Shown here: positions 1 to 64,000 of the stretch, one piece after another | Position numbering within the stretch: the first letter of the stretch is position 1 | Layout of the letters: every line of letters begins with the position of its first letter | From: Acidobacteriaceae bacterium | Lineage (GTDB): Bacteria; Acidobacteriota; Terriglobia; Terriglobales; Acidobacteriaceae | Assembly: GCA_035944135.1 (NCBI GenBank) | Contig: DASZBM010000004.1 | Location: 124,001-188,000, forward strand | DNA length: 64,000 bases | Direction of reading: 5' to 3' | Notes under the pieces: model-generated | The model's input: only the letters and a program-made list of their open reading frames with translations | Told to the model about the DNA's origin: nothing | The model's database searches: none | Program-made: the position numbers and the translations under genes

Positions 1-271
1 AGGTGGCCTTTGTTGATATCAATACATCTTCGCGTTTCAGGTGTTTGATGGCCTGCCCGAGAACTTCTTCGCTCTTACCGTCGGAGTAGCCATCGGCGGT
101 GTCGAAAAAATTGCAGCCGGCCTCCATGCAGATGTCGATGAGCTTGCGGGCTTCCTCAGTCTGGGTGTTGCCCCAGGCGGCGAAGAACTCGTTAGCGGCG
201 CCGAACGTGCCCGTGCCGAAGCAGAGCTCAGGAACCTTCAGGCCGGAGCGGCCCAGTGTGCGGTACTCCAT
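1..271 (-). CDS. Aldo/keto reductase, N-terminal part (runs off the window)
   Basis: The minus-strand reading frame opens with ATG at 271 and continues past base 1, giving about 90 residues. The start reads MEYRTLGRSGLKVPELCFGT, the classic opening of the aldo/keto reductase TIM barrel. Further in is FFDTADGYSDGKSEEVLGQA, which contains the family's catalytic Asp (in DTAD) and Tyr (in GYS). Family members are NADPH-dependent carbonyl reductases in the cytoplasm. The substrate cannot be told. The C-terminal two thirds are missing only because of the window edge. Confidence 0.88.
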   Translation of the reverse strand, partial: MEYRTLGRSGLKVPELCFGTGTFGAANEFFAAWGNTQTEEARKLIDICMEAGCNFFDTADGYSDGKSEEVLGQAIKHLKREDVLISTKAT

Positions 272-380
272 AAAACACCTCGCGTGTAAGTGGAACTGAG
301 GCCCGCGCGGAATTGCTCACGCGCCAACGACGTTGTCTTCGCTTGGATGCAGCGAGGCGCGCGCAGGACTCAGGTGCTAT

Positions 381-1370
381 TTAACCAAGGGCGCCGGCGG
401 CACTTTTGGCGAAGTACGTGACGATGAAGTCCGCCCCCGCGCGCCGGATGCCGAGCAAACTTTCGAGCATAGCGCGCTCAGGTTCGAGCCAGCCGCGCTG
501 GAAGGCCGCCTGCAGCATCGCGTACTCGCCGGAGACCTGGTAGGCGCCTATGGGAATATCGAAGCGCTCACGTGCGTCGCGAATGATGTCCAGGTAGGGC
601 ATCGCGGGCTTCATCAGAATCATGTCCGCGCCCTCGCCGAGGTCCTGTGCGATCTCGCGCATGGCTTCCCGGCGATTCGCGCCATCCATCTGGTAGGTAC
701 GGCGATCGCCAAACTGCGGAGCGGAGTCGGCGGCCTCGCGGAACGGTCCGTAGAACGCGGATGCGAACTTCGACGCGTAGCTGAGGATCGGCGTGTTGTG
801 GCGGCTGGCAGTGTCAAGTGCGGAGCGGATCGCGGCGACGCGGCCGTCCATCATGTCGCTGGGTGCGACGATGTCAGCGCCTGCAGCCGCTAGCGACGCC
901 GCAGTCTTCGCGAGCAGCGCAAGCGTGGTGTCATTCTCGATTGCATAGTCCTCACCGTTCCGCCGCACAATACCGCAGTGACCGTGCGAGGTGTACTCGC
1001 ACAGGCAGACGTCCGCAATCAGCACAAGTGACTTTGCAGCGGAGCTCTGCTTGAGCGCGCGCAGTCCACGCTGCACGATGCCGTCGTCGATCCAGGCTCC
1101 GGTGCCCTGCTCGTCCTTCTCTGCGGGAAGACCGAAGAGCAGAAGGCCGCCGAGCCCGAGCGAAGCACAAGCCTCGGCTTCTTTCACGGCTTCGTCGACA
1201 GAGAGATTGAACACGCCGGGCATCGAGCCTATTTCCCGGCGAACGCCTTCGCCCTCGCAGAGAAATAGTGGATAAATGAGCGCGCCTGGGTGCAGATTCG
1301 TCTCTCGAACGAGCGAACGCATAGCCGGGGTCGCGCGCAGACGGCGTAGGCGTGTCGCTGGAAAGTTCAT
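381..1370 (-). CDS. hemB: Delta-aminolevulinic acid dehydratase (porphobilinogen synthase)
   Basis: The enzyme condenses two 5-aminolevulinate molecules to porphobilinogen in tetrapyrrole (heme) synthesis. The protein is 329 aa, the usual length. The zinc site is the cysteine cluster [14 protein letters not shown] (C122, C124, C132). The two active-site lysines are K201 in [15 protein letters not shown] and K254 in [14 protein letters not shown], the latter forming the Schiff base. The gene lies 26 bp upstream of the rluD stop codon region on the same strand, so it may be read through from rluD. The start ATG at 1370 matches the family N-terminus. Confidence 0.97.
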
Positions 1371-1396
1371 GTCTCTAGTGTAGTGTGGCGCGGCGT

Positions 1397-2710
1397 TCAG
1401 CGACGCAGATTGTCGAGAAGGTCGGTGAGTTCGCTGGGCAGGGGCGCGCGGAGCTCGAGCGGCTTGCCCGTGCGCGGATGTTTGAGATCGAGTTCGGCGG
1501 CGTGCAGGAAGTTGCGGCTCAGCGTGAGAGGCTCTTCGTGTGCGACGTGTGAGCGCGGAGCGATGTGGTGCGGCGCGCCGTAGAGCGTGTCTCCGACGAC
1601 AGGGTGACCGATCGCCCGCAGGTGCACCCGAATCTGGTGGGTGCGGCCAGTCTCGATGCGCACCTCGAGAAGCGTAAATTTTCCGAGCGCCCCGTCAATT
1701 CGTTCCAGCACCCGCCAGTGGGAGACGGCGTTGCGACCTCCGGCACGGCGCGTGGTCATGCGCGTTCGGCGCACAAGGTCGCGGCTGATCGGAAGATCAA
1801 TCGTACCTTCGTCCTGCTTCACCTTGCCGTGCACGAGCGCGATATAGACCTTGCGCAGATCGCGCGCGGCGAAGCTTTCGGCGAGCTTGCGATGCGCGGC
1901 GTCATTCTTGGCAACAACGATCAGGCCACTGGTCTGCTTGTCGAGCCGGTGCACGATGCCCGGTCGCAGATCTCCGCCCGTGCTCGAAAGCCGCTGGCCG
2001 AAGTGATAGAGCAGAGCATTGACGAGCGTGCCGCGATTGTCCTCAAGCGAGCCGGCGCCAGCGTGTACGGTCATCCCGGCAGGCTTGTTAATCACGGCGA
2101 GATCGTCGTCCTCATAGACGATCTCGACCGGAATGTTCTCGGGCTCCGCACGCAGGGGCGCCAGTTGCGGCTCGCCTTCGATCTCGATCTCCTCGCCACC
2201 ACGAAGTTTGTGACTGGCCTTCGCGGGCGAGCCGTTGAGGGTGACCTGGCCGTTTTCGATCAACATCTGCACGCGTCCGCGGCTGATGTCGGGCAGCGCC
2301 TTGGCGAGATACGCATCGAGCCGCATCTTCGCGGCCGCGGCTTCGGCGATGAAGCTACGCACGCCATCTTCCGGCTCGAGATCTTCATGCACATGAATCT
2401 CGGGGGCCGCAGGTTCGAGCGGCTTCAACCCTTCGTAGCGGCGAGTGTCGGGCGTCGTGGGTTCATTACGCGTGCCGGCGGTGTTGGCGACGCGGAGGTA
2501 AGGATTGGCGGGGTTGGGCAGTGCTTCCTGCATCAACTCCGCGGTGTCCCACATCTCTTCGCGCTCTTCTTGTGGCGAACCAAACACGGCGGCGGCGCGC
2601 AGCGATTCTTCTCTCTCTCTCGCTTCGTTGACTTCCGTCCGAACCTTGCGATACTCCGCGCGGACGGAGTGGCGGCGCTTGCCCTTCGGCAGCATATTTT
2701 TTGAGGGCAT
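1397..2710 (-). CDS. rluD: Ribosomal large subunit pseudouridine synthase, RluA/RluD family
   Basis: This 437-aa protein isomerises uridines in 23S rRNA. Residues about 129-178 form an S4 RNA-binding domain, followed by the catalytic domain with [13 protein letters not shown] (catalytic D257) and the late motif [12 protein letters not shown]. The N-terminal ~110 residues are a charged, low-complexity extension not typical of the family. The frame stays open far upstream, but the start is set at 2710 because its ATG overlaps the upstream gene's stop as TGATG, which indicates translational coupling. An alternative start is the Met at 2695. Family membership is certain; the exact target uridines (RluD versus RluA/C) are inferred. 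Confidence 0.92.
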
Positions 2711-3483
2711 CAGCGAACCTCCGAAGCCCGAGCAAACGTGAACAAACAGACTCCAAACAAGATAGATGCCAGCGCAAGCCACTGGGAGACATCGAGCAGG
2801 CCACGACCAAACGGCTGCTCTGGGGCGCGCAGCATGTCGAACAAAAAGACGATGACTCCGGCCGCGACGATTGCGATGGAGGCGACGCGGCCAGGCGTGC
2901 GCACGCGCCGCAGGAGTGAAAACAGCGCGCCGCATAGGAAGAGTGCCGCCGCGGCTGTGTAGAGTGCGACGGGATGGACGCGGATGCCTGCCGCGGTACG
3001 CACGCCCCATGGCAGCCGCGTCGGTAAACCGTTTTCTGTGCCTGTGGCTGCCTCGGCGACCGAGATTGCGCTCCACAGCAGAGCGCCGCACGGCGCCCAC
3101 GCGTCGATCATCCGAAGTATCGACAGACCCTTCCATCGCAGCCACGCCGCAACTGCGACCGCAGTCACGAACAGACTGAGATAGCTAAGCGACGAGAAGC
3201 GCAACACGTCGCGGAAGGAGATCGTGAGCTGGCCGCGCTCGATGACGAACAGCAGGAGAAAACCGAGCGCCCGCGATATGACGAACGCAGCGATGATGGC
3301 GAAGAAGCCGGCGTCCCACAGCCGGTCCGGCGAGAGCGCACGCAACGGCGCCGTACGCAGACTGAGCCACAGCGCGGCGACGATGCCGGCGATCGCGATG
3401 AGCGCGTAAACGGGAATATGCAGGGCGCTTAAATCTGCGAACACGGCCAGACAGGCCGCAGTCAGCGCAGCAGAGTACGTCAT
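2710..3483 (-). CDS. Lgt-like integral membrane protein with degenerate active site
   Basis: This 257-aa protein has about seven hydrophobic segments. It keeps the late prolipoprotein diacylglyceryl transferase landmarks LPWGV and HPVALYTA. In the region aligning with the Lgt signature (GRxGNFxNxE) it reads SAISVAEAATGTENG, so the Arg and Asn that are essential in E. coli Lgt are replaced. The segment aligning with the catalytic-His loop reads SSLSYLSLF with no His. It therefore has the Lgt fold but probably not standard lipoprotein transferase activity. It is coupled to rluD by a TGATG overlap. The alignment was made by eye. Confidence 0.72.
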   Translation of the reverse strand: MTYSAALTAACLAVFADLSALHIPVYALIAIAGIVAALWLSLRTAPLRALSPDRLWDAGFFAIIAAFVISRALGFLLLFVIERGQLTISFRDVLRFSSLSYLSLFVTAVAVAAWLRWKGLSILRMIDAWAPCGALLWSAISVAEAATGTENGLPTRLPWGVRTAAGIRVHPVALYTAAAALFLCGALFSLLRRVRTPGRVASIAIVAAGVIVFLFDMLRAPEQPFGRGLLDVSQWLALASILFGVCLFTFARASEVR

Positions 3484-3769
3484 GAGGCTAGAGGGAAAGC
3501 AAAGACCGACCCACGGGGCCGTGTGTGAAGCGCTGGTGAACCCGTCCTAAGACGGTGGGACCCGGCCGTGGCTCTTCAGGCATTCCGGACTGGCGGACGT
3601 TGCACACCGAACCATGTCTACGAGCTAGGCCCCTGTTCATTGAATGTTGGTTCAACCAGCGTGGATCACTGTCACCTGCTTTGCAGGCCGGTCTCTGGGT
3701 TGGATGCTAGCCGCTCTTCGCCAGATTGGCAAACCGCCATCGGTAACCCGTGTCTCGCCGCACGAGATG

Positions 3770-6535
3770 TTAGAAGCTGTAGCGGAGACCTGCTTCGACC
3801 CGGCGGCCGTTGTCCGCGGCGTACGGTCGGCCAAAGAACGGAGAGCCGAGCACGGTGCCCACGCTTGTCACATTCATGTGGTTCAAAATATTTGATGACC
3901 GTACGTTCACGGTGAGCGTCTGTGGGTGCTCGGCTTTCGCATCGCGCGTCAGCTTGAACGCACGCTGCACGTTGCTGTCCAAATAGAAGGTCCAGGGCAT
4001 GTAGCCCTTGTTGCGCGGCAGGGAGCTGATGCCCCCCGAGGTAACCAACTCGCCCCATGGTGTGGAGTAGCCGCATGGTGCCGCGTTGGGATTGACTGAG
4101 CAGAGTGGCGTGCCTGCGCGCGCGTACTGCGGACGATCGTTGAAATCGCCGTCGCCATTGTTGTCGAAGCCGGTGGTGACGTTGTAGACGGCCAGGCCTT
4201 GGCCGTTGGAGTTGGAACTAAGCACGATCTTGCCCGGCAGGTTCAGCGTGGCGTTGCCGAACACCTGCCACAGTCCCTGGTTGTCGCGCCGCGCATACTC
4301 GCCGGCGTTCACGCCAGTGGTCTGGGGCGTGAAGAATGGATTGTCGTCCGTGTCGTCCACGACATCGACGCGCACTGCGCCGGCGAAAAACTGCACCCGC
4401 TTCAGCGCCTGGTTGGTTAGCCCGAAGAATTCGACGTTGGCGTAGCCACGGCCGCTGGCCTGCATCTGAAAGATGTTCGTGTCGGCGGGACCGGGCCGCG
4501 GACCGGTGGGAGAGCCGTTGAGAGGCGCGTTGATGTTTTCGCTGCGCCAGTAGTGCCACATCTGGCCGATGTAGTAGTCAGCGGAGAGTGTAAATTTCTT
4601 GGGGAAGGTCTTCGAGAAGCCCAGGTTTTCAATGTCGTAGAAGAGATTCGGGATATCGGGTTGTAGTGTCCGCATCGAGTGGATCGCCATTCCGTTCGTC
4701 AGCGGAGTGCAAGTGTTCGGATCAAATGCGCCACTGCACGTCGGGTTATAAACCGTGCTGGTGACGCGCTGAACACCATCCATCTCGAGGAACTGGGCCC
4801 AGGTGTGTGCGCTCGACCTCCCGGAGAACAATCCCGCATGCGCGTGCAGGTTCCATGTGGCCTTCTTGTCGGGCGACCACGAGACCCCGAAGCGAGGATT
4901 GATCGCATCTACCACCGTCGGCGCCGTCTGTGTGTAGTAGCGCAGACCGTACGCGAAGTGGAGATTGGAGAGAATTTTCCAATCGTCCTGGAAGTAGATG
5001 GCGTTGCGGAACTGGAAGACGTCGACGACCGGATTACCGGCTACACCGGAGTACGCAGTGGGCGAACCGTTAGCAGCGCCATTCAATGCATTGACGTACT
5101 GCTGAATCCCGGTGATGGTTGCACCGCTCGATGTGACGCCGCCACCGAAGGTATAGGTTCCGTTGAAATTGTTAGTGGCCACTGTGTGTATGGTGACGAA
5201 TTCCGGCTGAATACCAATCTTGATGAGATGGCTCTTGGTTTGGATGATGGCATCGTCGACCACCTCGGCGTCGAGTTCCCGCTGCGTGAATCGCCCAAAC
5301 GTGGAGCCGCCGCCCGTGAACGCGCCGGCTACCGAGACCTGCGGGGCAAGCGAGTTGGGAGTGTACTGCTGACCGTCCCACTCCAGCCCGACGCGCGCTT
5401 CGTGCATGATCTTCGGCGAGATCGTTGTGACGTCAGTGAGATGCAAATTGGTATCGTAATCCGTGCGTTCGTAGCCAGTTTCAGCCAGCGAGTTGCCGCC
5501 GACGCCTTGGTTGAGACGATCATTGTTGTAGGTGCTGACGGAGGCGATAAAAGTGTTTTTGGGGCCGAGCTGCCAATCAACGCGCGCATTGCCAATCCAG
5601 AGGCGCTGCGGCGTGGGAACGTCCTGAACGATGGGCGACTCATTGCCGGCCGCATCTACGGTGACCGCGTTCACAACGCCGATGGTGTCGATCGAGCGAT
5701 GCTCGAGGTTCAGCGAAAAGTCGGAACCCTGTTTGCGAATGGGGCCGGTGAGCTCAAAGCCGTAGCGCTGCTTCCCGATAGAGCCGGCACTGATCGCGAA
5801 GGGATCCCGCGCGTTCATCCAGGCGCTGGAGTTGGTGGCGAACAGTGCTCCATGAAAAGCGGACTGGCCGGGTTTGGTGTAGACCTCGATGCGTCCACCA
5901 CCAAACGGTGGATTGCGGTACTCCGCTGAGAAGAGATCGGGGTTCACCTTGATGTAGGCGATCGATGACTTGGGCGGCAGGTGCGTTGTGCCTTCCGCGT
6001 TGTCGAATCCATCCACCGCGACAGTAGCATTCGACGGTGCGCCGCCAGACGCTGCGGAGAGTTGCTGAAGCTCGCGTAACAGGTCGTCGGGATCATCCGC
6101 CAGGCTGTTCAGCTGTTTGCCGGAAATAGTCTGTGCCGGACCGGAGTTGGTAGCGTTCGTGGCCGTGGAGTTCTGGGCCGCGTCGTCGCCGACGTCAACT
6201 GTGGTCTGCACTTCTTCAGGAGCGAGCACGGCATTCAACGCCTTGTGCATCGGCACCTCAACAGCGAAATCTCTCTTTGCAAAGCTGCTCGCCGTGATTT
6301 GCAGGTGATGCGATCCGTCGCTCACACATGGAAAGCGAAAATGGCCATCCGAACCCGCGGTCACCCTCGCTCCATTTTCCAGCGAAACGGTCGCACTGGG
6401 AATAATCGCGCCCGTTGTATCGACAACGATGCCGCTCACAGGGGCGCCGGCGCAAGCACTCTCACCGTCCTCGGCGTGTGCTGGAGCAGCGGCAACCACC
6501 GCGAAAAAGGCTAAGGGAACAATGAGGGATTTCAT
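3770..6535 (-). CDS. TonB-dependent-receptor-like outer membrane protein with carboxypeptidase-regulatory-like N-domain
   Basis: The 921-aa protein starts with a signal peptide (residues about 1-21, cut near AHA). An Ig-like carboxypeptidase-regulatory domain follows (SGIVVDTTGAIIPSATVSL), then a plug-like region (about 115-215) and a long beta-barrel. The last residues, EAGLRYSF, end in the C-terminal Phe expected for BAM-dependent insertion. This architecture is expanded in Acidobacteriota and is usually linked to uptake of polymers or their fragments. The substrate is unknown. The gene stands alone and is divergent from the gene at 6754. No recognisable TonB box was pinned down. Confidence 0.86.
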   Translation of the reverse strand: MKSLIVPLAFFAVVAAAPAHAEDGESACAGAPVSGIVVDTTGAIIPSATVSLENGARVTAGSDGHFRFPCVSDGSHHLQITASSFAKRDFAVEVPMHKALNAVLAPEEVQTTVDVGDDAAQNSTATNATNSGPAQTISGKQLNSLADDPDDLLRELQQLSAASGGAPSNATVAVDGFDNAEGTTHLPPKSSIAYIKVNPDLFSAEYRNPPFGGGRIEVYTKPGQSAFHGALFATNSSAWMNARDPFAISAGSIGKQRYGFELTGPIRKQGSDFSLNLEHRSIDTIGVVNAVTVDAAGNESPIVQDVPTPQRLWIGNARVDWQLGPKNTFIASVSTYNNDRLNQGVGGNSLAETGYERTDYDTNLHLTDVTTISPKIMHEARVGLEWDGQQYTPNSLAPQVSVAGAFTGGGSTFGRFTQRELDAEVVDDAIIQTKSHLIKIGIQPEFVTIHTVATNNFNGTYTFGGGVTSSGATITGIQQYVNALNGAANGSPTAYSGVAGNPVVDVFQFRNAIYFQDDWKILSNLHFAYGLRYYTQTAPTVVDAINPRFGVSWSPDKKATWNLHAHAGLFSGRSSAHTWAQFLEMDGVQRVTSTVYNPTCSGAFDPNTCTPLTNGMAIHSMRTLQPDIPNLFYDIENLGFSKTFPKKFTLSADYYIGQMWHYWRSENINAPLNGSPTGPRPGPADTNIFQMQASGRGYANVEFFGLTNQALKRVQFFAGAVRVDVVDDTDDNPFFTPQTTGVNAGEYARRDNQGLWQVFGNATLNLPGKIVLSSNSNGQGLAVYNVTTGFDNNGDGDFNDRPQYARAGTPLCSVNPNAAPCGYSTPWGELVTSGGISSLPRNKGYMPWTFYLDSNVQRAFKLTRDAKAEHPQTLTVNVRSSNILNHMNVTSVGTVLGSPFFGRPYAADNGRRVEAGLRYSF

Positions 6536-6753
6536 GCGCAGGCTCTCTGGGGTTGTTAACGCGAGAGAAGGGGTGACGCGGATGAAGTTTTTCGCGAGCC
6601 ATTGCTATGCCGCTCGCTCTCGTGTTGGTTCGAAAGCTATTACGCAGAGACCTGCCGAACGGTTCCATGCTGCGCGTTACGGCCTTGGCAACCCGAAATT
6701 ACCGGCGCGAAAGGTAGAATGGGATAGACGATTTTTTGATTCGAGGAAACCTT

Positions 6754-7680
6754 ATGAGCACCACAACTGCGCCTGCCGCACAACTGGACGCCCTGGCCCG
6801 CGCCCACGGCCTGACCCTCACGCCCGCAGAGCCCGGCACCGACTTCTCCGGCAATCCGACCGTTCGTGCCACGATGGCGCTCCCCGCCACACCCGCGCAC
6901 AGCCTGCTGCTGCAGCTCGGAGAGCGTTTCGATGCCGCCGATCCAAAATTCACGGCTGAGCTCAACACTTTCTTCGCCGAGGCCGCACAGCGCCTGCGCA
7001 ATCCTCGTCCCGACTCTTACTTCACCCTGCTGGGGCTTCCGCTCAGCTTTGATAACTTCGCCTGGCCCTTCCACGCTTCAACGTCGGGCGCGGACACGTT
7101 CATCGTGCACGGACAAATCAATCTCGAGACCGGCGGCGAAAGCACGCTGCATGCGAAGGTCTCGGCCTCGCTGACCCGCACATTCGCCGAAGTCGTCGCT
7201 GCGCTCGAGCAGCCGTTCGCCGAAGGCTTCATCTACAACGCCGTGCGGAAGACGCTTGATCAGGGCCAGTTGGAACTTGTTAAGTCCGGCAACCGTCAGC
7301 CTGTTCCGGTCACCACTCGCTACTATTCGATGAAGCAGAACCGCTTCATCTTCAACGACACGACCGAGCAGCAGCGCGCGCACTTCCTCGCGGGCAAGGT
7401 CTTCTGGCTCAGCGGTGTTCTCGGCAGTGGCGGCCCGGTCTGGATCGCCGACCCGCGCGATACACAGTATCTGAATACGACAACAGCAGAACTGGTTAAG
7501 GCCGCCAGCGCACTCGCGAAGGACGGTCTGATTTCGCTGGGCAGCACGGGTGACTGGGCATCTTCGACCGCGAAGCTCCAGGAGCAGCGAGAGCGCTTTG
7601 AGGCTGAGGTACAGGACGGCCTGAAGTTCATCAAGCCGAGCTTCAACGAAGACATGCGCGCCGGCCACACGAATATGTAG
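6754..7680 (+). CDS. Conserved protein of unknown function
   Basis: I do not recognise this 308-aa protein. It has no signal peptide or membrane segment, so it should be cytoplasmic. A mixed alpha/beta composition is suggested, with a charged helical segment near the end (KLQEQRERFEAEVQDGLKFI). The start is ATG 6754, preceded by a GAGGAAA Shine-Dalgarno; an in-frame TTG at 6736 lies upstream of that site and is rejected. It is convergent with the dehydrogenase at 7730, the two being separated by an inverted heptamer-type repeat. Confidence 0.75.
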   Translation: MSTTTAPAAQLDALARAHGLTLTPAEPGTDFSGNPTVRATMALPATPAHSLLLQLGERFDAADPKFTAELNTFFAEAAQRLRNPRPDSYFTLLGLPLSFDNFAWPFHASTSGADTFIVHGQINLETGGESTLHAKVSASLTRTFAEVVAALEQPFAEGFIYNAVRKTLDQGQLELVKSGNRQPVPVTTRYYSMKQNRFIFNDTTEQQRAHFLAGKVFWLSGVLGSGGPVWIADPRDTQYLNTTTAELVKAASALAKDGLISLGSTGDWASSTAKLQEQRERFEAEVQDGLKFIKPSFNEDMRAGHTNM

Positions 7681-7683
7681 TCA

Positions 7684-7748
7684 GGAAAGCTAGAGAGTGA
7701 GGAGTTAGGAAAAGGTTAGGATCAAACGCCTAACTCCCTAACTTTCCG
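7684..7748. repeat. Inverted, 7-nt-period repeat between convergent genes
   Basis: The left arm contains GGAGTTAGGAAAAGGTTAGG and the right arm CCTAACTCCCTAACTTTCC, so the arms pair imperfectly around the loop ATCAAACG. The unit is a degenerate heptamer (TTAGGAx). The right arm overlaps the end of the dehydrogenase gene and encodes its last residues (KLGS) and stop. It could act as a bidirectional terminator. Similar heptamer runs occur at 15787, 16281, 40498, 43266 and 51606. Confidence 0.6.
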
Positions 7749-8752
7749 AGCGCATCCCACGCGCCCTCATCCACTGCAATGCCCAGGCGCATACTCTCCT
7801 CCCGAATGCGCAGTGTTCCCTCGCCCGGATAGCGTGCAATGCGGCCCGGCTCAATCGGCGTCGCGGCATGCAACGCCTCAATAGCACCTGCAGCGATGCG
7901 ATCAAGCTCGTCCATCGACGTCAGTGCGGACGGCGCGAGCGCGATGAACACCTGCGACTGCCCAACCTCCTGCAACGGGTCGCTAGAGAATTCATTCGTC
8001 GCGCGGCCGTCAGCGAGCATGGCTGCCAGAACATCGAGCACAAACGACAGCCCCGATCCCTTCCACAGTCCAATAGGCAGCGCGCGCTGCGTGCGCTCAA
8101 TTGCCGCCGGATCGCGCGTCAGCTCGCCTTGCTCATCGAAGCCGCCTGGAAAGGGTAGCAGCTCGCCGCGCTCGCGATAAGCCTGCACCGTTCCGTAGGA
8201 GAACTGCGACATCGCGATATCGAGCACGATCGGCGCGCTCGTTCCCTCCGCATCTCTGCGCGGCACGGCCAGCACCAGCGGATTATTGCCAACCGCCGGC
8301 GTCGTTGCTCCCCACGGCGGCAGGTTGGGCAGAGTGTTGGTCCAGCACATCGCGGCGAAACCCGCTTCAGCGGCCTGCCATCCAAAGGCTCCTCCGCGAA
8401 GCCAGTGTGTTGTATCGGCAAGTGCGACGGCGCCAAGTCCGTTCTCACGCGCCAACTCCATCGCGCGGTTCATAGCCGCATGTGCCGCAACATTGCCGGG
8501 TCCGCGATGGCCTGTCCACCGCTCCAGCGCTCCGAAGCTGGCCACGCGCTCGGGCTTCGCGGAAGGATCGATCCGCCCCAGCCTGATCATCTCTGCCATG
8601 CGCGGCACGCGCGCAATGCCATGCGTACGAACGCCATCTCGATCAGTCTCGGCTATCAGTTTTGCGGCCAATACGGACCGCTGGCCCAATCCGAGCGCGC
8701 GCAAAATGCGCTCCACCCGCGCTTGCACCTCGTCAAAAGGAACACGCAACAT
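7730..8752 (-). CDS. Ldh-family (malate/L-lactate/ureidoglycolate-type) dehydrogenase
   Basis: This 340-aa protein belongs to the NAD(P)H-dependent Ldh_2 oxidoreductases (YlbC/YiaK type), which reduce 2-oxo acids. Evidence is the N-terminal DGVRTHGIARVPRM with the catalytic His, the following LADTTHWLRGGAFGWQA, and the cofactor-binding NTLPNLPPWGA and AVGNNPLVLAVP. The open frame extends upstream to 9244, but homology begins at MLRVPFDEVQARVERIL, so ATG 8752 is chosen. The substrate cannot be assigned. It is divergent from the metallophosphoesterase at 8867. Confidence 0.88.
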   Translation of the reverse strand: MLRVPFDEVQARVERILRALGLGQRSVLAAKLIAETDRDGVRTHGIARVPRMAEMIRLGRIDPSAKPERVASFGALERWTGHRGPGNVAAHAAMNRAMELARENGLGAVALADTTHWLRGGAFGWQAAEAGFAAMCWTNTLPNLPPWGATTPAVGNNPLVLAVPRRDAEGTSAPIVLDIAMSQFSYGTVQAYRERGELLPFPGGFDEQGELTRDPAAIERTQRALPIGLWKGSGLSFVLDVLAAMLADGRATNEFSSDPLQEVGQSQVFIALAPSALTSMDELDRIAAGAIEALHAATPIEPGRIARYPGEGTLRIREESMRLGIAVDEGAWDALGKLGS

Positions 8753-8866
8753 GCATCCATTAGAACGCACGTTGCTGCAGTACGAGACGCTACACTGAGG
8801 CCTGGCCAAGCTTGCAGTTCCGCTTGCCCGGCCATAAAGGCTGAGCTCCTCTCCGGGGATTATTGC

Positions 8867-10345
8867 TTGCGCACGTGTCTCTATCGGCTGCTTTCGATCG
8901 TCGTGCTGTTCTGCGTTACAGCTCCCGCATGGTCGGCACCCCGTACCCGCCGTCCTCCGCCTTCCACGGTCAATGTGCTCATGCTGAGCGACATCCACTT
9001 CGATCCGTTCTTTGATCCGGCGAAGATTAGCGCGCTGCTTCGCGATCCCATCACCGAGTGGCCGGCGATTCTTTCGAAGCCCGATTCCGCGACGCGCCTG
9101 AACATCTTCAGCGCGCTCCAAAGCGGATGCGGCGTGCGCGGCACGGATTCGCCCTGGCCGCTCGTCGTCACCTCTCTGCACGAGGCCAGACAATATCAGC
9201 CCGCGCCATTGTTCATCACGATCAGCGGCGACCTTCTCGCTCATGGCTTCATCTGCAAGTTCCGTAAGCTCAATCCGTCCGCCACTCCAGACGACGCTTC
9301 AGCATTCGCGGTCAAGACCATTGCGTTCCTCGCCCAGCAGCTTCACTCCGCGTTTCCGTCTACGCCAATCTATTTCGCGCTCGGCAACAACGACTCTGGC
9401 TGTGGAGACTACACAGACACGCCGGATAGCGCCTTCCTCAAGTCTGTCGCGACAAACGTCGCATCCGCTACACACGACCACGCAGCGGCCGAGTCCATCG
9501 CGAAAACTTTCTCGGATCTTGGTGACTACAACGTTCTGCTGCCGGGCTTGCACAACACGCGCCTGATCGTACTCCAGGACCTCTTCGAATCCACGCACTA
9601 CATGGGCTGCAACGGCCAGGCAAGCACCGCCCCCGCCGCTGAACAGATCGCGTGGCTCCGCAAGCAACTCACCGAAGCTCGCGACAGCGGGCAGCAGGTG
9701 TGGGTGATGGCGCACATCCCGCCCGGCGTCGATATCTACACCACCTACCATCGCTACCTCTTCGCACCCGGCGAAGCCTGCAATGTCAAACAGCCGCAGA
9801 TGTTCCTTTCGAGCGGCGCACTCGCGGACACGATTGCGGAGTTCGGCGACATCGTGCGCCTCGCCATCTTCGCGCACTCGCACATGGATGAAATCAAGTT
9901 GTTGCAGGGCCCCGATGGCCGCGCTGTCCCGGTAAAGCTCGTTCCCTCGATCTCACCCGTCAACGGCAACGATCCCTCATTCATGATCGCGCAAGTAACG
10001 CCGCAGAACGCGACGATCAAAGACTATGAGATCTATGCTGCGTCTAACGCACAGGGCACAGGCTGGGGACGCGAGTATCGCTACTCCGACGTCTACCATC
10101 TGCCGGACTTCTCGGCGAAATCCGTCGACCAGCTAAGTTCGCAGCTCGTCGCCGACAAGACCGGCGAGGACGAAACCAGCCGCGCCTACGAGCGATATTT
10201 TCTCGCGGGCGGAGGAACGTTTGCCGCACTTGGGCTGCAGCGCCTCTGGCCCGCGTACAGTTGCTCTCTGCGCGAGCAGTATCCCGCTGCCTTCCGCCGC
10301 TGCATGTGCCCCGGCTCTCCCGCGCCTGCTTCAGCATCACACTAG
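8867..10345 (+). CDS. Exported metallophosphoesterase, acid-sphingomyelinase-like
   Basis: This 492-aa calcineurin-like phosphoesterase has its metal ligands in order: SDIHFDPFFD (D42, H44), ISGDLLAHG, LGNNDSGCGDY, VMAHIPPG and FAHSHMDE. Two clusters of Cys near the end (CSLREQY, RRCMC) resemble the C-terminal region of acid sphingomyelinase-like phosphodiesterases, which act outside the cytoplasm. The TTG at 8867 is chosen because it gives a clean signal peptide (RTCLYRLLSIVVLFCVTAPAWSA); the upstream open frame overlaps the divergent dehydrogenase and is not coding. The natural substrate is unknown. Confidence 0.82.
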   Translation: MRTCLYRLLSIVVLFCVTAPAWSAPRTRRPPPSTVNVLMLSDIHFDPFFDPAKISALLRDPITEWPAILSKPDSATRLNIFSALQSGCGVRGTDSPWPLVVTSLHEARQYQPAPLFITISGDLLAHGFICKFRKLNPSATPDDASAFAVKTIAFLAQQLHSAFPSTPIYFALGNNDSGCGDYTDTPDSAFLKSVATNVASATHDHAAAESIAKTFSDLGDYNVLLPGLHNTRLIVLQDLFESTHYMGCNGQASTAPAAEQIAWLRKQLTEARDSGQQVWVMAHIPPGVDIYTTYHRYLFAPGEACNVKQPQMFLSSGALADTIAEFGDIVRLAIFAHSHMDEIKLLQGPDGRAVPVKLVPSISPVNGNDPSFMIAQVTPQNATIKDYEIYAASNAQGTGWGREYRYSDVYHLPDFSAKSVDQLSSQLVADKTGEDETSRAYERYFLAGGGTFAALGLQRLWPAYSCSLREQYPAAFRRCMCPGSPAPASASH

Positions 10346-10399
10346 CTGCTAGGATGTTTTTCGCGGGTGTTCCCGCTCCAGATCGCGCCGGATGAACGA

Positions 10400-11335
10400 A
10401 TGAGCGCAGCAAATACCTCAACAGCAACGGGAAACCCATCAGCCACCGCAGGCACTCGCCTCCGGGAGGCCGTCAGTGCGGAACATCCGCTGCAGATCGT
10501 CGGCGCTATCAACGCCTATCACGCGCGCATGGCGGAACGCACCGGCTACCGCGCGGTTTACCTGTCCGGCGGAGGCGTCGCAGCAGGCTCGCTCGGCATG
10601 CCCGATCTCGGCATCTCCACGCTGGACGACGTCCTCATCGACGTTCGTCGCATCACCGACGTGTGCTCCCTTCCGCTCCTGGTCGACGCCGACACGGGCT
10701 TCGGCGGCGCCTTCAACATCGCGCGCACCATCCGTTCGCTGACCAAAGCCGGCGCGGCCGGATGCCACATCGAAGACCAGGTGCAGGCCAAGCGTTGCGG
10801 CCATCGCCCCGGCAAGCAGATCGTCTCGAGCGACGAGATGGTTGATCGCATCAAGGCCGCCGTCGACGCGCGCACCGACCCCAGCTTCGTCATCATGGCC
10901 CGTACCGACGCACTTGCGTCCGAAGGTCTGCAAGCGGCCCTCGATCGCGCCGCTGCCTGCATCGAAGCCGGCGCAGACATGATCTTCCCCGAAGCCGTGC
11001 GCGAACTCGATCACTACCGCGCCTTTGGCGAGCGCACGCGCGTTCCTATTCTCGCCAACCTCACCGAGTTCGGCGCAACGCCGCTCTTCACACTCGACGA
11101 ACTCCGCAGCGTCAACGTCGGCCTCGCGCTCTATCCGTTGTCCGCCTTCCGCGCCGCCAACGCCGCGGCGCTCCGCGTCTACGAAACCATCCGCCGCGAC
11201 GGCACACAGCGCGCTGCCGTCGACACCATGCAGACGCGCGCCGACCTCTACGACTTCCTCGACTACCACTCGTACGAGCAGAAGCTCGACGAGCTTTTTG
11301 CAAAAGATAGAACGAACCCCAAGGTGCAACTATGA
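10400..11335 (+). CDS. prpB: Methylisocitrate lyase
   Basis: This enzyme cleaves 2-methylisocitrate to pyruvate and succinate, the last step of the methylcitrate cycle of propionate catabolism. The 311-aa protein has the isocitrate-lyase superfamily signature KRCGH (catalytic C133), the SGGGVAAGS substrate loop near residue 56 and the Mg-binding DADTGFGG near residue 96. It is the first gene of a prpBCD cluster: its stop overlaps the prpC start (ATGA). ATG 10400 is preferred over the in-frame GTG at 10367. No prpR-type regulator lies next to it. Confidence 0.95.
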
Positions 11336-12498
11336 ACGACACAGCCACGATCCCGGCCCCCACCGGCTTCAAGCCGAAAAAATCCGTTGCACTCTCGGGC
11401 GTCACCGCCGGCAACACCGCGCTCTGCACCGTCGGCCGTACCGGCAACGACCTCCACTACCGCGGCTATGACATCCTCGATCTCGCCGCCAAGGCCGAGT
11501 TCGAAGAAGTCGCCTATCTTTTGCTGTACGGTAAGCTTCCTGCACGCGCCGAGCTCGACGCCTACAAGAAGCGCCTCCGCAGCCTGCGCGGCCTTCCGCA
11601 GGGCGTAAAGAACGCACTCGAGCAACTCCCCGCTCGCGCGCATCCGATGGACGTCCTCCGCGTCGGCGTCAGCGTGCTCGGCACGCTGGAGCCCGAGCCG
11701 CAGACGCACACTCCACAAACCGCGCTCAACATCGCCGACAGCCTCATGGCTTCGCTCGGCTCCATGCTTCTCTACTGGTATCACTTCGCCAACAGCGGCA
11801 AGCGCATCGACGTTGAAACCGCGGACGACTCCATCGGCGGCCACTTCCTGCACCTGCTGCACGGCAGAGTTCCCAGCGAGGAATGGGTGCGCGCCATGCA
11901 CGTCTCGCTCATCCTCTACGCCGAGCACGAGTTCAACGCCTCGACCTTCACCGCGCGCGTCATCGCCGGCACGGGCTCCGACATGTATTCCGCCATCGCC
12001 GGCGCCATCGGCGCGCTGAAAGGCCCCAAGCACGGCGGCGCCAACGAGGTCGCGCTCGAGATCCAGCAGCGCTATCACTCGCCGGACGAGGCCGAGAAGG
12101 ACATCCGCCAACGCGTCGCCAACAAAGAGGTCATCATCGGCTTCGGCCACCCGGTCTACACCATCTCCGACCCGCGCAACGTGGTCATCAAGCAGGTCGC
12201 GCATGACCTAGCCGTCTCCACGGGCGACCTCGCGATGTACAACGTCGCCGAGCGCCTCGAGACGGTGATGTACGAGGTCAAGCGCATGTTCCCCAACCTC
12301 GACTGGTTCTCCGCCGTCGCGTATCACCTCATGGGAATCCCGACCGCGATGTTCACGCCCATCTTCGCCATCGCCCGCACGTCAGGCTGGTCCGCACACA
12401 TCATGGAGCAGCGCGCCGATGGCAAGATCATCCGCCCCGCCGCCAACTACACCGGCCCCGAGGACCTGGAGTTCGTGCCGATCGAGGAGCGCGCGTAA
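11332..12498 (+). CDS. prpC: 2-methylcitrate synthase
   Basis: The enzyme condenses propionyl-CoA with oxaloacetate. The 388-aa protein is a citrate-synthase fold enzyme with the catalytic His in [13 protein letters not shown], the second His in [13 protein letters not shown] and the catalytic Asp in [14 protein letters not shown]. Its length is that of the short 2-methylcitrate/citrate synthases. It overlaps prpB by four bases and prpD follows three bases after its stop, so the genes form one operon. Its placement between prpB and prpD supports methylcitrate rather than plain citrate synthase. Confidence 0.95.
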
Positions 12499-12501
12499 CG
12501 C

Positions 12502-13938
12502 ATGTCCTCGCACATCTCCAACGTCCGTCCACCCTTCGATCAGGTCCTCGTCGACATCGTCGACTACGTCCGCGACCACAAAATCACCAGCTCCCTCGCC
12601 TACGAGACCGCGCGCTACTGCCTGCTCGACACCCTCGGCTGCGGCCTGCAGGCGCTCGACTTCCCCGCATGCACCAAGCTGCTCGGCCCCGTCGTTCCCG
12701 GCCTCACGATGAAGAACGGCGCACGCGTCCCCGGCACCAGCTTTGAGCTTGACCCAGTGCAGGGCGCGTTCAACATCGGCGCAATGATCCGCTGGCTGGA
12801 CTTCAATGACACCTGGCTCGCCGCGGAGTGGGGCCATCCCTCAGACAACCTCGGCGGCATTCTCGCGGTCGCCGACTGGCTCACACGCAACGGCAAGCAG
12901 CTCACGATGCGCGATGTCTTGACATCGATGATTCAGGCGCACGAGATTCAGGGCTGCCTCGCACTCGAAAACTCCTTCAACAAGGTCGGCCTCGATCATG
13001 TCGTCCTCGTCAAGGTGGCCAGTACCGCCGTCGTCTCGCACATGCTCGGCCTCACACGCGAACAGATGCTCAACGCCGTCTCTCTCGCCTGGGTCGACGG
13101 CCAGTCGCTCCGCACCTACCGCCACGCGCCCAACACCGGCTCGCGCAAGAGTTGGGCCGCCGGCGACGCCACCTCACGCGCCGTGCGTCTCGCGCTCATC
13201 GCCCAGACCGGCGAGATGGGCTACCCCAGCGTCCTCACCGCAAAAACCTGGGGTTTCTACGATGTCAGCTTCCGCGGCAAGGAATTCAAGTTTCAGCGCC
13301 CGTACTCCAGTTACGTGATGGAGAACGTTCTCTTCAAAATCTCCTTCCCCGCCGAGTTTCATTCGCAGACCGCCGTTGAAGCCGCCATAACCCTGCACAA
13401 GCAACTCGCCGATCGCGGCCTCACCGCCGCCAACATCTCGCGCGTCATCATTCGCACGCACGAAGCCGCGATTCGCATCATCGACAAGCAGGGCCCGCTC
13501 GCCAATCCGGCCGACCGCGACCACTGCATCCAGTACATGGTCGCTGTCCCGTTGATCTTCGGCCGCCTCACCGCTGAGGACTACGAAGACAACATCGCGG
13601 CCGACCCGCGGATCGACGAACTACGCGCCAAAATCATCTGCGCCGAAGACCCGCAGTTCACCGCCGACTACCACGATCCCGAGAAGCGCTCCATCGCCAA
13701 CGCGCTCACCATCGAGCTCACCGACGGCACCGTCCTCCCCGAAGTCGTTGTCGAATATCCCATCGGCCACAAGCGCCGCCGCGCCGAGGGCATCCCGCTC
13801 CTGCTCGAAAAATTCCGCACCAACCTCGCACGCCGCTTCGACGCCGCACAGCAGCAACGCATCCTCAACGCATCCTCAGATCAATCGAAACTCGAAGCGA
13901 TCTCTGTCGATGACTACGTCAGCCTCTACGTCGTGTAG
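12502..13938 (+). CDS. prpD: 2-methylcitrate dehydratase, MmgE/PrpD family
   Basis: The enzyme dehydrates 2-methylcitrate toward methylaconitate/methylisocitrate. The 478-aa protein has the PrpD hallmarks: [19 protein letters not shown] near the N-terminus, the segment [20 protein letters not shown], and [20 protein letters not shown]. Start ATG 12502 follows the prpC stop by three bases. With prpB and prpC it completes the core of the methylcitrate cycle. The cytosine deaminase gene begins 12 bp after its stop and is probably in the same transcript. Confidence 0.95.
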
Positions 13939-13950
13939 CCAAACGAACGC

Positions 13951-14412
13951 ATGACCGAACGCACCTACACCACCGATACTGCAATGCTCGCCGTTGCCAT
14001 CGACGAAGCGCGCACTGGTCTCGCCGAGGGCGGCATCCCCATCGGCGCCGCCATCTTCCGCGCCGACGGCACCCTCGTCAGCCGCGGCCACAACCGCCGC
14101 GTGCAACAGTCGGACCCGTCCATTCACGGTGAGACCGACGCCTTCCGCCGCGCCGGCCGCCAGCGCAGCTATCGCGATCTCATCATGGTCACTACTCTTG
14201 CACCCTGCTGGTACTGCAGCGGCCTCGTGCGCCAATTCGGTTTTGGCAAACTCATCGTCGGCGAATCGCGCACCTTCCAGGGCGGCATCGACTGGCTGCG
14301 CGAGCTCGGCATCGAGGTCGTCGACCTCAACTCGCAGGAGTGCTTCGATCTGCTCAACGGCTTCATCACCGCGCATCCTGAGATCTGGAACGAAGACATC
14401 GGCGTCGATTAG
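13951..14412 (+). CDS. Cytosine deaminase, fungal (FCY1)-type zinc enzyme
   Basis: This 153-aa protein has the zinc deaminase motifs HGETDA (H59, E61) and PCWYC (C86, C89). Beyond those, the whole C-terminal half follows yeast cytosine deaminase: VGESRTFQGG in place of VGENVNFKSKG, EVVDLNSQECFDLLNGF, and a final HPEIWNEDIGVD matching RPQDWFEDIGE. This points to cytosine to uracil conversion (pyrimidine salvage) rather than tRNA adenosine or guanine deamination. It sits 12 bp after prpD and 69 bp before an NCS2-type nucleobase permease, which supports a nucleobase role. The comparison with the yeast protein is from memory. Confidence 0.82.
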   Translation: MTERTYTTDTAMLAVAIDEARTGLAEGGIPIGAAIFRADGTLVSRGHNRRVQQSDPSIHGETDAFRRAGRQRSYRDLIMVTTLAPCWYCSGLVRQFGFGKLIVGESRTFQGGIDWLRELGIEVVDLNSQECFDLLNGFITAHPEIWNEDIGVD

Positions 14413-14481
14413 CGAGTCGCACACGCTATCCTGACTGCAATCGCCCGCTTCCAATTTTCCTGCCAGGAGACCAGCCGACCA

Positions 14482-15789
14482 ATGCGCAGCCGACTGGAAC
14501 GCTACTTCCATTTCGCGGAGCACGCCACCGACTGGCGCACCGAGATCCTCGCCGGCCTCACGACGTTCATCACGATGGCGTACATCATCTTTGTGAACCC
14601 GTCGATCCTCGCCGAGACGGGAATGCCCATCGCCGCAGTCACCATCGCCACCTGTCTCTGCGCTGCCTTCGGCTCCATCGTCATGGGCGCGCTTGCGAAC
14701 TATCCACTCGCCCTCGCGCCGGGCATGGGTCTCAATGCGTACTTCACCTACACCGTAGTCAAGGGAATGGGCGTGCCCTGGCAGACGGCACTCGGCGCAG
14801 TCTTCCTCTCCGGCGTCATCTTCCTTCTGCTCACATTCGGCGGTATCCGCCAGCGCCTTCTCGCGGCCATTCCGTATCAGCTCCATGCCGCCGTCGCCGG
14901 CGGCATCGGTCTTTTCATCGCGCTCATCGGCCTGCGCAACGCAGGCATCATCATCCCCAGCACGGCGACGATGGTCACTCTCGGCAACCTGCACGCGCCC
15001 ACCACGCTGCTCGCTATCTTCGGCATCCTGCTGATCGCGGTGCTGCAGGCGTTTCGTGTTCGCGCCGCGATGCTCATTGGTGTCCTCGGCACCATGCTCG
15101 TCGGCATCGCTTGCCGCCAGGTGCATTGGCAGCCGATGAGCTTCTCGCCGCTCGCACTGCGTGATACAGCGTTTCATCTCGACATTCGCGGCGCGCTGCA
15201 TCTCAACGCGCTGGAGATCATCTTCGTCTTTCTCTTCGTCGATCTCTTCGACAACATCGGCACGCTGGTCGCCGTCACCGAGCGCGCCGGCCTCATCGCG
15301 GAGGACCACACGATTCCACGGCTCGACCGCATCTTCTTCGCTGACGCCAGCTCGACTGTTATTGGCTCGCTCGCCGGCACGTCTACCGTGACCAGCTACG
15401 TGGAGAGCGCATCCGGCGTCGCGGTCGGTGGACGCACCGGCGTGACCGCGATCGTTACCGGCCTGCTCTTTCTGATTGCCATCTTCGTTGCGCCCCTCGT
15501 CGGCGCCATTCCTACCTTTGCGACCGCACCGGCGCTGATCCTCGTCGGCGCGCTCATGGTCGCCAGCGCGTCCCGAATCGATTGGGACGAGCCGCGCGTT
15601 GCTGTTCCCGCGTTCCTCACCATTCTCACCATCCCGCTCACGTACTCCATTGCCACAGGACTTTCGTTCGGTATCATCAGCTTTGCCACGATCGAACTCG
15701 CGACCGGCCGCGGCCGCCGCCAGCACTGGATGCTCTATCTGCTGGCCGTGCTCTTCCTGTTGCGCTTTATCTATCTGCACAGCACCTAG
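14482..15789 (+). CDS. NCS2/AzgA-type nucleobase permease
   Basis: This 435-aa protein has about 12-14 hydrophobic segments. It carries the AzgA (adenine/guanine/hypoxanthine:proton symporter) markers: RTEILAGLTTFITMAYIIFV at the N-terminus, the substrate/ion region APGMGLNAYFTYTVV, LFDNIGTLVAVTERAGL, and GTSTVTSYVESASGVAVGGR. It would import purines or cytosine from the periplasm. The adjacent cytosine deaminase suggests cytosine as a candidate substrate, which is inference. The upstream gap holds GCCAGGAG about 13 bp before the ATG. Confidence 0.9.
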   Translation: MRSRLERYFHFAEHATDWRTEILAGLTTFITMAYIIFVNPSILAETGMPIAAVTIATCLCAAFGSIVMGALANYPLALAPGMGLNAYFTYTVVKGMGVPWQTALGAVFLSGVIFLLLTFGGIRQRLLAAIPYQLHAAVAGGIGLFIALIGLRNAGIIIPSTATMVTLGNLHAPTTLLAIFGILLIAVLQAFRVRAAMLIGVLGTMLVGIACRQVHWQPMSFSPLALRDTAFHLDIRGALHLNALEIIFVFLFVDLFDNIGTLVAVTERAGLIAEDHTIPRLDRIFFADASSTVIGSLAGTSTVTSYVESASGVAVGGRTGVTAIVTGLLFLIAIFVAPLVGAIPTFATAPALILVGALMVASASRIDWDEPRVAVPAFLTILTIPLTYSIATGLSFGIISFATIELATGRGRRQHWMLYLLAVLFLLRFIYLHST

Positions 15790-15828
15790 CACCTTGAACC
15801 TGAGACCTGAAACCCGCATCTGAAATCG
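15787..15828. repeat. Degenerate heptamer run after the permease gene
   Basis: Immediately after the permease stop the sequence runs as near-repeats of ACCTGAA with a 7-nt period (ACCTTGA, ACCTGAG, ACCTGAA). It resembles the runs at other gene ends in this window. No function is known. Confidence 0.45.
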
Positions 15829-15853
15829 CATCGGAACCCGAAGGAGATAAGTT

Positions 15854-16279
15854 ATGGATCGCAGCGCATCGGCAGTGTGGCACGGCGGACTGAAGGACGG
15901 AAAAGGCACAATCAGCACCCAGAGCGGGACCCTCAAGGACACGCAGTACAGCTTTAGCACGCGGTTTGAGAACGGCGTCGGCACCAACCCCGAGGAGCTG
16001 ATTGCTGCGGCGCATGCGGGCTGCTTCACCATGGCGCTTAGTGGCCAGCTCACCAGCGTGGACCACGCGCCCGAGTCGCTGGACACGACTGCTGTCGTCA
16101 CCATGGAGAAGACCGAAGACGGTCCGACGGTCACGAAGATTCACCTCACGACGCGTGCGCGTGTGCCGAACCTCGAGAAGGACAAGTTCGACGAGCTCGC
16201 CAAGAAAGCCAAGGAAGGCTGTCCGATCTCCCGCCTGCTGAAGGCGGCAGAGATTACGCTCGATGCGCAGCTGGTGTGA
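15854..16279 (+). CDS. OsmC-family peroxiredoxin
   Basis: This 141-aa protein is an OsmC/Ohr-type hydroperoxide reductase. The two redox cysteines are C57 in AAAHAGCFTMALS and C123 in KEGCPISRLLKA. NPEELIAAAHAGCF is the family signature, and the spacing fits the OsmC subgroup. It should detoxify organic peroxides in the cytoplasm. A strong Shine-Dalgarno (AAGGAGATAAGTT) precedes ATG 15854. Confidence 0.93.
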   Translation: MDRSASAVWHGGLKDGKGTISTQSGTLKDTQYSFSTRFENGVGTNPEELIAAAHAGCFTMALSGQLTSVDHAPESLDTTAVVTMEKTEDGPTVTKIHLTTRARVPNLEKDKFDELAKKAKEGCPISRLLKAAEITLDAQLV

Positions 16280-16280
16280 A

Positions 16281-16396
16281 CAGTGTAGAGGGTAGAGGAT
16301 AGAGAGTAGAGAAAAGCACAAGCGCTCCTCGCGGAGCGCTCTCTCTTTCTACTCTCTACCCTCTACCCTCTATCCTCTACCCTCTATCCTCTACCG
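16281..16396. repeat. Long inverted heptamer repeat with central GC hairpin; candidate bidirectional terminator
   Basis: The left arm is built of GTAGAGG/ATAGAGA-type 7-mers and the right arm of TACCCTC/TATCCTC 7-mers, so the arms can pair over roughly 30 bases. Between them sits a second hairpin, AGCGCTCC-TCGC-GGAGCGCT, followed by a short T/C-rich stretch. It lies exactly between the convergent osmC-family gene and the CDF transporter gene, consistent with a terminator for both strands. The right arm is a tandem of about six heptamers. Confidence 0.7.
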
Positions 16397-16402
16397 TCCG
16401 CT

Positions 16403-17380
16403 TCAATGCGCGTGGCTATGCGCATGCCCGTGATGCGAGTGGCCATCGATCACGTCAGGGGCAGGCGGCTGGCTGCAGCCGTCTACGGTCGGGCAGTCCG
16501 TGATCTCGATCTGGATGGTCGTGTGGTGGATGCCGAAGTGGTCTCGAAGCTGATGGTTTAGCCGTTCGAGCACCGACTCGCACTCAGTCAGGGGCATCTC
16601 GACGACCTGTACGTGACTGGCGAGAGCGTGCGACTGCGCGGTCAGGCTCCAGACGTGCAGATCGTGCACGCCAACCACGCCCTCGACGGATTGCATCGCG
16701 GAGCGGATTTCGTTCAGGTCGACCGAGCGCGGTGTTCCTTCAAGCAGGATGTGCAGCGTCTCATGCACGATCGACCACGAGCTCCAGAGAATCATCGCCG
16801 CGATGAGCAGCGAGAGTAGCGGATCGATCCACTGCAAACCGGTCAGGTGAATCACGAAACCGCCGACGATGACCGCGGCGGTTGAGATGGTATCGCCGAG
16901 CATATGCAGGAAGACGCTGCGGATGTTTACGTCGCGCGAGAACTTCCAGAGCAGCCCGGCGATCAGTCCATTCATCACCACGCCGGCTGCGGCGACGATC
17001 ATCATCAGCTTTGGCTCAACCTGGATTGGAACAGCGAAGCGATGAATTGCCGCAATCGCAAGCCACACTGACAGAACGATCAGGGTGAGGGCGTTCACAA
17101 ATCCCGCGAGCACGCCGGCGCGCTGGTAGCCGAAGGTGCGCTGGTCGGTGGCCGGCCGGGTTTGCAGGTAGACGGCGAAAAAGCTTAGCCCGAGCGCGAG
17201 GAAATCGGAGACGTTGTGCCCGGCCTCGGACAGCAGCGCGAGGGAGTGGGCACGGAGGCCGAAGATGAAGGTTGCGAGGATGTAGAGGAACGTGAGCGCG
17301 AGCGACAGCTTGAGGATGCCTTGCATCGCGGCGTTCGGCTGGCCGTGGCTATGCACAGTTCCATTGTATCGAGAGGCCAT
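16403..17380 (-). CDS. Cation diffusion facilitator (CzcD/ZitB-type) metal exporter
   Basis: This 325-aa inner-membrane protein has six transmembrane segments. Its metal site residues are in SEAGHNVSDFLAL (TM2) and HMLGDTISTAAV (TM5), the HxxxD pairs typical of zinc-type CDF antiporters. The C-terminal cytoplasmic domain ends in a His-rich tail (HSHHGHAHSHAH) that could bind metal, and there is a His near the N-terminus (HSHG). It probably exports Zn2+ (also Co/Cd) against protons. The start ATG 17380 lies 40 bp from the divergent MBL gene. Confidence 0.92.
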   Translation of the reverse strand: MASRYNGTVHSHGQPNAAMQGILKLSLALTFLYILATFIFGLRAHSLALLSEAGHNVSDFLALGLSFFAVYLQTRPATDQRTFGYQRAGVLAGFVNALTLIVLSVWLAIAAIHRFAVPIQVEPKLMMIVAAAGVVMNGLIAGLLWKFSRDVNIRSVFLHMLGDTISTAAVIVGGFVIHLTGLQWIDPLLSLLIAAMILWSSWSIVHETLHILLEGTPRSVDLNEIRSAMQSVEGVVGVHDLHVWSLTAQSHALASHVQVVEMPLTECESVLERLNHQLRDHFGIHHTTIQIEITDCPTVDGCSQPPAPDVIDGHSHHGHAHSHAH

Positions 17381-17420
17381 AGCATCTGGCGTTTCCGCGG
17401 TGGCATCCTAAGTGCCTGAT

Positions 17421-18170
17421 ATGAAGGTCCATCAGATCTCTGCCTTTGGCCATCAATTCACTCGACTGGGCTTGTTTAACTGCTACCTCGTTCGCGAGAG
17501 CGATAGCTTTACGTTGATCGATACGACGATGAGCGGTGGGGCGCGACGGATTGTCGATGCGGCTCACAGGATTGCGATGGAGCCGATAGCGAGGCTGCTG
17601 CTGACACACGCGCATGGGGACCACATCGGGTCGCTGGATGCGCTGGCAGCGGCACTGGGGAGCACCCAGGCGAGCGAACTCGCCGGGGACCCCGCGGGAC
17701 AGGCACAGGTGGCCATTGGGGCGCGCGAGGCAAGGCTGCTGCCGAAGAAGCCGGCGCAGGACCGGTCGCTGGATCCGGATGAGCCGCGGTGCCCGGTGAA
17801 GGGCGGTTTTCCGGGCGCGGACACGCGGCCAACGCATCTTTTGAGCGATGGCGAGTTATATGGCTCGCTGCGGGTGGTGGCGACGCCGGGGCATACGCCG
17901 GGACACATGAGCTACTTCGACGAGCGAGACGGGACGCTGTACGCGGGCGATGCACTGGTGACCGTCGGGGGCGAAGTTCACGTCAGCGGCTTCGGGCCGT
18001 GGTACTTTCCGCTCCCGGCGATGGCGACCTGGCACCGGCCGACGGCGCTGGCCAGCGCGCGAAAGCTGCTGGAGCTGCCGATCCGAAGGTATGCAGCGGG
18101 ACACGGGCGCATAGTTGAGGGCGGGCCGGAGCTGCTTCAGGATGCGGTGAGGCGGGCGGAAGGGCGGTAG
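17421..18170 (+). CDS. MBL-fold metallo-hydrolase
   Basis: This 249-aa protein is a metallo-beta-lactamase-fold hydrolase with THAHGDHIG (H63, H65, D67, H68), the later His in ATPGHTPGHMSY, the bridging Asp in LYAGDALV and a final His in AAGHGRIVEGG. This set supports a dinuclear metal centre. It is not a true beta-lactamase on sequence grounds; the substrate is unknown. ATG 17421 is preferred over an in-frame GTG at 17412. There is no signal peptide, so it is cytoplasmic. Confidence 0.88.
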   Translation: MKVHQISAFGHQFTRLGLFNCYLVRESDSFTLIDTTMSGGARRIVDAAHRIAMEPIARLLLTHAHGDHIGSLDALAAALGSTQASELAGDPAGQAQVAIGAREARLLPKKPAQDRSLDPDEPRCPVKGGFPGADTRPTHLLSDGELYGSLRVVATPGHTPGHMSYFDERDGTLYAGDALVTVGGEVHVSGFGPWYFPLPAMATWHRPTALASARKLLELPIRRYAAGHGRIVEGGPELLQDAVRRAEGR

Positions 18171-18330
18171 GTACCCCCCCTCCCCCTGAAATTGCGCAAA
18201 ATCTTCACAACATTGCACTTAGGTCCGGACCTTGTTTTGCAAAGTATTGATTCTATTGGGTTGGGAAGTTAACAGGGGTTCGCGCTTATGGTTATGGCCA
18301 GGTTCGAGGTGCTGCAATTAAGTTTTCGTC
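18171..18330. repeat. Intergenic C-tract element with repeated GCAAA-TATT/ATCTT motifs
   Basis: Directly after the MBL stop there is a polypyrimidine run (CCCCCCCTCCCCC). Two related segments follow, GCGCAAAATCTT and TTGCAAAGTATTGATT, separated by AGGTCC. From memory this layout resembles a dispersed intergenic element of Acidobacteriota genomes. That recall was not verified, and no gene is present here. Confidence 0.35.
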
Positions 18331-18413
18331 TTTATTTTGAATAAGTTGTCGCTCCGGTGGGATGGCAGGGTTCTGAGGGGCGCGTAGAATGCCGCGCAGG
18401 CGGGGACGAGGCT

Positions 18414-19445
18414 ATGCGCCGGTTGCTGAGATTGGTCTGCGTCGTGGCGGCGGGTGTCATTTGCATCGAGTTCCCGGTACGGGCGCAGCAGAAGGCCGCG
18501 CCGGCGGCGAAGACTGATGCCCAGATGGGCGGGTTTTCAGGGCCGATCAAGGTCGTCATGACCACGAGAGAGATGAGTGGGGGCGAATGGCGTCAGCCGG
18601 ACGGACCGGGTCTGGTGCTGCCGGCGGGCTGCGACTATTGCGAGTTTGCTCCAGACGGAAGCTTTACAAAGGCAGGCCAGTTCCAAGGTGGGAACTTCCG
18701 GGGCACTCTGACGTCGTATGACCGGGACGCGAAAGGCCGGATTGTTCGTCAGCGGGATGTCGATGCGGAGACGGCCGCGTTGATGCGCGAGGTTGTGTTC
18801 GGTCCGTTCGGAAAGACGGAAGAGACGCATTACCGGAATGGGAAGGTGGATTACAGGATGCAAATCTGGTACGACGCGAACGGACGCGAGACGGACTTTG
18901 AAAGCTGGGATGGGAAAGAAGTGGAGCTCGGGCGAAGCCATACGGTGTATGGGAAAGGCAAGGACTGGATAGAGCGAGACTCATGGGGCAAGGGGGTGCT
19001 GGAGGCGCGGCAGACCTGGAACGCTGAGACGAAGGTAGAGACGTTTACCACGTTCGATGAGGCGGGGGCTGTCAAGCTCGCGTGGACGATCAAGGATAAG
19101 AAGATTGTCGAGTTCCGTGAGAATTCGCCGTCGCCAAATCAATATGGGGACAGCTGGTTCGACCCAGACGATCCGAACAATCAATCGAAGACGGTATGCC
19201 AAAGCGATGGGAAATGCGAACACTTCGTTATTCACTACGAGTATCTGGATTCTGCGCGGTGGAATGCGACCAGCGTGGAGTGGAGAGATTCCGCGGGGAA
19301 GGTGCTGTACGGCGCGTATTACGAGTACGAGATGGATGCGCACGGGAACTGGACGCACCGCAAGGTGTTTGTGACGGGGCCGGAGCAGGCGGAGCGGAAG
19401 CTGTATGAGGAGGATGCTCGGACGGTGGTGTATTGGGAGAGGTGA
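18414..19445 (+). CDS. Exported protein of unknown function
   Basis: This 343-aa protein has a signal peptide (RRLLRLVCVVAAGVICIEFPVRAQ). The rest is rich in Tyr, Asp, Gly and Trp and contains loose repeats of the form YDxxGR (SYDRDAKGRIVRQ, WYDANGRETDFESW, FDEAGAVKLAW, YEMDAHGNWTHRKVF). These recall Rhs/YD-type beta-strand repeats but are too divergent to assign. It is probably periplasmic or surface exposed. ATG 18414 follows GGACGAGG; the upstream in-frame extension lacks a signal peptide and is rejected. Confidence 0.72.
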   Translation: MRRLLRLVCVVAAGVICIEFPVRAQQKAAPAAKTDAQMGGFSGPIKVVMTTREMSGGEWRQPDGPGLVLPAGCDYCEFAPDGSFTKAGQFQGGNFRGTLTSYDRDAKGRIVRQRDVDAETAALMREVVFGPFGKTEETHYRNGKVDYRMQIWYDANGRETDFESWDGKEVELGRSHTVYGKGKDWIERDSWGKGVLEARQTWNAETKVETFTTFDEAGAVKLAWTIKDKKIVEFRENSPSPNQYGDSWFDPDDPNNQSKTVCQSDGKCEHFVIHYEYLDSARWNATSVEWRDSAGKVLYGAYYEYEMDAHGNWTHRKVFVTGPEQAERKLYEEDARTVVYWER

Positions 19446-19787
19446 GGCGGGCTAGACCTCGTTCGAAATCAGATGTACATCACGCCGTTTCAAAATGACG
19501 CTCGGCGCCGACGGAGCATCCTGCATACCTCAGGGGCTGAAGCCCCGACTCAATTGGGACGCTCTGCGGCACGGCTGAAGCCGTGCCCCGACAAGACAGG
19601 GACGAGCCGGACAGTAGGAATCTAAGCGCCGGGCAGTTTTCTCGCGCGTCTTAACGCGCGATAGCCCACCCTTTCACGAGGAGGCCATGAAAGGATGGGC
19701 CACCCGGAGCTTGGGATACCCCACCCTGTCGCGATGAAGCGCGTCGAGGGTGGGGCGCTGGGGATCCTGGGCCACGCGGATGGGTGG
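19446..19787. repeat. Intergenic region with two types of palindromic (REP-like) elements
   Basis: No gene is visible in these 342 bases. Bases 19525-19600 contain CAGGGGCTGAAGCCCCG and CACGGCTGAAGCCGTG, two palindromes centred on CTGAAG. Bases 19655-19760 contain CCCACCCTTTCACGAGG...GGCCATGAAAGGATGGG and CCCCACCCTGTCGCGATG...CGTCGAGGGTGGGG, a second family of hairpins. A partner of the first type is at 41007. They lie between convergent genes and may help end transcription. Confidence 0.6.
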
Positions 19788-20828
19788 TTATTTGGTCGAG
19801 GGTTTGGTGGCGGAGGGTTTGGAGGTAGCTGCGGGTTTTTCTGTTGAAGCGGGCTTCGCTGGTTCGGTGGGGGCGACGTAGGGCGGGGGCGGTTGGACGC
19901 CTTCGGCGCGGAGGGCGTCGTCGATTTCGCCGAAGAGGAAGTCTACGGGGACGGCGCCGTCGATCTTGTCGCCGTTGATGAAGAGGGTGGGGGTGGAGTC
20001 GATGTTGAGGGACTCGCCGAGCTTGCGGGAGGCTTCGATGGGCGCGGTGTCCTGCTTCGTGAGGCAGGCCTCGAGCTTGGGCATGTCGGCCTTCTGGAAC
20101 TTGCCCTGCTCTTTGGTGAGGCTGTCGAGCTGCTGCTGAGCGCGGGGGAGGGTCTTTTCTGCCTTGGGGTCCTTGGGGTCGGCGCCGATGTCCGAGGCGT
20201 GGGCGTGGATGTAGTCGACGAGGTTCCAGTAGCCGGTGGCGGACTGGGCGCCGAGGCAGTTTACGTCGACGGCGGCGCGCATGGCCCAGGGGTGCTGATC
20301 GAGCGGGAAGTCCTTGTAGACGATGCGGACCTTGTCGCCGTAGCGCTGGGTGAGGGCGGGGAAGATGCTCTCGTGGAGGCGCGCGCAGAAGGGGCACTCG
20401 AGGTCGTCGAAGCCAACGATGATGACGGGCGCGGAGGCCGGGCCGCCGCGGGCGGGTCGGCCGTCGGAGGCGATCATGGTGCGCGGATCGGCAGCGAGGT
20501 CGAATTTCGAGAACTGCGCGAGCGTCTTGCCGTCTTTGGAGAGCAGGAAATTGACGGGGTGCGAGGTCTTGTCCTCGGCCGAGAAGCTGACGGCGATGTT
20601 GTCGTAGCCGGGGATGTCCGAAGGCGTGCGCGGGCCGATGTGAACGCTGGAGCCGGGGGGAAGGTTGGCTTTCTGGCGGAGGAGAATCTCGACTCGGTGC
20701 TGCTCGGCCGGGCTCAGCTGCTTGCCCGTTTGCGGGGGCATCTGGACCGGGATTTGGGCGTGGCAACCGGCGGTGGCGAGGGTCAGGGCGAGAAGTGTGG
20801 CGGCGAGGGAAGAAGGCAGAAAACGCAC
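19788..20828 (-). CDS. DsbA-like thioredoxin-fold lipoprotein
   Basis: This 346-aa protein is an exported thiol-disulfide oxidoreductase. A lipoprotein signal ends in LATAGC (lipid-modified C22). The thioredoxin fold carries CPFC (C145, C148) in DDLECPFCARLHE, followed by IVYKDFPLDQHPWA and the cis-Pro loop in DSTPTLFINGDKIDG, typical of DsbA/DsbG-like proteins. It ends with a Pro/Lys/Ser/Thr-rich tail. The start is a GTG at 20828, chosen because it gives the lipoprotein signal; the frame stays open to 20963. It probably forms or isomerises disulfides in the periplasm while membrane-anchored. Confidence 0.83.
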   Translation of the reverse strand: MRFLPSSLAATLLALTLATAGCHAQIPVQMPPQTGKQLSPAEQHRVEILLRQKANLPPGSSVHIGPRTPSDIPGYDNIAVSFSAEDKTSHPVNFLLSKDGKTLAQFSKFDLAADPRTMIASDGRPARGGPASAPVIIVGFDDLECPFCARLHESIFPALTQRYGDKVRIVYKDFPLDQHPWAMRAAVDVNCLGAQSATGYWNLVDYIHAHASDIGADPKDPKAEKTLPRAQQQLDSLTKEQGKFQKADMPKLEACLTKQDTAPIEASRKLGESLNIDSTPTLFINGDKIDGAVPVDFLFGEIDDALRAEGVQPPPPYVAPTEPAKPASTEKPAATSKPSATKPSTK

Positions 20829-20980
20829 AGTTTCATTATCGCAGAGCGGATGAGGCGAGTTGTCAGGCGGCGCATCGCTTGGGCAAAGTGAGCGATCGCC
20901 ATGCTCTCGACATTTGCGGTTCAACAGGGCTTCGGTCGGCGGGCGCGTGGGAGCCGATAACATCGAAGTGAGGATTTAAC

Positions 20981-22744
20981 TTGAGGACAGATTCAAAGCT
21001 TCTGCGTTCATCAGCCTGCGCGGCAATATTCTGCATAGCCGGGCTGTTCGGCCCCAACCTAAGTGCCCAGCACCAATCCCACCTGGTGGAGGGGAAGACC
21101 TACTGCAATCCGTTGAATCTTGACTACACCTACAAGATCACGGAGTCCGACAAAGATATTTCGTATCGGTCAGGTGCAGACCCGGCGGTAGTGGAGTTTC
21201 GCGGCGGCTACTACATGTTTGTGACGCGGTCGCTGGGTTACTGGTACTCCGATGACCTGACGCGATGGAGTTTCATCAAGCCGCAACGGTGGTACTTCCA
21301 GGGATCGAACGCGCCGGCCGCGCAGAACTATCGGGATCAACTGCTTTATGTGACCGGTGATCCGTCCGGGACGATGAGCCTGCTGTACACCGATGATCCG
21401 AAGAAGGGCGACTGGCAGGCGGTGCCAGCGCTGCTACACAATTTGCAGGACCCGGATTTCTACATGGACGATGATGGCCGGGCGTATATGTTCTGGGGCT
21501 CGTCGAACCGCTTGCCGATACGCGGCGAGGAGCTTGATCCGAAGCATCGTTTTTTGCCCATGAGCGGACCGGTTGAACTGTTCCACAAGGATGAGGCGAA
21601 GCACGGATGGGAGCGATTCGGTGAGAACCACGACGATCCCAAACGCGGCGGATTTATTGAGGGATCGTGGCTCACGAAACACGACGGAAAATACTACATG
21701 CAGTACGCTGCGCCGGGAACGGAATGGAACACCTACGGCGATGGTGTGTATGTCGGTAGTTCGCCGCTGGGACCATACACCTACGCGCCGAACAATCCGA
21801 TCTCTTACAAGCCGGGTGGATTCATAAACGGTGCGGGGCACGGCAGCACGGTCGCTGGTCCGGGTGGGCAGTACTGGCACTTTGCGACGATGGCGATTGC
21901 GGTGAACTACAAGTACGAGCGGCGTATCGGCATGTTTCCAACGTTCTTCGATCGTGACGGCGTGATGTACGCGGATACTGCGTTCGGCGACTATCCGCAC
22001 TACGCGCCGAGTTCGCCGGCGAAGAAGGGAGGCTTCACCGGGTGGATGCTGCTCTCGTACAAGAAGCCTGTGACCGCATCATCCCACCTTGGCGACTTCA
22101 CGCCTGACAAGGTGACGGACGAGCAGGTGAAGACATTCTGGGTGGCATCGGACAACGGACCGGGTCAGTGGCTCCAGATCGACCTTGAGACGGTGGGAAC
22201 GATTCGCGCGTTTCAGATCAACTATCACGACTACAAGTCGGATCTTTACGGACGTCCGCCGGGGATGTATGAGCAGTATGTCGTGGAGTCGTCGATGGAC
22301 GGCGAGAGATGGACCGTCATCCACGATCGCAGCAAGGACAAGCTGGACACGCCGAACGATTATGTGGAGTTGCCGAAGGCAGTTGAAGGGCGTTACGTGC
22401 GCTTCAAGAGCCTTCACGTGCCGACACCGAACCTTGCGATCTCGGAGTTCCGGATCTTCGGAAACGTTGCGGGCAGCGCGCCGGCTGCGGTTTCGGGCGT
22501 GGCGGCTGATCGGGAGAGTGACCGGCGCAATGTTCTGGTGAAGTGGGACTCGCAGCCGGGCAGCCAGGGGTACAACGTGCGTTGGGGTATCGCTCCTGAC
22601 AAGCTCTACTCGTCGTGGATGGTGTACGGCCACAACTCGGTTTCGATTCGCGCTCTCAACGTAGACCAGAAGTACTACTTCACGGTTGAAGCCTTCGATG
22701 TGCACGGGGTGGGGCCGCAGTCGGGAGTTATCGAGGCGCCCTGA
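20981..22744 (+). CDS. Exported glycoside hydrolase family 43-like enzyme with F5/8C and FN3-like domains
   Basis: The 587-aa protein starts with TTG 20981 behind GTGAGGA and has a signal peptide ending near LSAQ. Residues about 40-360 form a five-bladed propeller with the GH43 acidic residues at SGADPAVVEF (D67), LQDPDFYMDDDG (D159 region) and GGFIEGSW (E227). Residues about 370-490 look like a discoidin (F5/8 type C) carbohydrate-binding module and about 495-587 like a fibronectin type III domain. It should trim arabinose- or xylose-containing side chains of plant polysaccharides outside the cell. The true substrate is unknown. Confidence 0.85.
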   Translation: MRTDSKLLRSSACAAIFCIAGLFGPNLSAQHQSHLVEGKTYCNPLNLDYTYKITESDKDISYRSGADPAVVEFRGGYYMFVTRSLGYWYSDDLTRWSFIKPQRWYFQGSNAPAAQNYRDQLLYVTGDPSGTMSLLYTDDPKKGDWQAVPALLHNLQDPDFYMDDDGRAYMFWGSSNRLPIRGEELDPKHRFLPMSGPVELFHKDEAKHGWERFGENHDDPKRGGFIEGSWLTKHDGKYYMQYAAPGTEWNTYGDGVYVGSSPLGPYTYAPNNPISYKPGGFINGAGHGSTVAGPGGQYWHFATMAIAVNYKYERRIGMFPTFFDRDGVMYADTAFGDYPHYAPSSPAKKGGFTGWMLLSYKKPVTASSHLGDFTPDKVTDEQVKTFWVASDNGPGQWLQIDLETVGTIRAFQINYHDYKSDLYGRPPGMYEQYVVESSMDGERWTVIHDRSKDKLDTPNDYVELPKAVEGRYVRFKSLHVPTPNLAISEFRIFGNVAGSAPAAVSGVAADRESDRRNVLVKWDSQPGSQGYNVRWGIAPDKLYSSWMVYGHNSVSIRALNVDQKYYFTVEAFDVHGVGPQSGVIEAP

Positions 22745-22786
22745 CAGCTGGGGATGGCCGGCTCCGGTCGATTCACAGATGAGGGG

Positions 22787-22817
22787 AAAAAAGAGGCAGA
22801 CCACGTGGGTCTGCCTC
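22787..22817 (-). terminator. Intrinsic terminator of the ferritin-like gene
   Basis: A perfect 10-bp stem, GAGGCAGACC / GGTCTGCCTC, closes the loop ACGTG. On the minus strand it is followed by TTTTTT (plus-strand A tract 22787-22792). It lies 24 bp past the stop of the ferritin-like gene at 22841. Confidence 0.88.
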
Positions 22818-22840
22818 GGTGGACGAACTTCAGTGGAGGA

Positions 22841-23857
22841 CTACTTCACATTTCCATTCAGGCCGGCGGGGAAGAATCCGCCCTTGCCCGAGCCGCCGGC
22901 GTAGACGATTGCGAGGACTTGTGGGGCAGTGCGGGCGAAGACCATGGAGCCGGCGGTGTTGCCGGAAGTTGCGGCGTTGATTGAGCCGGTGGTTGTGGCG
23001 TTCACGATGGCGGAGGCCGTGACGTTGGAGCTGCCGTTGAGCATGACCTGTTGCGTGCCGAGGCCGATGTCATCGCCGTCGGTGTTCTTGGACGAGATCA
23101 GGTTGGAGCCGTCGACTGTGGCGCGGAGTTTGGAGATGGCGGCGGCGACGGCGGTTGCGGTGCCGGCGGGGCCGAGGGTTGTAGTGGATTGGTCGAGGCC
23201 GTAGATCACGGTGCGCACGAGACCGGCGTGGTAGGCCTCGACGCCCTGAATGCCAGCGGCAGCATCGAGGTTGCTGCTGGAGGTGAGCAGAGGAGCGGCG
23301 CCGGTGTAGGCCGTCACGCCGACGTCCTCGAAGATGTAAGAGCCGAGAAGGAAGTGGATGTCGTCGGCGAAGGGATCAAAGGATGTGAGCCCGAGGCCAA
23401 GCAGACCTGCGAGAGTGTTGAAGCTGTTGTAGAGGTCGATCGCGGGTTGGGCAACGGCGGCAGATCCGAGGGCGCCGCGCAAAAACTTCACGTGGTTGCG
23501 TTCCTCGGTGGCGATCTCCTGTGCGTAGCTTTGCACGAGAGTGTTGGCGAAGGGCACCTTGCAGGAGGCTACGCCGCTGGGTTTAACGGTTACGGTGCCT
23601 TGCGTACCGGTGCCGTTGATGCCGAGGCCCATCTGATCGATGGTCTGCCCGCTGGAGGCGAGAGTGTAGAACTCGGCTTCGAGGTACTCGAGGTTGAGGG
23701 CGAAGTTGAGGTAGTCCGCGTCGGTCAGTGTGGTTGACTGTGCCTTCGCCATGGACGTGAACGCGAGTCCGGCAAGCGCCGCTCCGCCCATTGTGAGAAT
23801 CCGCCGCCTGCTGCTTGCGATTACTTCATCCAGTTGCTGTGTCTCTATAGTTGCCAT
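22841..23857 (-). CDS. Ferritin-like domain protein, Tat-type signal
   Basis: This 338-aa protein has an N-terminal SSRRRILTMGGAALAGLAF segment, close to a twin-arginine signal. After it, ALNLEYLEAEFY and EIATEERNHVKFLR supply Glu/His pairs as in four-helix ferritin-like carboxylate sites, and later helices carry FEDVGVTAYTGAA and GVEAYHAGLVR. It matches the exported ferritin-like proteins annotated in many Acidobacteriota. The role is unknown; a di-iron site is plausible. It is followed by a strong terminator and preceded by a paralogue 12 bp upstream, so the two form an operon. Confidence 0.84.
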   Translation of the reverse strand: MATIETQQLDEVIASSRRRILTMGGAALAGLAFTSMAKAQSTTLTDADYLNFALNLEYLEAEFYTLASSGQTIDQMGLGINGTGTQGTVTVKPSGVASCKVPFANTLVQSYAQEIATEERNHVKFLRGALGSAAVAQPAIDLYNSFNTLAGLLGLGLTSFDPFADDIHFLLGSYIFEDVGVTAYTGAAPLLTSSSNLDAAAGIQGVEAYHAGLVRTVIYGLDQSTTTLGPAGTATAVAAAISKLRATVDGSNLISSKNTDGDDIGLGTQQVMLNGSSNVTASAIVNATTTGSINAATSGNTAGSMVFARTAPQVLAIVYAGGSGKGGFFPAGLNGNVK

Positions 23858-23869
23858 TTCTCCCCCTCG

Positions 23870-24787
23870 CTAAGCCTGTGTGACGCTAATGTTTCCGTTC
23901 AATCCGCTGGGGAAGAACGTTCCGCCCTTGACGCCCGCGCCGCCGCCGGTGCCATAGACGATGTGCAGCACCTGGTCGGTCGTGCGCTCGAAGCCGATGG
24001 AGTTGGTTGCGTCCGCGGCAGTGATGCTGGTGGCGCTGAGGGTGGTTTCGTTGCCGCCGCCAAGCTGGGCGCGGACACCCTCGACTGCGTTTGCCGTGGT
24101 GATGGCGGAGGCACCGGCGAGGACAATCTGCGAGCGGATGGACGCGGCGTGGTAGGCCTCGACGGCGTGAATCTCAGCCGCGGCGGTAAGGTTGGTTTTG
24201 CTGGTGAGGAGCTTGGCTGCGCCGTGGTACGCCGTGACACCGACGTCCTCGAAGATGAACGCGCCAATCAGAAAGTTGCTGTAGCTGGCGAAGGGATTGA
24301 AGCTCGCTCCGAGGCCGGCGGCGCTGGCCAGTGCGTTGAAGCTGGCGGTGAGATCGATGGCGGGAGCGCTGACGGCCGAGCTGCCGAGAGCATTGCGAAG
24401 GAAGCGCACATGGTCGAGCTCGTTCTGCGCGATCTCGTTGACGTACTGGGTCTGGAGGCTGGACATGCCGGGAACCTGGCTGCCGCCGGTGGTCTTGCTG
24501 GTGGAGTTGCCGGTGTCAGAGGAGCCGAGGCCGGTGCCGGTGGCGGCGCGGAGATAGAATTCCGCCTCGAGATACTCGAGGTTGAGGGCAAAGTTCAGAT
24601 AGTCGGCGTCCTTGTAGGTGGCCGTTCCTCCGGTACCACCCGAGCTCGAACCGTCGTCTCCGCATCCAGCTATCAGCGTAGTTGTTGCCGCTGTTGCTAC
24701 GGCCGCGACGCAAAATCCTCGCCGCGACAGGCCTTTTCCCGCAAGTTCTCTGATTCCCAGCTTCACGTTGATCGTCTCCGGGGGCAT
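23870..24787 (-). CDS. Ferritin-like domain lipoprotein, Tat-type signal
   Basis: This 305-aa paralogue of the next gene shares ADYLNFALNLEYLEAEFY, the E-x2-H helix NELDHVRFLRNALGS and FEDVGVTAYHGAAKLL. It differs in export: LSRRGFCVAAVATAA carries twin arginines and the signal ends in LIAGC (C42), so it is probably a Tat-exported lipoprotein. A Ser/Gly-rich linker follows the Cys. ATG 24787 is used; a longer start exists at 24856 but adds an Arg-rich stretch before the signal. It is the first gene of a two-gene operon. Confidence 0.82.
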   Translation of the reverse strand: MPPETINVKLGIRELAGKGLSRRGFCVAAVATAATTTLIAGCGDDGSSSGGTGGTATYKDADYLNFALNLEYLEAEFYLRAATGTGLGSSDTGNSTSKTTGGSQVPGMSSLQTQYVNEIAQNELDHVRFLRNALGSSAVSAPAIDLTASFNALASAAGLGASFNPFASYSNFLIGAFIFEDVGVTAYHGAAKLLTSKTNLTAAAEIHAVEAYHAASIRSQIVLAGASAITTANAVEGVRAQLGGGNETTLSATSITAADATNSIGFERTTDQVLHIVYGTGGGAGVKGGTFFPSGLNGNISVTQA

Positions 24788-25106
24788 TTGTGAGCGACGC
24801 CCTGCATGTGTACGCGTCCAAGGCCGGAGTGGATTGATAGGAGCTGCAGAACGCAAAGAATCTTCGCAGGGCGTGAAAATATTTTCCGGCTTTTGTGGGG
24901 GCGGTCACCGTGAAAATGTGTGATCGCAGGCAACCCCGGGCTGGAATCGAAAACCTGCGGGAAGGCATTGGCGACCGAATGGCGCGGGGGAACGCGATGA
25001 AAGTGGTGGTGAATTTTCCCTGGTACTTATGATTTGCGTGGGTGGGAATTGTGAGAGTAGGGAGGAATGTAAGTTATTTTTTCGGGAAAATGCTTGCGTT
25101 TTTCTG
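24788..25106. other. Intergenic region without recognised genes
   Basis: These 319 bases should hold the promoter of the ferritin-like operon (minus strand) and that of the RNA array (plus strand). I see AT-rich patches (AAATATTTT near 24888, TTATTTTTTCGGG near 25073) but no convincing -35/-10 pair and no coding sequence. Confidence 0.5.
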
Positions 25107-25234
25107 TCCAGTGGTGCACATTAACTTCTGCGTAGGAGTTAGTCCGATGACATTGCATCCATACATAACGATGCGTAGGTCGCAAGAAGAGGTCAATCTC
25201 TTCGGCGATCGCCGGACTGCACTCGCCTCCTGGT
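25107..25234 (+). ncRNA. Possible divergent sixth Y-RNA-like element
   Basis: The 5' end reads TCCAGTGGTGCACATTAACTTC, close to the 5' half of the third array RNA (TCCAGTGGTG...TTACTTC). CCAG can pair with CTGG at 25230-25233, GTGCA (25114) with TGCAC (25218), and AGTCCG (25141-25146) with CGGACT (25213-25218), though the last two partners share a base. It departs from the consensus: the 3' ATTCC motif is missing and the second stem is weak. It may be a decayed copy or an unrelated structured leader. Confidence 0.3.
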
Positions 25235-25287
25235 CGTAAATCAGTTCGGACCAACCTACGCAAAGTAGTCCGAAAAATTTAACTAGT

Positions 25288-25367
25288 TATCAGGATGGCG
25301 AAGAAGGCAGTTACTTCGACTGTTAATCGACTCCTTACGGCACTGTCTTCGTTCATTCCTCCTGATA
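25288..25367 (+). ncRNA. Y RNA 1 (Ro60-associated RNA array)
   Basis: This is an 80-nt RNA with no extra module. The closing stem is TATCAGGA / TCCTGATA (8 bp). After an asymmetric loop (5' TG, 3' TCATTCC) comes the second stem GCGAAGA / TCTTCGT (25298-25304 with 25346-25352, one G-U) and three more pairs, CAG / CTG. The shared motif TTACTTC follows at 25311-25317. The apical part is short. Matching architecture in four further tandem copies and the downstream Ro60 gene support a Y RNA. Ends are inferred from the stems, not mapped. Confidence 0.78.
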
Positions 25368-25371
25368 GCTC

Positions 25372-25467
25372 TCCTGTCAGTGGCGCATTGAATGGCTACT
25401 TCTCTGGCAGATCCGCAAGGATCGGGTTCGAATCCCGTCTGCCATTCAGAACTATTCCCTGACAGGA
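25372..25467 (+). ncRNA. Y RNA 2 with compact tRNA-like module
   Basis: The closing stem is TCCTGTCAG / CTGACAGGA (9 bp), then TGGCGCA opposite AACTATTCC, then the second stem TTGAATGG / CCATTCAG (8 bp, one G-U) and CTACTTC at 25396-25402. The apical module (25405-25444) has a stem TGGCAGA / TCTGCCA, a hairpin ATCC-GCAA-GGAT with a GNRA loop, and a perfect T-arm CGGG-TTCGAAT-CCCG. This gives acceptor plus T arm, with the small hairpin in place of the D/anticodon arms. The last three bases of the module stem compete with the second stem. tRNA mimicry is known for YrlA-type bacterial Y RNAs. Confidence 0.82.
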
Positions 25468-25480
25468 ATGCGCTTCCTGC

Positions 25481-25502
25481 GCAAACGCGAAACTGCGTTT
25501 GC
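25481..25502 (+). other. Hairpin between Y RNA 2 and 3
   Basis: A perfect 8-bp stem, GCAAACGC / GCGTTTGC, closes the loop GAAACT. There is no U tract after it, so a processing site is more likely than a terminator if the array is one transcript. Confidence 0.5.
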
Positions 25503-25509
25503 ACGGGAT

Positions 25510-25595
25510 GTCCAGTGGTGAAAGAGACGAGTTACTTCTGCCTTGACACGGACGCAGGACTAGAAACCTGCACTCATCTCGAGCGTTCCCTGGAT
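25510..25595 (+). ncRNA. Y RNA 3
   Basis: The closing stem is TCCAG / CTGGA (25511-25515 with 25590-25594) plus one G-U pair. The 5' loop strand is TGGTGAAA and the 3' strand GAGCGTTCC. The second stem is GAGACGAG / CTCATCTC with a single C-A mismatch, followed by TTACTTC at 25532-25538. The apical hairpin GCAGG-ACTAGAAA-CCTGC (25554-25571) has the same stem as the T arm of Y RNA 4 but a changed 8-nt loop, so it looks like a degenerate T arm. Confidence 0.72.
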
Positions 25596-25616
25596 TACGC
25601 ATTTGCTGAAAACAAA

Positions 25617-25750
25617 TTGGCCGGTGGCGCAGAGAACAGTTACTTCGCCTCATAAGCGGGTGGACGCAGGTTCGAATCCTGCCATGGAAGTAATTCCATG
25701 TAGCTCAGTGGAAGAGCACCTTGTCTGTTCTCGACTTATTCCCCGGCCAA
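25617..25750 (+). ncRNA. Y RNA 4 carrying a circularly permuted tRNA-like domain
   Basis: This is the longest member, 134 nt. The closing stem is TTGGCCGG / CCGGCCAA (8 bp, perfect). TGGCGCA faces GACTTATTCC in the internal loop. The second stem is GAGAACAG / CTGTTCTC (25632-25639 with 25725-25732, perfect). TTACTTC is at 25640-25646. The apical part is a tRNA-like domain described as a separate entry. The stems alone, sixteen Watson-Crick pairs across more than 100 nt, make the RNA structure very unlikely to be chance. Confidence 0.87.
25644..25718 (+). other. Circularly permuted tRNA-like domain inside Y RNA 4
   Basis: In order: an anticodon arm TTCGC-CTCATAA-GCGGG (5 pairs, two U-G; U33 and anticodon CAU in place); a 5-nt variable region TGGAC; a T arm GCAGG-TTCGAAT-CCTGC; the 3' acceptor strand CATGGAA; a GTAA loop; the 5' acceptor strand TTCCATG; TA (positions 8-9); a D arm GCTC-AGTGGAA-GAGC with the GG pair; then A26. 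Every tRNA element is present, but the chain is opened between positions 26 and 27 and the acceptor ends are joined by a GNRA loop. No CCA end can exist. The anticodon stem overlaps the TTACTTC motif, so the two may be alternative folds. Confidence 0.8.
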
Positions 25751-25792
25751 CTAACTTAGCCAGCGCTGCTGGTTAGAAAGGCGAAGCCTGCC

Positions 25793-26128
25793 ATGGGCAA
25801 GCTACCGATAAAGAACGGAACCCCGGTGGGCTCCGTGTCACTGTGCAGAACCTGCACGAGCGCACAGATCATGACAGGCTTCAGGGAGTCGGAGCTGATC
25901 ACGATCTGCGACAACGTTCGTCCCAACCTGGTCGTGCCGTTCAATGTGTATGAATGCACCGGCTATTACGACAAGAACAGGCCCAGCTGGGACGAGATGA
26001 AGAAGCTGGCGATCCATGTTGAACCTCACTCTACGTTGAAACCTGTCGGGTTCAAGACCGGTGTTGGATTCACGCAGGCAACGTCGGTTCGAGTCGGCGC
26101 GGACGACGAAGACGAGCTCGATGACTAA
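25793..26128 (+). CDS. Small cysteine-containing protein of unknown function, linked to Ro60/Y RNAs
   Basis: I do not recognise this 111-aa protein. It has CxxC at C18-C21 (SLCRTCTSA), then C39 (TICDN) and C55 (VYECTGYYD), a spacing compatible with a four-Cys zinc site. The centre, NVRPNLVVPFNVYECTGY, looks structured, and the last ten residues are very acidic (ADDEDELDD). No signal or membrane segment is seen. It lies 42 bp after Y RNA 4 and ends 8 bp before Y RNA 5, all on the strand of the Ro60 gene, so a role in Y RNA or Ro60 function is a reasonable guess only. Confidence 0.72.
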   Translation: MGKLPIKNGTPVGSVSLCRTCTSAQIMTGFRESELITICDNVRPNLVVPFNVYECTGYYDKNRPSWDEMKKLAIHVEPHSTLKPVGFKTGVGFTQATSVRVGADDEDELDD

Positions 26129-26136
26129 TTGAAGAT

Positions 26137-26244
26137 TCGCCGGTGGCGCAGACGACGGTTACTTCATCGGGTAATCCCCGATCACCAAAAAAGCACGTGT
26201 TGTCTGCCTGCTGCCGTATCCCGTTGTCGTTTATTCCCCGGCGA
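26137..26244 (+). ncRNA. Y RNA 5
   Basis: The closing stem is TCGCCGG / CCGGCGA (26137-26143 with 26238-26244). TGGCGCA faces GTTTATTCC (internal loop identical to Y RNA 4 on the 5' side). The second stem is GACGACGG / CCGTTGTC, 8 bp with one G-U. TTACTTC is at 26159-26165. The apex has a hairpin ATCGGG-TAATC-CCCGAT and an A-rich stretch, with no T-arm sequence. It lies between the small Cys protein and the Ro60 gene and could be cut from a common transcript. Confidence 0.82.
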
Positions 26245-26319
26245 TTCAACTTCGCGAGTGACTCGGAGTTACCAACTCGCGGAATTTGCAGCAACAGCAC
26301 TTACAGAAGGAGGTGCGCG

Positions 26320-27639
26320 ATGAAGCTGAACATTTTGAAGTTTGCCCATCTCGCTCGGCCACGCACCCACGAGGGTGCGCCGGCTGTGGCCATTACCCCG
26401 GAGCAGGCGCTGCGGCGCTCTGTGCTCGCGTGCATGCTGTGGGAGGACGAGTTTTACGAGAGCGGCGTCACCATCGCCGCGCGGATCCGCGAGCTTGTAC
26501 CGAAGGTCGAGCCGGCGCGGGTCGCTGCGCTGGCGACCGAGGCGCGGACCTTGATGAAGCTGCGTCACGCTCCGTTGCTGCTTGTGCGCGAGATGGCGCG
26601 TCATGCCACTCACCGTGCGTTGGTTGCGCAGACGCTTGCGTCTGTGATCCAGCGTGCCGATGAGCTCTCGGAGTTCGTCGCCATCTACTGGGCCGATGGG
26701 CGTACGCCGCTCTCCGCACAGGTGAAGAAGGGCCTGGCGGCAGCGTTCACGCGGTTCGACGAGTACGCGCTCGCGAAGTACGACCGGGCAGCGGCGGTGC
26801 GTCTGCGTGACGTGCTGTTTCTCTCGCACGCGAAGCCTGTGGATGCAGCGCAGGCAGCGCTGTGGAAGCGGCTGATCGCGGGTGAGCTCGCGACTCCGGA
26901 TACGTGGGAGGTCGCGCTGTCGACTGGCGGCAAGGAGGCCGACAAGCGTGCAACGTGGGAGCGTCTGCTCGGTGAGCGCAAGCTCGGGGCGCTGGCTTTG
27001 CTGCGCAACCTTCGCAACATGAAGGAGGCGCAGGTTGACGAGCGGCTTGTTGTCGAGGGACTCGCTGCGATGAAGACGGATCGCGTCCTTCCGTTCCGCT
27101 TCCTGGCTGCTACGCGGCATGCGCCGCAGTGGGAGGAGGCACTGGAGGCTGCAATGTTCCGGGCTGTCGCGGGCCGCGAGAAGCTGGCCGGACACACCGT
27201 CCTGTTGGTCGACGTGTCCGGGTCGATGGTCGCGCCGCTGTCACGGCGGTCGGAGATGCTGCGCACGGATGCGGCCTATGGACTGGCGATCCTGCTTCGC
27301 GAGACTGCAGAGAAGGTGAGCGTTTACACCTTCTCGAACGACGCGAAGCTGGTGCCACCGCGGCGTGGTTTCGCTCTACGTGATGCGATGGAGGCCAGCC
27401 AGCCGCACTCGGGTACGTACCTGGGTAAGGCACTGGATGCGGTCGAGGGATCGTATGACCGCATCGTTGTGGTTACCGACGAGCAGGCGCACGACCGGGT
27501 CGCTGCACCGCGCGGACGGGGCTACGTGGTGAACGTGGCCAGCGCACGCAACGGCGTGGGGTACGGACCGTGGACGCACATCGACGGCTGGAGCGAGGCC
27601 GTCATTGACTACATCCGCGAGGCAGAGCGCGCGGGTTAA
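26320..27639 (+). CDS. rsr: Ro60/Rsr orthologue (TROVE plus von Willebrand A domain)
   Basis: Ro proteins are ring-shaped RNA-binding proteins that hold Y RNAs and misfolded RNAs, and in bacteria work with exonucleases such as PNPase. The 439-aa protein has HEAT-like TROVE helices (about 20-285) with EDEFYESGVTIAARI, and a vWA domain with a complete MIDAS: LVDVSGSM (D298, S300, S302), SGTYLGKAL (T366) and VVTDEQ (D387). It is shorter than animal Ro60 (about 540 aa). ATG 26320 follows AGAAGGAGG at close to ideal spacing; the frame is open upstream but runs through Y RNA 5 and is rejected. The upstream Y RNA array strongly supports the assignment. Confidence 0.93.
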   Translation: MKLNILKFAHLARPRTHEGAPAVAITPEQALRRSVLACMLWEDEFYESGVTIAARIRELVPKVEPARVAALATEARTLMKLRHAPLLLVREMARHATHRALVAQTLASVIQRADELSEFVAIYWADGRTPLSAQVKKGLAAAFTRFDEYALAKYDRAAAVRLRDVLFLSHAKPVDAAQAALWKRLIAGELATPDTWEVALSTGGKEADKRATWERLLGERKLGALALLRNLRNMKEAQVDERLVVEGLAAMKTDRVLPFRFLAATRHAPQWEEALEAAMFRAVAGREKLAGHTVLLVDVSGSMVAPLSRRSEMLRTDAAYGLAILLRETAEKVSVYTFSNDAKLVPPRRGFALRDAMEASQPHSGTYLGKALDAVEGSYDRIVVVTDEQAHDRVAAPRGRGYVVNVASARNGVGYGPWTHIDGWSEAVIDYIREAERAG

Positions 27640-27644
27640 CCATT

Positions 27645-27681
27645 GCATGCTGGCAGGCGCTTGTCTGGGCCTGCCGCATGC
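27645..27681 (+). terminator. Strong hairpin just after the Ro60 gene
   Basis: GCATGC plus GGCAGGC (one bulged T between them) pairs with GCCTGCC plus GCATGC, a 13-bp stem around a 10-nt loop. It starts five bases past the stop. No U tract follows, so it could be a Rho-type or 3'-end-protecting structure rather than a classic terminator. Confidence 0.55.
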
Positions 27682-27717
27682 AGCTGTATTGATGGACTGG
27701 CTTACGAAAGCATTCGG

Positions 27718-28608
27718 CTACGAGGGCCAGACGCGGGTGGCGGTTCCGGCGAGGAGTTGCCGGTGCTCGGCTTTGGAGAGGAATGGAAGGTGGTCGCGAT
27801 AGAGAGCGACGCGGCGGTCGTAGCTGAGGAGCTCTGGTTTGATGGGCCAGTCGGTTCCCCACATGAGGCGGTTGGTGCCGAAGGAGTCGCGCAGACGAGC
27901 GATCATGGCGAGCACGTCGGGGTAGGGATAGGGGAGTTTGGAGAGAGACCACGGGTGGGAGACTTTGAGGTAGAGGTTTGGATAACGGGCTAGTGAGCGC
28001 AGGAGTTCGAAGCCTTGTGCGTCGTCGACGGGGCAGTCGGCCATGTGATCGATGACGGTAGTGAGCGCGGGGAATTTGTCGAGTAAGGGAACGATGTCGG
28101 GGAGACGGCCGACGGGCAAAAGCAAGGTCATGGGGACCTTGAGGTCTTCGCAGCGCTTCCAGAGAGGCGGCATGAGTGGGTCGCGGATCCAGTCTCCGGT
28201 GGCATTGGCGGCCGGGCTGAGGCGAACGCCGCGGCAGCCCTGGTCGGTCCAGTAAGAGAGATGGTCGGGTGCGGCTGGGTCCTGCGGGTCGACGCGGCAG
28301 ACTGCGGCGAATTTTTCCGGATGCGCGCGCAGCGTGGCGACGAGGAAGCGGTTGTCCCACTTGTAGTGAATGACCTGGATGAGCACGGTCCTGGAGATGT
28401 TGTTGGAGCGCATTTTTGCGAGAAGCGAGGAGGGTGAGGCGTCGACGTTGGGTGGGACGTTTGCGCCGGGGGAGAACGGGAAACGGGGGTTAGTTTCCCA
28501 AACGTGGACGTGGGAATCGACAAGGTAGTAGGGCAGCGGCGCGGCGGATAACGCGTTGGGCGCGCATGCGGCTGCGACTGCCGATGCGAGGAAGTCTCTG
28601 CGGTTCAT
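27718..28608 (-). CDS. Amidohydrolase_2-family metal-dependent hydrolase, Tat-type signal
   Basis: This 296-aa TIM-barrel protein starts with MNRRDFLASAVAAACAPNAL, a short Tat-like signal. The active-site signs are DSHVHVWE near residue 31, IDHMADCP and WGTDWPIKPEL, as in sugar-lactonases and related amidohydrolases (L-rhamnono- or L-fuconolactonase type). It should be periplasmic. The substrate is not known. It is convergent with the Ro60 gene, 78 bp apart. Confidence 0.86.
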   Translation of the reverse strand: MNRRDFLASAVAAACAPNALSAAPLPYYLVDSHVHVWETNPRFPFSPGANVPPNVDASPSSLLAKMRSNNISRTVLIQVIHYKWDNRFLVATLRAHPEKFAAVCRVDPQDPAAPDHLSYWTDQGCRGVRLSPAANATGDWIRDPLMPPLWKRCEDLKVPMTLLLPVGRLPDIVPLLDKFPALTTVIDHMADCPVDDAQGFELLRSLARYPNLYLKVSHPWSLSKLPYPYPDVLAMIARLRDSFGTNRLMWGTDWPIKPELLSYDRRVALYRDHLPFLSKAEHRQLLAGTATRVWPS

Positions 28609-28727
28609 GCGCGTCTCGTTTCCGTGCCGCCAGTATAGGGTCGGGACGAATGTGTTCGGTGTGCAGCCGGGATTACTATTTTCCGTCTATAGCTGTATGC
28701 GGTAACTCAGTCAGGGAGAGTTTCTCC

Positions 28728-30023
28728 ATGTTGTCCCGGTTACTTCCAGCGTTTGTTCTGATGGCGCCGATGGCATTTGGCCAGGGGATTTTTGGAACGC
28801 CTACGGGACATCCGAGGGCGGGCGATGCTTCGCCCGATCTCGTGTTTCAGGAGGTGTTGAGTGCGCCTGCGGCTGGGTCTTCATCGTCGCCGAATTTGTC
28901 CGGGCAGGTAACGGTCCTGAGTTTCTTTCCGGATACCTCGCACAACCCTAAGCCTGTCGCCGACTGGAATGCGCGTGTGGATGAGTACGCGCAGCGGCAC
29001 GTGCAGTTTGTGTGGATTACGGGCGAGGACAAGCGAACGCTGATGCCTGCCCTGGCGCGGCACCCAATTAAAGGATGGGTGCTGTATGACCCGGGCGGCG
29101 CGACGGCGAAAGCGTTCGGGCTCGATACTCCGGTGAATGTTTATGTCGGGCCGGACCGCAAAATCGTGGGGTTTCAGCAGGGCTATATTCCCGATGAGGC
29201 GACATTGAATGCGGTGCTCGAGGGGCGGATTGTTTTGGAACGGCCTACGCCGGCAACGATCACAACGTTTCGAGAGAACAACCTGGTGGCGCTGGATTCT
29301 GCGCCTGCCAGGATGCCGCGAGCGGAGGACTACCGGCCGCATTTGACGCCGTCTCACACAGTTCACATCACGCCATCGACCGCCAGCCAGCGCGGCAACT
29401 TTGGATCCGATGATTACTGGGTGCTTCAGGGAGTGACGTTAAAGGAAGCGATCGAGGAACTTTACGATGTGAGCTCAATCCGCAGCGAGCTGCCTGCAAC
29501 TGTGAATACTGCGAAACGCTATGACTTTGCGGCGCTGCTGCCGCACCCGGAAAGTCGCGCGGCGATGAAGGAACGATTCAAGCAGGCGCTGCTGGAACAC
29601 TTTCATCTGAGCGTCTCGCACGAGGGCCGGCTCACCAATGTTTATGTTGTGAGTCTCGAGCCGGGTCGCAGACCGCCGGTGGAAAGGACGAGTGAGTTTG
29701 GTTCGAGATCGTCGAGCGTTGGTCTTAGCGTGGCGGGAGGCTGGGGGCAGAGCGTGGAGGAGTTGAAGCCGGAGAGTCTCGAGGCCCTTTACAGCATTGG
29801 CGAGCGGGGAACGATGGACGAGCTCTGTCGCGATCTTGAAGGATCCCTGGATCGACCGGTTGTGAATGAGACGAACCTCGAGGGTCGCTATCGGATCGAA
29901 GTGCAGCTTCCCGCTGATCCGAAGGCCAGCTTTCTGACGATGCTGCGCGAACGGACCGGGCTGGTGATCCGTCCGGGGCAGAGAAGGATCACGTTCCTGA
30001 AGTTCAAGGCGGATGAGCGCTAG
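28728..30023 (+). CDS. Thioredoxin-like domain fused to a TIGR03435-type domain, exported
   Basis: The 431-aa protein starts at ATG 28728 behind AGGGAGAG and has a signal peptide (LSRLLPAFVLMAPMAFGQ). Residues about 30-165 look like an AhpC/TSA-type thioredoxin fold (GQVTVLSFFPDTS, VDEYAQRHVQFVWITGEDK, VNVYVGPDRKIVGF) but lack the CxxC pair. Residues about 200-431 match the TIGR03435 family, including VTLKEAIEELYDV, FKQALLEHFHLSVSHE and the end ERTGLVIRPGQRRITFLKF. TIGR03435 proteins are abundant in Acidobacteriota and of unknown role. Confidence 0.78.
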   Translation: MLSRLLPAFVLMAPMAFGQGIFGTPTGHPRAGDASPDLVFQEVLSAPAAGSSSSPNLSGQVTVLSFFPDTSHNPKPVADWNARVDEYAQRHVQFVWITGEDKRTLMPALARHPIKGWVLYDPGGATAKAFGLDTPVNVYVGPDRKIVGFQQGYIPDEATLNAVLEGRIVLERPTPATITTFRENNLVALDSAPARMPRAEDYRPHLTPSHTVHITPSTASQRGNFGSDDYWVLQGVTLKEAIEELYDVSSIRSELPATVNTAKRYDFAALLPHPESRAAMKERFKQALLEHFHLSVSHEGRLTNVYVVSLEPGRRPPVERTSEFGSRSSSVGLSVAGGWGQSVEELKPESLEALYSIGERGTMDELCRDLEGSLDRPVVNETNLEGRYRIEVQLPADPKASFLTMLRERTGLVIRPGQRRITFLKFKADER

Positions 30024-30175
30024 CGGTTCTTTCTGCTCGTGGATTTAGGTGCGCGCTCGGGAAGCTTGAGTCCTTTGCTGGATTGTTCCCATTCCTTGAC
30101 GTCGACACCCTGCTTTTCCAGTTTGGCTTTGTTGGCTTCGAAGTAGCGGCGCTGCGCCTCGCTTTTGAACGGCAT
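30020..30175 (-). CDS. Small conserved basic protein
   Basis: This 51-aa protein begins MPFKSEAQRRYFEANKAKLE, a recurring small protein type in bacteria and phages, and ends in a Lys/Arg/Ser-rich tail. A strong Shine-Dalgarno (TAAGGAGGG) precedes ATG 30175, which rules out the longer open frame to 30289. Its stop overlaps the convergent TIGR03435 gene's stop by three bases. Function unknown; a nucleic-acid-associated role is possible from the charge. Confidence 0.78.
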   Translation of the reverse strand: MPFKSEAQRRYFEANKAKLEKQGVDVKEWEQSSKGLKLPERAPKSTSRKNR

Positions 30176-30244
30176 GGAAGGGCCCTCCTTACAAGTTCGA
30201 CGCGCTTCCGGGTTTAAGAGGTTTGGACGTCTTGGTGAGGCAGA

Positions 30245-30301
30245 GGGTCTCGGGGTCCTTCGACTCCGCGCCACTTCGTGACGCTTCACTCAGGATGACA
30301 A
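30245..30301. repeat. Dispersed CCTTCGACT...TCAGGATGACA-type repeat
   Basis: The segment GGGTCCTTCGACTCCGC, then CTTCGTGACGCTTC and ACTCAGGATGACA, has the form of a widespread intergenic repeat in several bacterial phyla (recalled, not searched). It can fold into an imperfect hairpin. A related fragment, GCAGATCCCC-TCCG-GGGATGACAAC, lies at 38957. No coding role. Confidence 0.5.
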
Positions 30302-30355
30302 GTATTTTGATCGATCGAGATCTCAGAGGGAGACAGCGAGTGATCCGGGCGATCG

Positions 30356-33028
30356 CTAGAAGAGGCGTTCGGCGCGGCGGAGGTTGCCGGCGCTGCCGAT
30401 GTTGGCGAGGGTGAAGTTGAAGCGGTAGGCGTTCTCGTTGCGGACGGCGCCGAGCTCATACTTTCGGTACTCGACAGAGAGGCCGCAGCAGTTCCAGTTG
30501 TAGTTGGCCTGGATGGCCGCGTACTGGACGGTTCCGAGGTTGATGTCGAGGCCAGCGTTGGCGGCAAGGGCGAGGCCGGGGCGGTTGGGGTCGCCGAAGC
30601 CGCCCAGGACGCGCATCTGCTTGAAGTTCGAAGTGGGTGACCCGACGAGCGTCTGCTGGTCGTTGTTGTTGGTGTCGATGGTCTCGGTGTAGAAGCGGCC
30701 GGGCGCGTTGAGGAGAGCATAGGAGACGCCACCGAAGAATTGGCCCTTGCGGGCGTCGAAGAAGATGTTGGAGCTGGTGTACTTCTTGGCGCCGGTGTCG
30801 TAGTCGAAGTCCCACTCGACGTCGGTGTGGCCGGAGGTGCGGAAGCGCATGCGGGAGATGAGCGGGGAGATGTTGCGGGGCTCGGTGAGGAAGGCGATGC
30901 CGGAGAGGGAGAGCGTGCTGTCGAAGAGGTTGCGGCGGCCGTTGAGGACGGCGTTGCCGAAGGTGGGGTCGAAGAAGTAGCGCTGGGCGAGGCGCCAGGA
31001 GAACCACTCCTGTTGTTTGGGCGTGGTGGGCTGGTTGCAGTCGTCCGCTTTGGCGTGGGTGCGGGTGGGCTCCTGCGGGGCCTGCGCGGAGGCGTCGGGG
31101 ATGCCGTTGGCGTCGGTGCTCTGGTCGGGCGTGGGATTGAGGACGTCAGGAAGCTCAGCCGGCGCGAGTTGAATGCCGGTGGTGGAGGTGGAGGTCGTCG
31201 TGGGGCAGCCGGGCTTTGGTTTGATGGCCTTGGTTTTGGGCCGGGAGTAGAGGTGCTGGGTGGCGCCGTACTCGAGCTCGTTGGTATCGGAGGCGAGATC
31301 GACGTCGTCGAAGCGGAGGATGGAGAGGAAGTTGTCGACGCCGTGGGTGATGCGATAGGTGAACTCGGGCTCGATTGTGTGGCGGATCTCGGTGCCGAAG
31401 AGGCTCTGCAGAGAGGCGGGGACCTGGAAGGTGCGCTCGATGGCAGGCGGCAGGACGTTGAGCTGGAAGTCGACGTTGGCGCGGTTGACGGGTGTGGTGA
31501 GTTCGATGGGCGGCTGGCCGGCGGTGTAGGGTGTCTGGCGGGAGCGGGAGTAGAAGGTCTCGCGGCCGGCGATGGATGCGAGAACGCGCCAGCCGTCGCC
31601 GCGCAAGGGGAGCGAGAGCTCGGGGCGAACATCGAGGCGCTCGACGATGCCCGAGGAGGTGAAGTTGGGTTGTGAGCGTTTGAGGCCGGCGACGGAGCCG
31701 GTGAGCGAGAAGAGGAGAGGCGTGTTGCCGAGGGGCCGGTCCAGTGTTTGGAGGTCGAGCGAGGGGACGTGCAGGATGTGGACCTGCTCGCCGGGCTCGT
31801 TGTTGATTGGGACGCGCTTGAGGCCCTGGTAGCGGTCGGCGCGGACGTCCATAGAGATACCACGGTTCTGGTCGACGAGGTAGCCGATGGAAGTGATGTC
31901 GGAGCTCACGGCCTGATTGAAGTTTTCGGTGAAAGCCTCGCGATAGACGTAAGAGCTTAGATATTCGGCGTCGCCAACCATGCGGGTGGTGCCCGTGAGC
32001 TGCTTGCGGAAGGCGGCAGTGACGTCTTCGCCGCCCTGGTTGGTGAAGGTGCCCCCGGTGGGAGTGAAGCCGCGGTCCTGCAGGGCGGAGAAGTGGGCCT
32101 GGAAGAAATTTTCGTCGAAGCCCTTGGCACGGAATGTGGCGGATTCATCCCAGCCGCGGAGGGAATAGTACTGCAGGCCGAGGGTGAGGTCGGCGGAGCG
32201 GCCAAGCGTCAGGTAGAGCTCTTCGCCGATGATCCAGCCTTTGGTGCTGGACTGGCTGAGGATGGGGATGAGGATGCCGCTCTGGCGCTGCTCGGTGTTG
32301 ACGGGGTGCGTGGCGTAGGGGAGAAAGAAGAGCGGGAAGCCGAGGAGGTGGAAGACAGTAGCGCCGGCGCGCGCCTGGTCCTGATTGAGGGAGAGATGGC
32401 CGGAGGTCAGGAGCCAGTCAGGGCGCGGAAGCAGACAGGAGGTGACGGAGCCGTCGTAGATGTCATAGGTCTGCGGGCCGGTTTTGACGACGAGTTTGCC
32501 GGAGAAGAGGAATGGGTTGGGGGTGACGAGGCCGGTGCGGCCGGATTCGGTGGGCGTAGTGGCGGCGCCATGCAACCCGATGGAGCCGGTGACGTCGTAG
32601 AAGCGGCCTGTATTGGTTTTGAGGTTGTAGGTGGCGTGCTGGGCGGACATGTATTCGTCGTTCTGGCCGCCGGAGAGGCGCACGTGGCCGTTGAGGGTGA
32701 GCTCGTGGGTGTCTTCGTCGTAAGAGATGGTATCGGCGCGGAGGAGGTGGTCGGTATAGGTGACTTCGACCTGCGTGCCGCGGGTGGGGTCGCCGGCGAG
32801 GAGGTAGACGCTGCCGTGTTTGGATTGGGTGTCGGCGACCCAGGAGATGGTGTCGGGGGATTTTTCGGGGGGAAGCGGGGTGGCGCGGGGGATCTGTGCG
32901 AGGTCGGGCTGCGACTCGGGCGTGGGTGCGGAGGGAAGAGGTGTCGGATTCGACACCTGCGCGCTGAGGAGATGTGGATGAAGCGCGGGCGGCGTGATGA
33001 TAGACAAGAATAGGACGGTCCGGCGCAT
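30356..33028 (-). CDS. lptD: LPS-assembly protein LptD
   Basis: LptD is the outer membrane beta-barrel that inserts lipopolysaccharide, with LptE as plug. The 890-aa protein has a signal peptide (RRTVLFLSIITPPALHPHLLSAQ), a Pro-rich linker, an OstA/LptA-like jellyroll (about 70-190, with YDEDTHELTLNGHVRLSGG), and the C-terminal barrel (VTSCLLPRPDWLLTSGHLSL, FLPYATHPVNTEQRQSGIL), closing in YRFNFTLANIGS. ATG 33028 is chosen as it gives the signal peptide. Its presence implies an LPS-bearing outer membrane. Divergent from the RDD gene. Confidence 0.92.
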   Translation of the reverse strand: MRRTVLFLSIITPPALHPHLLSAQVSNPTPLPSAPTPESQPDLAQIPRATPLPPEKSPDTISWVADTQSKHGSVYLLAGDPTRGTQVEVTYTDHLLRADTISYDEDTHELTLNGHVRLSGGQNDEYMSAQHATYNLKTNTGRFYDVTGSIGLHGAATTPTESGRTGLVTPNPFLFSGKLVVKTGPQTYDIYDGSVTSCLLPRPDWLLTSGHLSLNQDQARAGATVFHLLGFPLFFLPYATHPVNTEQRQSGILIPILSQSSTKGWIIGEELYLTLGRSADLTLGLQYYSLRGWDESATFRAKGFDENFFQAHFSALQDRGFTPTGGTFTNQGGEDVTAAFRKQLTGTTRMVGDAEYLSSYVYREAFTENFNQAVSSDITSIGYLVDQNRGISMDVRADRYQGLKRVPINNEPGEQVHILHVPSLDLQTLDRPLGNTPLLFSLTGSVAGLKRSQPNFTSSGIVERLDVRPELSLPLRGDGWRVLASIAGRETFYSRSRQTPYTAGQPPIELTTPVNRANVDFQLNVLPPAIERTFQVPASLQSLFGTEIRHTIEPEFTYRITHGVDNFLSILRFDDVDLASDTNELEYGATQHLYSRPKTKAIKPKPGCPTTTSTSTTGIQLAPAELPDVLNPTPDQSTDANGIPDASAQAPQEPTRTHAKADDCNQPTTPKQQEWFSWRLAQRYFFDPTFGNAVLNGRRNLFDSTLSLSGIAFLTEPRNISPLISRMRFRTSGHTDVEWDFDYDTGAKKYTSSNIFFDARKGQFFGGVSYALLNAPGRFYTETIDTNNNDQQTLVGSPTSNFKQMRVLGGFGDPNRPGLALAANAGLDINLGTVQYAAIQANYNWNCCGLSVEYRKYELGAVRNENAYRFNFTLANIGSAGNLRRAERLF

Positions 33029-33158
33029 CCGCGAACGCCAACGCACTCTCGTACGGGTTTTGATGGAGAGTGGGGCGCCGCAAGTCACAGACTTGAGATT
33101 AGACGATATGTTGCGCGCGAAGTTGTGACGCGAGCAACGGGTAACAGAGGCTTCGGTC

Positions 33159-34679
33159 ATGCAGGGTTCGGTGGGCAGCGCAGAAATCGAGGGGATGGCG
33201 CAGGGATTGGTCGCAACGGGCACCGACGGTGCGATTTTTAATAGCAAGCCCGCGGCGCTGTTCGAAACAGGTGCGGCGTCTCTGCGCGAGGCTGCGGCGG
33301 CGCGTGTGGCGGCGCACCGGAGCAAGCGCGCCGGTGCGCAGGCGATGGACGCTGCGCGGGAAGAGGCTCTGAGGCAAGAGCACGCGCGGGTTGCAAGGGA
33401 GTCGCGGTACGGAGCCGCGAAGGTGCGCGATGCGGTGCGCGCGCGTTATGAGCAGTCGCAGAGCTACAGGGACTTTCTGGCGGTAGAGGCCGAACGCGCG
33501 ATGCAGCAGGCGCGCGCCGAGGCGGAGGTTGCGGCCCGGAACGCGAAGGCGATTGCGGATGCGCAGATGCAGTTGCTGGAGGAGTTGCGGGAGGAAGAGA
33601 GCGCGGAGTCGTTTGAGGTGGCGGGGCCGGCGCTGGTGGCGTTCGAGGAAGAGCGCGGCGGGTTCGAGTGGGCGGAGCATGCGCCGGCGACCCCGGTGTT
33701 AGAGGAGCCTGCGGCGTGGGATTTTGCTGAGAGCGGGGATCTATTTGCTGAGCCGGATGCGCCGATCTCACCCCAGCGAACGAGTTTGCCGGGGACCCCG
33801 GTGCGGGAGATTTCGACCGGCGGGCTGACGGTGCGGATGTACGACGACGTTGGACTTTCGCCGATGCCTGAGCCGAAGGCACGGCCGCGGGTGTATCAGG
33901 ACGAAGTCGCGTCGGAGGAGCTCGAGGAGCTGGAGCAGGAGATTGCGTTTCGGCGCGCGCCGGAGTTTGAGGATCACATTATCGAGACGCTGCCGCTGCC
34001 GGCGAACCTGATTGAGTTTCCGCGGGAGCTGGTGGCGACGAGGAAAGCCCGCCCGCGTCTGGCAGAAGGCCCGCTGCGCGATGAGCTGCCGGCAGAACCG
34101 CAGTTGCGGATTTTCGAGGTCGAGCCTGAGCAGATCTCGACGGAGCCGGTGGCTGCAGAGGAGATTGTGGCCGAGGCTCCGGTGTGGCAGGGGACGCTGC
34201 TGGATGCGCCGCGGGTGAGGGCTGTTGCGCCGGAGCGCGAGGTTGCGGTGGCGGCGGGGCTCGCGGACCTGGCGCCGATCTCTCGCAGGGTGATGGCGGC
34301 AGTGGTGGATGGATGCTGCATCGCGGCGGCGCTGGTGGGGTTTGCGACGGTGGCTGCGTATGTTTCGGGGCCGCGGCTGCAGGGTATGTCGAAGCCGCTG
34401 CTGGCGGGTGCGCTTGTCTTTACGTTTGCGATTGCGGCGCTGCTGTATCAGCTGCTGTTCTTCTGGCTGAATGAGGCGACGCCGGGTATGCGCTATGCGC
34501 GAATTGGGCTGTGCACGTTTGCTGAGGCAAACCCGACGCGCAAGGCGATGCGGCGGCGCGTGATGGCGCAAATGCTCGCGGTGGGGCCGCTCGGGCTGGG
34601 CGTGCTGTGGGCGTGGATGGATGGTGACCGGCTCGCGTGGCATGATCGGATTTCGCGGACGTATCAGCGGATGTATTAG
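33159..34679 (+). CDS. RDD-domain membrane protein with long coiled-coil/charged N-terminus
   Basis: This 506-aa protein has two parts. Residues 1-360 are hydrophilic, with Ala/Glu/Arg-rich helices (about 40-160) likely to form coiled coils, then a Pro/Glu-rich stretch. Residues about 375-500 are an RDD domain: PISRRVMAAVVDGCCIAAAL, two hydrophobic segments, and DRLAWHDRISRTYQRMY at the end, where the WHDR motif is typical. RDD proteins are poorly understood; some are involved in ion transport. The long N-terminus is unusual. The start at 33159 could instead be the Met at 33195. Confidence 0.83.
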   Translation: MQGSVGSAEIEGMAQGLVATGTDGAIFNSKPAALFETGAASLREAAAARVAAHRSKRAGAQAMDAAREEALRQEHARVARESRYGAAKVRDAVRARYEQSQSYRDFLAVEAERAMQQARAEAEVAARNAKAIADAQMQLLEELREEESAESFEVAGPALVAFEEERGGFEWAEHAPATPVLEEPAAWDFAESGDLFAEPDAPISPQRTSLPGTPVREISTGGLTVRMYDDVGLSPMPEPKARPRVYQDEVASEELEELEQEIAFRRAPEFEDHIIETLPLPANLIEFPRELVATRKARPRLAEGPLRDELPAEPQLRIFEVEPEQISTEPVAAEEIVAEAPVWQGTLLDAPRVRAVAPEREVAVAAGLADLAPISRRVMAAVVDGCCIAAALVGFATVAAYVSGPRLQGMSKPLLAGALVFTFAIAALLYQLLFFWLNEATPGMRYARIGLCTFAEANPTRKAMRRRVMAQMLAVGPLGLGVLWAWMDGDRLAWHDRISRTYQRMY

Positions 34680-34713
34680 GGGGCTGAACCTACCTACGCT
34701 GGAGGGTCGTCAC

Positions 34714-35535
34714 TTGAGGGCGAAGGCTAGCCATGTACTTTGTTCCGTACAGATCACGTTGTTGATAGTTCTTGCGATCGGAAGCTCTTATGCACCGGCA
34801 CAATCGGTTCCGGCCTCTCCTTCAGCTTCGAAGCTTGGTTTTGAGGTTGCTACAGTCAAGCCATCTCAAGCTGGATCCGGCCATGAAGATTGGGACAGTG
34901 GGGGTGATCAGGTCACGATCAGAGGGTATTCTCTACGAAAACTGATCAGAGCAGCGTTCAACCTGAAGAGTGATGCGCAGGTCGTAGGAGGGCCCGATTG
35001 GATCGGCAATCGGTACTTCGATGTCTCCGCGAAGATTGGCGATGAAGAGATGGCGGCCTTCAAGGGACAGGGTGACGGCGAGCAGCAGGCGGCAATTCAA
35101 ACGATGTTGCAGGCACTGCTGATTGAACGATTTCATCTTCAGACGGCACCTGCCGAGAAAAAGCTACCAATGTTCGGCCTCGTGGTCAGTGGGGCGAAGG
35201 CAAAGCTGCGGCCCGATTCCACCAAGCCGAGAAGCCTGTCGATTCGTAACGGACACCTGGTCGGCGTCGCGGCTTCGACGGCGGAGCTGGCCGAAAGTCT
35301 GACTCGAATGCGGGAGATTGGCGACCGGGTGGTCGTCGATCAAACCGGTTTGAGCGGAACTTACGACTTTGACCTCGACTGGACTCCGGACCGGGGTGCC
35401 GGGATTTCACCGGAAGCTGTCAACCCGGGCCTATTTACAGCTCTTCAGGAGCAACTCGGTTTAAAGCTCAAAGGCGAAGAAGGTCCCGTTCCGGTCGTGA
35501 AAGTGTTAGTGGCACAAATTCCAAAGTTCGATTGA
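34714..35535 (+). CDS. TIGR03435-family exported protein
   Basis: The 273-aa protein begins with TTG 34714 preceded by GGAGGG, giving a signal peptide ending APAQ. Family signs are KLGFEVATVKPSQ, GYSLRKLIRAAFNLKSDAQVVGGPDWI, LLIERFHLQTA, VVDQTGLSGTYDFDLDW and ALQEQLGLKLKGEEGPVPVV, the full TIGR03435 pattern. These soil-associated secreted proteins are multi-copy in Acidobacteriota and have no established function. It follows the RDD gene by 34 bp. A second, fused member is at 28728. Confidence 0.88.
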   Translation: MRAKASHVLCSVQITLLIVLAIGSSYAPAQSVPASPSASKLGFEVATVKPSQAGSGHEDWDSGGDQVTIRGYSLRKLIRAAFNLKSDAQVVGGPDWIGNRYFDVSAKIGDEEMAAFKGQGDGEQQAAIQTMLQALLIERFHLQTAPAEKKLPMFGLVVSGAKAKLRPDSTKPRSLSIRNGHLVGVAASTAELAESLTRMREIGDRVVVDQTGLSGTYDFDLDWTPDRGAGISPEAVNPGLFTALQEQLGLKLKGEEGPVPVVKVLVAQIPKFD

Positions 35536-35586
35536 ACCAGTGCCAGATGGGGGCAGCCGACTGGCTGCTAGGATGGTCGCAACTTT

Positions 35587-35934
35587 ATGCGACGTTCCAA
35601 GCAGGTGGTGGCGCCGATTCTTGCGTCGGCAGCGGCAGTTTTGTTAAGCGGGTGCCGCTTCACGGATATGCAGCGGTGTGTGGATGAGAACAACCGCGTC
35701 GTGGACGCGAATGAGTGCAGGACGCAGACGACCGTGGTGCCGGGTGGGCACTTCTATCGCTGGTATTACGGCGGTGGCGGGAGTTATGTGCCGGGGACGG
35801 TGGTCACGGGCGGAGGGTATGCGCCGGAGAGCGGGCACAGCTACTCGGTGACGAACGGAACCGCGCGCGGAGGGTTTGGGTCGAGCTTTGGCGGCGATGG
35901 GGCTCACGCGGGCGGCGATGGAGCGGGTGAGTAG
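35587..35934 (+). CDS. Small lipoprotein (YgiB-like position)
   Basis: The 115-aa protein has a lipoprotein signal ending LLSGC, then RFTDMQRCVDENNRVVDANEC with two further Cys, and a long Gly/Tyr/Ser-rich tail. The Cys-containing DENNRVV segment and a Gly-rich tail recall small YgiB/UPF0441-like lipoproteins. Its stop is directly followed by the ATG of a glutathionylspermidine-synthase-like gene, the same partnership as E. coli ygiB-ygiC. The homology is weak and the analogy rests mostly on context. Confidence 0.7.
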   Translation: MRRSKQVVAPILASAAAVLLSGCRFTDMQRCVDENNRVVDANECRTQTTVVPGGHFYRWYYGGGGSYVPGTVVTGGGYAPESGHSYSVTNGTARGGFGSSFGGDGAHAGGDGAGE

Positions 35935-37131
35935 ATGCAGCGACATAGCATTGCTCCGCGTGAGGGATGGCAGAAGATCGTCGAGCAGCAGGGGCTGACT
36001 TTCCACACGCCACAGGAACCGGCGTTTCATTCACCGCAGAGTGCGCCGGGTGTGGGGAACGAGCGGCCGTATTGGGATGAGAGCGCGTGTTATGAGTTCA
36101 CGGCTGCGGAGATCGATCGCCTGGAGGTGGCGGCGAACACGCTGCAGGAGATGTGCCTGGCGGCGGCGCAGAAGGTGATCGACGAGAAGAGATATGCCGA
36201 GCTCGAGATTCCGGCTGAGGCTGTGCCGATGATCGAGTGGGCGTGGAATGAGGAGCCGCCGGCGATCTATGGGCGGTTCGATGTGCTGTTTGATGGGAGT
36301 GGGCCGCCGAAGCTGCTGGAGTACAACGCGGATACGCCGACGTCGCTGGTGGAGGCGGCGGTGATCCAGTGGCATTGGTTGAAGGATCTTTATCCAGAGC
36401 GTGATCAATTTAATTCGCTGCATGAGCGGCTGATTGCGAAGTGGAAGGATGTGGATGCGTATGTGTCGAAGCCTGTCTATTTCGCGAGTGCGGATTTTGC
36501 GGAGGACCGGCTGACGATTGCGTATTTGCGCGACACGGCGGAGCAGGCGGGGATCAAGACGCGCGAGCTGCTGATGAGCGAGATCGGATGGAACGAGCAG
36601 CGCGGGTGCTTCGTCGACAACGAGAAGTATGAGGACGCGATCCGGGCGATCTTCAAGCTGTATCCGTGGGAGTCGATGATGGAGGAGCGGTTCGCGGAGC
36701 AGTGTCTGCGGACGTACAAGCAGATGCGGTGGATCGAGCCGATCTGGAAGATGCTGCTGTCGAATAAGGGGATTCTGCCGGTGTTGTGGGAGCTGTATCC
36801 GGGGCATGAGTTGTTGCTGGAGTCGCGATTTGTGGATGCGTCGAGTGCGTGGGAGCCGGACGCCGGATGGGTGCGCAAGCCGATGCATTCGCGTGAGGGC
36901 GCGAACATCACAATGAAGCTTTCGGATGGAAGCAAGATTGAGACGGCGGGTGAGTATACGAACCGCAAGATGGTTGATCAGCGGCTGGGGCCGGAGGTGA
37001 AGTTTGATGGAAGATATCCGGTGCTGGGACTGTGGATGATCGACCAGGAGTGCGGCGGGATGGGGATTCGCGAGGATGCGGGAAGAGTGACGGGGAATTT
37101 GTCTAGCTTTGTGCCGCACTATTTTCGATAG
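35935..37131 (+). CDS. Glutathionylspermidine synthase-like ATP-grasp protein (YgiC/YjfC type)
   Basis: This 398-aa protein has the family landmarks RPYWDESACYEFTAAEIDRLE, YGRFDVLFDGSGPPKLLEYNADTPTSL (ATP-grasp and substrate loop), LWELYPGHELLL, WVRKPMHSREGANI and QECGGMGIREDAGRVTGNLSSF, which includes ATP-binding residues. Family members such as E. coli YgiC lack the amidase half of true Gsp synthase, as here, and ligate an unknown acid and amine. Translation is coupled to the preceding lipoprotein (no gap). Confidence 0.88.
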   Translation: MQRHSIAPREGWQKIVEQQGLTFHTPQEPAFHSPQSAPGVGNERPYWDESACYEFTAAEIDRLEVAANTLQEMCLAAAQKVIDEKRYAELEIPAEAVPMIEWAWNEEPPAIYGRFDVLFDGSGPPKLLEYNADTPTSLVEAAVIQWHWLKDLYPERDQFNSLHERLIAKWKDVDAYVSKPVYFASADFAEDRLTIAYLRDTAEQAGIKTRELLMSEIGWNEQRGCFVDNEKYEDAIRAIFKLYPWESMMEERFAEQCLRTYKQMRWIEPIWKMLLSNKGILPVLWELYPGHELLLESRFVDASSAWEPDAGWVRKPMHSREGANITMKLSDGSKIETAGEYTNRKMVDQRLGPEVKFDGRYPVLGLWMIDQECGGMGIREDAGRVTGNLSSFVPHYFR

Positions 37132-37255
37132 CGCCGTGAAAGGCCACGCCACCCGGTTTTGAGGTGGACAGGATGCATGAAACTTATGGCGCGATAAACC
37201 GCGGGGGCAGTCTCGTACACTGAAGGGACTGCGCCAACGCGCTCCTGGAGCTGCC

Positions 37256-38932
37256 TTGAAGATCGTTCTCGCTGAAAAAGTCTCGCCTGCAACGCTTGCC
37301 ATCTTTCAAAAAGAGCCGGGCTGGAATGTCGTGACGGCTGACAAGATCGCTCCGGGAGGACTGCCGGCGGAGCTCGCGGACGCGGACGCGCTGGTAGTGC
37401 GGAGCGCGGTGCAGGTGGATGCCGAGCTTCTGAGGCATGCGCCGAAGTTGCGGATCATCGGGCGCGCGGGTGTGGGTGTGGACAACATCGATGCGGAAGA
37501 GGCGACGCGGCGCGGCATCGTGGTGATGAATACGCCGGGCGCGAACGCGGTGGCTGTGGCGGAGCTGACGCTGGGGCTGATGATCGCGATGGCGCGTAGT
37601 GTGCCGCGCGCGAACAGCGGACTGCACGCGGGCAAGTGGGACAAGAAGAGCCTGCAGGGAAGCGAGCTGCGCGGGAAGACGCTAGGCATCGTTGGACTTG
37701 GGCGCATTGGGCTTGAAGTGGCGCGGCGTGCGAAGGCGTTTGGGATGAATCTGCTGGGCTATGACCCATTTGTGGCGCCAGTGATTGCGCGCGAGAACGG
37801 CGTGACGCTGGTGCCGATCGACGAGATTTTTTCAGAGAGCGATTACCTGTCGCTGCATGTGGGGCTGACGCCGCAGACGGAAGGCCTGATCAACAAACAC
37901 TCGATCGCGATCATGAAGCAGGGCGTGCGGATTTTGAATTGCGCGCGCGGCGAGCTGATCGTGGACGAAGCGCTGGTGGAAGGGCTGAAGAGCGGCAAGG
38001 TTGCGGGCGCCGCGCTGGATGTGTTCCGCAAGGAGCCGCTGAAGGATTCGCCGTATTTTGAGCTGGAGAACGTGATGTTGAGCCCGCACATTGCGGGGTC
38101 GACGGATGAGGCGCAGGAGGCGATCGGGATTCAGCTGGCGAACCAGGTTCGCGATTATCTGAAGCTCGGCGTGGTGCAGAACGCGGTGAATGTGGCGTCG
38201 CTGAGCGAGGAAGAGTATGCGGAGGTTTCGCCGTACATCGAGATGGCGGCGCGGCTCGGGCAGTTGCTGAGTCATGAGGCCGCGAATGGCGGCGCCGATG
38301 GGATGGGCAGCGTGGAGTGCATCTCGCTGACGTACAACGGCCGGCTGGCGCAATTGAAAACTGACTTGATTCGCAATGCCGCGATTGCAGGTGTGCTGCA
38401 CGGAGCGGATGGGATCAACCGCATCAATGCGGCGGCTGCGGCGCAGGAGCGCGGGATCCGGGTGCAGGAGGACAAGCGCGAACAGGTCGCGGGCGGCACG
38501 GGATCGACGCTGCGGCTGTCGCTGCACTGGGTACGCAAGGGCGCGGCGACGCCGGGACATCAGGCCGGAGCACATCAGGGCGACTGGACGGGACTGGCGA
38601 CCGTGATCCATGGGAATTCGCCGCGGCTGTTGAGCTATGACGGCATTGATATTGAGGCGGAGCTGGCGGGAACGCTGGTGATCATTCGCAACCAGGATGT
38701 GCCCGGCGTGATTGGGCGAATTGGAACGATTCTGGGCGAGGCGCGGTTGAACATCGCCAACTTCGCGCTCGGCCGCAGCCGTGGAGGGCGAGTGCCGGAG
38801 GGTCACGCGCTCGCGCTGGTGCAGTTGGACACCGCAGCAGGGGATGAGCAGGCGCTGGCAGAGGCGGTTGCGGAACTGCGCAAGGTGGACGCGATTACGA
38901 GCGTGCGCGTGGTGGAGTTACCGAAGCTGTAG
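37256..38932 (+). CDS. serA: D-3-phosphoglycerate dehydrogenase, long (ACT-domain) form
   Basis: The first enzyme of serine synthesis. The 558-aa protein has the N-terminal substrate domain (VVRSAVQVDAELLRHAPKL), an NAD-binding Rossmann fold (GIVGLGRIGLEVARRAKAFG), the catalytic Arg in LNCARGELIVDEALVEGL and the His in MLSPHIAGSTDEAQ, then an intervening ASB domain (about 325-470) and a C-terminal ACT domain (LVIIRNQDVPGVIGRIGTIL), the serine feedback site. The start is TTG 37256, 6 bp after a GGAG. Length fits the type found in Mycobacterium and Bacillus. Confidence 0.95.
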   Translation: MKIVLAEKVSPATLAIFQKEPGWNVVTADKIAPGGLPAELADADALVVRSAVQVDAELLRHAPKLRIIGRAGVGVDNIDAEEATRRGIVVMNTPGANAVAVAELTLGLMIAMARSVPRANSGLHAGKWDKKSLQGSELRGKTLGIVGLGRIGLEVARRAKAFGMNLLGYDPFVAPVIARENGVTLVPIDEIFSESDYLSLHVGLTPQTEGLINKHSIAIMKQGVRILNCARGELIVDEALVEGLKSGKVAGAALDVFRKEPLKDSPYFELENVMLSPHIAGSTDEAQEAIGIQLANQVRDYLKLGVVQNAVNVASLSEEEYAEVSPYIEMAARLGQLLSHEAANGGADGMGSVECISLTYNGRLAQLKTDLIRNAAIAGVLHGADGINRINAAAAAQERGIRVQEDKREQVAGGTGSTLRLSLHWVRKGAATPGHQAGAHQGDWTGLATVIHGNSPRLLSYDGIDIEAELAGTLVIIRNQDVPGVIGRIGTILGEARLNIANFALGRSRGGRVPEGHALALVQLDTAAGDEQALAEAVAELRKVDAITSVRVVELPKL

Positions 38933-38954
38933 GAGCGGTAGCTCATCGATCAAA

Positions 38955-38990
38955 AAGCAGATCCCCTCCGGGGATGACAACAAGAAAAGC
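38955..38990. repeat. Short dispersed hairpin repeat
   Basis: GCAGATCCCC-TCCG-GGGATGACAAC forms a small hairpin with a TCCG loop, in the style of a common intergenic repeat. It sits shortly after serA and may aid termination. Confidence 0.4.
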
Positions 38991-39016
38991 GATGTGGCAG
39001 CCGCGATAACAGTATC

Positions 39017-39073
39017 GGGGTTTCCTGTAGACTTTAGGTGACGGCCGCCTACGGCTGGCCAGGAAACCTCCCC
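39017..39073 (+). promoter_or_regulatory. Leader hairpin hiding the Shine-Dalgarno of the SurA-like gene
   Basis: GGTTTCCT (39019-39026) pairs perfectly with AGGAAACC (39061-39068), which holds the AGGA ribosome site ten bases before ATG 39075; GG at 39017 can add pairs with the following CCs. An inner hairpin is possible at GGCC-GCCTACGGCT-GGCC (39043-39060). When folded, the ribosome site is closed. This is the layout of an RNA thermometer or translational switch, though no function is shown. Confidence 0.5.
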
Positions 39074-39074
39074 A

Positions 39075-40139
39075 ATGCAGAAATCAGTACGCTTCTCCAG
39101 TTTTGTTCTTGCAGCTTCCTTGTTTGTGCTCACCGGATGTCATCAGGTGCAGCAGAATGGCGTTGTCGCGACGGTGAACGGGCATCCGATTCTCCGTACC
39201 GATCTCGACAAGCTGTACAACGCGCAGCTCGCGAGCAATCCGCAGGCGCAGGCGCAGGCATCTTCGACGGATCAGGCGGATGCGCTGCGCCTGAACATCC
39301 TCAAACAGTTAGTCGTGGAAGAGATCATGGAGCAGCACGCCCAGAAGCTGGGGCTGACCGCGACCGATGCTGAGGTGGACGCGAAGATCTCTGAGCTCAA
39401 GGCTCCTTATACCGAGGAGCAGTTCCGGCAGAAGCTGCAGCAGAGCGGACAAACCATGGACAGCCTTCGGCGGACGGAACGGCGTGTCCTGACCTTCGAC
39501 AAGCTGCTGAACAAGGAGATCAACTCGCGCATCACGGTGACGGATACGGATGTGGCGAACTATTACAACCAGCACAAGGCGGAGTACAACCTGATCGAGC
39601 CGCAGTATCACCTGGCGCAGATCCAGGTGACGGACCAGTCGGCCGGGCAGGTGAATAACCTGCAGAACAACAAGGCTGGAGGGGATGCGGATGCGCGCAA
39701 GAAGATCCAGGCGCTGAAGAATCGCATCGACGCAGGCGAAGACTTTGGCTCGATCGCGATCCAGTTTTCGGAGAATCCGAATACGGCGCCGAACGGCGGC
39801 GACATGGGATTCATTTATGAGTCGCAGATGAAGCAGGCGACTGACCCCCAGACGTACGCGGCGATCACGAAGCTGAAGCCGGGCGAGACGACGGAGATTC
39901 TGCCGCTGCTGGATGCGCAGACGCACAAGCCGGCCGGGTATGCGATCTACAAGTTGATCAGCAAGGATGCGGCCGGGCAGCGGGATCTGAGCGACCCGCG
40001 CGTGCAGCAGTCGATTCGCCAGCAACTTCATGATAGCCGCGCGAATCTGCTGAAGACTGCGTACTTCGAGATTCTGCGGGACGAGGCGACGGTGCGGAAT
40101 TTCTACGCGCAAGAGGTCTTCAAGGAGACGGCGAAGTAG
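39075..40139 (+). CDS. SurA/PpiD-like peptidyl-prolyl isomerase lipoprotein
   Basis: This 354-aa protein has a lipoprotein signal ending FVLTGC, a SurA-type N-terminal chaperone domain (VVATVNGHPILRTDLDKLY, then helices to about 150) and a parvulin rotamase domain (about 175-300) with YHLAQIQVTD, FGSIAIQFSENPNTAPNGGDMGF and PGETTEILPLL. It should help fold outer membrane and periplasmic proteins while tethered to a membrane. The next gene (cytochrome c) starts directly at its stop. Its ribosome site is inside a hairpin. Confidence 0.9.
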   Translation: MQKSVRFSSFVLAASLFVLTGCHQVQQNGVVATVNGHPILRTDLDKLYNAQLASNPQAQAQASSTDQADALRLNILKQLVVEEIMEQHAQKLGLTATDAEVDAKISELKAPYTEEQFRQKLQQSGQTMDSLRRTERRVLTFDKLLNKEINSRITVTDTDVANYYNQHKAEYNLIEPQYHLAQIQVTDQSAGQVNNLQNNKAGGDADARKKIQALKNRIDAGEDFGSIAIQFSENPNTAPNGGDMGFIYESQMKQATDPQTYAAITKLKPGETTEILPLLDAQTHKPAGYAIYKLISKDAAGQRDLSDPRVQQSIRQQLHDSRANLLKTAYFEILRDEATVRNFYAQEVFKETAK

Positions 40140-40499
40140 GTGACGCCTGCGTTCGTGCGGCTGTTGTTGGCCTGTGCATTGTTTGGAGCGGCCCTGCTGA
40201 GCGGATGCCACAGACTGGCTCCGCCGACCCCACTGGATCAGTTGAACGCGCAGCAGATGCGCGGGCATGCAGTGTTCCGGGCGCGCTGCGGGCAGTGTCA
40301 TTACGATCGCGAGGACGGTTCTCTGCACGGGCCATCACTGCGTGGGATTTATAAGAAACCATACCTGCACAGCGGAGCTCCGGCGAACGATGATCGCGTG
40401 ACGGCAGCGGTGCTGCATGGACATGGACTGATGCCCGGCCAACCGAATATGGATCCGCAGGATCTGGATGATCTGCTGGCCTATCTGCATACGCTGTGA
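40140..40499 (+). CDS. Small mono-heme cytochrome c lipoprotein
   Basis: This 119-aa protein starts with GTG 40140, right after the preceding stop. A lipoprotein signal ends LLSGC, followed by a cytochrome c domain with RARCGQCHYDR (C50, C53, H54) and a likely axial Met in HGHGLMPGQPNMD. It would sit in the periplasm, membrane-anchored, and transfer electrons; the partner is unknown. It forms a transcription unit with the SurA-like gene. Confidence 0.88.
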   Translation: MTPAFVRLLLACALFGAALLSGCHRLAPPTPLDQLNAQQMRGHAVFRARCGQCHYDREDGSLHGPSLRGIYKKPYLHSGAPANDDRVTAAVLHGHGLMPGQPNMDPQDLDDLLAYLHTL

Positions 40500-40516
40500 A
40501 GTGGTTAGTAGTGAGT
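40498..40516. repeat. Short heptamer-type run
   Basis: GAAGTGGTTAGTAGTGAGTG after the cytochrome stop is a degenerate 7-nt repeat of the type seen at other gene ends in this window. Confidence 0.3.
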
Positions 40517-40521
40517 GAAAA

Positions 40522-40962
40522 ATGAAAGAGACGCCGAAATCGCGATTTGAAGATGTCAAAGCTGCGCCGGCGGAGGATAAGGGCTTTCGCGCGCGGAAGC
40601 TGCCGGGCACGCCTGCCGGCGAGGCTAAGGGCATGCTGCCGGGCATGGCGTTGATCGGCATGTACCTGCTGGTGCTGGCGATGTTGAATGCGTTCGCGGC
40701 GGCACGCGGAAGCTACGGCGCGGGCGCGGCGAAGTACAGCATTCTGGCGATTTGCACGCTGCTGGCGATTGGTGTGTTCGGGCTGCTGCGGCTGCTGCGG
40801 TGGGGATGGGCGATTGTGAGTGCGGGCTGCGTGCTGATGGCAGCAGGATATTTCTATGGGTTTCATCGCACGCATATTGCGCCGTACATCATTCAGGGGT
40901 TGTTTGCGCTGGTGTTCTTCCTGTATCTGAGCAGGCTAGAAGTGCGCGAGCGGCTGCGTTGA
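40522..40962 (+). CDS. Membrane protein of unknown function
   Basis: The 146-aa protein has a charged N-terminus (about 1-38) and four hydrophobic segments (GMALIGMYLLVLAMLNAF, YSILAICTLLAIGVFGLL, WGWAIVSAGCVLMAAGYF, IIQGLFALVFFLYL). I do not recognise the family. It lies 22 bp after the cytochrome c gene and may belong to the same unit. Confidence 0.7.
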   Translation: MKETPKSRFEDVKAAPAEDKGFRARKLPGTPAGEAKGMLPGMALIGMYLLVLAMLNAFAAARGSYGAGAAKYSILAICTLLAIGVFGLLRLLRWGWAIVSAGCVLMAAGYFYGFHRTHIAPYIIQGLFALVFFLYLSRLEVRERLR

Positions 40963-41002
40963 GTTGGAAACGCAGAAGACGGATCTAATTGCCGCAGGAG
41001 AA

Positions 41003-41085
41003 ATAGATACCCCAGGGGCTAGAGCCCGCTTTGCTCTCTTGCGTTGAGAGACCCAACGCTGAAGCGTCGGGCTACCTGGAAGCGA
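41003..41085. repeat. REP-like palindromic element
   Basis: ATACCCCAGGGGCTAGAGCCCG matches ATACCTCAGGGGCTGAAGCCCCG at 19525 at most positions. A second palindrome, CAACGCTGAAGCGTCGG, follows. The two loci define one repeat family in this window, here between a membrane protein gene and a transporter gene. Confidence 0.6.
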
Positions 41086-41105
41086 ACGGCTGATACAACT
41101 TGAGC

Positions 41106-42038
41106 ATGAGCCAGAGATGGAAAAGGCTGCTGGCGTTCGGAATCATCTACTTTGTCTGGGGCTCCACGTACATCTTCATCCGCTGGGGCGTGGAGGAGGT
41201 GCCGCCGCTGTTATTTGCGGCAATACGGTTCTTCACGGCCGGGCTTCTGGTGCTTCTGTGGATGGCGGCGCGACGTGAGCCATGGCCTGGCAAGCGGGAG
41301 TGGGGATCGATATGCCTGCTCGCCGCGCTGATCTTTGTGGGGGATTACGGGCTGTTGTTCTGGGCCGAGCAGAAAGTGGCCTCTGGGATTGCAGGCGTGA
41401 TGATGGCCACGATTCCGGTGTTCATCGCGATTGCGGAGATTCTGCTGCTGCGCACACAGCGGATGACGATGAGGCTTGCGGCTTCGCTGGTGATTGGCCT
41501 GGCCGGTGTCACGGTGCTGATGAGCCACTCATTCCACCTCGGCAGCGCGCCGATCAGTACCGTAGGCGCGCTGGCGTTGATCGCAGCGTCGATTTTCTGG
41601 TCGGTGGCCTCTGTCATGACACGCAGGTTGCCGCTGCCTTCGTCGAAGGTGATGAGCGCGGGCGCACAGATGCTTGCAGGCGGAGTGATGCTGGCGGTTG
41701 TGGCGGTGGTGTTGGGCGAGCCGGGAAGGTTTCACGCCGGCGAGGTTTCGGGGCGTGCGTGGTTCGCCCTGTTGTACCTGATTGTGATGGGCTCGCTGAT
41801 TGGATTCACGGCGTACATGTGGCTGATTCATCGCGAGTCGCCGACGAAGGTGGGCACGTATGCGTATGTGAATCCGGTGGTTGCGGTGTTGGTCGGATAC
41901 GTTGTTGGAGGCGAGCCGCTGGGCGCGCGCACGATTCTGGGGATGTCGCTGGTGTTGGCGAGCGTGCTGCTGATCACGCTAAGCAAACGCACGAAAACTA
42001 CGGAGAGCCGCGAGGTGAGAGTGAGCAGCGCGGGCTAG
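41106..42038 (+). CDS. EamA-family (DMT superfamily) transporter
   Basis: This 310-aa protein has ten hydrophobic segments in two EamA repeats. The first repeat holds IIYFVWGSTYIFIRWGVEEVPP and ends near GLAGVTVLM; the second holds STVGALALIAASIFWSVASV and ends PVVAVLVGYVVGGEPLGARTILGMSLVLA. These are the RhaT/YdcZ-like drug/metabolite exporter signatures. The substrate is unknown. ATG 41106 is preferred over TTG 41100. Confidence 0.92.
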   Translation: MSQRWKRLLAFGIIYFVWGSTYIFIRWGVEEVPPLLFAAIRFFTAGLLVLLWMAARREPWPGKREWGSICLLAALIFVGDYGLLFWAEQKVASGIAGVMMATIPVFIAIAEILLLRTQRMTMRLAASLVIGLAGVTVLMSHSFHLGSAPISTVGALALIAASIFWSVASVMTRRLPLPSSKVMSAGAQMLAGGVMLAVVAVVLGEPGRFHAGEVSGRAWFALLYLIVMGSLIGFTAYMWLIHRESPTKVGTYAYVNPVVAVLVGYVVGGEPLGARTILGMSLVLASVLLITLSKRTKTTESREVRVSSAG

Positions 42039-42165
42039 AATTTAGGTGTTTTGCAGCCGGTTCTGTCGTGAGGCCGGGCAAATTTTCGATTGACAGCGAC
42101 CGGGGACGGGCTTAGCTTTCTATCGCTCGGCAAGTAGTCAAATCCAAATTGATAGCGGGTGCGCT

Positions 42166-43269
42166 ATGCGATTGCTCTGCGTCCGTTCTTCTGCCGATCG
42201 TTCGATCGATCCCCCAACCCTGAAATCTCAACGCAGCCGACACTTGCGGAGGATGTTCTCCGTGCTGCTGGTGCTTGTCGCTGCAGTTGCGGCGCAGGCG
42301 CAGAACTACACGAAGATTGTTGTGTTTGGAGACTCGCTCTCGGACACGGGCAATGACTTTGTTTTGTTCACCGATATAGGGTTTCCGTTTCCGGCACCGT
42401 ATGTGCTTCCGCCGCCGTATGGGTACGCGCTGAATTACACGCTGACGCTTTTCACCGACGGCTCGGATACGACACCGCGAGCAATGAACTATTTCGGCGT
42501 GTGGATTCAGCAGATGGCGGCAGCGCTGCCGGCGCATCCTGCGGTGACGGCGTCGTTATGGGGCGGAACGAATTACGCGTATGGGTACTCGAATACCTTC
42601 AGCGGCCAATCCGAGCTAAATATTCCGGACACGCCGTACACGGTGTATGTCGATAATGTTGGTCAGCAGATCGACGACTATCTGGCGACGCATCCGAAGA
42701 TCGATAACCACACGTTGTTTGTGGTGTGGGGCGGAGCGAACAATCTGACGGAGGCGGTGGGCGCGTCGGACGCGGCGGGGCAGATCGTGGATGGGGCAAT
42801 CACGCAGGTCGGCAACATTCAGCGGCTGATTCACGCGGGTGCAACGCAGTTCCTGATTCCAAATCTACCGGACCTTGGATCTATACCGCGGTTCAACATG
42901 TCGCCAACGGACTCGGCTGCGTTCCATGACGCGTCGGTGTTGTACAACACGACGCTCGACGCCGGTGAGACACTGCTGCCGATCTTCAATTTCACGCGGC
43001 ATCTGTCGATACACAAGCTTGACGTGTACTCGCTGCTGAAGGAAGTTATCGCTTCACCAACGAGCTACGGACTGCTGAATGTGACGGATTCTTCGCAAGG
43101 TACGCCGGTTGATCCGGATACGTACCTTTTCTGGGATGATCTGCATCCGACCACGCACGGGCACAACCTGCTGGGCCAGGCAGCGCTGGAGACGATCGAA
43201 CCACGGGGGTGCCTGGTGCTGGTGGCGCCGGGTGAGTATGTGGGTTCACCGGCGCCAGGGTGCAGGTAG
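42166..43269 (+). CDS. Exported SGNH/GDSL esterase
   Basis: The GDSL block is VVFGDSLSDTGNDF, the second block has VWGGANNLTEAVG, and the last block is FWDDLHPTTHGHNLLG with the catalytic Asp and His. This matches phospholipase/lecithinase-type GDSL lipases (thermolabile hemolysin class). A signal peptide (FSVLLVLVAAVAAQAQ) is present; starting at ATG 42166 gives a 30-residue n-region, so TTG 42244 or ATG 42253 is more likely the true start. It should act outside the cytoplasm on esters. Confidence 0.87.
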   Translation: MRLLCVRSSADRSIDPPTLKSQRSRHLRRMFSVLLVLVAAVAAQAQNYTKIVVFGDSLSDTGNDFVLFTDIGFPFPAPYVLPPPYGYALNYTLTLFTDGSDTTPRAMNYFGVWIQQMAAALPAHPAVTASLWGGTNYAYGYSNTFSGQSELNIPDTPYTVYVDNVGQQIDDYLATHPKIDNHTLFVVWGGANNLTEAVGASDAAGQIVDGAITQVGNIQRLIHAGATQFLIPNLPDLGSIPRFNMSPTDSAAFHDASVLYNTTLDAGETLLPIFNFTRHLSIHKLDVYSLLKEVIASPTSYGLLNVTDSSQGTPVDPDTYLFWDDLHPTTHGHNLLGQAALETIEPRGCLVLVAPGEYVGSPAPGCR

Positions 43270-43284
43270 GTTCCAGGTTCTAAC
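43266..43284. repeat. Heptamer-type run after the GDSL gene
   Basis: GGTAGGTTCCAGGTTCTAA is made of AGGTTCC/AGGTTCT 7-mers, as at 51606. Confidence 0.35.
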
Positions 43285-43315
43285 GATTGGCTGATGGTCG
43301 TGTAGAACGATGTAG

Positions 43316-44932
43316 ATGGGATTAGTTCGTCGTGTGTGGTCGAGTCCGGTGGCGCTGCTGGTGGTTGCGGTAGCGCTGCTGACGACGATCATTCAGTCCG
43401 GCGAGTTGGGCACGGCGGACACGACGCGGCGGCTGCAGGTGACGCATTCCCTGTGGACGCCTCAGCCGCAGGTGCCGCAGGCAGATTATCCGGAGTTTGG
43501 CATACCGGGACGCGGCGGCCGGCTGTACGCGTGGTACGGGATTGGGCAGTCGCTGCTGATGCTGCCCGCGGATGTGGTGGGCACGGCGGCTGCAGATGCA
43601 CCGTGGTGGCGCGGGTATCAGGAGAGCGGAGCGACGCCGCGGATTCGCGCAATCGTGGTGAGCGCGAGCACGAATGTGCTGTTGAATGTGCTGACCGCGC
43701 TGGTGGCGCTGCGGTTTCTTGGGCTGCTGGAATTTTCGCGTGCGCAGTCGTTTGCGGGAACGCTGGCGCTGATTGTCGCGACGACTCATCTGCATTATGC
43801 GCAAAACATGCAGGAGAACAACTACATCTTTCTGCTGACGCTGACAGGGATGTGGCTGCAGTTGCGCTGGGCGGACACAAGCGAGCGCAGGTGGTTGTGG
43901 TGGGGCGCGGGTGCGCTGGGACTCAATCTGCTGACGCGGTTGACGACGGCGCTGGATGTGATCGGGGTGGCGCTCTTTCTGCTGCTACTGGGCGTGTTCG
44001 CGCGGCGCGACGGATCGCCGCGCGCGGAGCTGCTGAGCGCCAGAAGAGTGAAGGAATATCTGCACACAGTGCTGCCGGTGTATGCGGCGTTTTTGTTTCT
44101 CGACCGGCTGTATCAGTTTGTGCGGTTCGGATCATGGACGAGCACGTACATGCGGCTGCAGTCGAACGAACAGATCAAACATGAGCCAACCCTGCCGAAG
44201 AACTTTCCGTTCAGTGGGCATTGGTTTCAGGGAGGAGTTCACTCGGGTCTGCTGGGACCTCTGTTTGAGCCCGAGAAGTCGATCTTTGTTTTCGATCCGC
44301 TGTTCGGGATGGCGCTGCTGCTGACAGCGCTGTTGTGGCGTCGGATGACGCCGGTTCTGCGTGCGTATGCGGTTGCAACTCTGGTGCTTTTAGCCGCATA
44401 CATGGTGCTGTATGCGCGGTACTTTGCGTGGGCGGGAGACTTTGCCTGGGGCGACCGGTATATCTCGAGCGTGGTGGAGATGTTCGCGATGCTGGCGGTG
44501 CCGCTGCTGATGCGGTACCGGCATGAGCTGGGACGCGGGGTGCGGGCGGTTGGATGGTGTGTTGTTGCAGCGAGCGTCGTGATTCAGGCGGCATCACTGG
44601 CGTTCTGGTTGCCGGTTGAGATTTATCAGATTGATGCGATGCACCACGATGCTTGGACGGTAGCGCTGCGGTTTCGCAATATCTGGACGCTAATGTCGGG
44701 CAGGCCGATGCTGGCGGGAGTCGATGTACCGGGAGCGCTGGGCGATTCCTTCGATGAGCTGCATATGCGAGTGTGGAACTTCATGCCCGCGCTAATGCGG
44801 CATGTGGGCGTGGCTCCGCTGTGGGTGGTGCGGCTGCTGGATGCGGTCTGGGTAGCCATGGCGGTGGCGCTGGTGTGCGTGGTCGTGAGACTGTGGCGCA
44901 CGTTGAGCGTACCGGCTCCGCAAGCTGGATAA
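43316..44932 (+). CDS. Polytopic membrane protein, GT-C glycosyltransferase-like
   Basis: This 538-aa protein has about 11-12 hydrophobic segments. The architecture of a first TM segment, a periplasmic loop with acidic residues (GELGTADTTRRLQVTHSLW; PQADYPEFGIPGRGG) and many further TMs resembles GT-C enzymes that use polyprenyl-phosphate sugars, but I see no decisive motif. Sugar transfer in the periplasm is a guess. It stands alone, convergent with the GH79 gene eight bases away. Confidence 0.62.
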   Translation: MGLVRRVWSSPVALLVVAVALLTTIIQSGELGTADTTRRLQVTHSLWTPQPQVPQADYPEFGIPGRGGRLYAWYGIGQSLLMLPADVVGTAAADAPWWRGYQESGATPRIRAIVVSASTNVLLNVLTALVALRFLGLLEFSRAQSFAGTLALIVATTHLHYAQNMQENNYIFLLTLTGMWLQLRWADTSERRWLWWGAGALGLNLLTRLTTALDVIGVALFLLLLGVFARRDGSPRAELLSARRVKEYLHTVLPVYAAFLFLDRLYQFVRFGSWTSTYMRLQSNEQIKHEPTLPKNFPFSGHWFQGGVHSGLLGPLFEPEKSIFVFDPLFGMALLLTALLWRRMTPVLRAYAVATLVLLAAYMVLYARYFAWAGDFAWGDRYISSVVEMFAMLAVPLLMRYRHELGRGVRAVGWCVVAASVVIQAASLAFWLPVEIYQIDAMHHDAWTVALRFRNIWTLMSGRPMLAGVDVPGALGDSFDELHMRVWNFMPALMRHVGVAPLWVVRLLDAVWVAMAVALVCVVVRLWRTLSVPAPQAG

Positions 44933-44940
44933 AGCGGGAC

Positions 44941-46530
44941 TTACTGGCAGGCGCTGTTGCGGGCTTTGGGGAAGGCGATAAACGTGATCGTCGCCGGTGC
45001 AAACTGTTCAACTCCGCCGGATGCGGCGACAGGTTTGAGGTCGGGGAGTGCATCGTTCGCGCCAAGCGCGAGGGGTGTGCTGTTGAGCAGCAGGCTCTGG
45101 CCTTCGAGGTGCGGTGCGGAGAGCGTGTAGCGCTCGCCACCGGCGGGAAGCTTGAGGGTGTGCGCGGCTTCGCGATCGTTCTGGATGACCAGCAGCGTAA
45201 CTCCGCCGGGCTGATTCACCATGCAATGCGCATAGACGTGCAGGCCATGCTGCAGCGGAACGCCGGAGTCGAGGACAGTGGCGCCCATCAGCCTGTGCCA
45301 GAGCAGGGCTGCCCAGTAGTTGGGCCGAGGAGCGTAGGTGTTCTCATCGAGAAAGCCATAGTCGCTGGCAGCGAGCGTGTTGTGCATATGGGCCTTCACG
45401 CCTCCCTTGGCGAGCCGTCCGAGCTGATCGAGGTAGCGGAAGGTATCGAGAAAGGTTGAGGCCCAGGGGTCGCCTCCGCAGGCGGTTTCGGCGGTTTCTG
45501 TGATCCAGAGCGGCTTGCCCGGAGAGAAGCTGTCGCGCTGCTGACGATAGAAGTTGAGGATGTCATCGGTGCGGGCGAGCCACTCTTCCGAGAGAGCGAT
45601 CTCGCGGGAGCTGTGCGGCGCCGCATCCATGCTGGCGCAGCGCTGTGAGACGCCGGAGTACGCGTGATACGAAAAGACGTCGATCTCGTCCGGGGTCATG
45701 GCGGCGAGGAGCTTCGGGGTAGCGAGGAAGCCGGGCATCTTGGAGCCTAGGTCGCCGGCGGGGACAGCGGATTCGCCGACTGAGCCAGGACCGGCAAGAA
45801 GTGTGCCCGGCGCGTGCTCGCGCATGAAGGCGGTGAAGACGTGGACGTCGCGGCCATACTGCGCGGCGTCGTAGTCTTTGGGCGCGCCGCCCATCATGGC
45901 AAAAGTAGGTTCGTTCATATACTCGGCGGCGGCGATGTGGCCGCCGAGTGAGTTGGTCAGGTCGAGGAAGCGTTGCGCCTGTGTGGTGGTCCAGAGACCG
46001 TTCGCGTCGCGCGTGCCAACGCTGGTGGCGAAGGAGGTGACCAACTCTGCGTCGACGGCGTGTGCGAAGTCGATGACTCCCTTCCACTGTTCGCGCGTGA
46101 GGATGCCGTTGAATCCGGCGGGTGGCGTTGTGATGGACTCGCCCTCGGCAGGCAGGTAAGTGCTGTTGGCCCAGGTGCCGCTGACGCGGATGTAGGAAGG
46201 CCCGAGGGCAGCGGCGAGCTTGCGCAGCCGCGGGTTGGAAAGATCTTTCGCTGGGCGATAGGCGAAGAGATCAGGATTCATGCCCGCGGAAGCGGATCCT
46301 GCAGGGGCCGGAGCCTTCGGTGCAGTCGAGGCGGCGCTGTAGGGCTTCCAGAAGCGACCGCCGGTGATCTCCAGCATTTCGATGTTGTAGGACTGGAAGC
46401 GTTGGTCGACGGTTGTGAGTTTGGCCAGACTCGATGGTGAGACGGAGGCCGCGCTCTGCTGGGCTTTGATGGGCGATAGTGCGATGAGGGCCAGAGATGT
46501 CAGGGTGCTGAGGGAGAGCTTGGTAAGCAT
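44941..46530 (-). CDS. Exported GH79-like glycoside hydrolase
   Basis: The 529-aa protein begins at ATG 46530 behind GAGAGG and has a signal peptide (LTKLSLSTLTSLALIALSPIKAQ). A TIM barrel contains AAEYMNEPTF (acid/base E207) and KPLWITETAETACGG (likely nucleophile E345), the clan GH-A layout of GH79 (heparanase/beta-glucuronidase type). A C-terminal beta-sandwich begins about residue 430 (GVTLLVIQNDREAAHTLKLP). It likely removes glucuronic acid or 4-O-methyl-glucuronic acid from polysaccharides; substrate not proven. Confidence 0.83.
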   Translation of the reverse strand: MLTKLSLSTLTSLALIALSPIKAQQSAASVSPSSLAKLTTVDQRFQSYNIEMLEITGGRFWKPYSAASTAPKAPAPAGSASAGMNPDLFAYRPAKDLSNPRLRKLAAALGPSYIRVSGTWANSTYLPAEGESITTPPAGFNGILTREQWKGVIDFAHAVDAELVTSFATSVGTRDANGLWTTTQAQRFLDLTNSLGGHIAAAEYMNEPTFAMMGGAPKDYDAAQYGRDVHVFTAFMREHAPGTLLAGPGSVGESAVPAGDLGSKMPGFLATPKLLAAMTPDEIDVFSYHAYSGVSQRCASMDAAPHSSREIALSEEWLARTDDILNFYRQQRDSFSPGKPLWITETAETACGGDPWASTFLDTFRYLDQLGRLAKGGVKAHMHNTLAASDYGFLDENTYAPRPNYWAALLWHRLMGATVLDSGVPLQHGLHVYAHCMVNQPGGVTLLVIQNDREAAHTLKLPAGGERYTLSAPHLEGQSLLLNSTPLALGANDALPDLKPVAASGGVEQFAPATITFIAFPKARNSACQ

Positions 46531-46606
46531 TGGCCTCTCTTCGCGCGCGGTTGCGCCAGACGCGCGATTATAGCGCTCAGAGAGTGACCGTTTGGAACGG
46601 AGCTGG

Positions 46607-47395
46607 TTAGTGGCCGGACGAAGAAGGCCACTCCGGGCTGGTGAGCACGGCTGTCCAGATGGGACCTTTATCATAGAGCGCGCCGACCATTTTGAGGAAG
46701 GTCGGGACCTCGCCGTTCATGGCCCAGATCTGGATGTCGGAGGGCTGCTTGCCGATGACGGGCGCGATCACGCCGGCGATGCCGCCGATTTCGATGTGGA
46801 TGTTGAAGCGGTTCGCGGTGCGGGGTCCGCCACCGATGCGGAATGTGTCGCGACCATCGGGTTTGATAGAGAGCTTGACGACGCGGGGCTTCGGCGTGCC
46901 GGAGATATACGAGACCTTCATCTCCGCCGCCTGTGGGGGGAAGTTTTCGATCACCAGCGCGAGCAATCCGTTGGCGAGGTCGGGAGGAAGGTCCATATGG
47001 TCGGTGTGGACCTCGTGCTTGCCGTCCTTGTCCTCGTGCCAGGTCACCTCGCCGCTCGAGACGTTGAAGGCGATGTCGATGGGTTGCGGGAAGGACGGGC
47101 CTCTCTGGATGTGGTGATCGCTAATCAATTGGATAACCTTCTCCCGGCGGAAGACGGTGATCTCGTCGTCGATGGAGCCATCGCGAAAGTGAAAGACCAG
47201 GCGGGAGTGGACTACGTGTCCATTGACGAGGTTGATCTCATCCCCAACGGCGATGACCTTGCCTTCGGCGGACTTAAGGAGAAGAAAAGCGTGACTGGAG
47301 CCTTGCTTGTGTCTCGCCTGGATGGGCTCGGCGGCGGCGTGACGGCACGCAGTGAGGCAGAGGGCAAAGACGAACGCCCACTGAGAGAAAAACAT
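46607..47395 (-). CDS. Exported protein of unknown function
   Basis: The 262-aa protein has a signal (FFSQWAFVFALCLTACRHAAAE; the Cys is a possible but poor lipobox). The body has alternating beta-like strands (GKVIAVGDEINLVNGHVVHSRLVFHFRDGS, FPQPIDIAFNVSSGEVTWHE) and ends with MNGEVPTFLKMVGALYDKGPIW, which is seen in other acidobacterial hypothetical proteins. No catalytic motif is clear. ATG 47395 is used; a start at 47443 is possible. Function not assigned. Confidence 0.72.
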   Translation of the reverse strand: MFFSQWAFVFALCLTACRHAAAEPIQARHKQGSSHAFLLLKSAEGKVIAVGDEINLVNGHVVHSRLVFHFRDGSIDDEITVFRREKVIQLISDHHIQRGPSFPQPIDIAFNVSSGEVTWHEDKDGKHEVHTDHMDLPPDLANGLLALVIENFPPQAAEMKVSYISGTPKPRVVKLSIKPDGRDTFRIGGGPRTANRFNIHIEIGGIAGVIAPVIGKQPSDIQIWAMNGEVPTFLKMVGALYDKGPIWTAVLTSPEWPSSSGH

Positions 47396-47556
47396 GAAGC
47401 TGAACCGTATGCGAATGTCTGTTCCCGCGTGACGACGACCCACCGACGAAGCTCCCTAAACTGCCCTAAGACAGATGCTGTTGATCGTAAGCAGGATGCG
47501 TCCAGGAGTGCGACGGAGGGGCGTATTGCCTGAAGGCTCTACAATCGAGAGAGGAT

Positions 47557-48489
47557 ATGGCTCCGCTGATTCAAGCCGATGAGTTGGTGCAGATTGATCT
47601 CTCGCCGCGCAAGCCGGCGCCGAAGCCCGAGTGGCTGAAGGCGCGGGCGCCGATGGGCGAGACCTTTCACTCGCTCAAGAAGCTGGCGCGGGATCTGAAC
47701 CTGCACACAGTCTGCGAAAGCGCGCACTGCCCCAACATTGGTGAGTGCTGGAACCACAAGACCGCAACGTTCATGATGCTGGGCAACTTGTGCACGCGGC
47801 GGTGCGGCTTCTGCGCGGTTCCGAAGGGCAGGCCTGAGCCGATCGATCACTCGGAGCCCGAGCGTGTGGCGTATGCGGTGGCGTCGCTGGGGTTGAAGCA
47901 TGCGGTGATCACCAGCGTGAACCGCGACGATGACAACCTGGGTGCGGCGCTGGCGTTTGTGAATGTGATCAAAGAGATTCGGCGGCAGGCTCCGGGGTGC
48001 CAGGTCGAGGTGCTGACGCCGGACTTTCAGGGTGTCGATGAGGCCCGCCGGATGGTGGTGGACGCGCGGCCGGAGATCCTGAACCACAATATCGAGACGG
48101 TGCCGCGGTTGTATCGCGTGGCGAAGTCAGGCGGGCGGTATGAGCGGTCGCTGCGGTTCCTGGAGGCGGCCAAGACCGAATCCAGCGCACACGGAGACGG
48201 CCCGATCTTGACCAAGACGGGCATCATCGTCGGCATGGGCGAGGAGATGCACGAGTTGCTGAGCGTCTTCCGCGACCTCGCGGACCGCAAGGTGGACATT
48301 CTGACGATCGGCCAGTATCTGAGGCCCAGCCGCGACCATCTGCCGATGGCGCGGTTCTACACCCCGGATGAGTTCGCTTTCCTAAAGCATGAGGCGCTGG
48401 GGATGGGCTTCCGGCACGTGGAATCGGGACCGCTGGTGCGTTCCAGCTACCACGCGCACGAGCAGGCGCAGTCCACCGGCCTGGCGTAA
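47557..48489 (+). CDS. lipA: Lipoyl synthase
   Basis: A radical-SAM enzyme that inserts two sulfurs into octanoylated lipoyl domains. The 310-aa protein has the auxiliary cluster CESAHCPNIGEC (C53, C58, C64), the radical-SAM cluster CTRRCGFC (C79, C83, C86), the SAM-binding TSVNRDD, and the C-terminal RSSYHA whose Ser ligates the auxiliary cluster. Length and N-terminus match bacterial LipA. No lipB or lipoyl-dependent dehydrogenase gene lies next to it. Confidence 0.97.
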   Translation: MAPLIQADELVQIDLSPRKPAPKPEWLKARAPMGETFHSLKKLARDLNLHTVCESAHCPNIGECWNHKTATFMMLGNLCTRRCGFCAVPKGRPEPIDHSEPERVAYAVASLGLKHAVITSVNRDDDNLGAALAFVNVIKEIRRQAPGCQVEVLTPDFQGVDEARRMVVDARPEILNHNIETVPRLYRVAKSGGRYERSLRFLEAAKTESSAHGDGPILTKTGIIVGMGEEMHELLSVFRDLADRKVDILTIGQYLRPSRDHLPMARFYTPDEFAFLKHEALGMGFRHVESGPLVRSSYHAHEQAQSTGLA

Positions 48490-48616
48490 TGAGCTTTTCG
48501 AGCTGACCCGCCCGCCGATCCAAAAAATATTTTTGAAAATCGTGGCCCCTTTTGCGAGGCGTTCTCGCTTTATCGAGTGAAGGCGTTAAGAGACGCCGCC
48601 GTTCGAAGGAGACGTC

Positions 48617-49081
48617 ATGCCCATTTTTGTCGCTGCCGGAGTCAGCCTCGCTGTGGTCACGGTGTTCAGCACGATCCTTATTCAGCCCGTGACCAGGGCG
48701 CAGGCCCTGAGTACCCACGTGATGGCAAACATTCCCTTCGCGTTCCAGGTTGGCCCGTATCATCTGCGCCCGGGTGTCTACCGGTTCGAGATGCAGGCGA
48801 GGGGCTTCCTGGCGATCAAGGGGGAAGTGGGCTCGACGGTGGTTCTCGTGATGTCGCCGTGGTCGAACCGGCGATCGCTGAATAGTGCGCTGGTGTTTGA
48901 GCAGCGTGACGACCGGCACATCCTGCGGGAGGTTCGCACCGGAGGCGCGAAGGGATTCTTCTGGTCCGGTGAGACGAAGGCGGCGCCGCGATCCAGGCGT
49001 GGGCTGACGGAATCCAGCCTGAATTCAGTTCCCCGTGAAGAGTCGAAAGTGGAGATCGCGTTGGTGGCTCCGCACAGATAG
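48617..49081 (+). CDS. Exported protein of unknown function
   Basis: The 154-aa protein follows AAGGAGACGTC. A signal segment (IFVAAGVSLAVVTVFSTILI) ends near TRAQA, and the first mature residues, MANIPFAFQVGPYHLRPGVYRFE, follow a pattern (NVPFxFxVGxxxLPAGxYxxx) common to small secreted acidobacterial proteins. A basic C-terminus follows. No function known. Confidence 0.75.
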   Translation: MPIFVAAGVSLAVVTVFSTILIQPVTRAQALSTHVMANIPFAFQVGPYHLRPGVYRFEMQARGFLAIKGEVGSTVVLVMSPWSNRRSLNSALVFEQRDDRHILREVRTGGAKGFFWSGETKAAPRSRRGLTESSLNSVPREESKVEIALVAPHR

Positions 49082-49213
49082 TTATCTTCTGAATCTTCAC
49101 GCGTGGAAGGAGAGCGGGAATCTCTGGGGAGGGGGGTTCCTGCAGCTCCTTTGATCGGTGATGAGAAACAACAAAGCTGGATGTATGCTCATCTCTCGTG
49201 TGAGAGGTGAGCG

Positions 49214-50506
49214 ATGCGTGTTGGCCTGATGACCCGCGAGTATCCGCCCTACGTTTACGGCGGCGCCGGTGTCCATGTGGAGTATCTGTCGCGCGAGATG
49301 GCGAAGAGCATCGAGGTGGAGGTGCACGCCTGGGGTGAGCCACCCGAACCGGACAAAGAGCCGGCGCAGCCTGCCGCCAACGGCTCGTCCGGAAACCTCG
49401 AGGTGTATTTCGAGCAGCCATGGGAGGCGATCACCGACGGAACGACGGCGAAGTTCAAGGGCGCGCTGGAGGCGCTGTCGCTGAACCTGCTGGAGCAGCT
49501 GCACCTGGAGAAGGTCGACGTCGTGCACACGCACACGTGGTACGTGTCGATGGCTGGGTTCCTGGCGAAGAAGCTGTATGGTGTGCCGTTTGTGCTGACG
49601 ACTCATTCGCTGGAGCCGCTGCGTGCGTGGAAGGCGGAGCAACTTGGTGCGGGCTATGCGCTGAGCTCGTGGATGGAGCGCACGGCGATCCTTGATGCGG
49701 ACGCGATTGTGGCGGTCTCGAATGGGACGAAGGCGGATATTCAGCGCGCGTATCCGGATGTCGACGCAAAGAAGATTCACGTGATCTACAACGGCATCGA
49801 TTTGCAGCAGTATCAGTGGACCCCGGACAGAAGCGCGCTGGAGAAGTTTGGCGTCGATCAGACGCGCCCGTATGTGCTGTTTGTCGGCCGGATTACGCGA
49901 CAGAAGGGCGTCACTCACCTCGTAGACGCGATTCAGTATCTGCCGCCCGGGACGCAGGTAGTGCTGTGCGCGGGAGCTCCGGACACGCCGGAGATTGCGG
50001 CGGAGATGCGGGATAAAGTTCAAGCAGCTCTTCGGAAAATCGAAACGAGTGCGCGCGCGGCGGCGGGGAGCGGTGCGAATGCTTCGAAGATTGTGTGGAT
50101 CGAGCAGATGGTGACGAAGCAGGAGGCGATTCAGCTTTACTCGCACTGCGCGGTCTTCTGCTGTCCAAGCGTTTACGAGCCGTTCGGGATCATCAACCTG
50201 GAGGCGATGGCGTGTCGCGCACCGGTGGTGGCATCAGCAACCGGCGGGATCCTGGAGGTGGTGGTCGACGGGCAGACCGGATATCTCGTGCCGTTTGTGG
50301 CTGATCCCGAGACCAGCTTCCCGACCGAGCCGGAGCAGTTCAGCCGCGATCTGGCAACTCGAATCGCTGAGTTACTTGACGATCCGAAGAAGGCCAAAGC
50401 GATGGGCGAGGCGGGGCGCCAGCGCGTGGAGCAGTATTTCTCCTGGACCTCGATTGCCGCGCAAACTATTGAGTTATATCGGACTTTGATCGCTGGGCGG
50501 AGGTAG
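49214..50506 (+). CDS. GT4 glycogen synthase / alpha-maltose-1-phosphate synthase type
   Basis: The 430-aa protein is a GT-B glycosyltransferase. It opens MRVGLMTREYPPYVYGGAGV, has VHTHTWYVSMAG, SWMERTAILDADAIVAVSNG, VLFVGRITRQKGVTHLVDAI, and the donor-site E-x7-E in PSVYEPFGIINLEAM. These fit the actinobacterial-type glycogen synthase group (TIGR02149), now known to include GlgM, which makes maltose-1-phosphate from ADP-glucose and glucose-1-phosphate. Which donor is used here is open. A tal gene follows 111 bp on. Confidence 0.87.
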   Translation: MRVGLMTREYPPYVYGGAGVHVEYLSREMAKSIEVEVHAWGEPPEPDKEPAQPAANGSSGNLEVYFEQPWEAITDGTTAKFKGALEALSLNLLEQLHLEKVDVVHTHTWYVSMAGFLAKKLYGVPFVLTTHSLEPLRAWKAEQLGAGYALSSWMERTAILDADAIVAVSNGTKADIQRAYPDVDAKKIHVIYNGIDLQQYQWTPDRSALEKFGVDQTRPYVLFVGRITRQKGVTHLVDAIQYLPPGTQVVLCAGAPDTPEIAAEMRDKVQAALRKIETSARAAAGSGANASKIVWIEQMVTKQEAIQLYSHCAVFCCPSVYEPFGIINLEAMACRAPVVASATGGILEVVVDGQTGYLVPFVADPETSFPTEPEQFSRDLATRIAELLDDPKKAKAMGEAGRQRVEQYFSWTSIAAQTIELYRTLIAGRR

Positions 50507-50515
50507 ATGCGAGCT

Positions 50516-50538
50516 CCAGCCCGGGCGAGCCGGGCTCG
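50516..50538 (+). terminator. GC hairpin after the GT4 gene
   Basis: AGCCCGG / CCGGGCT is a perfect 7-bp stem with a GCGAG loop, eleven bases past the stop. It lacks a U tract, so termination strength is uncertain. Confidence 0.4.
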
Positions 50539-50617
50539 GGAGAGAGGCATATACTAAAGGTATTGGGCGCGCCGGGGAGACTGTGCAGCGCTACTTTGCT
50601 TTTTACTGGAGTCAGAC

Positions 50618-51604
50618 ATGGCGAACCTTCTCGATCAGCTCAAGTCGATGACCACCGTGGTCTCAGATACCGGCGATATCAACTCGATCAAAGCCTATAA
50701 GCCGACCGATGCGACGACGAATCCTTCGCTGATTGCCGCCGCCGCCGGCATGCCGGAGTACCAGAAGATCGTCGACGACGTGCTGGACGACGCGCGCAAG
50801 AACCTTGGCGACAAGGCGAGCGACGAGGATGTGGCCAAGGCAGCATTCAAAACACTGGCTGTGGCTTTCGGCCGCAAGATTCTGGAGATCGTTCCGGGTC
50901 GCGTCTCGACCGAAGTGGACGCGCGACTGAGCTATGACACGGAGGGCTCGATCGCCGCGGCGCACGACATCATCCAGCAGTATGAGCAGGCGGGCATCAG
51001 CCGCGAGCGCGTGCTGATTAAGTTGGCGTCGACGTGGGAAGGCATTCGTGCGGCAGAGCGCCTGGAGAAGGAAGGCATTCACTGCAACATGACGCTGCTG
51101 TTCGGCCTGCACCAGGCGGTGGCGTGCGCGGAGGCGAAGGTCACGCTGATCTCGCCGTTCGTGGGCCGCATCCTCGACTGGTACAAGAAGAACGAACCGA
51201 GCCGCAACAACGACGGTCCGAACGACCCGGGCGTGCAGTCGGTGACGGAGATCTATCACTACTATAAGAAGTTCGGCTACAAGACCGTGGTGATGGGCGC
51301 GAGCTTCCGCAACTCTGAAGAGATCAAGCAGCTAGCCGGCTGTGACCTGCTGACGATTGCCCCGAAGTTGCTCGAGGAGCTGCAGGACACGGAAGGCGTG
51401 CTGGAGCGCAAGCTGGATCCCGAGTCGTCGAAGAAGGATTCGATCGAAAAGATCAACGTAGACAAGGCCACCTTCGACAAGATGCACGCGGAAAACAAGA
51501 TGGCTAACGACAAGCTGAAGGAAGGCATCGAGGGCTTCTCGAAGGCGCTCGAGGATCTGGAGAAGATGCTGGCGAAGCGCGTGAGCGAGATGGCGAAGGT
51601 GTAA
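50618..51604 (+). CDS. tal: Transaldolase
   Basis: The enzyme moves a dihydroxyacetone unit between sugar phosphates in the pentose-phosphate pathway. The 328-aa protein has the signature [10 protein letters not shown] and the Schiff-base lysine K135 in [43 protein letters not shown] is also typical. The length places it in the E. coli TalB-type subfamily. A strong terminator follows. Confidence 0.96.
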
Positions 51605-51605
51605 G

Positions 51606-51625
51606 AAGCAGGTTCTAGGTGCTAG
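51606..51625. repeat. Heptamer-type run after tal
   Basis: AGCAGGTTCTAGGTGCTAGA is a GGTTCTA/GGTGCTA pair of 7-mers placed between the tal stop and its terminator. Confidence 0.35.
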
Positions 51626-51654
51626 AAAAGGCCGCTCGAGTGAGCGGCCTTTTT
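51626..51654 (+). terminator. Intrinsic terminator of tal
   Basis: AAAAGGCCGCTC / GAGCGGCCTTTT forms a 12-bp stem around GAGT, ending in a run of Ts. It stands between the convergent tal and glycosyltransferase genes and may serve both strands. Confidence 0.9.
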
Positions 51655-51668
51655 GCTTGCAGAAATAC

Positions 51669-52847
51669 TTACCGTCTCCGCAGGCCGAGCAGACTGAGGA
51701 AGAAGCTGGCGAAGCAGACCTCGGTGCCCAGCATCAGGCAGAGCATGGCGGGCAGCGTGTGGCGCATCATCTGCACCGGTGGCAGCGGGCCGTAACCGGT
51801 GTGTGCCCAGGAGACGACCGACGAGACCGCGATGCCCAGGCCGATGAGCACCAGCACCACGCCGGCGATGAGGCCGGTCTCGAGCGTGATGTAGCGGAAC
51901 CAGCGGTCGAAGCTGGGATCTTCAGGCAGCAACCCTTCGGTTGTGGCGAAGACCTTGGCCGCGACGCCGAAGAAGACGAGCTGGAATCCGAGCAGCACGG
52001 CTGCCGCAGCATAGGCGAGCGTATCGACACCGAGGTTCACATGGCCGAGCGGCCGCTCCGCCGGCAGCAGCCAGATCATCAGGCCGAGGCCGAGGATCAT
52101 GAGCGCGAGCCCCGGAATCAGGAACAGCCACCGCGGCGAGTACATCAGCAGGAAGCGCAGATGGCGCCAGCCGTCGCGCCAGGTGCGCAGGTGCGGAGGC
52201 CGGCTGCGGCCATCCTTCTGGAGCGTCGTCGGGACCTCAACCATGCGCTGGCCAAGCAGCGCGGACTTCACGACCATTTCGCTGGCGAACTCCATGCCTG
52301 TCGTGCGGAGGTCGAGGCGCTTGTAGGCGTCGACCGAAAACGCGCGAATGCCGCAGTGGAAATCGCCTATAGGTGTATGGAAGAGCCAGCGCCCGATGAA
52401 GCTGAGCACCGGGTTTCCGAGGTATCTATGCAACGGCGGCATGGCGCCTGGGCCGATGCCGCCGCGAAAGCGATTGCCCATTACCAACTCGCCGCCGTTG
52501 CGCAGCTCGGCGAGAAAGCGCGGCGCGTGCGCAAAGTTGTAGCTGTCGTCGGCGTCGGCCATCAGGACATAAGGGCTGCGTGCGGCGAGGATGCCTGCGT
52601 TCAGTGCGGCGCCGTAGCCGCGGACCGGAACGGGCACCACACGCGCGCCGTGCTCTGCGGCGATCTGCTGGGAGCCGTCCGTCGAGCCGTTGTCCGCAAC
52701 CACGACCTCGCCGCTGATGCCGTTATCGCGCAGCGCGGCGTTCGCCTTGTCGATGCAGGTGGCGAGCGTCTCGGCCTCGTTGAGGCACGGCATGACGATT
52801 GTGAGTTCGAGCGGCAACTCAGAATTCAGTGGAGCGGCAGAGCTCAT
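51669..52847 (-). CDS. Family 2 glycosyltransferase with C-terminal membrane segments
   Basis: The 392-aa protein has a GT2 domain (LTIVMPCLNEAETLATCID; VVADNGSTDGSQQIA; VLMADADDSYNF, the metal-binding DxD) and a C-terminal region with four hydrophobic segments, as in DPM1/GtrB-like polyprenyl-phosphate glycosyltransferases. Its ATG overlaps the stop of the upstream GT39-like gene (ATGA), so the pair is translated together. The pair likely charges a lipid carrier with sugar and uses it in the periplasm; acceptor unknown. Confidence 0.9.
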   Translation of the reverse strand: MSSAAPLNSELPLELTIVMPCLNEAETLATCIDKANAALRDNGISGEVVVADNGSTDGSQQIAAEHGARVVPVPVRGYGAALNAGILAARSPYVLMADADDSYNFAHAPRFLAELRNGGELVMGNRFRGGIGPGAMPPLHRYLGNPVLSFIGRWLFHTPIGDFHCGIRAFSVDAYKRLDLRTTGMEFASEMVVKSALLGQRMVEVPTTLQKDGRSRPPHLRTWRDGWRHLRFLLMYSPRWLFLIPGLALMILGLGLMIWLLPAERPLGHVNLGVDTLAYAAAAVLLGFQLVFFGVAAKVFATTEGLLPEDPSFDRWFRYITLETGLIAGVVLVLIGLGIAVSSVVSWAHTGYGPLPPVQMMRHTLPAMLCLMLGTEVCFASFFLSLLGLRRR

Positions 52848-54694
52848 GGACCTCCCTGGCGCGTCGTGTTCCACGGTAGCGTCGCGGGCGTTGAGGATTG
52901 GGTGCGGGCACCTGAACCAAGGGTATCGCGAACCGTAAGTGGATACGCGTAAAGGTCGGTGTCATCGAGTCGAATCCAGCCCTGGGCTGCGGCGGGGTCG
53001 AGATTGATCGCTCCCGGATCGAACTGTGCGACGAGCACCTTGGCATTTTGTCCGCGAAGCACGTCGAGCACCTGTTGGCGATTCGGCAGGCCGGCCCACT
53101 GCGCGTACAGATTGCCGTTTGGGTTATAGACCTCGGTGAGGATGCGCACACCCGCGAGCCGCGCCCAGTAGTGGTCGTTGAGGCAGGCATAGAAGCCCAT
53201 GCACGAGACCTCGTCGCCCGGCTTGACGCCGAGCTGTTCCAGCGCGTGCGCAGCCCCGAACATCTCGGCGTTGTACCACGGGTGCGGCAGGCCGGTCTCG
53301 TTGCGGCGTTGCTCAAGGGCAATGCGAAGGCTCTCGCCCGCGGCGAGGAATGCAAGCAGGACGATCATCGCGGTCGCGGCAGAGGGCAGCCATGAAGACG
53401 GGGATGTGCCAAATTCGTCGGCTTCAGGTTGCGGTGTGCGCAGAGCAGCGAAGACTGGGAGCAGAAGGACGAGGTAGGCGAGCGTGACATAGCGCTCCTC
53501 CACGTTCACGAGCCCGTACAGGATCCACATTGCAAGGCCAAGCAGGATCATCGGAAGCCAGAAGTTGTCGCGGCGCCAGTCGCCGAACCGTACGCGCGCG
53601 CCGAAAACCAGCAGGAGTATGAGCAGGCTCCAGGCTTCCGGATGATTGAAGAGATATCGCACGACGAGCACCACGTTGCGCGCGTCGCGGCGGATCAGCA
53701 CGGGCGCGTCCAGGTGCGGGGTGATGCGCTCGTTGAAATAGGTGGTGTCGAACCAATCGGGGTAAGTGCCGTACGGTTCGGCGCGGTAGCTGTAGATCCC
53801 GGGCGAGGCGAGGAGCTGCTTTTCGGGGTGGATGAGATGAACCGTTGCCGGGCCGAATCTCGAAGTCATCCACGGTTCCAGATGCATCTTCTCGACGCCC
53901 CCAACATACCACGCGTAGTTCAGCGCGCCGGAGTCACCGAAGTCGAACCGGTGCTTCTGATGGCTGAGCGCGCCAACATATGGACCGGCGACGATGCCGA
54001 AGACGGCGAGCGCCAGCGCAGCATTGCCGAGCGCACGTGACAGCGGCCGGCGCTGCAGCCAGACCTGGAACAGGAACAGTATCGCGATGGAGAGCAGCGC
54101 AACGAGGAACGCGAACGACTTCGTGAGATACGCGAGCCCGAAGAAGAGGCCCATCAGCGGCGCATAGATGAAGCTCTCCGTCGCGAGCGCGTTCAGCATC
54201 ATCGCGAACGCAAGCAGCATCAGCGCCTGCAGGAGGGCGTCGGGGCGAACGAGTCCCGTCGCGAGCTCACGTTGCGAGGCAACAACAATCAGCGCAGACC
54301 CCAGCAGCGCAAGTGCTTCGCGCGAGAGCAGCGGTTGCGCACCGCCGCTGATTGTGCGGGCTCGCAGACGGTCGAGTGCATAGACGAACGCGACCATCGC
54401 GACTAGCTCAAGCAGGAAGATGCCGTAGTTCGCAAAGTAGTACGCGGAAATCTCGTTCCAGCGCGACGGATGAAAGATGATCTGCGCCGCGGCGAGCACC
54501 GCCGGATAAAGCGGATGCCAGTAGCCGTTAACCACGCCCGCCCAGCGATGCGCGTGCAGCAGATCGGCGATGTCCATGTAGCAGACCGCATCGCCGTCCA
54601 GCAGGTAAGGCTCATATTTCGTCGCCAGCCAGCCAATCGGAACCAGAAGCAACAGGTACACGATCAGCAGCTTGCGCAGGCGCGACTGGGACAT
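52844..54694 (-). CDS. Polytopic GT39/ArnT-like glycosyltransferase
   Basis: The 616-aa protein has about 11-13 hydrophobic segments. A first-loop acidic motif LLDGDAVCYMDIADLLHA and WHPLYPAVLAAAQIIF parallel the DxE-type loop and HPPL region of GT39/ArnT enzymes that take sugars from polyprenyl phosphate. A soluble C-terminal domain follows about residue 470. Coupled to the GT2 gene, it probably transfers the sugar made by that protein. Target unknown. Confidence 0.8.
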   Translation of the reverse strand: MSQSRLRKLLIVYLLLLVPIGWLATKYEPYLLDGDAVCYMDIADLLHAHRWAGVVNGYWHPLYPAVLAAAQIIFHPSRWNEISAYYFANYGIFLLELVAMVAFVYALDRLRARTISGGAQPLLSREALALLGSALIVVASQRELATGLVRPDALLQALMLLAFAMMLNALATESFIYAPLMGLFFGLAYLTKSFAFLVALLSIAILFLFQVWLQRRPLSRALGNAALALAVFGIVAGPYVGALSHQKHRFDFGDSGALNYAWYVGGVEKMHLEPWMTSRFGPATVHLIHPEKQLLASPGIYSYRAEPYGTYPDWFDTTYFNERITPHLDAPVLIRRDARNVVLVVRYLFNHPEAWSLLILLLVFGARVRFGDWRRDNFWLPMILLGLAMWILYGLVNVEERYVTLAYLVLLLPVFAALRTPQPEADEFGTSPSSWLPSAATAMIVLLAFLAAGESLRIALEQRRNETGLPHPWYNAEMFGAAHALEQLGVKPGDEVSCMGFYACLNDHYWARLAGVRILTEVYNPNGNLYAQWAGLPNRQQVLDVLRGQNAKVLVAQFDPGAINLDPAAAQGWIRLDDTDLYAYPLTVRDTLGSGARTQSSTPATLPWNTTRQGGP

Positions 54695-54755
54695 CCAGGA
54701 GGCTCCGGGTGCTTGCTTAAGAATACCTTGCAGCGCCTGTCCGCGAGACTTCGCG

Positions 54756-56297
54756 CTACAGGATGTAACGGCTGAGGTCCTGATTCTTCACGATGCTCGC
54801 GACCTGCTGCTGCACGTATTCGCGTGTCACAGTGAGCACCTTTTCCGTGTGGCCCTTTTCCGTCGTGCGCTCATGGAGCGGTGGCACGGCGGGCAGCTTC
54901 GCTCCGTCGTGCGCGTTCGCTTCCGCCGGCGGCTTCACGATGTCGGGCGCGTGGAAGCTGATCTCGTCGAGCACCTTCTCCATAATCGTGTGCAGACGGC
55001 GCGCACCGATGTTCTCCGTCGACTCGTTCACCTGAAAGGCGAAGTGGGCCATTTCTTCGAGAGCTTCGGGCGCGAACTCCAGCTTCAGGCCTTCAGTCTC
55101 GAGCAGCGCGATGGCCTGCTTCACCAGCGACGCACGCGGCTCCGTAAGAATCCGGAGAAAGTCTTCAACCGTGAGCGGCTTCAGCTCCACGCGGATAGGG
55201 AAGCGTCCCTGCAATTCGGGGATGAGGTCCGAGGGCTTGGAGACGTGAAACGCGCCCGCGGCGATGAACAGGATGTGGTCCGTCGCGACGAAGCCATACT
55301 TTGTGTTCACGGTCGTGCCTTCGACGATCGGCAGGATGTCGCGCTGCACGCCTTCGCGGCTGATGTCCGGCCCGTGTCCGCCCTCGCGCCCGGCGATCTT
55401 GTCCACTTCGTCGAGGAAGACGATCCCCGAGTCTTCGACGCGCTCCACGGCCACGCGCGTGACCTGGTCCATGTCGAGCAGGCGCGACTCCTCTTCCTGC
55501 ACAAGGTAATCGAAGGCCTCGGCCACCTTGAGTTGGCGCTTGCGCGTGCGCTGCGACAGCAGGCCGGAGAGCATGTCACGCAGACCGCTGTTTTCGAGCT
55601 CATCGGGTGGCTGGTTCGACATGATCTCGATCTGCGGCTGGCTGCGGTCACGTGTTTCAAGCTCAACGAGCCGGTCGTCGAGACGGCCTTCCCGGAACTG
55701 CTGCCGGAGACGATCGCGCTCGCGGCTGCGGTCGCCATCGTTCTGCGGCGGGGGTGCAAGCACGGGGCGCGCGTCCTCAATCCCTTCCTGCCCCGCGATA
55801 AACGCAGCCTGCACCTCCGGCGCAGGCGCTGCCGAGCTTTGCTGGAATAGCAGATCAACGAGCCGGTCCTCTGCGGCGAGCTCGGCGCGGTCTTCAATCT
55901 CTTCAAGCTTTTCCTCGCGCACCATGTCGATCCCGACCTCGACGAGATCGCGCACAATCGACTCAACGTCGCGCCCCACGTAGCCGACCTCAGTGAACTT
56001 GGAGGCCTCGACCTTCAGGAAGGGCGAGTTGGTCAGCTTTGCCAGCCGTCGCGCAATCTCTGTCTTGCCCACGCCCGTAGACCCGATCATGAGAATGTTC
56101 TTCGGCATGATCTCTTCGGCGAGCTCGGGTGATAGCTTCTGACGGCGCGTGCGGTTCCGCAACGCAATCGCGACCGCGCGTTTCGCCGCAGCCTGCCCGA
56201 CGACGTACTTGTCGAGCTCGGCGACGATCTCGCGAGGCGTCAGCTCATCAAGCGAGAGGGGTTGGTCTTCGGCGGTGCCGGGGAGGTAGATGGCCAT
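54756..56297 (-). CDS. hslU: HslU, ATPase subunit of the HslUV protease
   Basis: HslU unfolds substrates and feeds them to HslV. The 513-aa AAA+ protein has Walker A GSTGVGKT (72-79), Walker B IVFLDEVDKIAG and the C-terminal DLSRYIL tail that docks in HslV. Length exceeds the usual 440-460 aa because the intermediate (I) domain, about residues 125-250, is enlarged, with a Pro/Asp/Arg-rich insert (LAPPPQNDGDRSRERDRLRQ). A further insert near residue 460-490 is Pro/His-rich. It follows hslV by 22 bp. Confidence 0.95.
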   Translation of the reverse strand: MAIYLPGTAEDQPLSLDELTPREIVAELDKYVVGQAAAKRAVAIALRNRTRRQKLSPELAEEIMPKNILMIGSTGVGKTEIARRLAKLTNSPFLKVEASKFTEVGYVGRDVESIVRDLVEVGIDMVREEKLEEIEDRAELAAEDRLVDLLFQQSSAAPAPEVQAAFIAGQEGIEDARPVLAPPPQNDGDRSRERDRLRQQFREGRLDDRLVELETRDRSQPQIEIMSNQPPDELENSGLRDMLSGLLSQRTRKRQLKVAEAFDYLVQEEESRLLDMDQVTRVAVERVEDSGIVFLDEVDKIAGREGGHGPDISREGVQRDILPIVEGTTVNTKYGFVATDHILFIAAGAFHVSKPSDLIPELQGRFPIRVELKPLTVEDFLRILTEPRASLVKQAIALLETEGLKLEFAPEALEEMAHFAFQVNESTENIGARRLHTIMEKVLDEISFHAPDIVKPPAEANAHDGAKLPAVPPLHERTTEKGHTEKVLTVTREYVQQQVASIVKNQDLSRYIL

Positions 56298-56319
56298 CGA
56301 TGCGTTGCTGTCCTAAGGG

Positions 56320-56865
56320 CTAAGTTGCTTTGATCTCTTCGATCACGATGCTCTGGTTGGAGTAGATGCAGATATCGGCCGCGATCTTCATGCTGCGCTC
56401 GACGATCTCGCGCGCCGAGAGCTGTGTGTTCTCGAGCAGCGCCGTTGCCGCGGCCAGCGCGAAGCTGCCGCCGGAGCCAATCGTCGCAATGATTCCGTCG
56501 GCGACCGGGTCGGGTTCGATCACATCGCCGTTGCCGGAGAGCAGGAATATCTGCTTCCCGTCGGCAATGATGAGCAGCGCCTCGAGCTGGCGCAGCAGCT
56601 TGTCCGTCCGCCAATCCTTGGCGAGCTCGACGGCCGAGCGCCCGAGGTTCCCGCTGTACTGCTCCAGCTTGGCCTCGAAGCGCGTGAAGAGCGCGAAGGC
56701 ATCCGCCGTGGAGCCTGCAAAGCCCGCGAGCACCTTGTCGTTATAAAGACGGCGGATCTTGCGCGCGGTCTGTTTCATCACCGTCGAGCCGAGCGTCACC
56801 TGCCCATCGGCGGCCATAACCATTGTGCCGTCTCGCTGAACGCACAGCACGGTCGTGGAGCGCAC
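56320..56865 (-). CDS. hslV: HslV, peptidase subunit of the HslUV protease
   Basis: A threonine peptidase. From GTG 56865 the protein is 181 aa, beginning [13 protein letters not shown], where the first Thr of TT (T4) is the expected N-terminal nucleophile after processing. Typical segments follow: [62 protein letters not shown] stands six bases before the GTG. A longer version from ATG 56979 (219 aa) is possible but would add 38 residues and overlap the divergent gene's start codon. Confidence 0.92.
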
Positions 56866-56977
56866 CCGCCGTCCCTCGCCAAGGTCAAGCGGCGGGGGTG
56901 TGATTTCCCTCGACCCGGTTGGGTGATTGCCGGAGCGCCTTTTGCGCCGTAATTCTGTAACTGAAGTTTGTCCCGTC

Positions 56978-57526
56978 ATGAGCAACCTGAAGTATATCGC
57001 CGCACCACGAGTGATTCCTCTACCCCTCGCTGGCGTGGCGCTTGTGGTCACCGCTTGCGCTATGCTCATCACATCTTCTGTGAGGCCCTCTTCCCAGCAC
57101 CTGACGCACCTGTTGCACGGAGTCGATCCCCGTATCGCCGGCGGCGTTGTTGTGGGTGCGGCAGCGGTCGGAACCGCTCTCTGGCTGTGGGCGCGTTCGC
57201 GTCGCCCGACCGCCGAGGAGCTGGAGCGCCGGCGGCGTGACCGCCTGGCCACCGTCGGCCGCATCACCGACGGTGTGCTGATCGACGCCCGAACCCTGAC
57301 CGGTGAAGAGACCAACGAGACGGCCCCCGAGGTGCTGATCTACAGCTACCGCCTCGCCGGCGTGACGTATGACTGCGCGCAGGACGTCTCGAAGCTGCCG
57401 GAACGCGTCACCGGATGGCGGCTGGACCAGCCGCTGCAGGTGCGCTACGACCCGCGCAATCCGGGTAACAGCGTCGTCGTTGCCGAAACCTGGAGCGGGC
57501 TGTGGCAGGAACGGGCCTGGCGCTGA
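56978..57526 (+). CDS. DUF3592-like membrane protein
   Basis: The 182-aa protein has two hydrophobic segments ([39 protein letters not shown]), then a beta-rich domain with [19 protein letters not shown] and [14 protein letters not shown], the pattern of DUF3592 proteins. Function unknown. ATG 56978 is used; the longer frame to 56927 overlaps hslV's upstream region. It points toward ychF. Confidence 0.77.
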
Positions 57527-57551
57527 CCCGGAACCACCGTCCTGAACTCGC

Positions 57552-58649
57552 TTAAACGTTGAATTTGAAGAAGAGAACGTCGCCGTCCTTGACGACGTAC
57601 TCCTTGCCCTCCGAACGCAGAAGCCCCGCTTCTTTCACGGCCTGCTCGGTGCCGAGCCGGAAGAGATCGTCGCAGTTGTAGGCCTCGGCGCGTATGAATC
57701 CCCGCTCAAAGTCCGAGTGGATGACGCCGGCCGCGCCCGGTGCTTTGGTGCCACGGCGAATTGTCCAGGCACGGCACTCGTCCGGTCCGGCCGTAAAGTA
57801 TGTGATCAGGTCCAGCAGCCGATAGCCCGCGTGGATGAGTCGGTTTAATCCAGGCTCGGTGAGCCCGAGGTCGGCGAGAAACTCCGCGCGCTCGTCGGGC
57901 TCCAGCAGAGCAATCTCAGCTTCCATTGCGCCGCAGATGCGAACCACCTGCGACCCCTCCTCCGCTGCGCGCTGTTCCACCTGGGCGGTGTACGCGTTGC
58001 CGCTGGCGAGCGAAGCATCATCGACATTCGCTACATAGAGCATCGGCTTGGCCGTGATGAGCTGCAGATCACGCGTGGCGGCGCGTTCGTCGTCAGTGAG
58101 CTCGACGGTACGCGCCGGCTTGCCTTCCTCGAGCGCCGCTTTGATCTTTGCCACACCCGCGACCTCTGCCTTGATCTTCGGATCGGTTGAATTTTTTGCC
58201 AGCTTCTCCAGCCGCTGCGAGCGCTTCTCTACGGAATCCAGGTCGGCGAGCATCAACTCTGTGTTGATCACGTCAATATCCGAGAGCGGATTTACACCGC
58301 CTGCCACGTGCACGACCTCCGGATCGTCGAAGCAGCGGACCACGTGCACGATCGCGTCGGTCGCCCGAATGTGCCCGAGGAACTGGTTGCCGAGCCCTTC
58401 GCCCTTGCTCGCGCCGGCGACCAGGCCGGCAATATCGATGAATTCCATCGTCGTCGGGACAAGAGATTTCGGCTTGAACATCGCAGCGATGCGATCCAGC
58501 CGCTCGTCCGGCACGGACACAATGCCGACGTTCGGATCGATCGTGCAGAACGGATAGTTCGCGGCCTGGGCCTTGGCGGCCGTGAGCGCGTTGAAGATGG
58601 TGGACTTGCCGACGTTCGGCAGCCCTACGATTCCACAATTAAGAGCCAT
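57552..58649 (-). CDS. ychF: YchF, Obg-family P-loop ATPase/GTPase
   Basis: A universally conserved, ribosome-associated nucleotidase (OLA1 in eukaryotes). The 365-aa protein begins MALNCGIVGLPNVGKSTIFN (Walker A), has FIDIAGLVAGASKGEGLGNQ (G3 region), and the C-terminal TGS-type domain ends VVKDGDVLFFKFNV, the invariant YchF tail. Length and N-terminus match. Confidence 0.97.
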   Translation of the reverse strand: MALNCGIVGLPNVGKSTIFNALTAAKAQAANYPFCTIDPNVGIVSVPDERLDRIAAMFKPKSLVPTTMEFIDIAGLVAGASKGEGLGNQFLGHIRATDAIVHVVRCFDDPEVVHVAGGVNPLSDIDVINTELMLADLDSVEKRSQRLEKLAKNSTDPKIKAEVAGVAKIKAALEEGKPARTVELTDDERAATRDLQLITAKPMLYVANVDDASLASGNAYTAQVEQRAAEEGSQVVRICGAMEAEIALLEPDERAEFLADLGLTEPGLNRLIHAGYRLLDLITYFTAGPDECRAWTIRRGTKAPGAAGVIHSDFERGFIRAEAYNCDDLFRLGTEQAVKEAGLLRSEGKEYVVKDGDVLFFKFNV

Positions 58650-58705
58650 GTTCCGGGTATGTTTCCTTCTCTTCTATTGGAACATGGCGCGCGCAATCGC
58701 ATTCC

Positions 58706-59269
58706 TCAGGAGGACCTGTGCGCCGCCGCTTTGCCGAAAGCCTTCAGCCCGCGCGCCATCTGGCGGCGCTCCTTCGGGCTCAGCACCTCGGCCAGCCGGT
58801 CCACCTGGCGGGCATGCGCCGCGAACACTTTGTCGATGAGGTCCCGGCCCGCTGGCGTCAGGTCGACGACGCGCACCCGCCGGTCCTCAGAGCTATTCGT
58901 GCGCGTGACCAGGCCACGCTTCAGCAGCCGGTCAACGGCCACGGAGATCGACCCCGGCGTCAGAAAGACCTTCGGGCCGATCGTATTAACCGGCATCGGT
59001 CCCTTATGCAGCAGCGCCTCCAGGATGCGGAACTCCGACTCTCCCAGCCCGCTGCCGTTCAAAGTGTGCTCCGTGAAGCCCAGCAGGGAGTGGTACGCCT
59101 TGATCAGCACCAGCCAGAGCTGCGTGCCCGAAACCTTGTCCGCCTTCTGATCCTTCGCAGGGCGTACATCCTTCGACTGCCTGGAGTTAGCAGACTTGGC
59201 CGGCTTCTGCGCCTTGGAAGGCTTCGTTGCGTCAACGGTCTTCTGAATCGTTCGCATACCCATTGACAT
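58706..59269 (-). CDS. MarR-family transcriptional regulator
   Basis: The 187-aa protein has a Lys/Ala/Ser-rich N-terminal tail of about 45 residues, then a winged helix: LGESEFRILEALLHKGPMPV, FLTPGSISVAVDRLLKRGLV (recognition helix) and TNSSEDRRVRVVDLTPAG (wing). It is divergent from an LLM oxidoreductase with under 40 bp between them, and is the likely regulator of that gene and itself. Start is uncertain among Mets at 59257, 59263, 59269 and 59290. Confidence 0.87.
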   Translation of the reverse strand: MSMGMRTIQKTVDATKPSKAQKPAKSANSRQSKDVRPAKDQKADKVSGTQLWLVLIKAYHSLLGFTEHTLNGSGLGESEFRILEALLHKGPMPVNTIGPKVFLTPGSISVAVDRLLKRGLVTRTNSSEDRRVRVVDLTPAGRDLIDKVFAAHARQVDRLAEVLSPKERRQMARGLKAFGKAAAHRSS

Positions 59270-59293
59270 CAATATAATTGGTACAGACATAAT
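59262..59293 (+). promoter_or_regulatory. Promoter and palindromic operator for the LLM oxidoreductase gene
   Basis: A palindrome, ATTGACATCAAT (59262-59273), abuts a perfect TATAAT (59273-59278). It lies in the short space between the MarR gene and the LLM gene, the usual place for a MarR-type site, and partly inside the MarR coding start region. A TTGACA at 59263 with CATAAT at 59288 (19-nt gap) is a weaker alternative. Confidence 0.45.
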
Positions 59294-59306
59294 CCGGGAG
59301 TTAAAA

Positions 59307-60353
59307 ATGGTACGCATCGGGATTGATAGCTTCGTCGAGATGCTGGCCGACGGACGCCCCGCCGGTGAGCGTGGCCAGGAGCGCGTCGCGCAACTCATGG
59401 AGGAGATCGAACTTGCAGACCGCGTTGGCCTGAACAGCTTTGGCATCGGCGAGCATCGCCGCGAGGAGTACATCGCCAGCTCGCCCGCCGTACTCCTGGC
59501 CGCGGCCGCAGCGCGCACCGAGAAGATCCGCCTCACCAGCGCAGTCACCGTCCTCAGCTCCGACGATCCAGTCCGTGTCTTTCAGGACTTCGCCACGCTT
59601 GATCTCATATCCAACGGCCGTGCCGAGATCATCGTCGGCCGTGGTTCGTTCATCGAGTCTTACCCGCTCTTCGGCTACGACCTCAAAAACTACGATGAGC
59701 TCTTCGCCGAAAAACTCGACCTGCTGCTGCATCTGCGCGACGAGGTGAAGGTCTACTGGGAGGGCAAGCACCGGCCGTCGCTCACCGGCCAGGGTGTGTG
59801 GCCACGGCCCGTGCAGCCGGTGCTTCCCATTCGCCTCGGAGTCGGCGGAACGCCGAACTCTTTCGTCCGCGCTGGCATGCTCGGCCTTCCGCTCACCGTC
59901 GCCATCATCGGCGGCGAGCCGCACCGGTTCCGCCCACTGGTCGACCTCTATCGCCAGTCTGGACGCCGCGCCGGCTACGCGCCCGAGTCGCTCGATGTCG
60001 CGGTCCACTCGATCGGCTACGTCGCCGAAACCGACCAGCAGGCCGCCGACGAGCTCTGGCCCGCCTACTCGCACACCTTCAGCCGTATCGGAAAGGAGCG
60101 GGGCTGGGGGCCGCTGACCCGTGCCGCCTTTGACGCTCAGCGCGGGCCGACCGGAGCTTTCGTCGTCGGCTCGCCGGAGACAGCGGCCAAGAAGATGCAG
60201 CACATCAGCGATTCTCTCGGAGGCGTCTCGCAGGTCAGCCTGATGATGTCCGGTGGTCCGCTGGCACACGACAAGATGTTGCGGTCAATCGAACTCCTCG
60301 GCACCGAGGTCAGCCCACGCGTGCAGGAGCAGTCGGCGGTCGCAACGATCTGA
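59307..60353 (+). CDS. LLM-class flavin-dependent oxidoreductase
   Basis: The 348-aa protein is a luciferase-like monooxygenase: MVRIGIDSFVEML opening the barrel, LNSFGIGEHRREEYIASSP, IRLTSAVTVLSSDDPVRVFQDFATLD, GRAEIIVGRGSFIES and FVVGSPETAAKKMQHI, a standard set. The closest recalled relatives are alkanal-monooxygenase-like LLM proteins. GGGAG precedes ATG 59307. Controlled most likely by the divergent MarR gene. Substrate unknown. Confidence 0.9.
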   Translation: MVRIGIDSFVEMLADGRPAGERGQERVAQLMEEIELADRVGLNSFGIGEHRREEYIASSPAVLLAAAAARTEKIRLTSAVTVLSSDDPVRVFQDFATLDLISNGRAEIIVGRGSFIESYPLFGYDLKNYDELFAEKLDLLLHLRDEVKVYWEGKHRPSLTGQGVWPRPVQPVLPIRLGVGGTPNSFVRAGMLGLPLTVAIIGGEPHRFRPLVDLYRQSGRRAGYAPESLDVAVHSIGYVAETDQQAADELWPAYSHTFSRIGKERGWGPLTRAAFDAQRGPTGAFVVGSPETAAKKMQHISDSLGGVSQVSLMMSGGPLAHDKMLRSIELLGTEVSPRVQEQSAVATI

Positions 60354-60425
60354 GTCGTCGCGTAAGCGCCCGGGGCGGTTTGCGGATGGTATGCTTCCCT
60401 TCCGCGCCGGAGGGCTGCTGTACCC

Positions 60426-61781
60426 GTGACCACCTACAAGCCCAGGAAAAGCTTCTGGCAGATCTGGAACATGAGCTTCGGCTTTCTCGGGATCCAGTTC
60501 GGCTGGGGCCTGCAGATGGCCAACATGAGCGCCATCTACGAGTACCTGGGAGCGCGCGCGGATCAGATCCCAATTCTGTGGCTGGCCGCACCTTTGACCG
60601 GTCTGCTCGTGCAACCGCTGATCGGCAATGCGAGCGACCATACCTGGGGTCCGCTCGGACGCCGGCGGCCATACTTCCTCGCCGGTGCAATCCTGAGTTC
60701 GGCGATGCTGCTGTTCATGCCGCACGCGACAGCGCTCTGGATGGCGGCCGTGATGCTGTGGGTGCTCGACGCATCGATCAACATCAGCATGGAACCCTTC
60801 CGCGCGTTCGTCGCCGACCTGCTGCCTGAGGGCCAGCGGACTGCCGGCTTCGCTATGCAGAGCCTCTTCATCGGATTAGGTGCTGTCGTCGCATCCGCGA
60901 TGCCGTGGCTGCTCAACAACGTCTGGCATCTCAAGGTGGGCCCAACGGCTCCGGGGACAATTCCGGAGACCGTGCGGATCTCGTTTACCGTTGGGGCCGT
61001 GGCCTTCATCGGAGCCGTCCTGTGGACGATCGTCACCACGAAGGAGTACCCGCCAGACGACATGAACGCCTTCCGGCGTGCCAGGCGCGAGTACCGGGGG
61101 CTGGGGCACAACGCGAGAGAGATCGCCCACGCAGTTCGCGTAATGCCGGACGCGATGCGGAAACTCGGCCCGGTGCAGCTGTGCACGTGGCTCGGGCTGT
61201 TCTGCATGTGGCTGTACTTCCCGGTCGCTGTGGCACATAACGTCTTTGGCGCGAGCGGCCCCGGCACGCCGGAATACGCGCGCGGTGTGGAGTGGGGCGG
61301 CGTCTGTTTCGCGGCTTATTCGGCGGTGTGCTTCGCCTTCTCGTTCGTGCTACCCAGGCTTGCGCTTCGTGCCGGGCGCGTGCGGACGCATATCGTGTGC
61401 CTGATCTGCGGCGCCCTGGGGCTTGCCACGGTTGGGTTCATCCACAACCAATACATCCTGCTGCTGAGCATGGTCGGTGTAGGCATTGCCTGGGCGAGCA
61501 CACTCTCCATGCCCTACGCGATCCTCGCGGCCAGCCTGCCAGAGGAGCACATCGGCGTCTATATGGGGATCTTCAACTTCTTCGTCGTTATGCCGGAGAT
61601 CCTTACGTCCCTCTTCTTCGGCTGGATCATGATCCACTTCCTTCACAACAACCGGCTCTACGCGGTGGTGGGAGGCGGGTTGTTCCTGTTCGTCGCGGCG
61701 GCGCTGATGGGGCGCGTGAAGGATCCGCAGACGATAAGCCTGCAGACGGTGGAACCGAGGGAACTCGCAGGGGCGTTGTGA
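60426..61781 (+). CDS. MFS transporter, SLC45/GPH sugar type
   Basis: The 451-aa protein has 12 hydrophobic segments, starts with GTG 60426, and has SFGFLGIQFGWGLQMANMS, LIGNASDHTWGPLGRRRPYF (the DxxxGRRRP loop between TM2 and TM3) and SINISMEPFRAFVADLLPEGQR, as in bacterial and animal SLC45 sucrose/maltose transporters. Likely a disaccharide:proton symporter in the inner membrane. Confidence 0.88.
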   Translation: MTTYKPRKSFWQIWNMSFGFLGIQFGWGLQMANMSAIYEYLGARADQIPILWLAAPLTGLLVQPLIGNASDHTWGPLGRRRPYFLAGAILSSAMLLFMPHATALWMAAVMLWVLDASINISMEPFRAFVADLLPEGQRTAGFAMQSLFIGLGAVVASAMPWLLNNVWHLKVGPTAPGTIPETVRISFTVGAVAFIGAVLWTIVTTKEYPPDDMNAFRRARREYRGLGHNAREIAHAVRVMPDAMRKLGPVQLCTWLGLFCMWLYFPVAVAHNVFGASGPGTPEYARGVEWGGVCFAAYSAVCFAFSFVLPRLALRAGRVRTHIVCLICGALGLATVGFIHNQYILLLSMVGVGIAWASTLSMPYAILAASLPEEHIGVYMGIFNFFVVMPEILTSLFFGWIMIHFLHNNRLYAVVGGGLFLFVAAALMGRVKDPQTISLQTVEPRELAGAL

Positions 61782-61961
61782 GCGCGTCTGTCCCCCGTCC
61801 GAAGGTCGACGGAGATTGGTACCGAGCAGCGCAAAGCTGCTGGGTTCGGGAGTCGCCGCCGGCATGAAACCAGGTTCCGTTGTGCCGCCGTCGTCGATTA
61901 GCCCGATCGTTCCAGGTTGGAAATTGGTGGCGTTCGTGTTGATCACCAAGATGTAGCTCAT
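61782..61961 (-). pseudogene. Remnant of a PEP-CTERM protein
   Basis: Minus-strand frame from 61961: a short stretch with INTNATNFQPGTIGLIDDGG and ATPEPSSFALLGTNLRRPSD. PEPSSFALLGT is the start of a PEP-CTERM sorting signal, but the hydrophobic helix is cut after LLGTNL and an Arg follows at once. The frame then runs on into the antisense of the transporter gene. The N-terminal bulk of the protein is gone. It appears to be the decayed tail of a duplicate of the neighbouring PEP-CTERM type. Confidence 0.6.
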
Positions 61962-62033
61962 GTCATCGGCGACGAGTGCGCCCGACGACGTTTCTGAGCG
62001 TAAGTTTCTAGTTTCAGCACGAATGCGGGGGAC

Positions 62034-62066
62034 AAAAAACGAGACACCCTTTTGGGGTGCCTCGTT
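62034..62066 (-). terminator. Intrinsic terminator of the PEP-CTERM gene
   Basis: AACGAGACACCC / GGGTGCCTCGTT forms an 11-bp stem with one A-C mismatch around a TTTTG loop. On the minus strand it is followed by a T run (plus-strand A tract 62034-62039). It lies about 57 bp past the PEP-CTERM gene stop. Confidence 0.85.
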
Positions 62067-62122
62067 CTGCGCTTCGTACGTGGAATAAATGGGCCCGGGA
62101 CCCGTTGTGGAACAGGCTGGTT

Positions 62123-62794
62123 TTACTTGCCGAACATGCGGCGACGAGCCACGCCGGCGAATCCGAGCAAACCTGTGCCGAGAAGGGCAAGGCTGCCGGG
62201 CTCCGGAGCTGGCGACGCGGTAAGCGTGCCGGAATAGGAGACCGTTCCGCTGGTATCACCACCGCTGACCGGGGTATTGAAAAATACGTTCTGGCTGCTG
62301 AAGAACAGACTACCGGGTGTGTTGCTGAAGTAGCCCGAATCGTAATTATCGGAAAGCGTACCGGTCAGCGTGATGTCGAGATAACCGGTGGTCGCGTTGT
62401 AGTCATACATCACGGGACTCGTGCCTGCCGTGAAGCTGAGCGTGCTTCCCAGATATGGGTCGCTGGCGGGCGTCGTGTCCTTCACCGAAAATTCCGGAGT
62501 GCTGTCGCTAATCATTGCCCCGGTGACGGTATTGAAGCTGAAACTGCCCAGGGTCGTGTTCGCCTTGGTCTCGCCGGCATAGCTATCGATCACGGGGTTA
62601 CCGCCCCCGGTCGTGCGAGTGCCGCTATTGAAAGTGACCGTCAGGATGTCGCCTGACATGGTGAGCGTGTACTGGGAATCTCCAGTTCCACTCGGTCCGA
62701 AGTTAAGCGTGCCCGAAAGCTGATCCGCCTTAGCCATGGTTGCTGAAGCCGCCACAGCAGCCCCAAGTACGAGAACCTTCAGTATGTTTTTCAT
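62123..62794 (-). CDS. PEP-CTERM sorting-domain protein
   Basis: The 223-aa protein has a signal peptide (KNILKVLVLGAAVAASATMAKA), a Thr/Ser/Gly-rich beta-type body, and the sorting tail APEPGSLALLGTGLLGFAGV followed by ARRRMFGK, i.e. PEP motif, helix, basic end. It should be processed by an exosortase and sent to the cell surface or matrix. ATG 62794 is behind ACGGAGACT; a longer start at 62830 is less likely. No exosortase gene is in the window. Confidence 0.93.
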   Translation of the reverse strand: MKNILKVLVLGAAVAASATMAKADQLSGTLNFGPSGTGDSQYTLTMSGDILTVTFNSGTRTTGGGNPVIDSYAGETKANTTLGSFSFNTVTGAMISDSTPEFSVKDTTPASDPYLGSTLSFTAGTSPVMYDYNATTGYLDITLTGTLSDNYDSGYFSNTPGSLFFSSQNVFFNTPVSGGDTSGTVSYSGTLTASPAPEPGSLALLGTGLLGFAGVARRRMFGK

Positions 62795-63192
62795 AGTCTC
62801 CGTTACTCTCCTGTCCAGCAAAAACTTCAAAGTTCAACAACCAGATGAAGCCAACATCCTCCCCGGCCAGGGAGCCTGGTGTTTGTGTAGAACGTGGCCT
62901 TGTTTCTTTGCCTTGCACATGAGAGAGCACATCGGCTGCCATGATCCCTTTCCATAAAATCAACAGCTTAGGGAAGCGTTGTCGGTGCAGTGTGCAACAA
63001 TTTGCATACATCTAGAGACGACCGTTCCCAGGCCCTCCGTTCGCGATGCTTGAAATCAGGGCATTTGTGCGCCAGACCGCACCGCATTCGGTGCAAACAG
63101 CTGAAGTTGTGTCGTAGATGAGTACCCGCCGCATGTCTGGTTGCCTGGGAATTTGTTGGCTATATCAACCGGCAGCACCGCCAAATCTGGAG
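62795..63192. other. Intergenic region without recognised genes
   Basis: About 400 bases between two same-strand genes. It should contain the promoter of the PEP-CTERM gene (minus strand). I see small inverted repeats (GGCCAGGGAGCC near 62863; GCACCGCATTCGGTGC near 63077) but no gene and no convincing riboswitch. Confidence 0.5.
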
Positions 63193-64000
63193 CTACGGGT
63201 AAATACGGTTGAGCGTGCGTGCAAACGGAATGGTTTCCCGGACGTGCTCCAGGCCGCAGATCCACGCCACGCAGCGCTCGATCCCCATGCCGAACCCGGA
63301 GTGCGGAACGCTGCCGTACTGGCGCAGGTCGAGATACCACTGGAACGCAGCCAGCGGAAGGCCGTGAGACTCAATCCGCGACTTGAGCAGGCCGTAGTCG
63401 TCGATGCGCTGCGAGCCGCCGATAATCTCGCCGTACCCTTCGGGCGCAAGCACGTCCACGCACAAGGCCTTCGTCGGGTCCTTCGGGTCGGGCTGCATGT
63501 AGAAGGCTTTCACCTCAGCCGGGTACCGGTGCACCATCACCGGCTTTTCAAACTGAGAGGAGATATAGCTCTCATCCGGCGACCCAAAGTCGTCGCCGTA
63601 GGTGTGCGGGTTCTCAATCTTCCCGTCCTTGTACGCCTGCTCGAGCATGGCGTGCGCCTCGTCGTAAGTCATCTTCGGAAACTCACCAGGCGTGGCCATC
63701 GCTTCCAGCTTCGACACATCCCGGCCGATCACCTGCAAGTCCGCGCGATGGTTTTCCAGCACGCGCGTGACGATGTGAGTAAGGAATTCCTCCGCGAGCG
63801 TCATCAATCCGTCGAGGTCCATGTAGGCCACTTCGGGCTCGATCATCCAGAACTCTGTCAAATGCCGGCGGGTCTTCGATTTTTCCGCGCGGAACGTCGG
63901 CCCGAACGAGTACACCTTGCCCAGCGCCAGCGCTGTCGCTTCCACGTAGAGCTGTCCGGACTGCGTCAGGTACGCCATCTCCTCGTCGAAGTACTTCATC
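63193..64000 (-). CDS. asnS: Asparaginyl-tRNA synthetase, C-terminal part (runs off the window)
   Basis: The reading frame continues past base 64000; about 269 C-terminal residues are visible. Class II motif 2 is [25 protein letters not shown] (residues split across the motif) and motif 3 is [16 protein letters not shown], ending [23 protein letters not shown] and [14 protein letters not shown] are typical of AsnS rather than AspS or LysS. It charges tRNA-Asn. The N-terminal OB-fold is outside the window. Confidence 0.93.

Follow-up and report, generated by a model that had tools for sequence, protein, structure and literature searches.

Putative Y RNAs with exchangeable, partly tRNA-like apices beside a Ro60-type gene of an Acidobacteriaceae bacterium

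The Ro60-type gene and its upstream array

The window, which is the whole 64,000-nucleotide stretch of DNA analysed, contains a Ro60-type gene preceded by five RNA-like elements (25286-26244, plus strand) sharing one common module (Table 1). The module consists, in order, of the closing stem, UGGYGNA, the second stem, UACUUC, a variable apex, ..UUCC and the other strand of the closing stem. An earlier sequence-only reading had claimed five such elements; all are present, and the five closing stems which it quoted were found, differing in sequence yet each pairing. With a closing stem, a conserved internal loop and a place beside a Ro gene, the elements qualify, as judged from sequence, as putative bacterial Y RNAs. 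The host of the array is a soil bacterium.

Table 1. Features of the Ro locus, in window coordinates
Feature	Position	Strand	Description
Conserved leader	25116..25263 (about)	+	Closing stem TGCGTAGG/CCTACGCA; upstream of the array; lacks the Y motif
Y1	25286..25369	+	84 nt; module and apex with anticodon-stem-loop-like hairpin; descriptor scan
Y2	25372..25467	+	96 nt; module and tRNA-like T-arm hairpin; descriptor scan
Y3	25510..25595	+	86 nt; module, replaced apex holding CCUUGACACGG; descriptor scan
Y4	25617..25750	+	134 nt; YrlA-like, permuted tRNA core apex; descriptor scan, Rfam
111-aa ORF	25793..26128	+	Between Y4 and Y5; conserved; family unassigned by profile searches
Y5	26137..26244	+	108 nt; module, apex without T-arm motif; descriptor scan
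Ro60-type protein gene	26320..27639	+	439 aa, TROVE and vWA domains; Pfam

The Ro gene starts 75 nt past Y5, and the proposal of a TROVE/vWA gene directly after the array is borne out by Pfam scores above both cut-offs (TROVE 49.9 bits, cut-off 23; VWA_2 27.6 bits, cut-off 27), which places the protein in the Ro60/Rsr family. Its profile matches the solved TROVE chains 9l5y and 9kop as well as RO60 chains. The DxSxS motif of the vWA domain is invariant in 10 aligned Ro sequences.

The 5′ motif of the module occurs in 13 copies genome-wide (4.43 Mb). Since the full stem descriptor is satisfied by the five copies of the array and by none of the other eight, the array is more than chance; an origin by chance was rejected on the motif counts, the stem descriptor and the stem-swap controls given below. 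The folding z-scores of Y1 to Y5 are -4.1, -3.2, -1.6, -3.9 and -2.9, the value of -1.6 making Y3 weak by energy. The covariance model R1 scores Y1 at 50.2, Y2 at 49.7 and Y5 at 54.1 bits, where the Y1 match comes from the family-genome search and is absent from the listing of the window search. Y3 was missed by R1 in both searches, and the window search returned two chance-like matches, at 43224 and 55744. Within 24950-27760, scanning for the sigma-70 consensus gave no promoter-like site, and a terminator scan gave one candidate, on the minus strand and below the shuffled mean.

The sequence-only reading had missed the 111-aa ORF and the conserved leader, as well as the tRNA-like apices and the anticodon mimicry described below. 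The ORF has 267 homologues, is present at 28 of the 40 family loci and at 37 of the 64 named ones, and carries four cysteines (C18, C21, C39, C55) invariant in an alignment of 38 homologues and the query's own sequence. Pfam, PADLOC, PHROGs and NCBIfam gave no match at the limits used; a PADLOC match to the defence family DpdH (E 0.008, 13 bits) was disregarded, and an AlphaFold2 model was set aside (mean pLDDT 39.7, pTM 0.23). The leader has blastn matches at 12 of the fetched loci, some of which share a genome, with 70-88% identity over the aligned parts. The consensus fold computed from 10 sequences has 29 pairs, five with two-sided change, and a total covariation term of +0.09, and so supports a leader structure only weakly.

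Conservation and spread of the module

The pairing of the closing stems despite sequence change extends across loci. When 5′ halves were chosen by motif, without selecting on stems, a closing-stem partner was found for 182 of 242, as against a mean of 35 and a maximum of 50 in 300 swaps of the stems. The descriptor gave 97 forward and 1 reverse matches in 40 family loci and the window, the forward count including one spurious match in L061 that was later removed. In 64 named loci the counts were 182 and 0, one forward match lying downstream of Ro (L141, score 7); the two sets overlap in genomes and are not independent. The scan found no module in 7 of the 40 fetched family loci and in 6 of the 64 named loci. 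One of these six, L182, contains two RNAs with variant boxes recognisable by eye, therefore the scan undercounts.

The module tracks the Ro gene. In a covariance-model search of 200 family genomes, R1 matched 38 of 47 Ro-bearing versus 7 of 153 Ro-less ones (Fisher p 3e-25). Arrays are common among these relatives, because 28 of the 42 named relatives with 4 kb upstream have at least three modules; 17 have at least four and one has seven. The idea of a family of Y-like RNAs with different apical domains beside one Ro gene holds at the level of sequence, and the suggestion that such an array is exceptional does not.

Comparison at the same place indicates that apices are exchanged between RNAs. 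An example is Y3, whose second-stem 5′ strand is that of a 158-nt RNA at the same position in L031 and L032 with a different apex. The RNA at the Y5 position in L031 is YrlA-like (37.8 bits).

Ro was matched in 22 of 396 genomes of a phylum sample, most matches outside the family being weak; full-length Ro outside the family is rare. Y modules also occur outside the phylum and in phages, some of which have Ro proteins and arrays of this kind. A Deinococcus gobiensis plasmid encodes a Ro 57% identical to that of the window, with two modules. Some bins carry odd names (L134 Rhodanobacteraceae, L170 Opitutia), which may point to misbinning. The 80 viral loci gave 104 forward and 4 reverse descriptor matches; the scan found no module in 35 of them, nor in phages L220, L221 and L222, and L216 has six 5′ motifs of which none passes the descriptor.

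tRNA likeness and anticodon-type loops

The apex of Y4 resembles a tRNA core in circular permutation, with T-arm, acceptor hairpin and D-arm. In the comparison with Rfam YrlA, which had been recommended, Y4 matches RF02553 at 43.3 bits (E 1.2e-7) and does not reach the gathering threshold of 69, and Y1, Y2, Y3 and Y5 give no YrlA match up to E 5. The same model at its gathering threshold found no YrlA in 36 other Ro loci. The permuted T-arm, D-arm and acceptor domain of YrlA is present in Y4 only; Y2 has the T-arm, in a hairpin sharing 17 nt with the genome's own tRNA-Glu(UUC), and lacks the D-arm motif, and Y1, Y3 and Y5 have neither. The Rfam tRNA model scores Y4 at 17.4 bits (E 4.3), below 29. 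Plain tRNA genes were rejected as the identity of the array, as ARAGORN predicts none in the window.

Y4 is like YrlA in its 5′-3′ closing stem beside a Ro gene and in its permuted core; that tRNA and a bacterial Y RNA (6CU1) are related by circular permutation has been reported before (PMC11472068). The window RNAs differ from YrlA in the internal loop UGGYGNA/UUCC and in being five with different apices. Y4 further carries an 18-nt insert with an anticodon-type loop; this insert has no counterpart in the Rfam consensus.

Such loops constitute a second kind of likeness. The Y1 loop CUGUUAA (25320-25326) is identical to that of the genome's own tRNA-Asn(GUU), the Y4 loop CUCAUAA (25649-25655) to that of tRNA-Met(CAU), and the Y3 loop (25543-25549, CCUUGACACGG) is as in tRNA-Val(GAC). 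The pair probabilities of the anticodon hairpins are 0.38-0.41 in Y1, 0.09 in Y3 and 0.06 in Y4, for which energy favours a 7-bp register with a different loop. Anticodon hairpins as the stable fold were abandoned, the energy model preferring other registers in all three. The Y3 loop is directly flanked by two pairs only, fails the strict rule and was left out of the hairpin counts.

The loops were counted in 340 modules, after removal of duplicates and of rows with a score under 6 or another internal loop. An exact match to any of the 41 anticodon loops of the window genome, the comparison set also for modules of other hosts, was seen in 25 of the 228 bacterial modules (shuffle mean 0.39, maximum 3 in 300) and in 13 of the 112 viral ones (mean 0.27, maximum 2). 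Bacterial modules show the form YUNNNR[AC], flanked by at least 3 stem pairs, 10 times at offset 4 and 41 times at offset 5 (control 0.6 per frame), and viral modules show it 12 and 11 times (control 0.22). This strict signature is carried by 51/228 bacterial and 23/112 viral modules and is absent from most, including Y2, Y5 and all 33 RNAs of the long class; an anticodon arm in every RNA was dropped after these class counts. Among modules chosen by loop, a 3-bp flanking stem is present in 49 of 76 bacterial (swap mean 16.3, maximum 29 in 1000) and 21 of 42 viral ones (mean 4.6, maximum 12), and among modules lacking the loop form in 30/152 and 20/70; related sequences are not independent, and the null models of this analysis are guides rather than probabilities.

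Some relatives place Y RNAs among tRNA genes. In five of nine fetched R1 places away from Ro (L304-L308), the Y RNA has a tRNA-Gln gene on either side, and ARAGORN predicts 13 tRNAs in that stretch. The ORFs tested at L304 and L305 (both cut at the locus edge) and at L310 all encode RtcB (3 of 3), so that rtcB follows both tRNA arrays tested; at L310, most of the Y RNA apex scores as tRNA-Ile. A search of the whole window genome gave no RtcB match, the same search matching 9 of 14 control genomes, and the rtcB-containing operon of the rsr-yrl-rtcBA type was not found there; therefore repair coupling is not universal.

Possible roles as proposed Ro-anchored tRNA mimics

The locus offers a testable idea of the role of bacterial Ro60 particles. 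The tRNA and anticodon mimicry is a more surprising part of it than the array itself. The preferred reading, with a probability of about 0.6, is that the locus encodes Ro60 and Y RNAs which act as Ro-anchored tRNA mimics in tRNA damage, as tether or decoy. Sequence comparison argues for it through the module, its pairing despite sequence change, Ro linkage, apex swapping, tRNA-like parts and anticodon-type loops, and the tRNA context in relatives and the phage arrays speak for it too. Against it weigh the folding energies of the anticodon hairpins, the many modules without the strict signature and the window genome's lack of an RtcB match. If the RNAs are expressed and bound by Ro, as we infer, the common foot (closing stem, UGGYGNA/UUCC loop, second stem) would probably be gripped by the Ro60 ring, and the apices would serve as interchangeable effector heads. 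Many heads imitate parts of tRNA in sequence (T-arm, permuted core, anticodon stem-loop), presumably also in three dimensions, and would most likely bring the Ro particle to tRNA-acting enzymes, above all those that cut or repair. As tethers, the heads would resemble the Y RNA tethering PNPase in Deinococcus; as decoys, they would soak up anticodon-loop nucleases. The head sequences that accompany a single Ro gene hint at their targets, namely tRNAs and, for a substantial minority of heads, one particular anticodon loop, which turns a vague idea of quality control into the concrete question of which enzyme binds which head.

A more speculative proposal, advanced tentatively, treats the array as Ro-protected bait RNAs. 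Their tRNA faces, several bearing the anticodon loop of one specific tRNA, would block anticodon-loop nucleases, or a cut bait would trigger the Ro particle; apices would diversify and swap in an arms race, and phage arrays would be counter-defence. The nucleases may stem from rivals, from toxins or from phage defence, and some hosts would keep their baits inside tRNA arrays with RtcB. Bearing on the decoys of the preferred reading as well, PMC7790460 suggests YrlA as a competitive inhibitor of an anticodon nuclease and did not detect YrlA fragments in Salmonella upon tRNA cutting; the latter argues against YrlA being cut there, not against inhibition.

The foremost rival, which we regard as unlikely, is a scaffold like the Deinococcus radiodurans Rsr/Y RNA/PNPase particle (RYPER). 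Here, the Y RNAs would act as a gate to the Ro ring and as its tether to PNPase or other nucleases, so that structured RNA is degraded, and the anticodon-type hairpins would be roleless leftovers of tRNA capture. Tether and gate roles are described for the D. radiodurans Y RNA; Ro ring, Y RNA and an apex acting as effector head would be common to both systems, and contact of YrlA with PNPase is described in PMC8394870. Y4 and its relatives share T-arm, acceptor and D-arm with YrlA, and most modules lack the strict anticodon hairpin. However, the short class A RNAs, which have no T-arm, keep a hairpin in the anticodon frame in 18 of 43 bacterial cases, of which 10 have a loop that equals a window-genome tRNA loop, and the loop-flanking stems pair far above swapped controls, whereas leftovers would be expected to decay. 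The window further differs from RYPER in its RNA array with swapped apices. In D. radiodurans, several small RNAs reportedly lie upstream of rsr.

It is rather improbable that the hairpins and T-arms are substrates or sinks of tRNA-modifying enzymes, modification marking or stabilising the Y RNAs. Of 74 in-frame hairpins, 36 have U at position 36, as against 10 of 41 own loops, an excess that would fit a role for an enzyme reading U36-A37. YrlA itself is a substrate of DusA and TruB (PMC8394870). The anticodon triplets are diverse across modules, however, so no single anticodon-modifying enzyme fits all. Degenerate tRNA genes lying by a Ro gene, with no Y RNA function, are disfavoured to the point of being hardly credible: runs of 14-17 nt in Y2 and Y4 recur in tRNAs of the genome, but ARAGORN predicts no tRNA, the module is conserved with stems that pair despite change, and it is linked to Ro.

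The tRNA-damage reading also touches systems in which Ro is associated with repair. The Salmonella rsr-yrlBA-rtcBA operon likewise combines Ro, more than one Y RNA and a repair theme (PMC7790460), and some window relatives have Y RNAs near rtcB; the window genome differs in giving no RtcB match and in its four-cysteine ORF inside the array. A jumbo-phage survey mentions a TROVE protein, whose kind serves cells as a platform for RNA repair together with a tRNA-like partner (PMC7824862), and Y RNAs close to an Rsr homologue have been proposed in work on a Listeria phage (PMC12282133); the available parts of both do not describe anticodon-loop arrays. Phage arrays, together with Y RNAs in tRNA arrays near rtcB, may link Ro particles with tRNA-cleavage conflicts. 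As a practical gain, at least two tRNA-annotated features in phage records overlap Y RNAs.

The Y RNA array and its module

Five Y-like RNA elements (Y1-Y5) are located upstream of a Ro60-type gene (Ro), so that the tandem array claimed in the sequence-only reading is recovered in full, together with the TROVE and vWA gene downstream. Each RNA is built on the same module, in which a closing stem of individual sequence is followed by an internal loop (UGGYGNA opposed by ..UUCC) and then by a second stem; the UACUUC box precedes an apex that varies between the RNAs. The closest named Ro among the matches listed belongs to Granulicella mallensis, with 84% identity, pointing to Acidobacteriaceae as the probable family. 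In the whole window genome (4.43 Mb, 10 contigs, 99.85% complete), the 5′ half-motif occurs 13 times; both stems are found only in the five copies of the array, and the remaining 8 of the 13 sites are without them.

Features of the Ro locus in the window
Feature	Position	Strand	Description
Leader	25116-25263		conserved, closing stem TGCGTAGG/CCTACGCA; directly upstream of Y1
Y1	25286-25369	+	closing stem, internal loop, second stem, UACUUC, variable apex
Y2	25372-25467	+	same module
Y3	25510-25595	+	same module
Y4	25617-25750	+	same module
ORF	25793-26128		111 aa, uncharacterised family; between Y4 and Y5, inside the array
Y5	26137-26244	+	same module
Ro60-type gene	starts 26320		TROVE and vWA domains; downstream of Y5

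The 111-aa ORF, absent from the sequence-only reading, has 267 homologues and four invariant cysteines, and no Pfam domain was found in it. It was found in 28/40 family and 37/64 named Ro loci and not in L177-L180, L182, L183 and L186, which are loci of other groups. The leader is matched in 12 fetched loci, some sharing one genome; it may be a further, sixth RNA or have a regulatory role. Elsewhere in the window, a 6S RNA (Rfam RF00013) is located at 3504-3692 on the minus strand and scores 55 bits, above the gathering score of 46.4.

The observation that the closing stems differ in sequence and still pair extends to related loci. For the stem test, 242 distinct 5′ halves were picked by the motif alone, with no stem demanded, from the window and 40 family loci, from 64 named loci, and from seven phage stretches and one plasmid stretch. 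The six-base closing partner stands immediately after the downstream UUCC in 182 of these halves, whereas swapping the closing stems among them gives a mean of 35 and a maximum of 50 in 300 trials. The full descriptor is found 97 times forward (one spurious) versus once in reverse in the family loci and window, 182 times versus 0 in the named loci, a set overlapping in genomes with the family loci, and 104 times versus 4 in 80 viral loci.

Linkage to Ro and classes of apices

A covariance-model search was run with R1, a model built from 34 YrlA-like members, with Y4 among the training sequences. R1 follows Ro: in the same 200 family genomes Ro is matched in 47 and R1 in 45, with an R1 match in 38/47 Ro-bearing versus 7/153 Ro-less genomes (Fisher p about 3e-25). 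Five of the seven Ro-less matches are weak (E above 1e-4). The nine Ro-bearing genomes without an R1 match contain mostly Ro fragments, and in two with a full-length Ro (G051 and G126) the gene lies near contig ends. Searched against the window, R1 recovers Y4, Y5 and Y2 with two chance-like matches; the genome-wide search also recovers Y1 (50.2 bits) and nothing beyond the array, and Y3 is found in neither search. Strong Ro matches outside the family are rare, as a phylum-wide sample gives a Ro match in 22/396 genomes, mostly weak outside the family. Among the 42 named loci that include 4 kb of upstream sequence, there are no modules in 3, one in 3, two in 8, three in 11, four in 11, five in 5 and seven in 1.

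The differing apical domains were borne out when apex classes were counted over 228 distinct bacterial modules: T-arm and D-arm motifs are present in 75 and the T-arm only in 51, while 43 are short and 33 long without a T-arm, and 26 are of other types. Judged by sequence comparison, apices are exchangeable between RNAs at the same place of the array. At the Y3 place, loci L031 and L032 carry an RNA that shares the second-stem 5′ strand of Y3, AGAGACGAGU, but is 158 nt long, versus 86 in the window; the L031 counterpart of Y5, itself without the T-arm motif, is YrlA-like (37.8 bits). The long class (L128:3124-3282 and 17 relatives, alignment A4) has its own apex fold, with two-sided change at 22/41 predicted pairs, and the single member searched in Rfam (from L031) gave no match up to E 5.

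Y4 matches the Rfam YrlA model over its full length (43.3 bits, E 1.2e-7) and folds, in permuted order, into a T-arm, acceptor hairpin and D-arm, but the score remains under the gathering score of 69. The circular permutation between bacterial Y RNA and tRNA, and the resemblance between YrlA and tRNA in the D, T and acceptor arms, are already described in PMC11472068 and PMC8394870, respectively. Y2 and the tRNA-Glu of the same genome have 17 nt around the T-loop in common.

Anticodon-type loops and a possible role of the heads

The new element is the anticodon-type loop in the apices. In a sizeable minority of them, a hairpin follows directly after UACU, with a 7-nt loop of anticodon-loop form (Y-U-NNN-R-A/C). 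The reference set comprised 41 distinct anticodon loops from the 44 tRNAs of the window genome. Exact loop identity occurs in 25/228 bacterial modules (Asn, Met, Asp, Val, Trp, Pro, Lys, Tyr and Gly loops), where shuffled apices give a mean of 0.39 and a maximum of 3 in 300, and in 13/112 viral modules (Asn, Lys, Ser, Thr, Trp, Phe and Cys), with a shuffled mean of 0.27 and maximum of 2. The loop form is found in frame in 10 bacterial modules at offset 4 and 41 at offset 5 (control frames 0.6 each), and in 12 and 11 viral ones (0.22 each). When the loop is the only criterion for choosing modules, the three bases on either side of it pair in 49/76 bacterial (swap mean 16.3, maximum 29 in 1000) and 21/42 viral modules (swap mean 4.6, maximum 12); modules without the loop form have them paired in 30/152 and 20/70. 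The strict in-frame hairpin is present in 51/228 bacterial, 23/112 viral and 0/33 long-class modules. Position 36 is U in 36/74 in-frame hairpins from all loci versus 10/41 loops of the window genome, a bias towards tRNAs that read ANN codons.

Within the array, the loops of Y1 (CUGUUAA), Y3 (UUGACAC) and Y4 (CUCAUAA) are those of the genome's own tRNA-Asn, tRNA-Val and tRNA-Met. Y3 and tRNA-Val have 11 nt in common, including two stem bases per side; with only these two flanking pairs, Y3 was left out of the hairpin counts. The Rfam tRNA model sets its anticodon arm on the Y4 hairpin at chance level (17.4 bits, E 4.3). In none of the three is the anticodon hairpin the fold of lowest energy: in Y1 it lies within 0.5 kcal/mol of the minimum, with a pair probability of about 0.4, which is about 0.09 in Y3 and 0.06 in Y4, where a 7-bp register with the loop CAUAAGC is favoured. 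Since other folds are lower in energy and the hairpin occurs in a minority of modules, the anticodon case is built on comparison and not on energy, and leaves Y2 and Y5 uncovered.

There is a high chance that these are modular Y RNAs anchored on Ro and carrying heads that mimic tRNA. Most likely, the common foot would bind Ro, like the lower Y RNA stem in other systems (PMC4726728), and the heads would then determine what the Ro ring encounters. Because tRNA faces and anticodon loops are present on many heads, their likeliest partners would be enzymes acting on tRNA. These heads are compatible both with tethering such enzymes and with acting as decoys against anticodon nucleases. The decoy role was suggested earlier for YrlA in general (PMC7790460); for the array it is a possible, somewhat doubtful reading. 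None of the literature matches listed contains Y RNA arrays with anticodon-type loops, and a report in the main YrlA papers is possible.

Y RNAs beside tRNA arrays and in phages

R1 also matched sites away from Ro, nine of which were fetched (L304-L312). In L304-L308, a short Y RNA at about 1500-1573 is flanked by tRNA-Gln(UUG) and tRNA-Gln(CUG) within a 13-tRNA stretch (ARAGORN); the module scan detects three of these RNAs, and those of L305 and L308 are found by R1 alone. All three ORFs tested for RtcB were positive: it is the ORF downstream of the tRNA array in L304 and L305, where the locus edge truncates it, and in L310 the start codon used is 23 nt past the Y RNA. In that Y RNA (L310:1500-1636), ARAGORN places a tRNA-Ile(UAU) at 1531-1607, which is most of the apex. 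L309 contains a module near two tRNAs, the scan detects none in L311 and L312, and RtcB has no match in the window genome. Mycobacterial tRNA arrays have been discussed as possible anti-defence units (PMC12803027).

Outside the phylum, two modules are present on a D. gobiensis plasmid and two, recognised by eye only, in the isolate Azohydromonas aeria; some occur in metagenome bins of uncertain naming (L177, L178, L179, L183, L186). Phages of Brevundimonas, Xanthomonas and Caulobacter encode Ro proteins with 50-57% identity. Full modules number three in Xanthomonas phage Olaya, six in CcrColossus and two in Bambus; phage Gurke has six 5′ motifs, of which 0 pass the strict scan, and the scan finds none in the fetched Microcystis, crAss-like and Rhizobium phage loci. 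At least one module is present in 45/80 IMG/VR loci (best 80 of 89). The annotated tRNA-Ser of Gurke (L216:2769-2843) and tRNA-Gln of CcrColossus (L219:2131-2198) overlap Y RNAs; both annotations are probably wrong. Two Brevundimonas phages have a permuted tmRNA (RF04321, about 58 bits) close to the Ro locus (L216:6345-6690 and L218:6750-7007).
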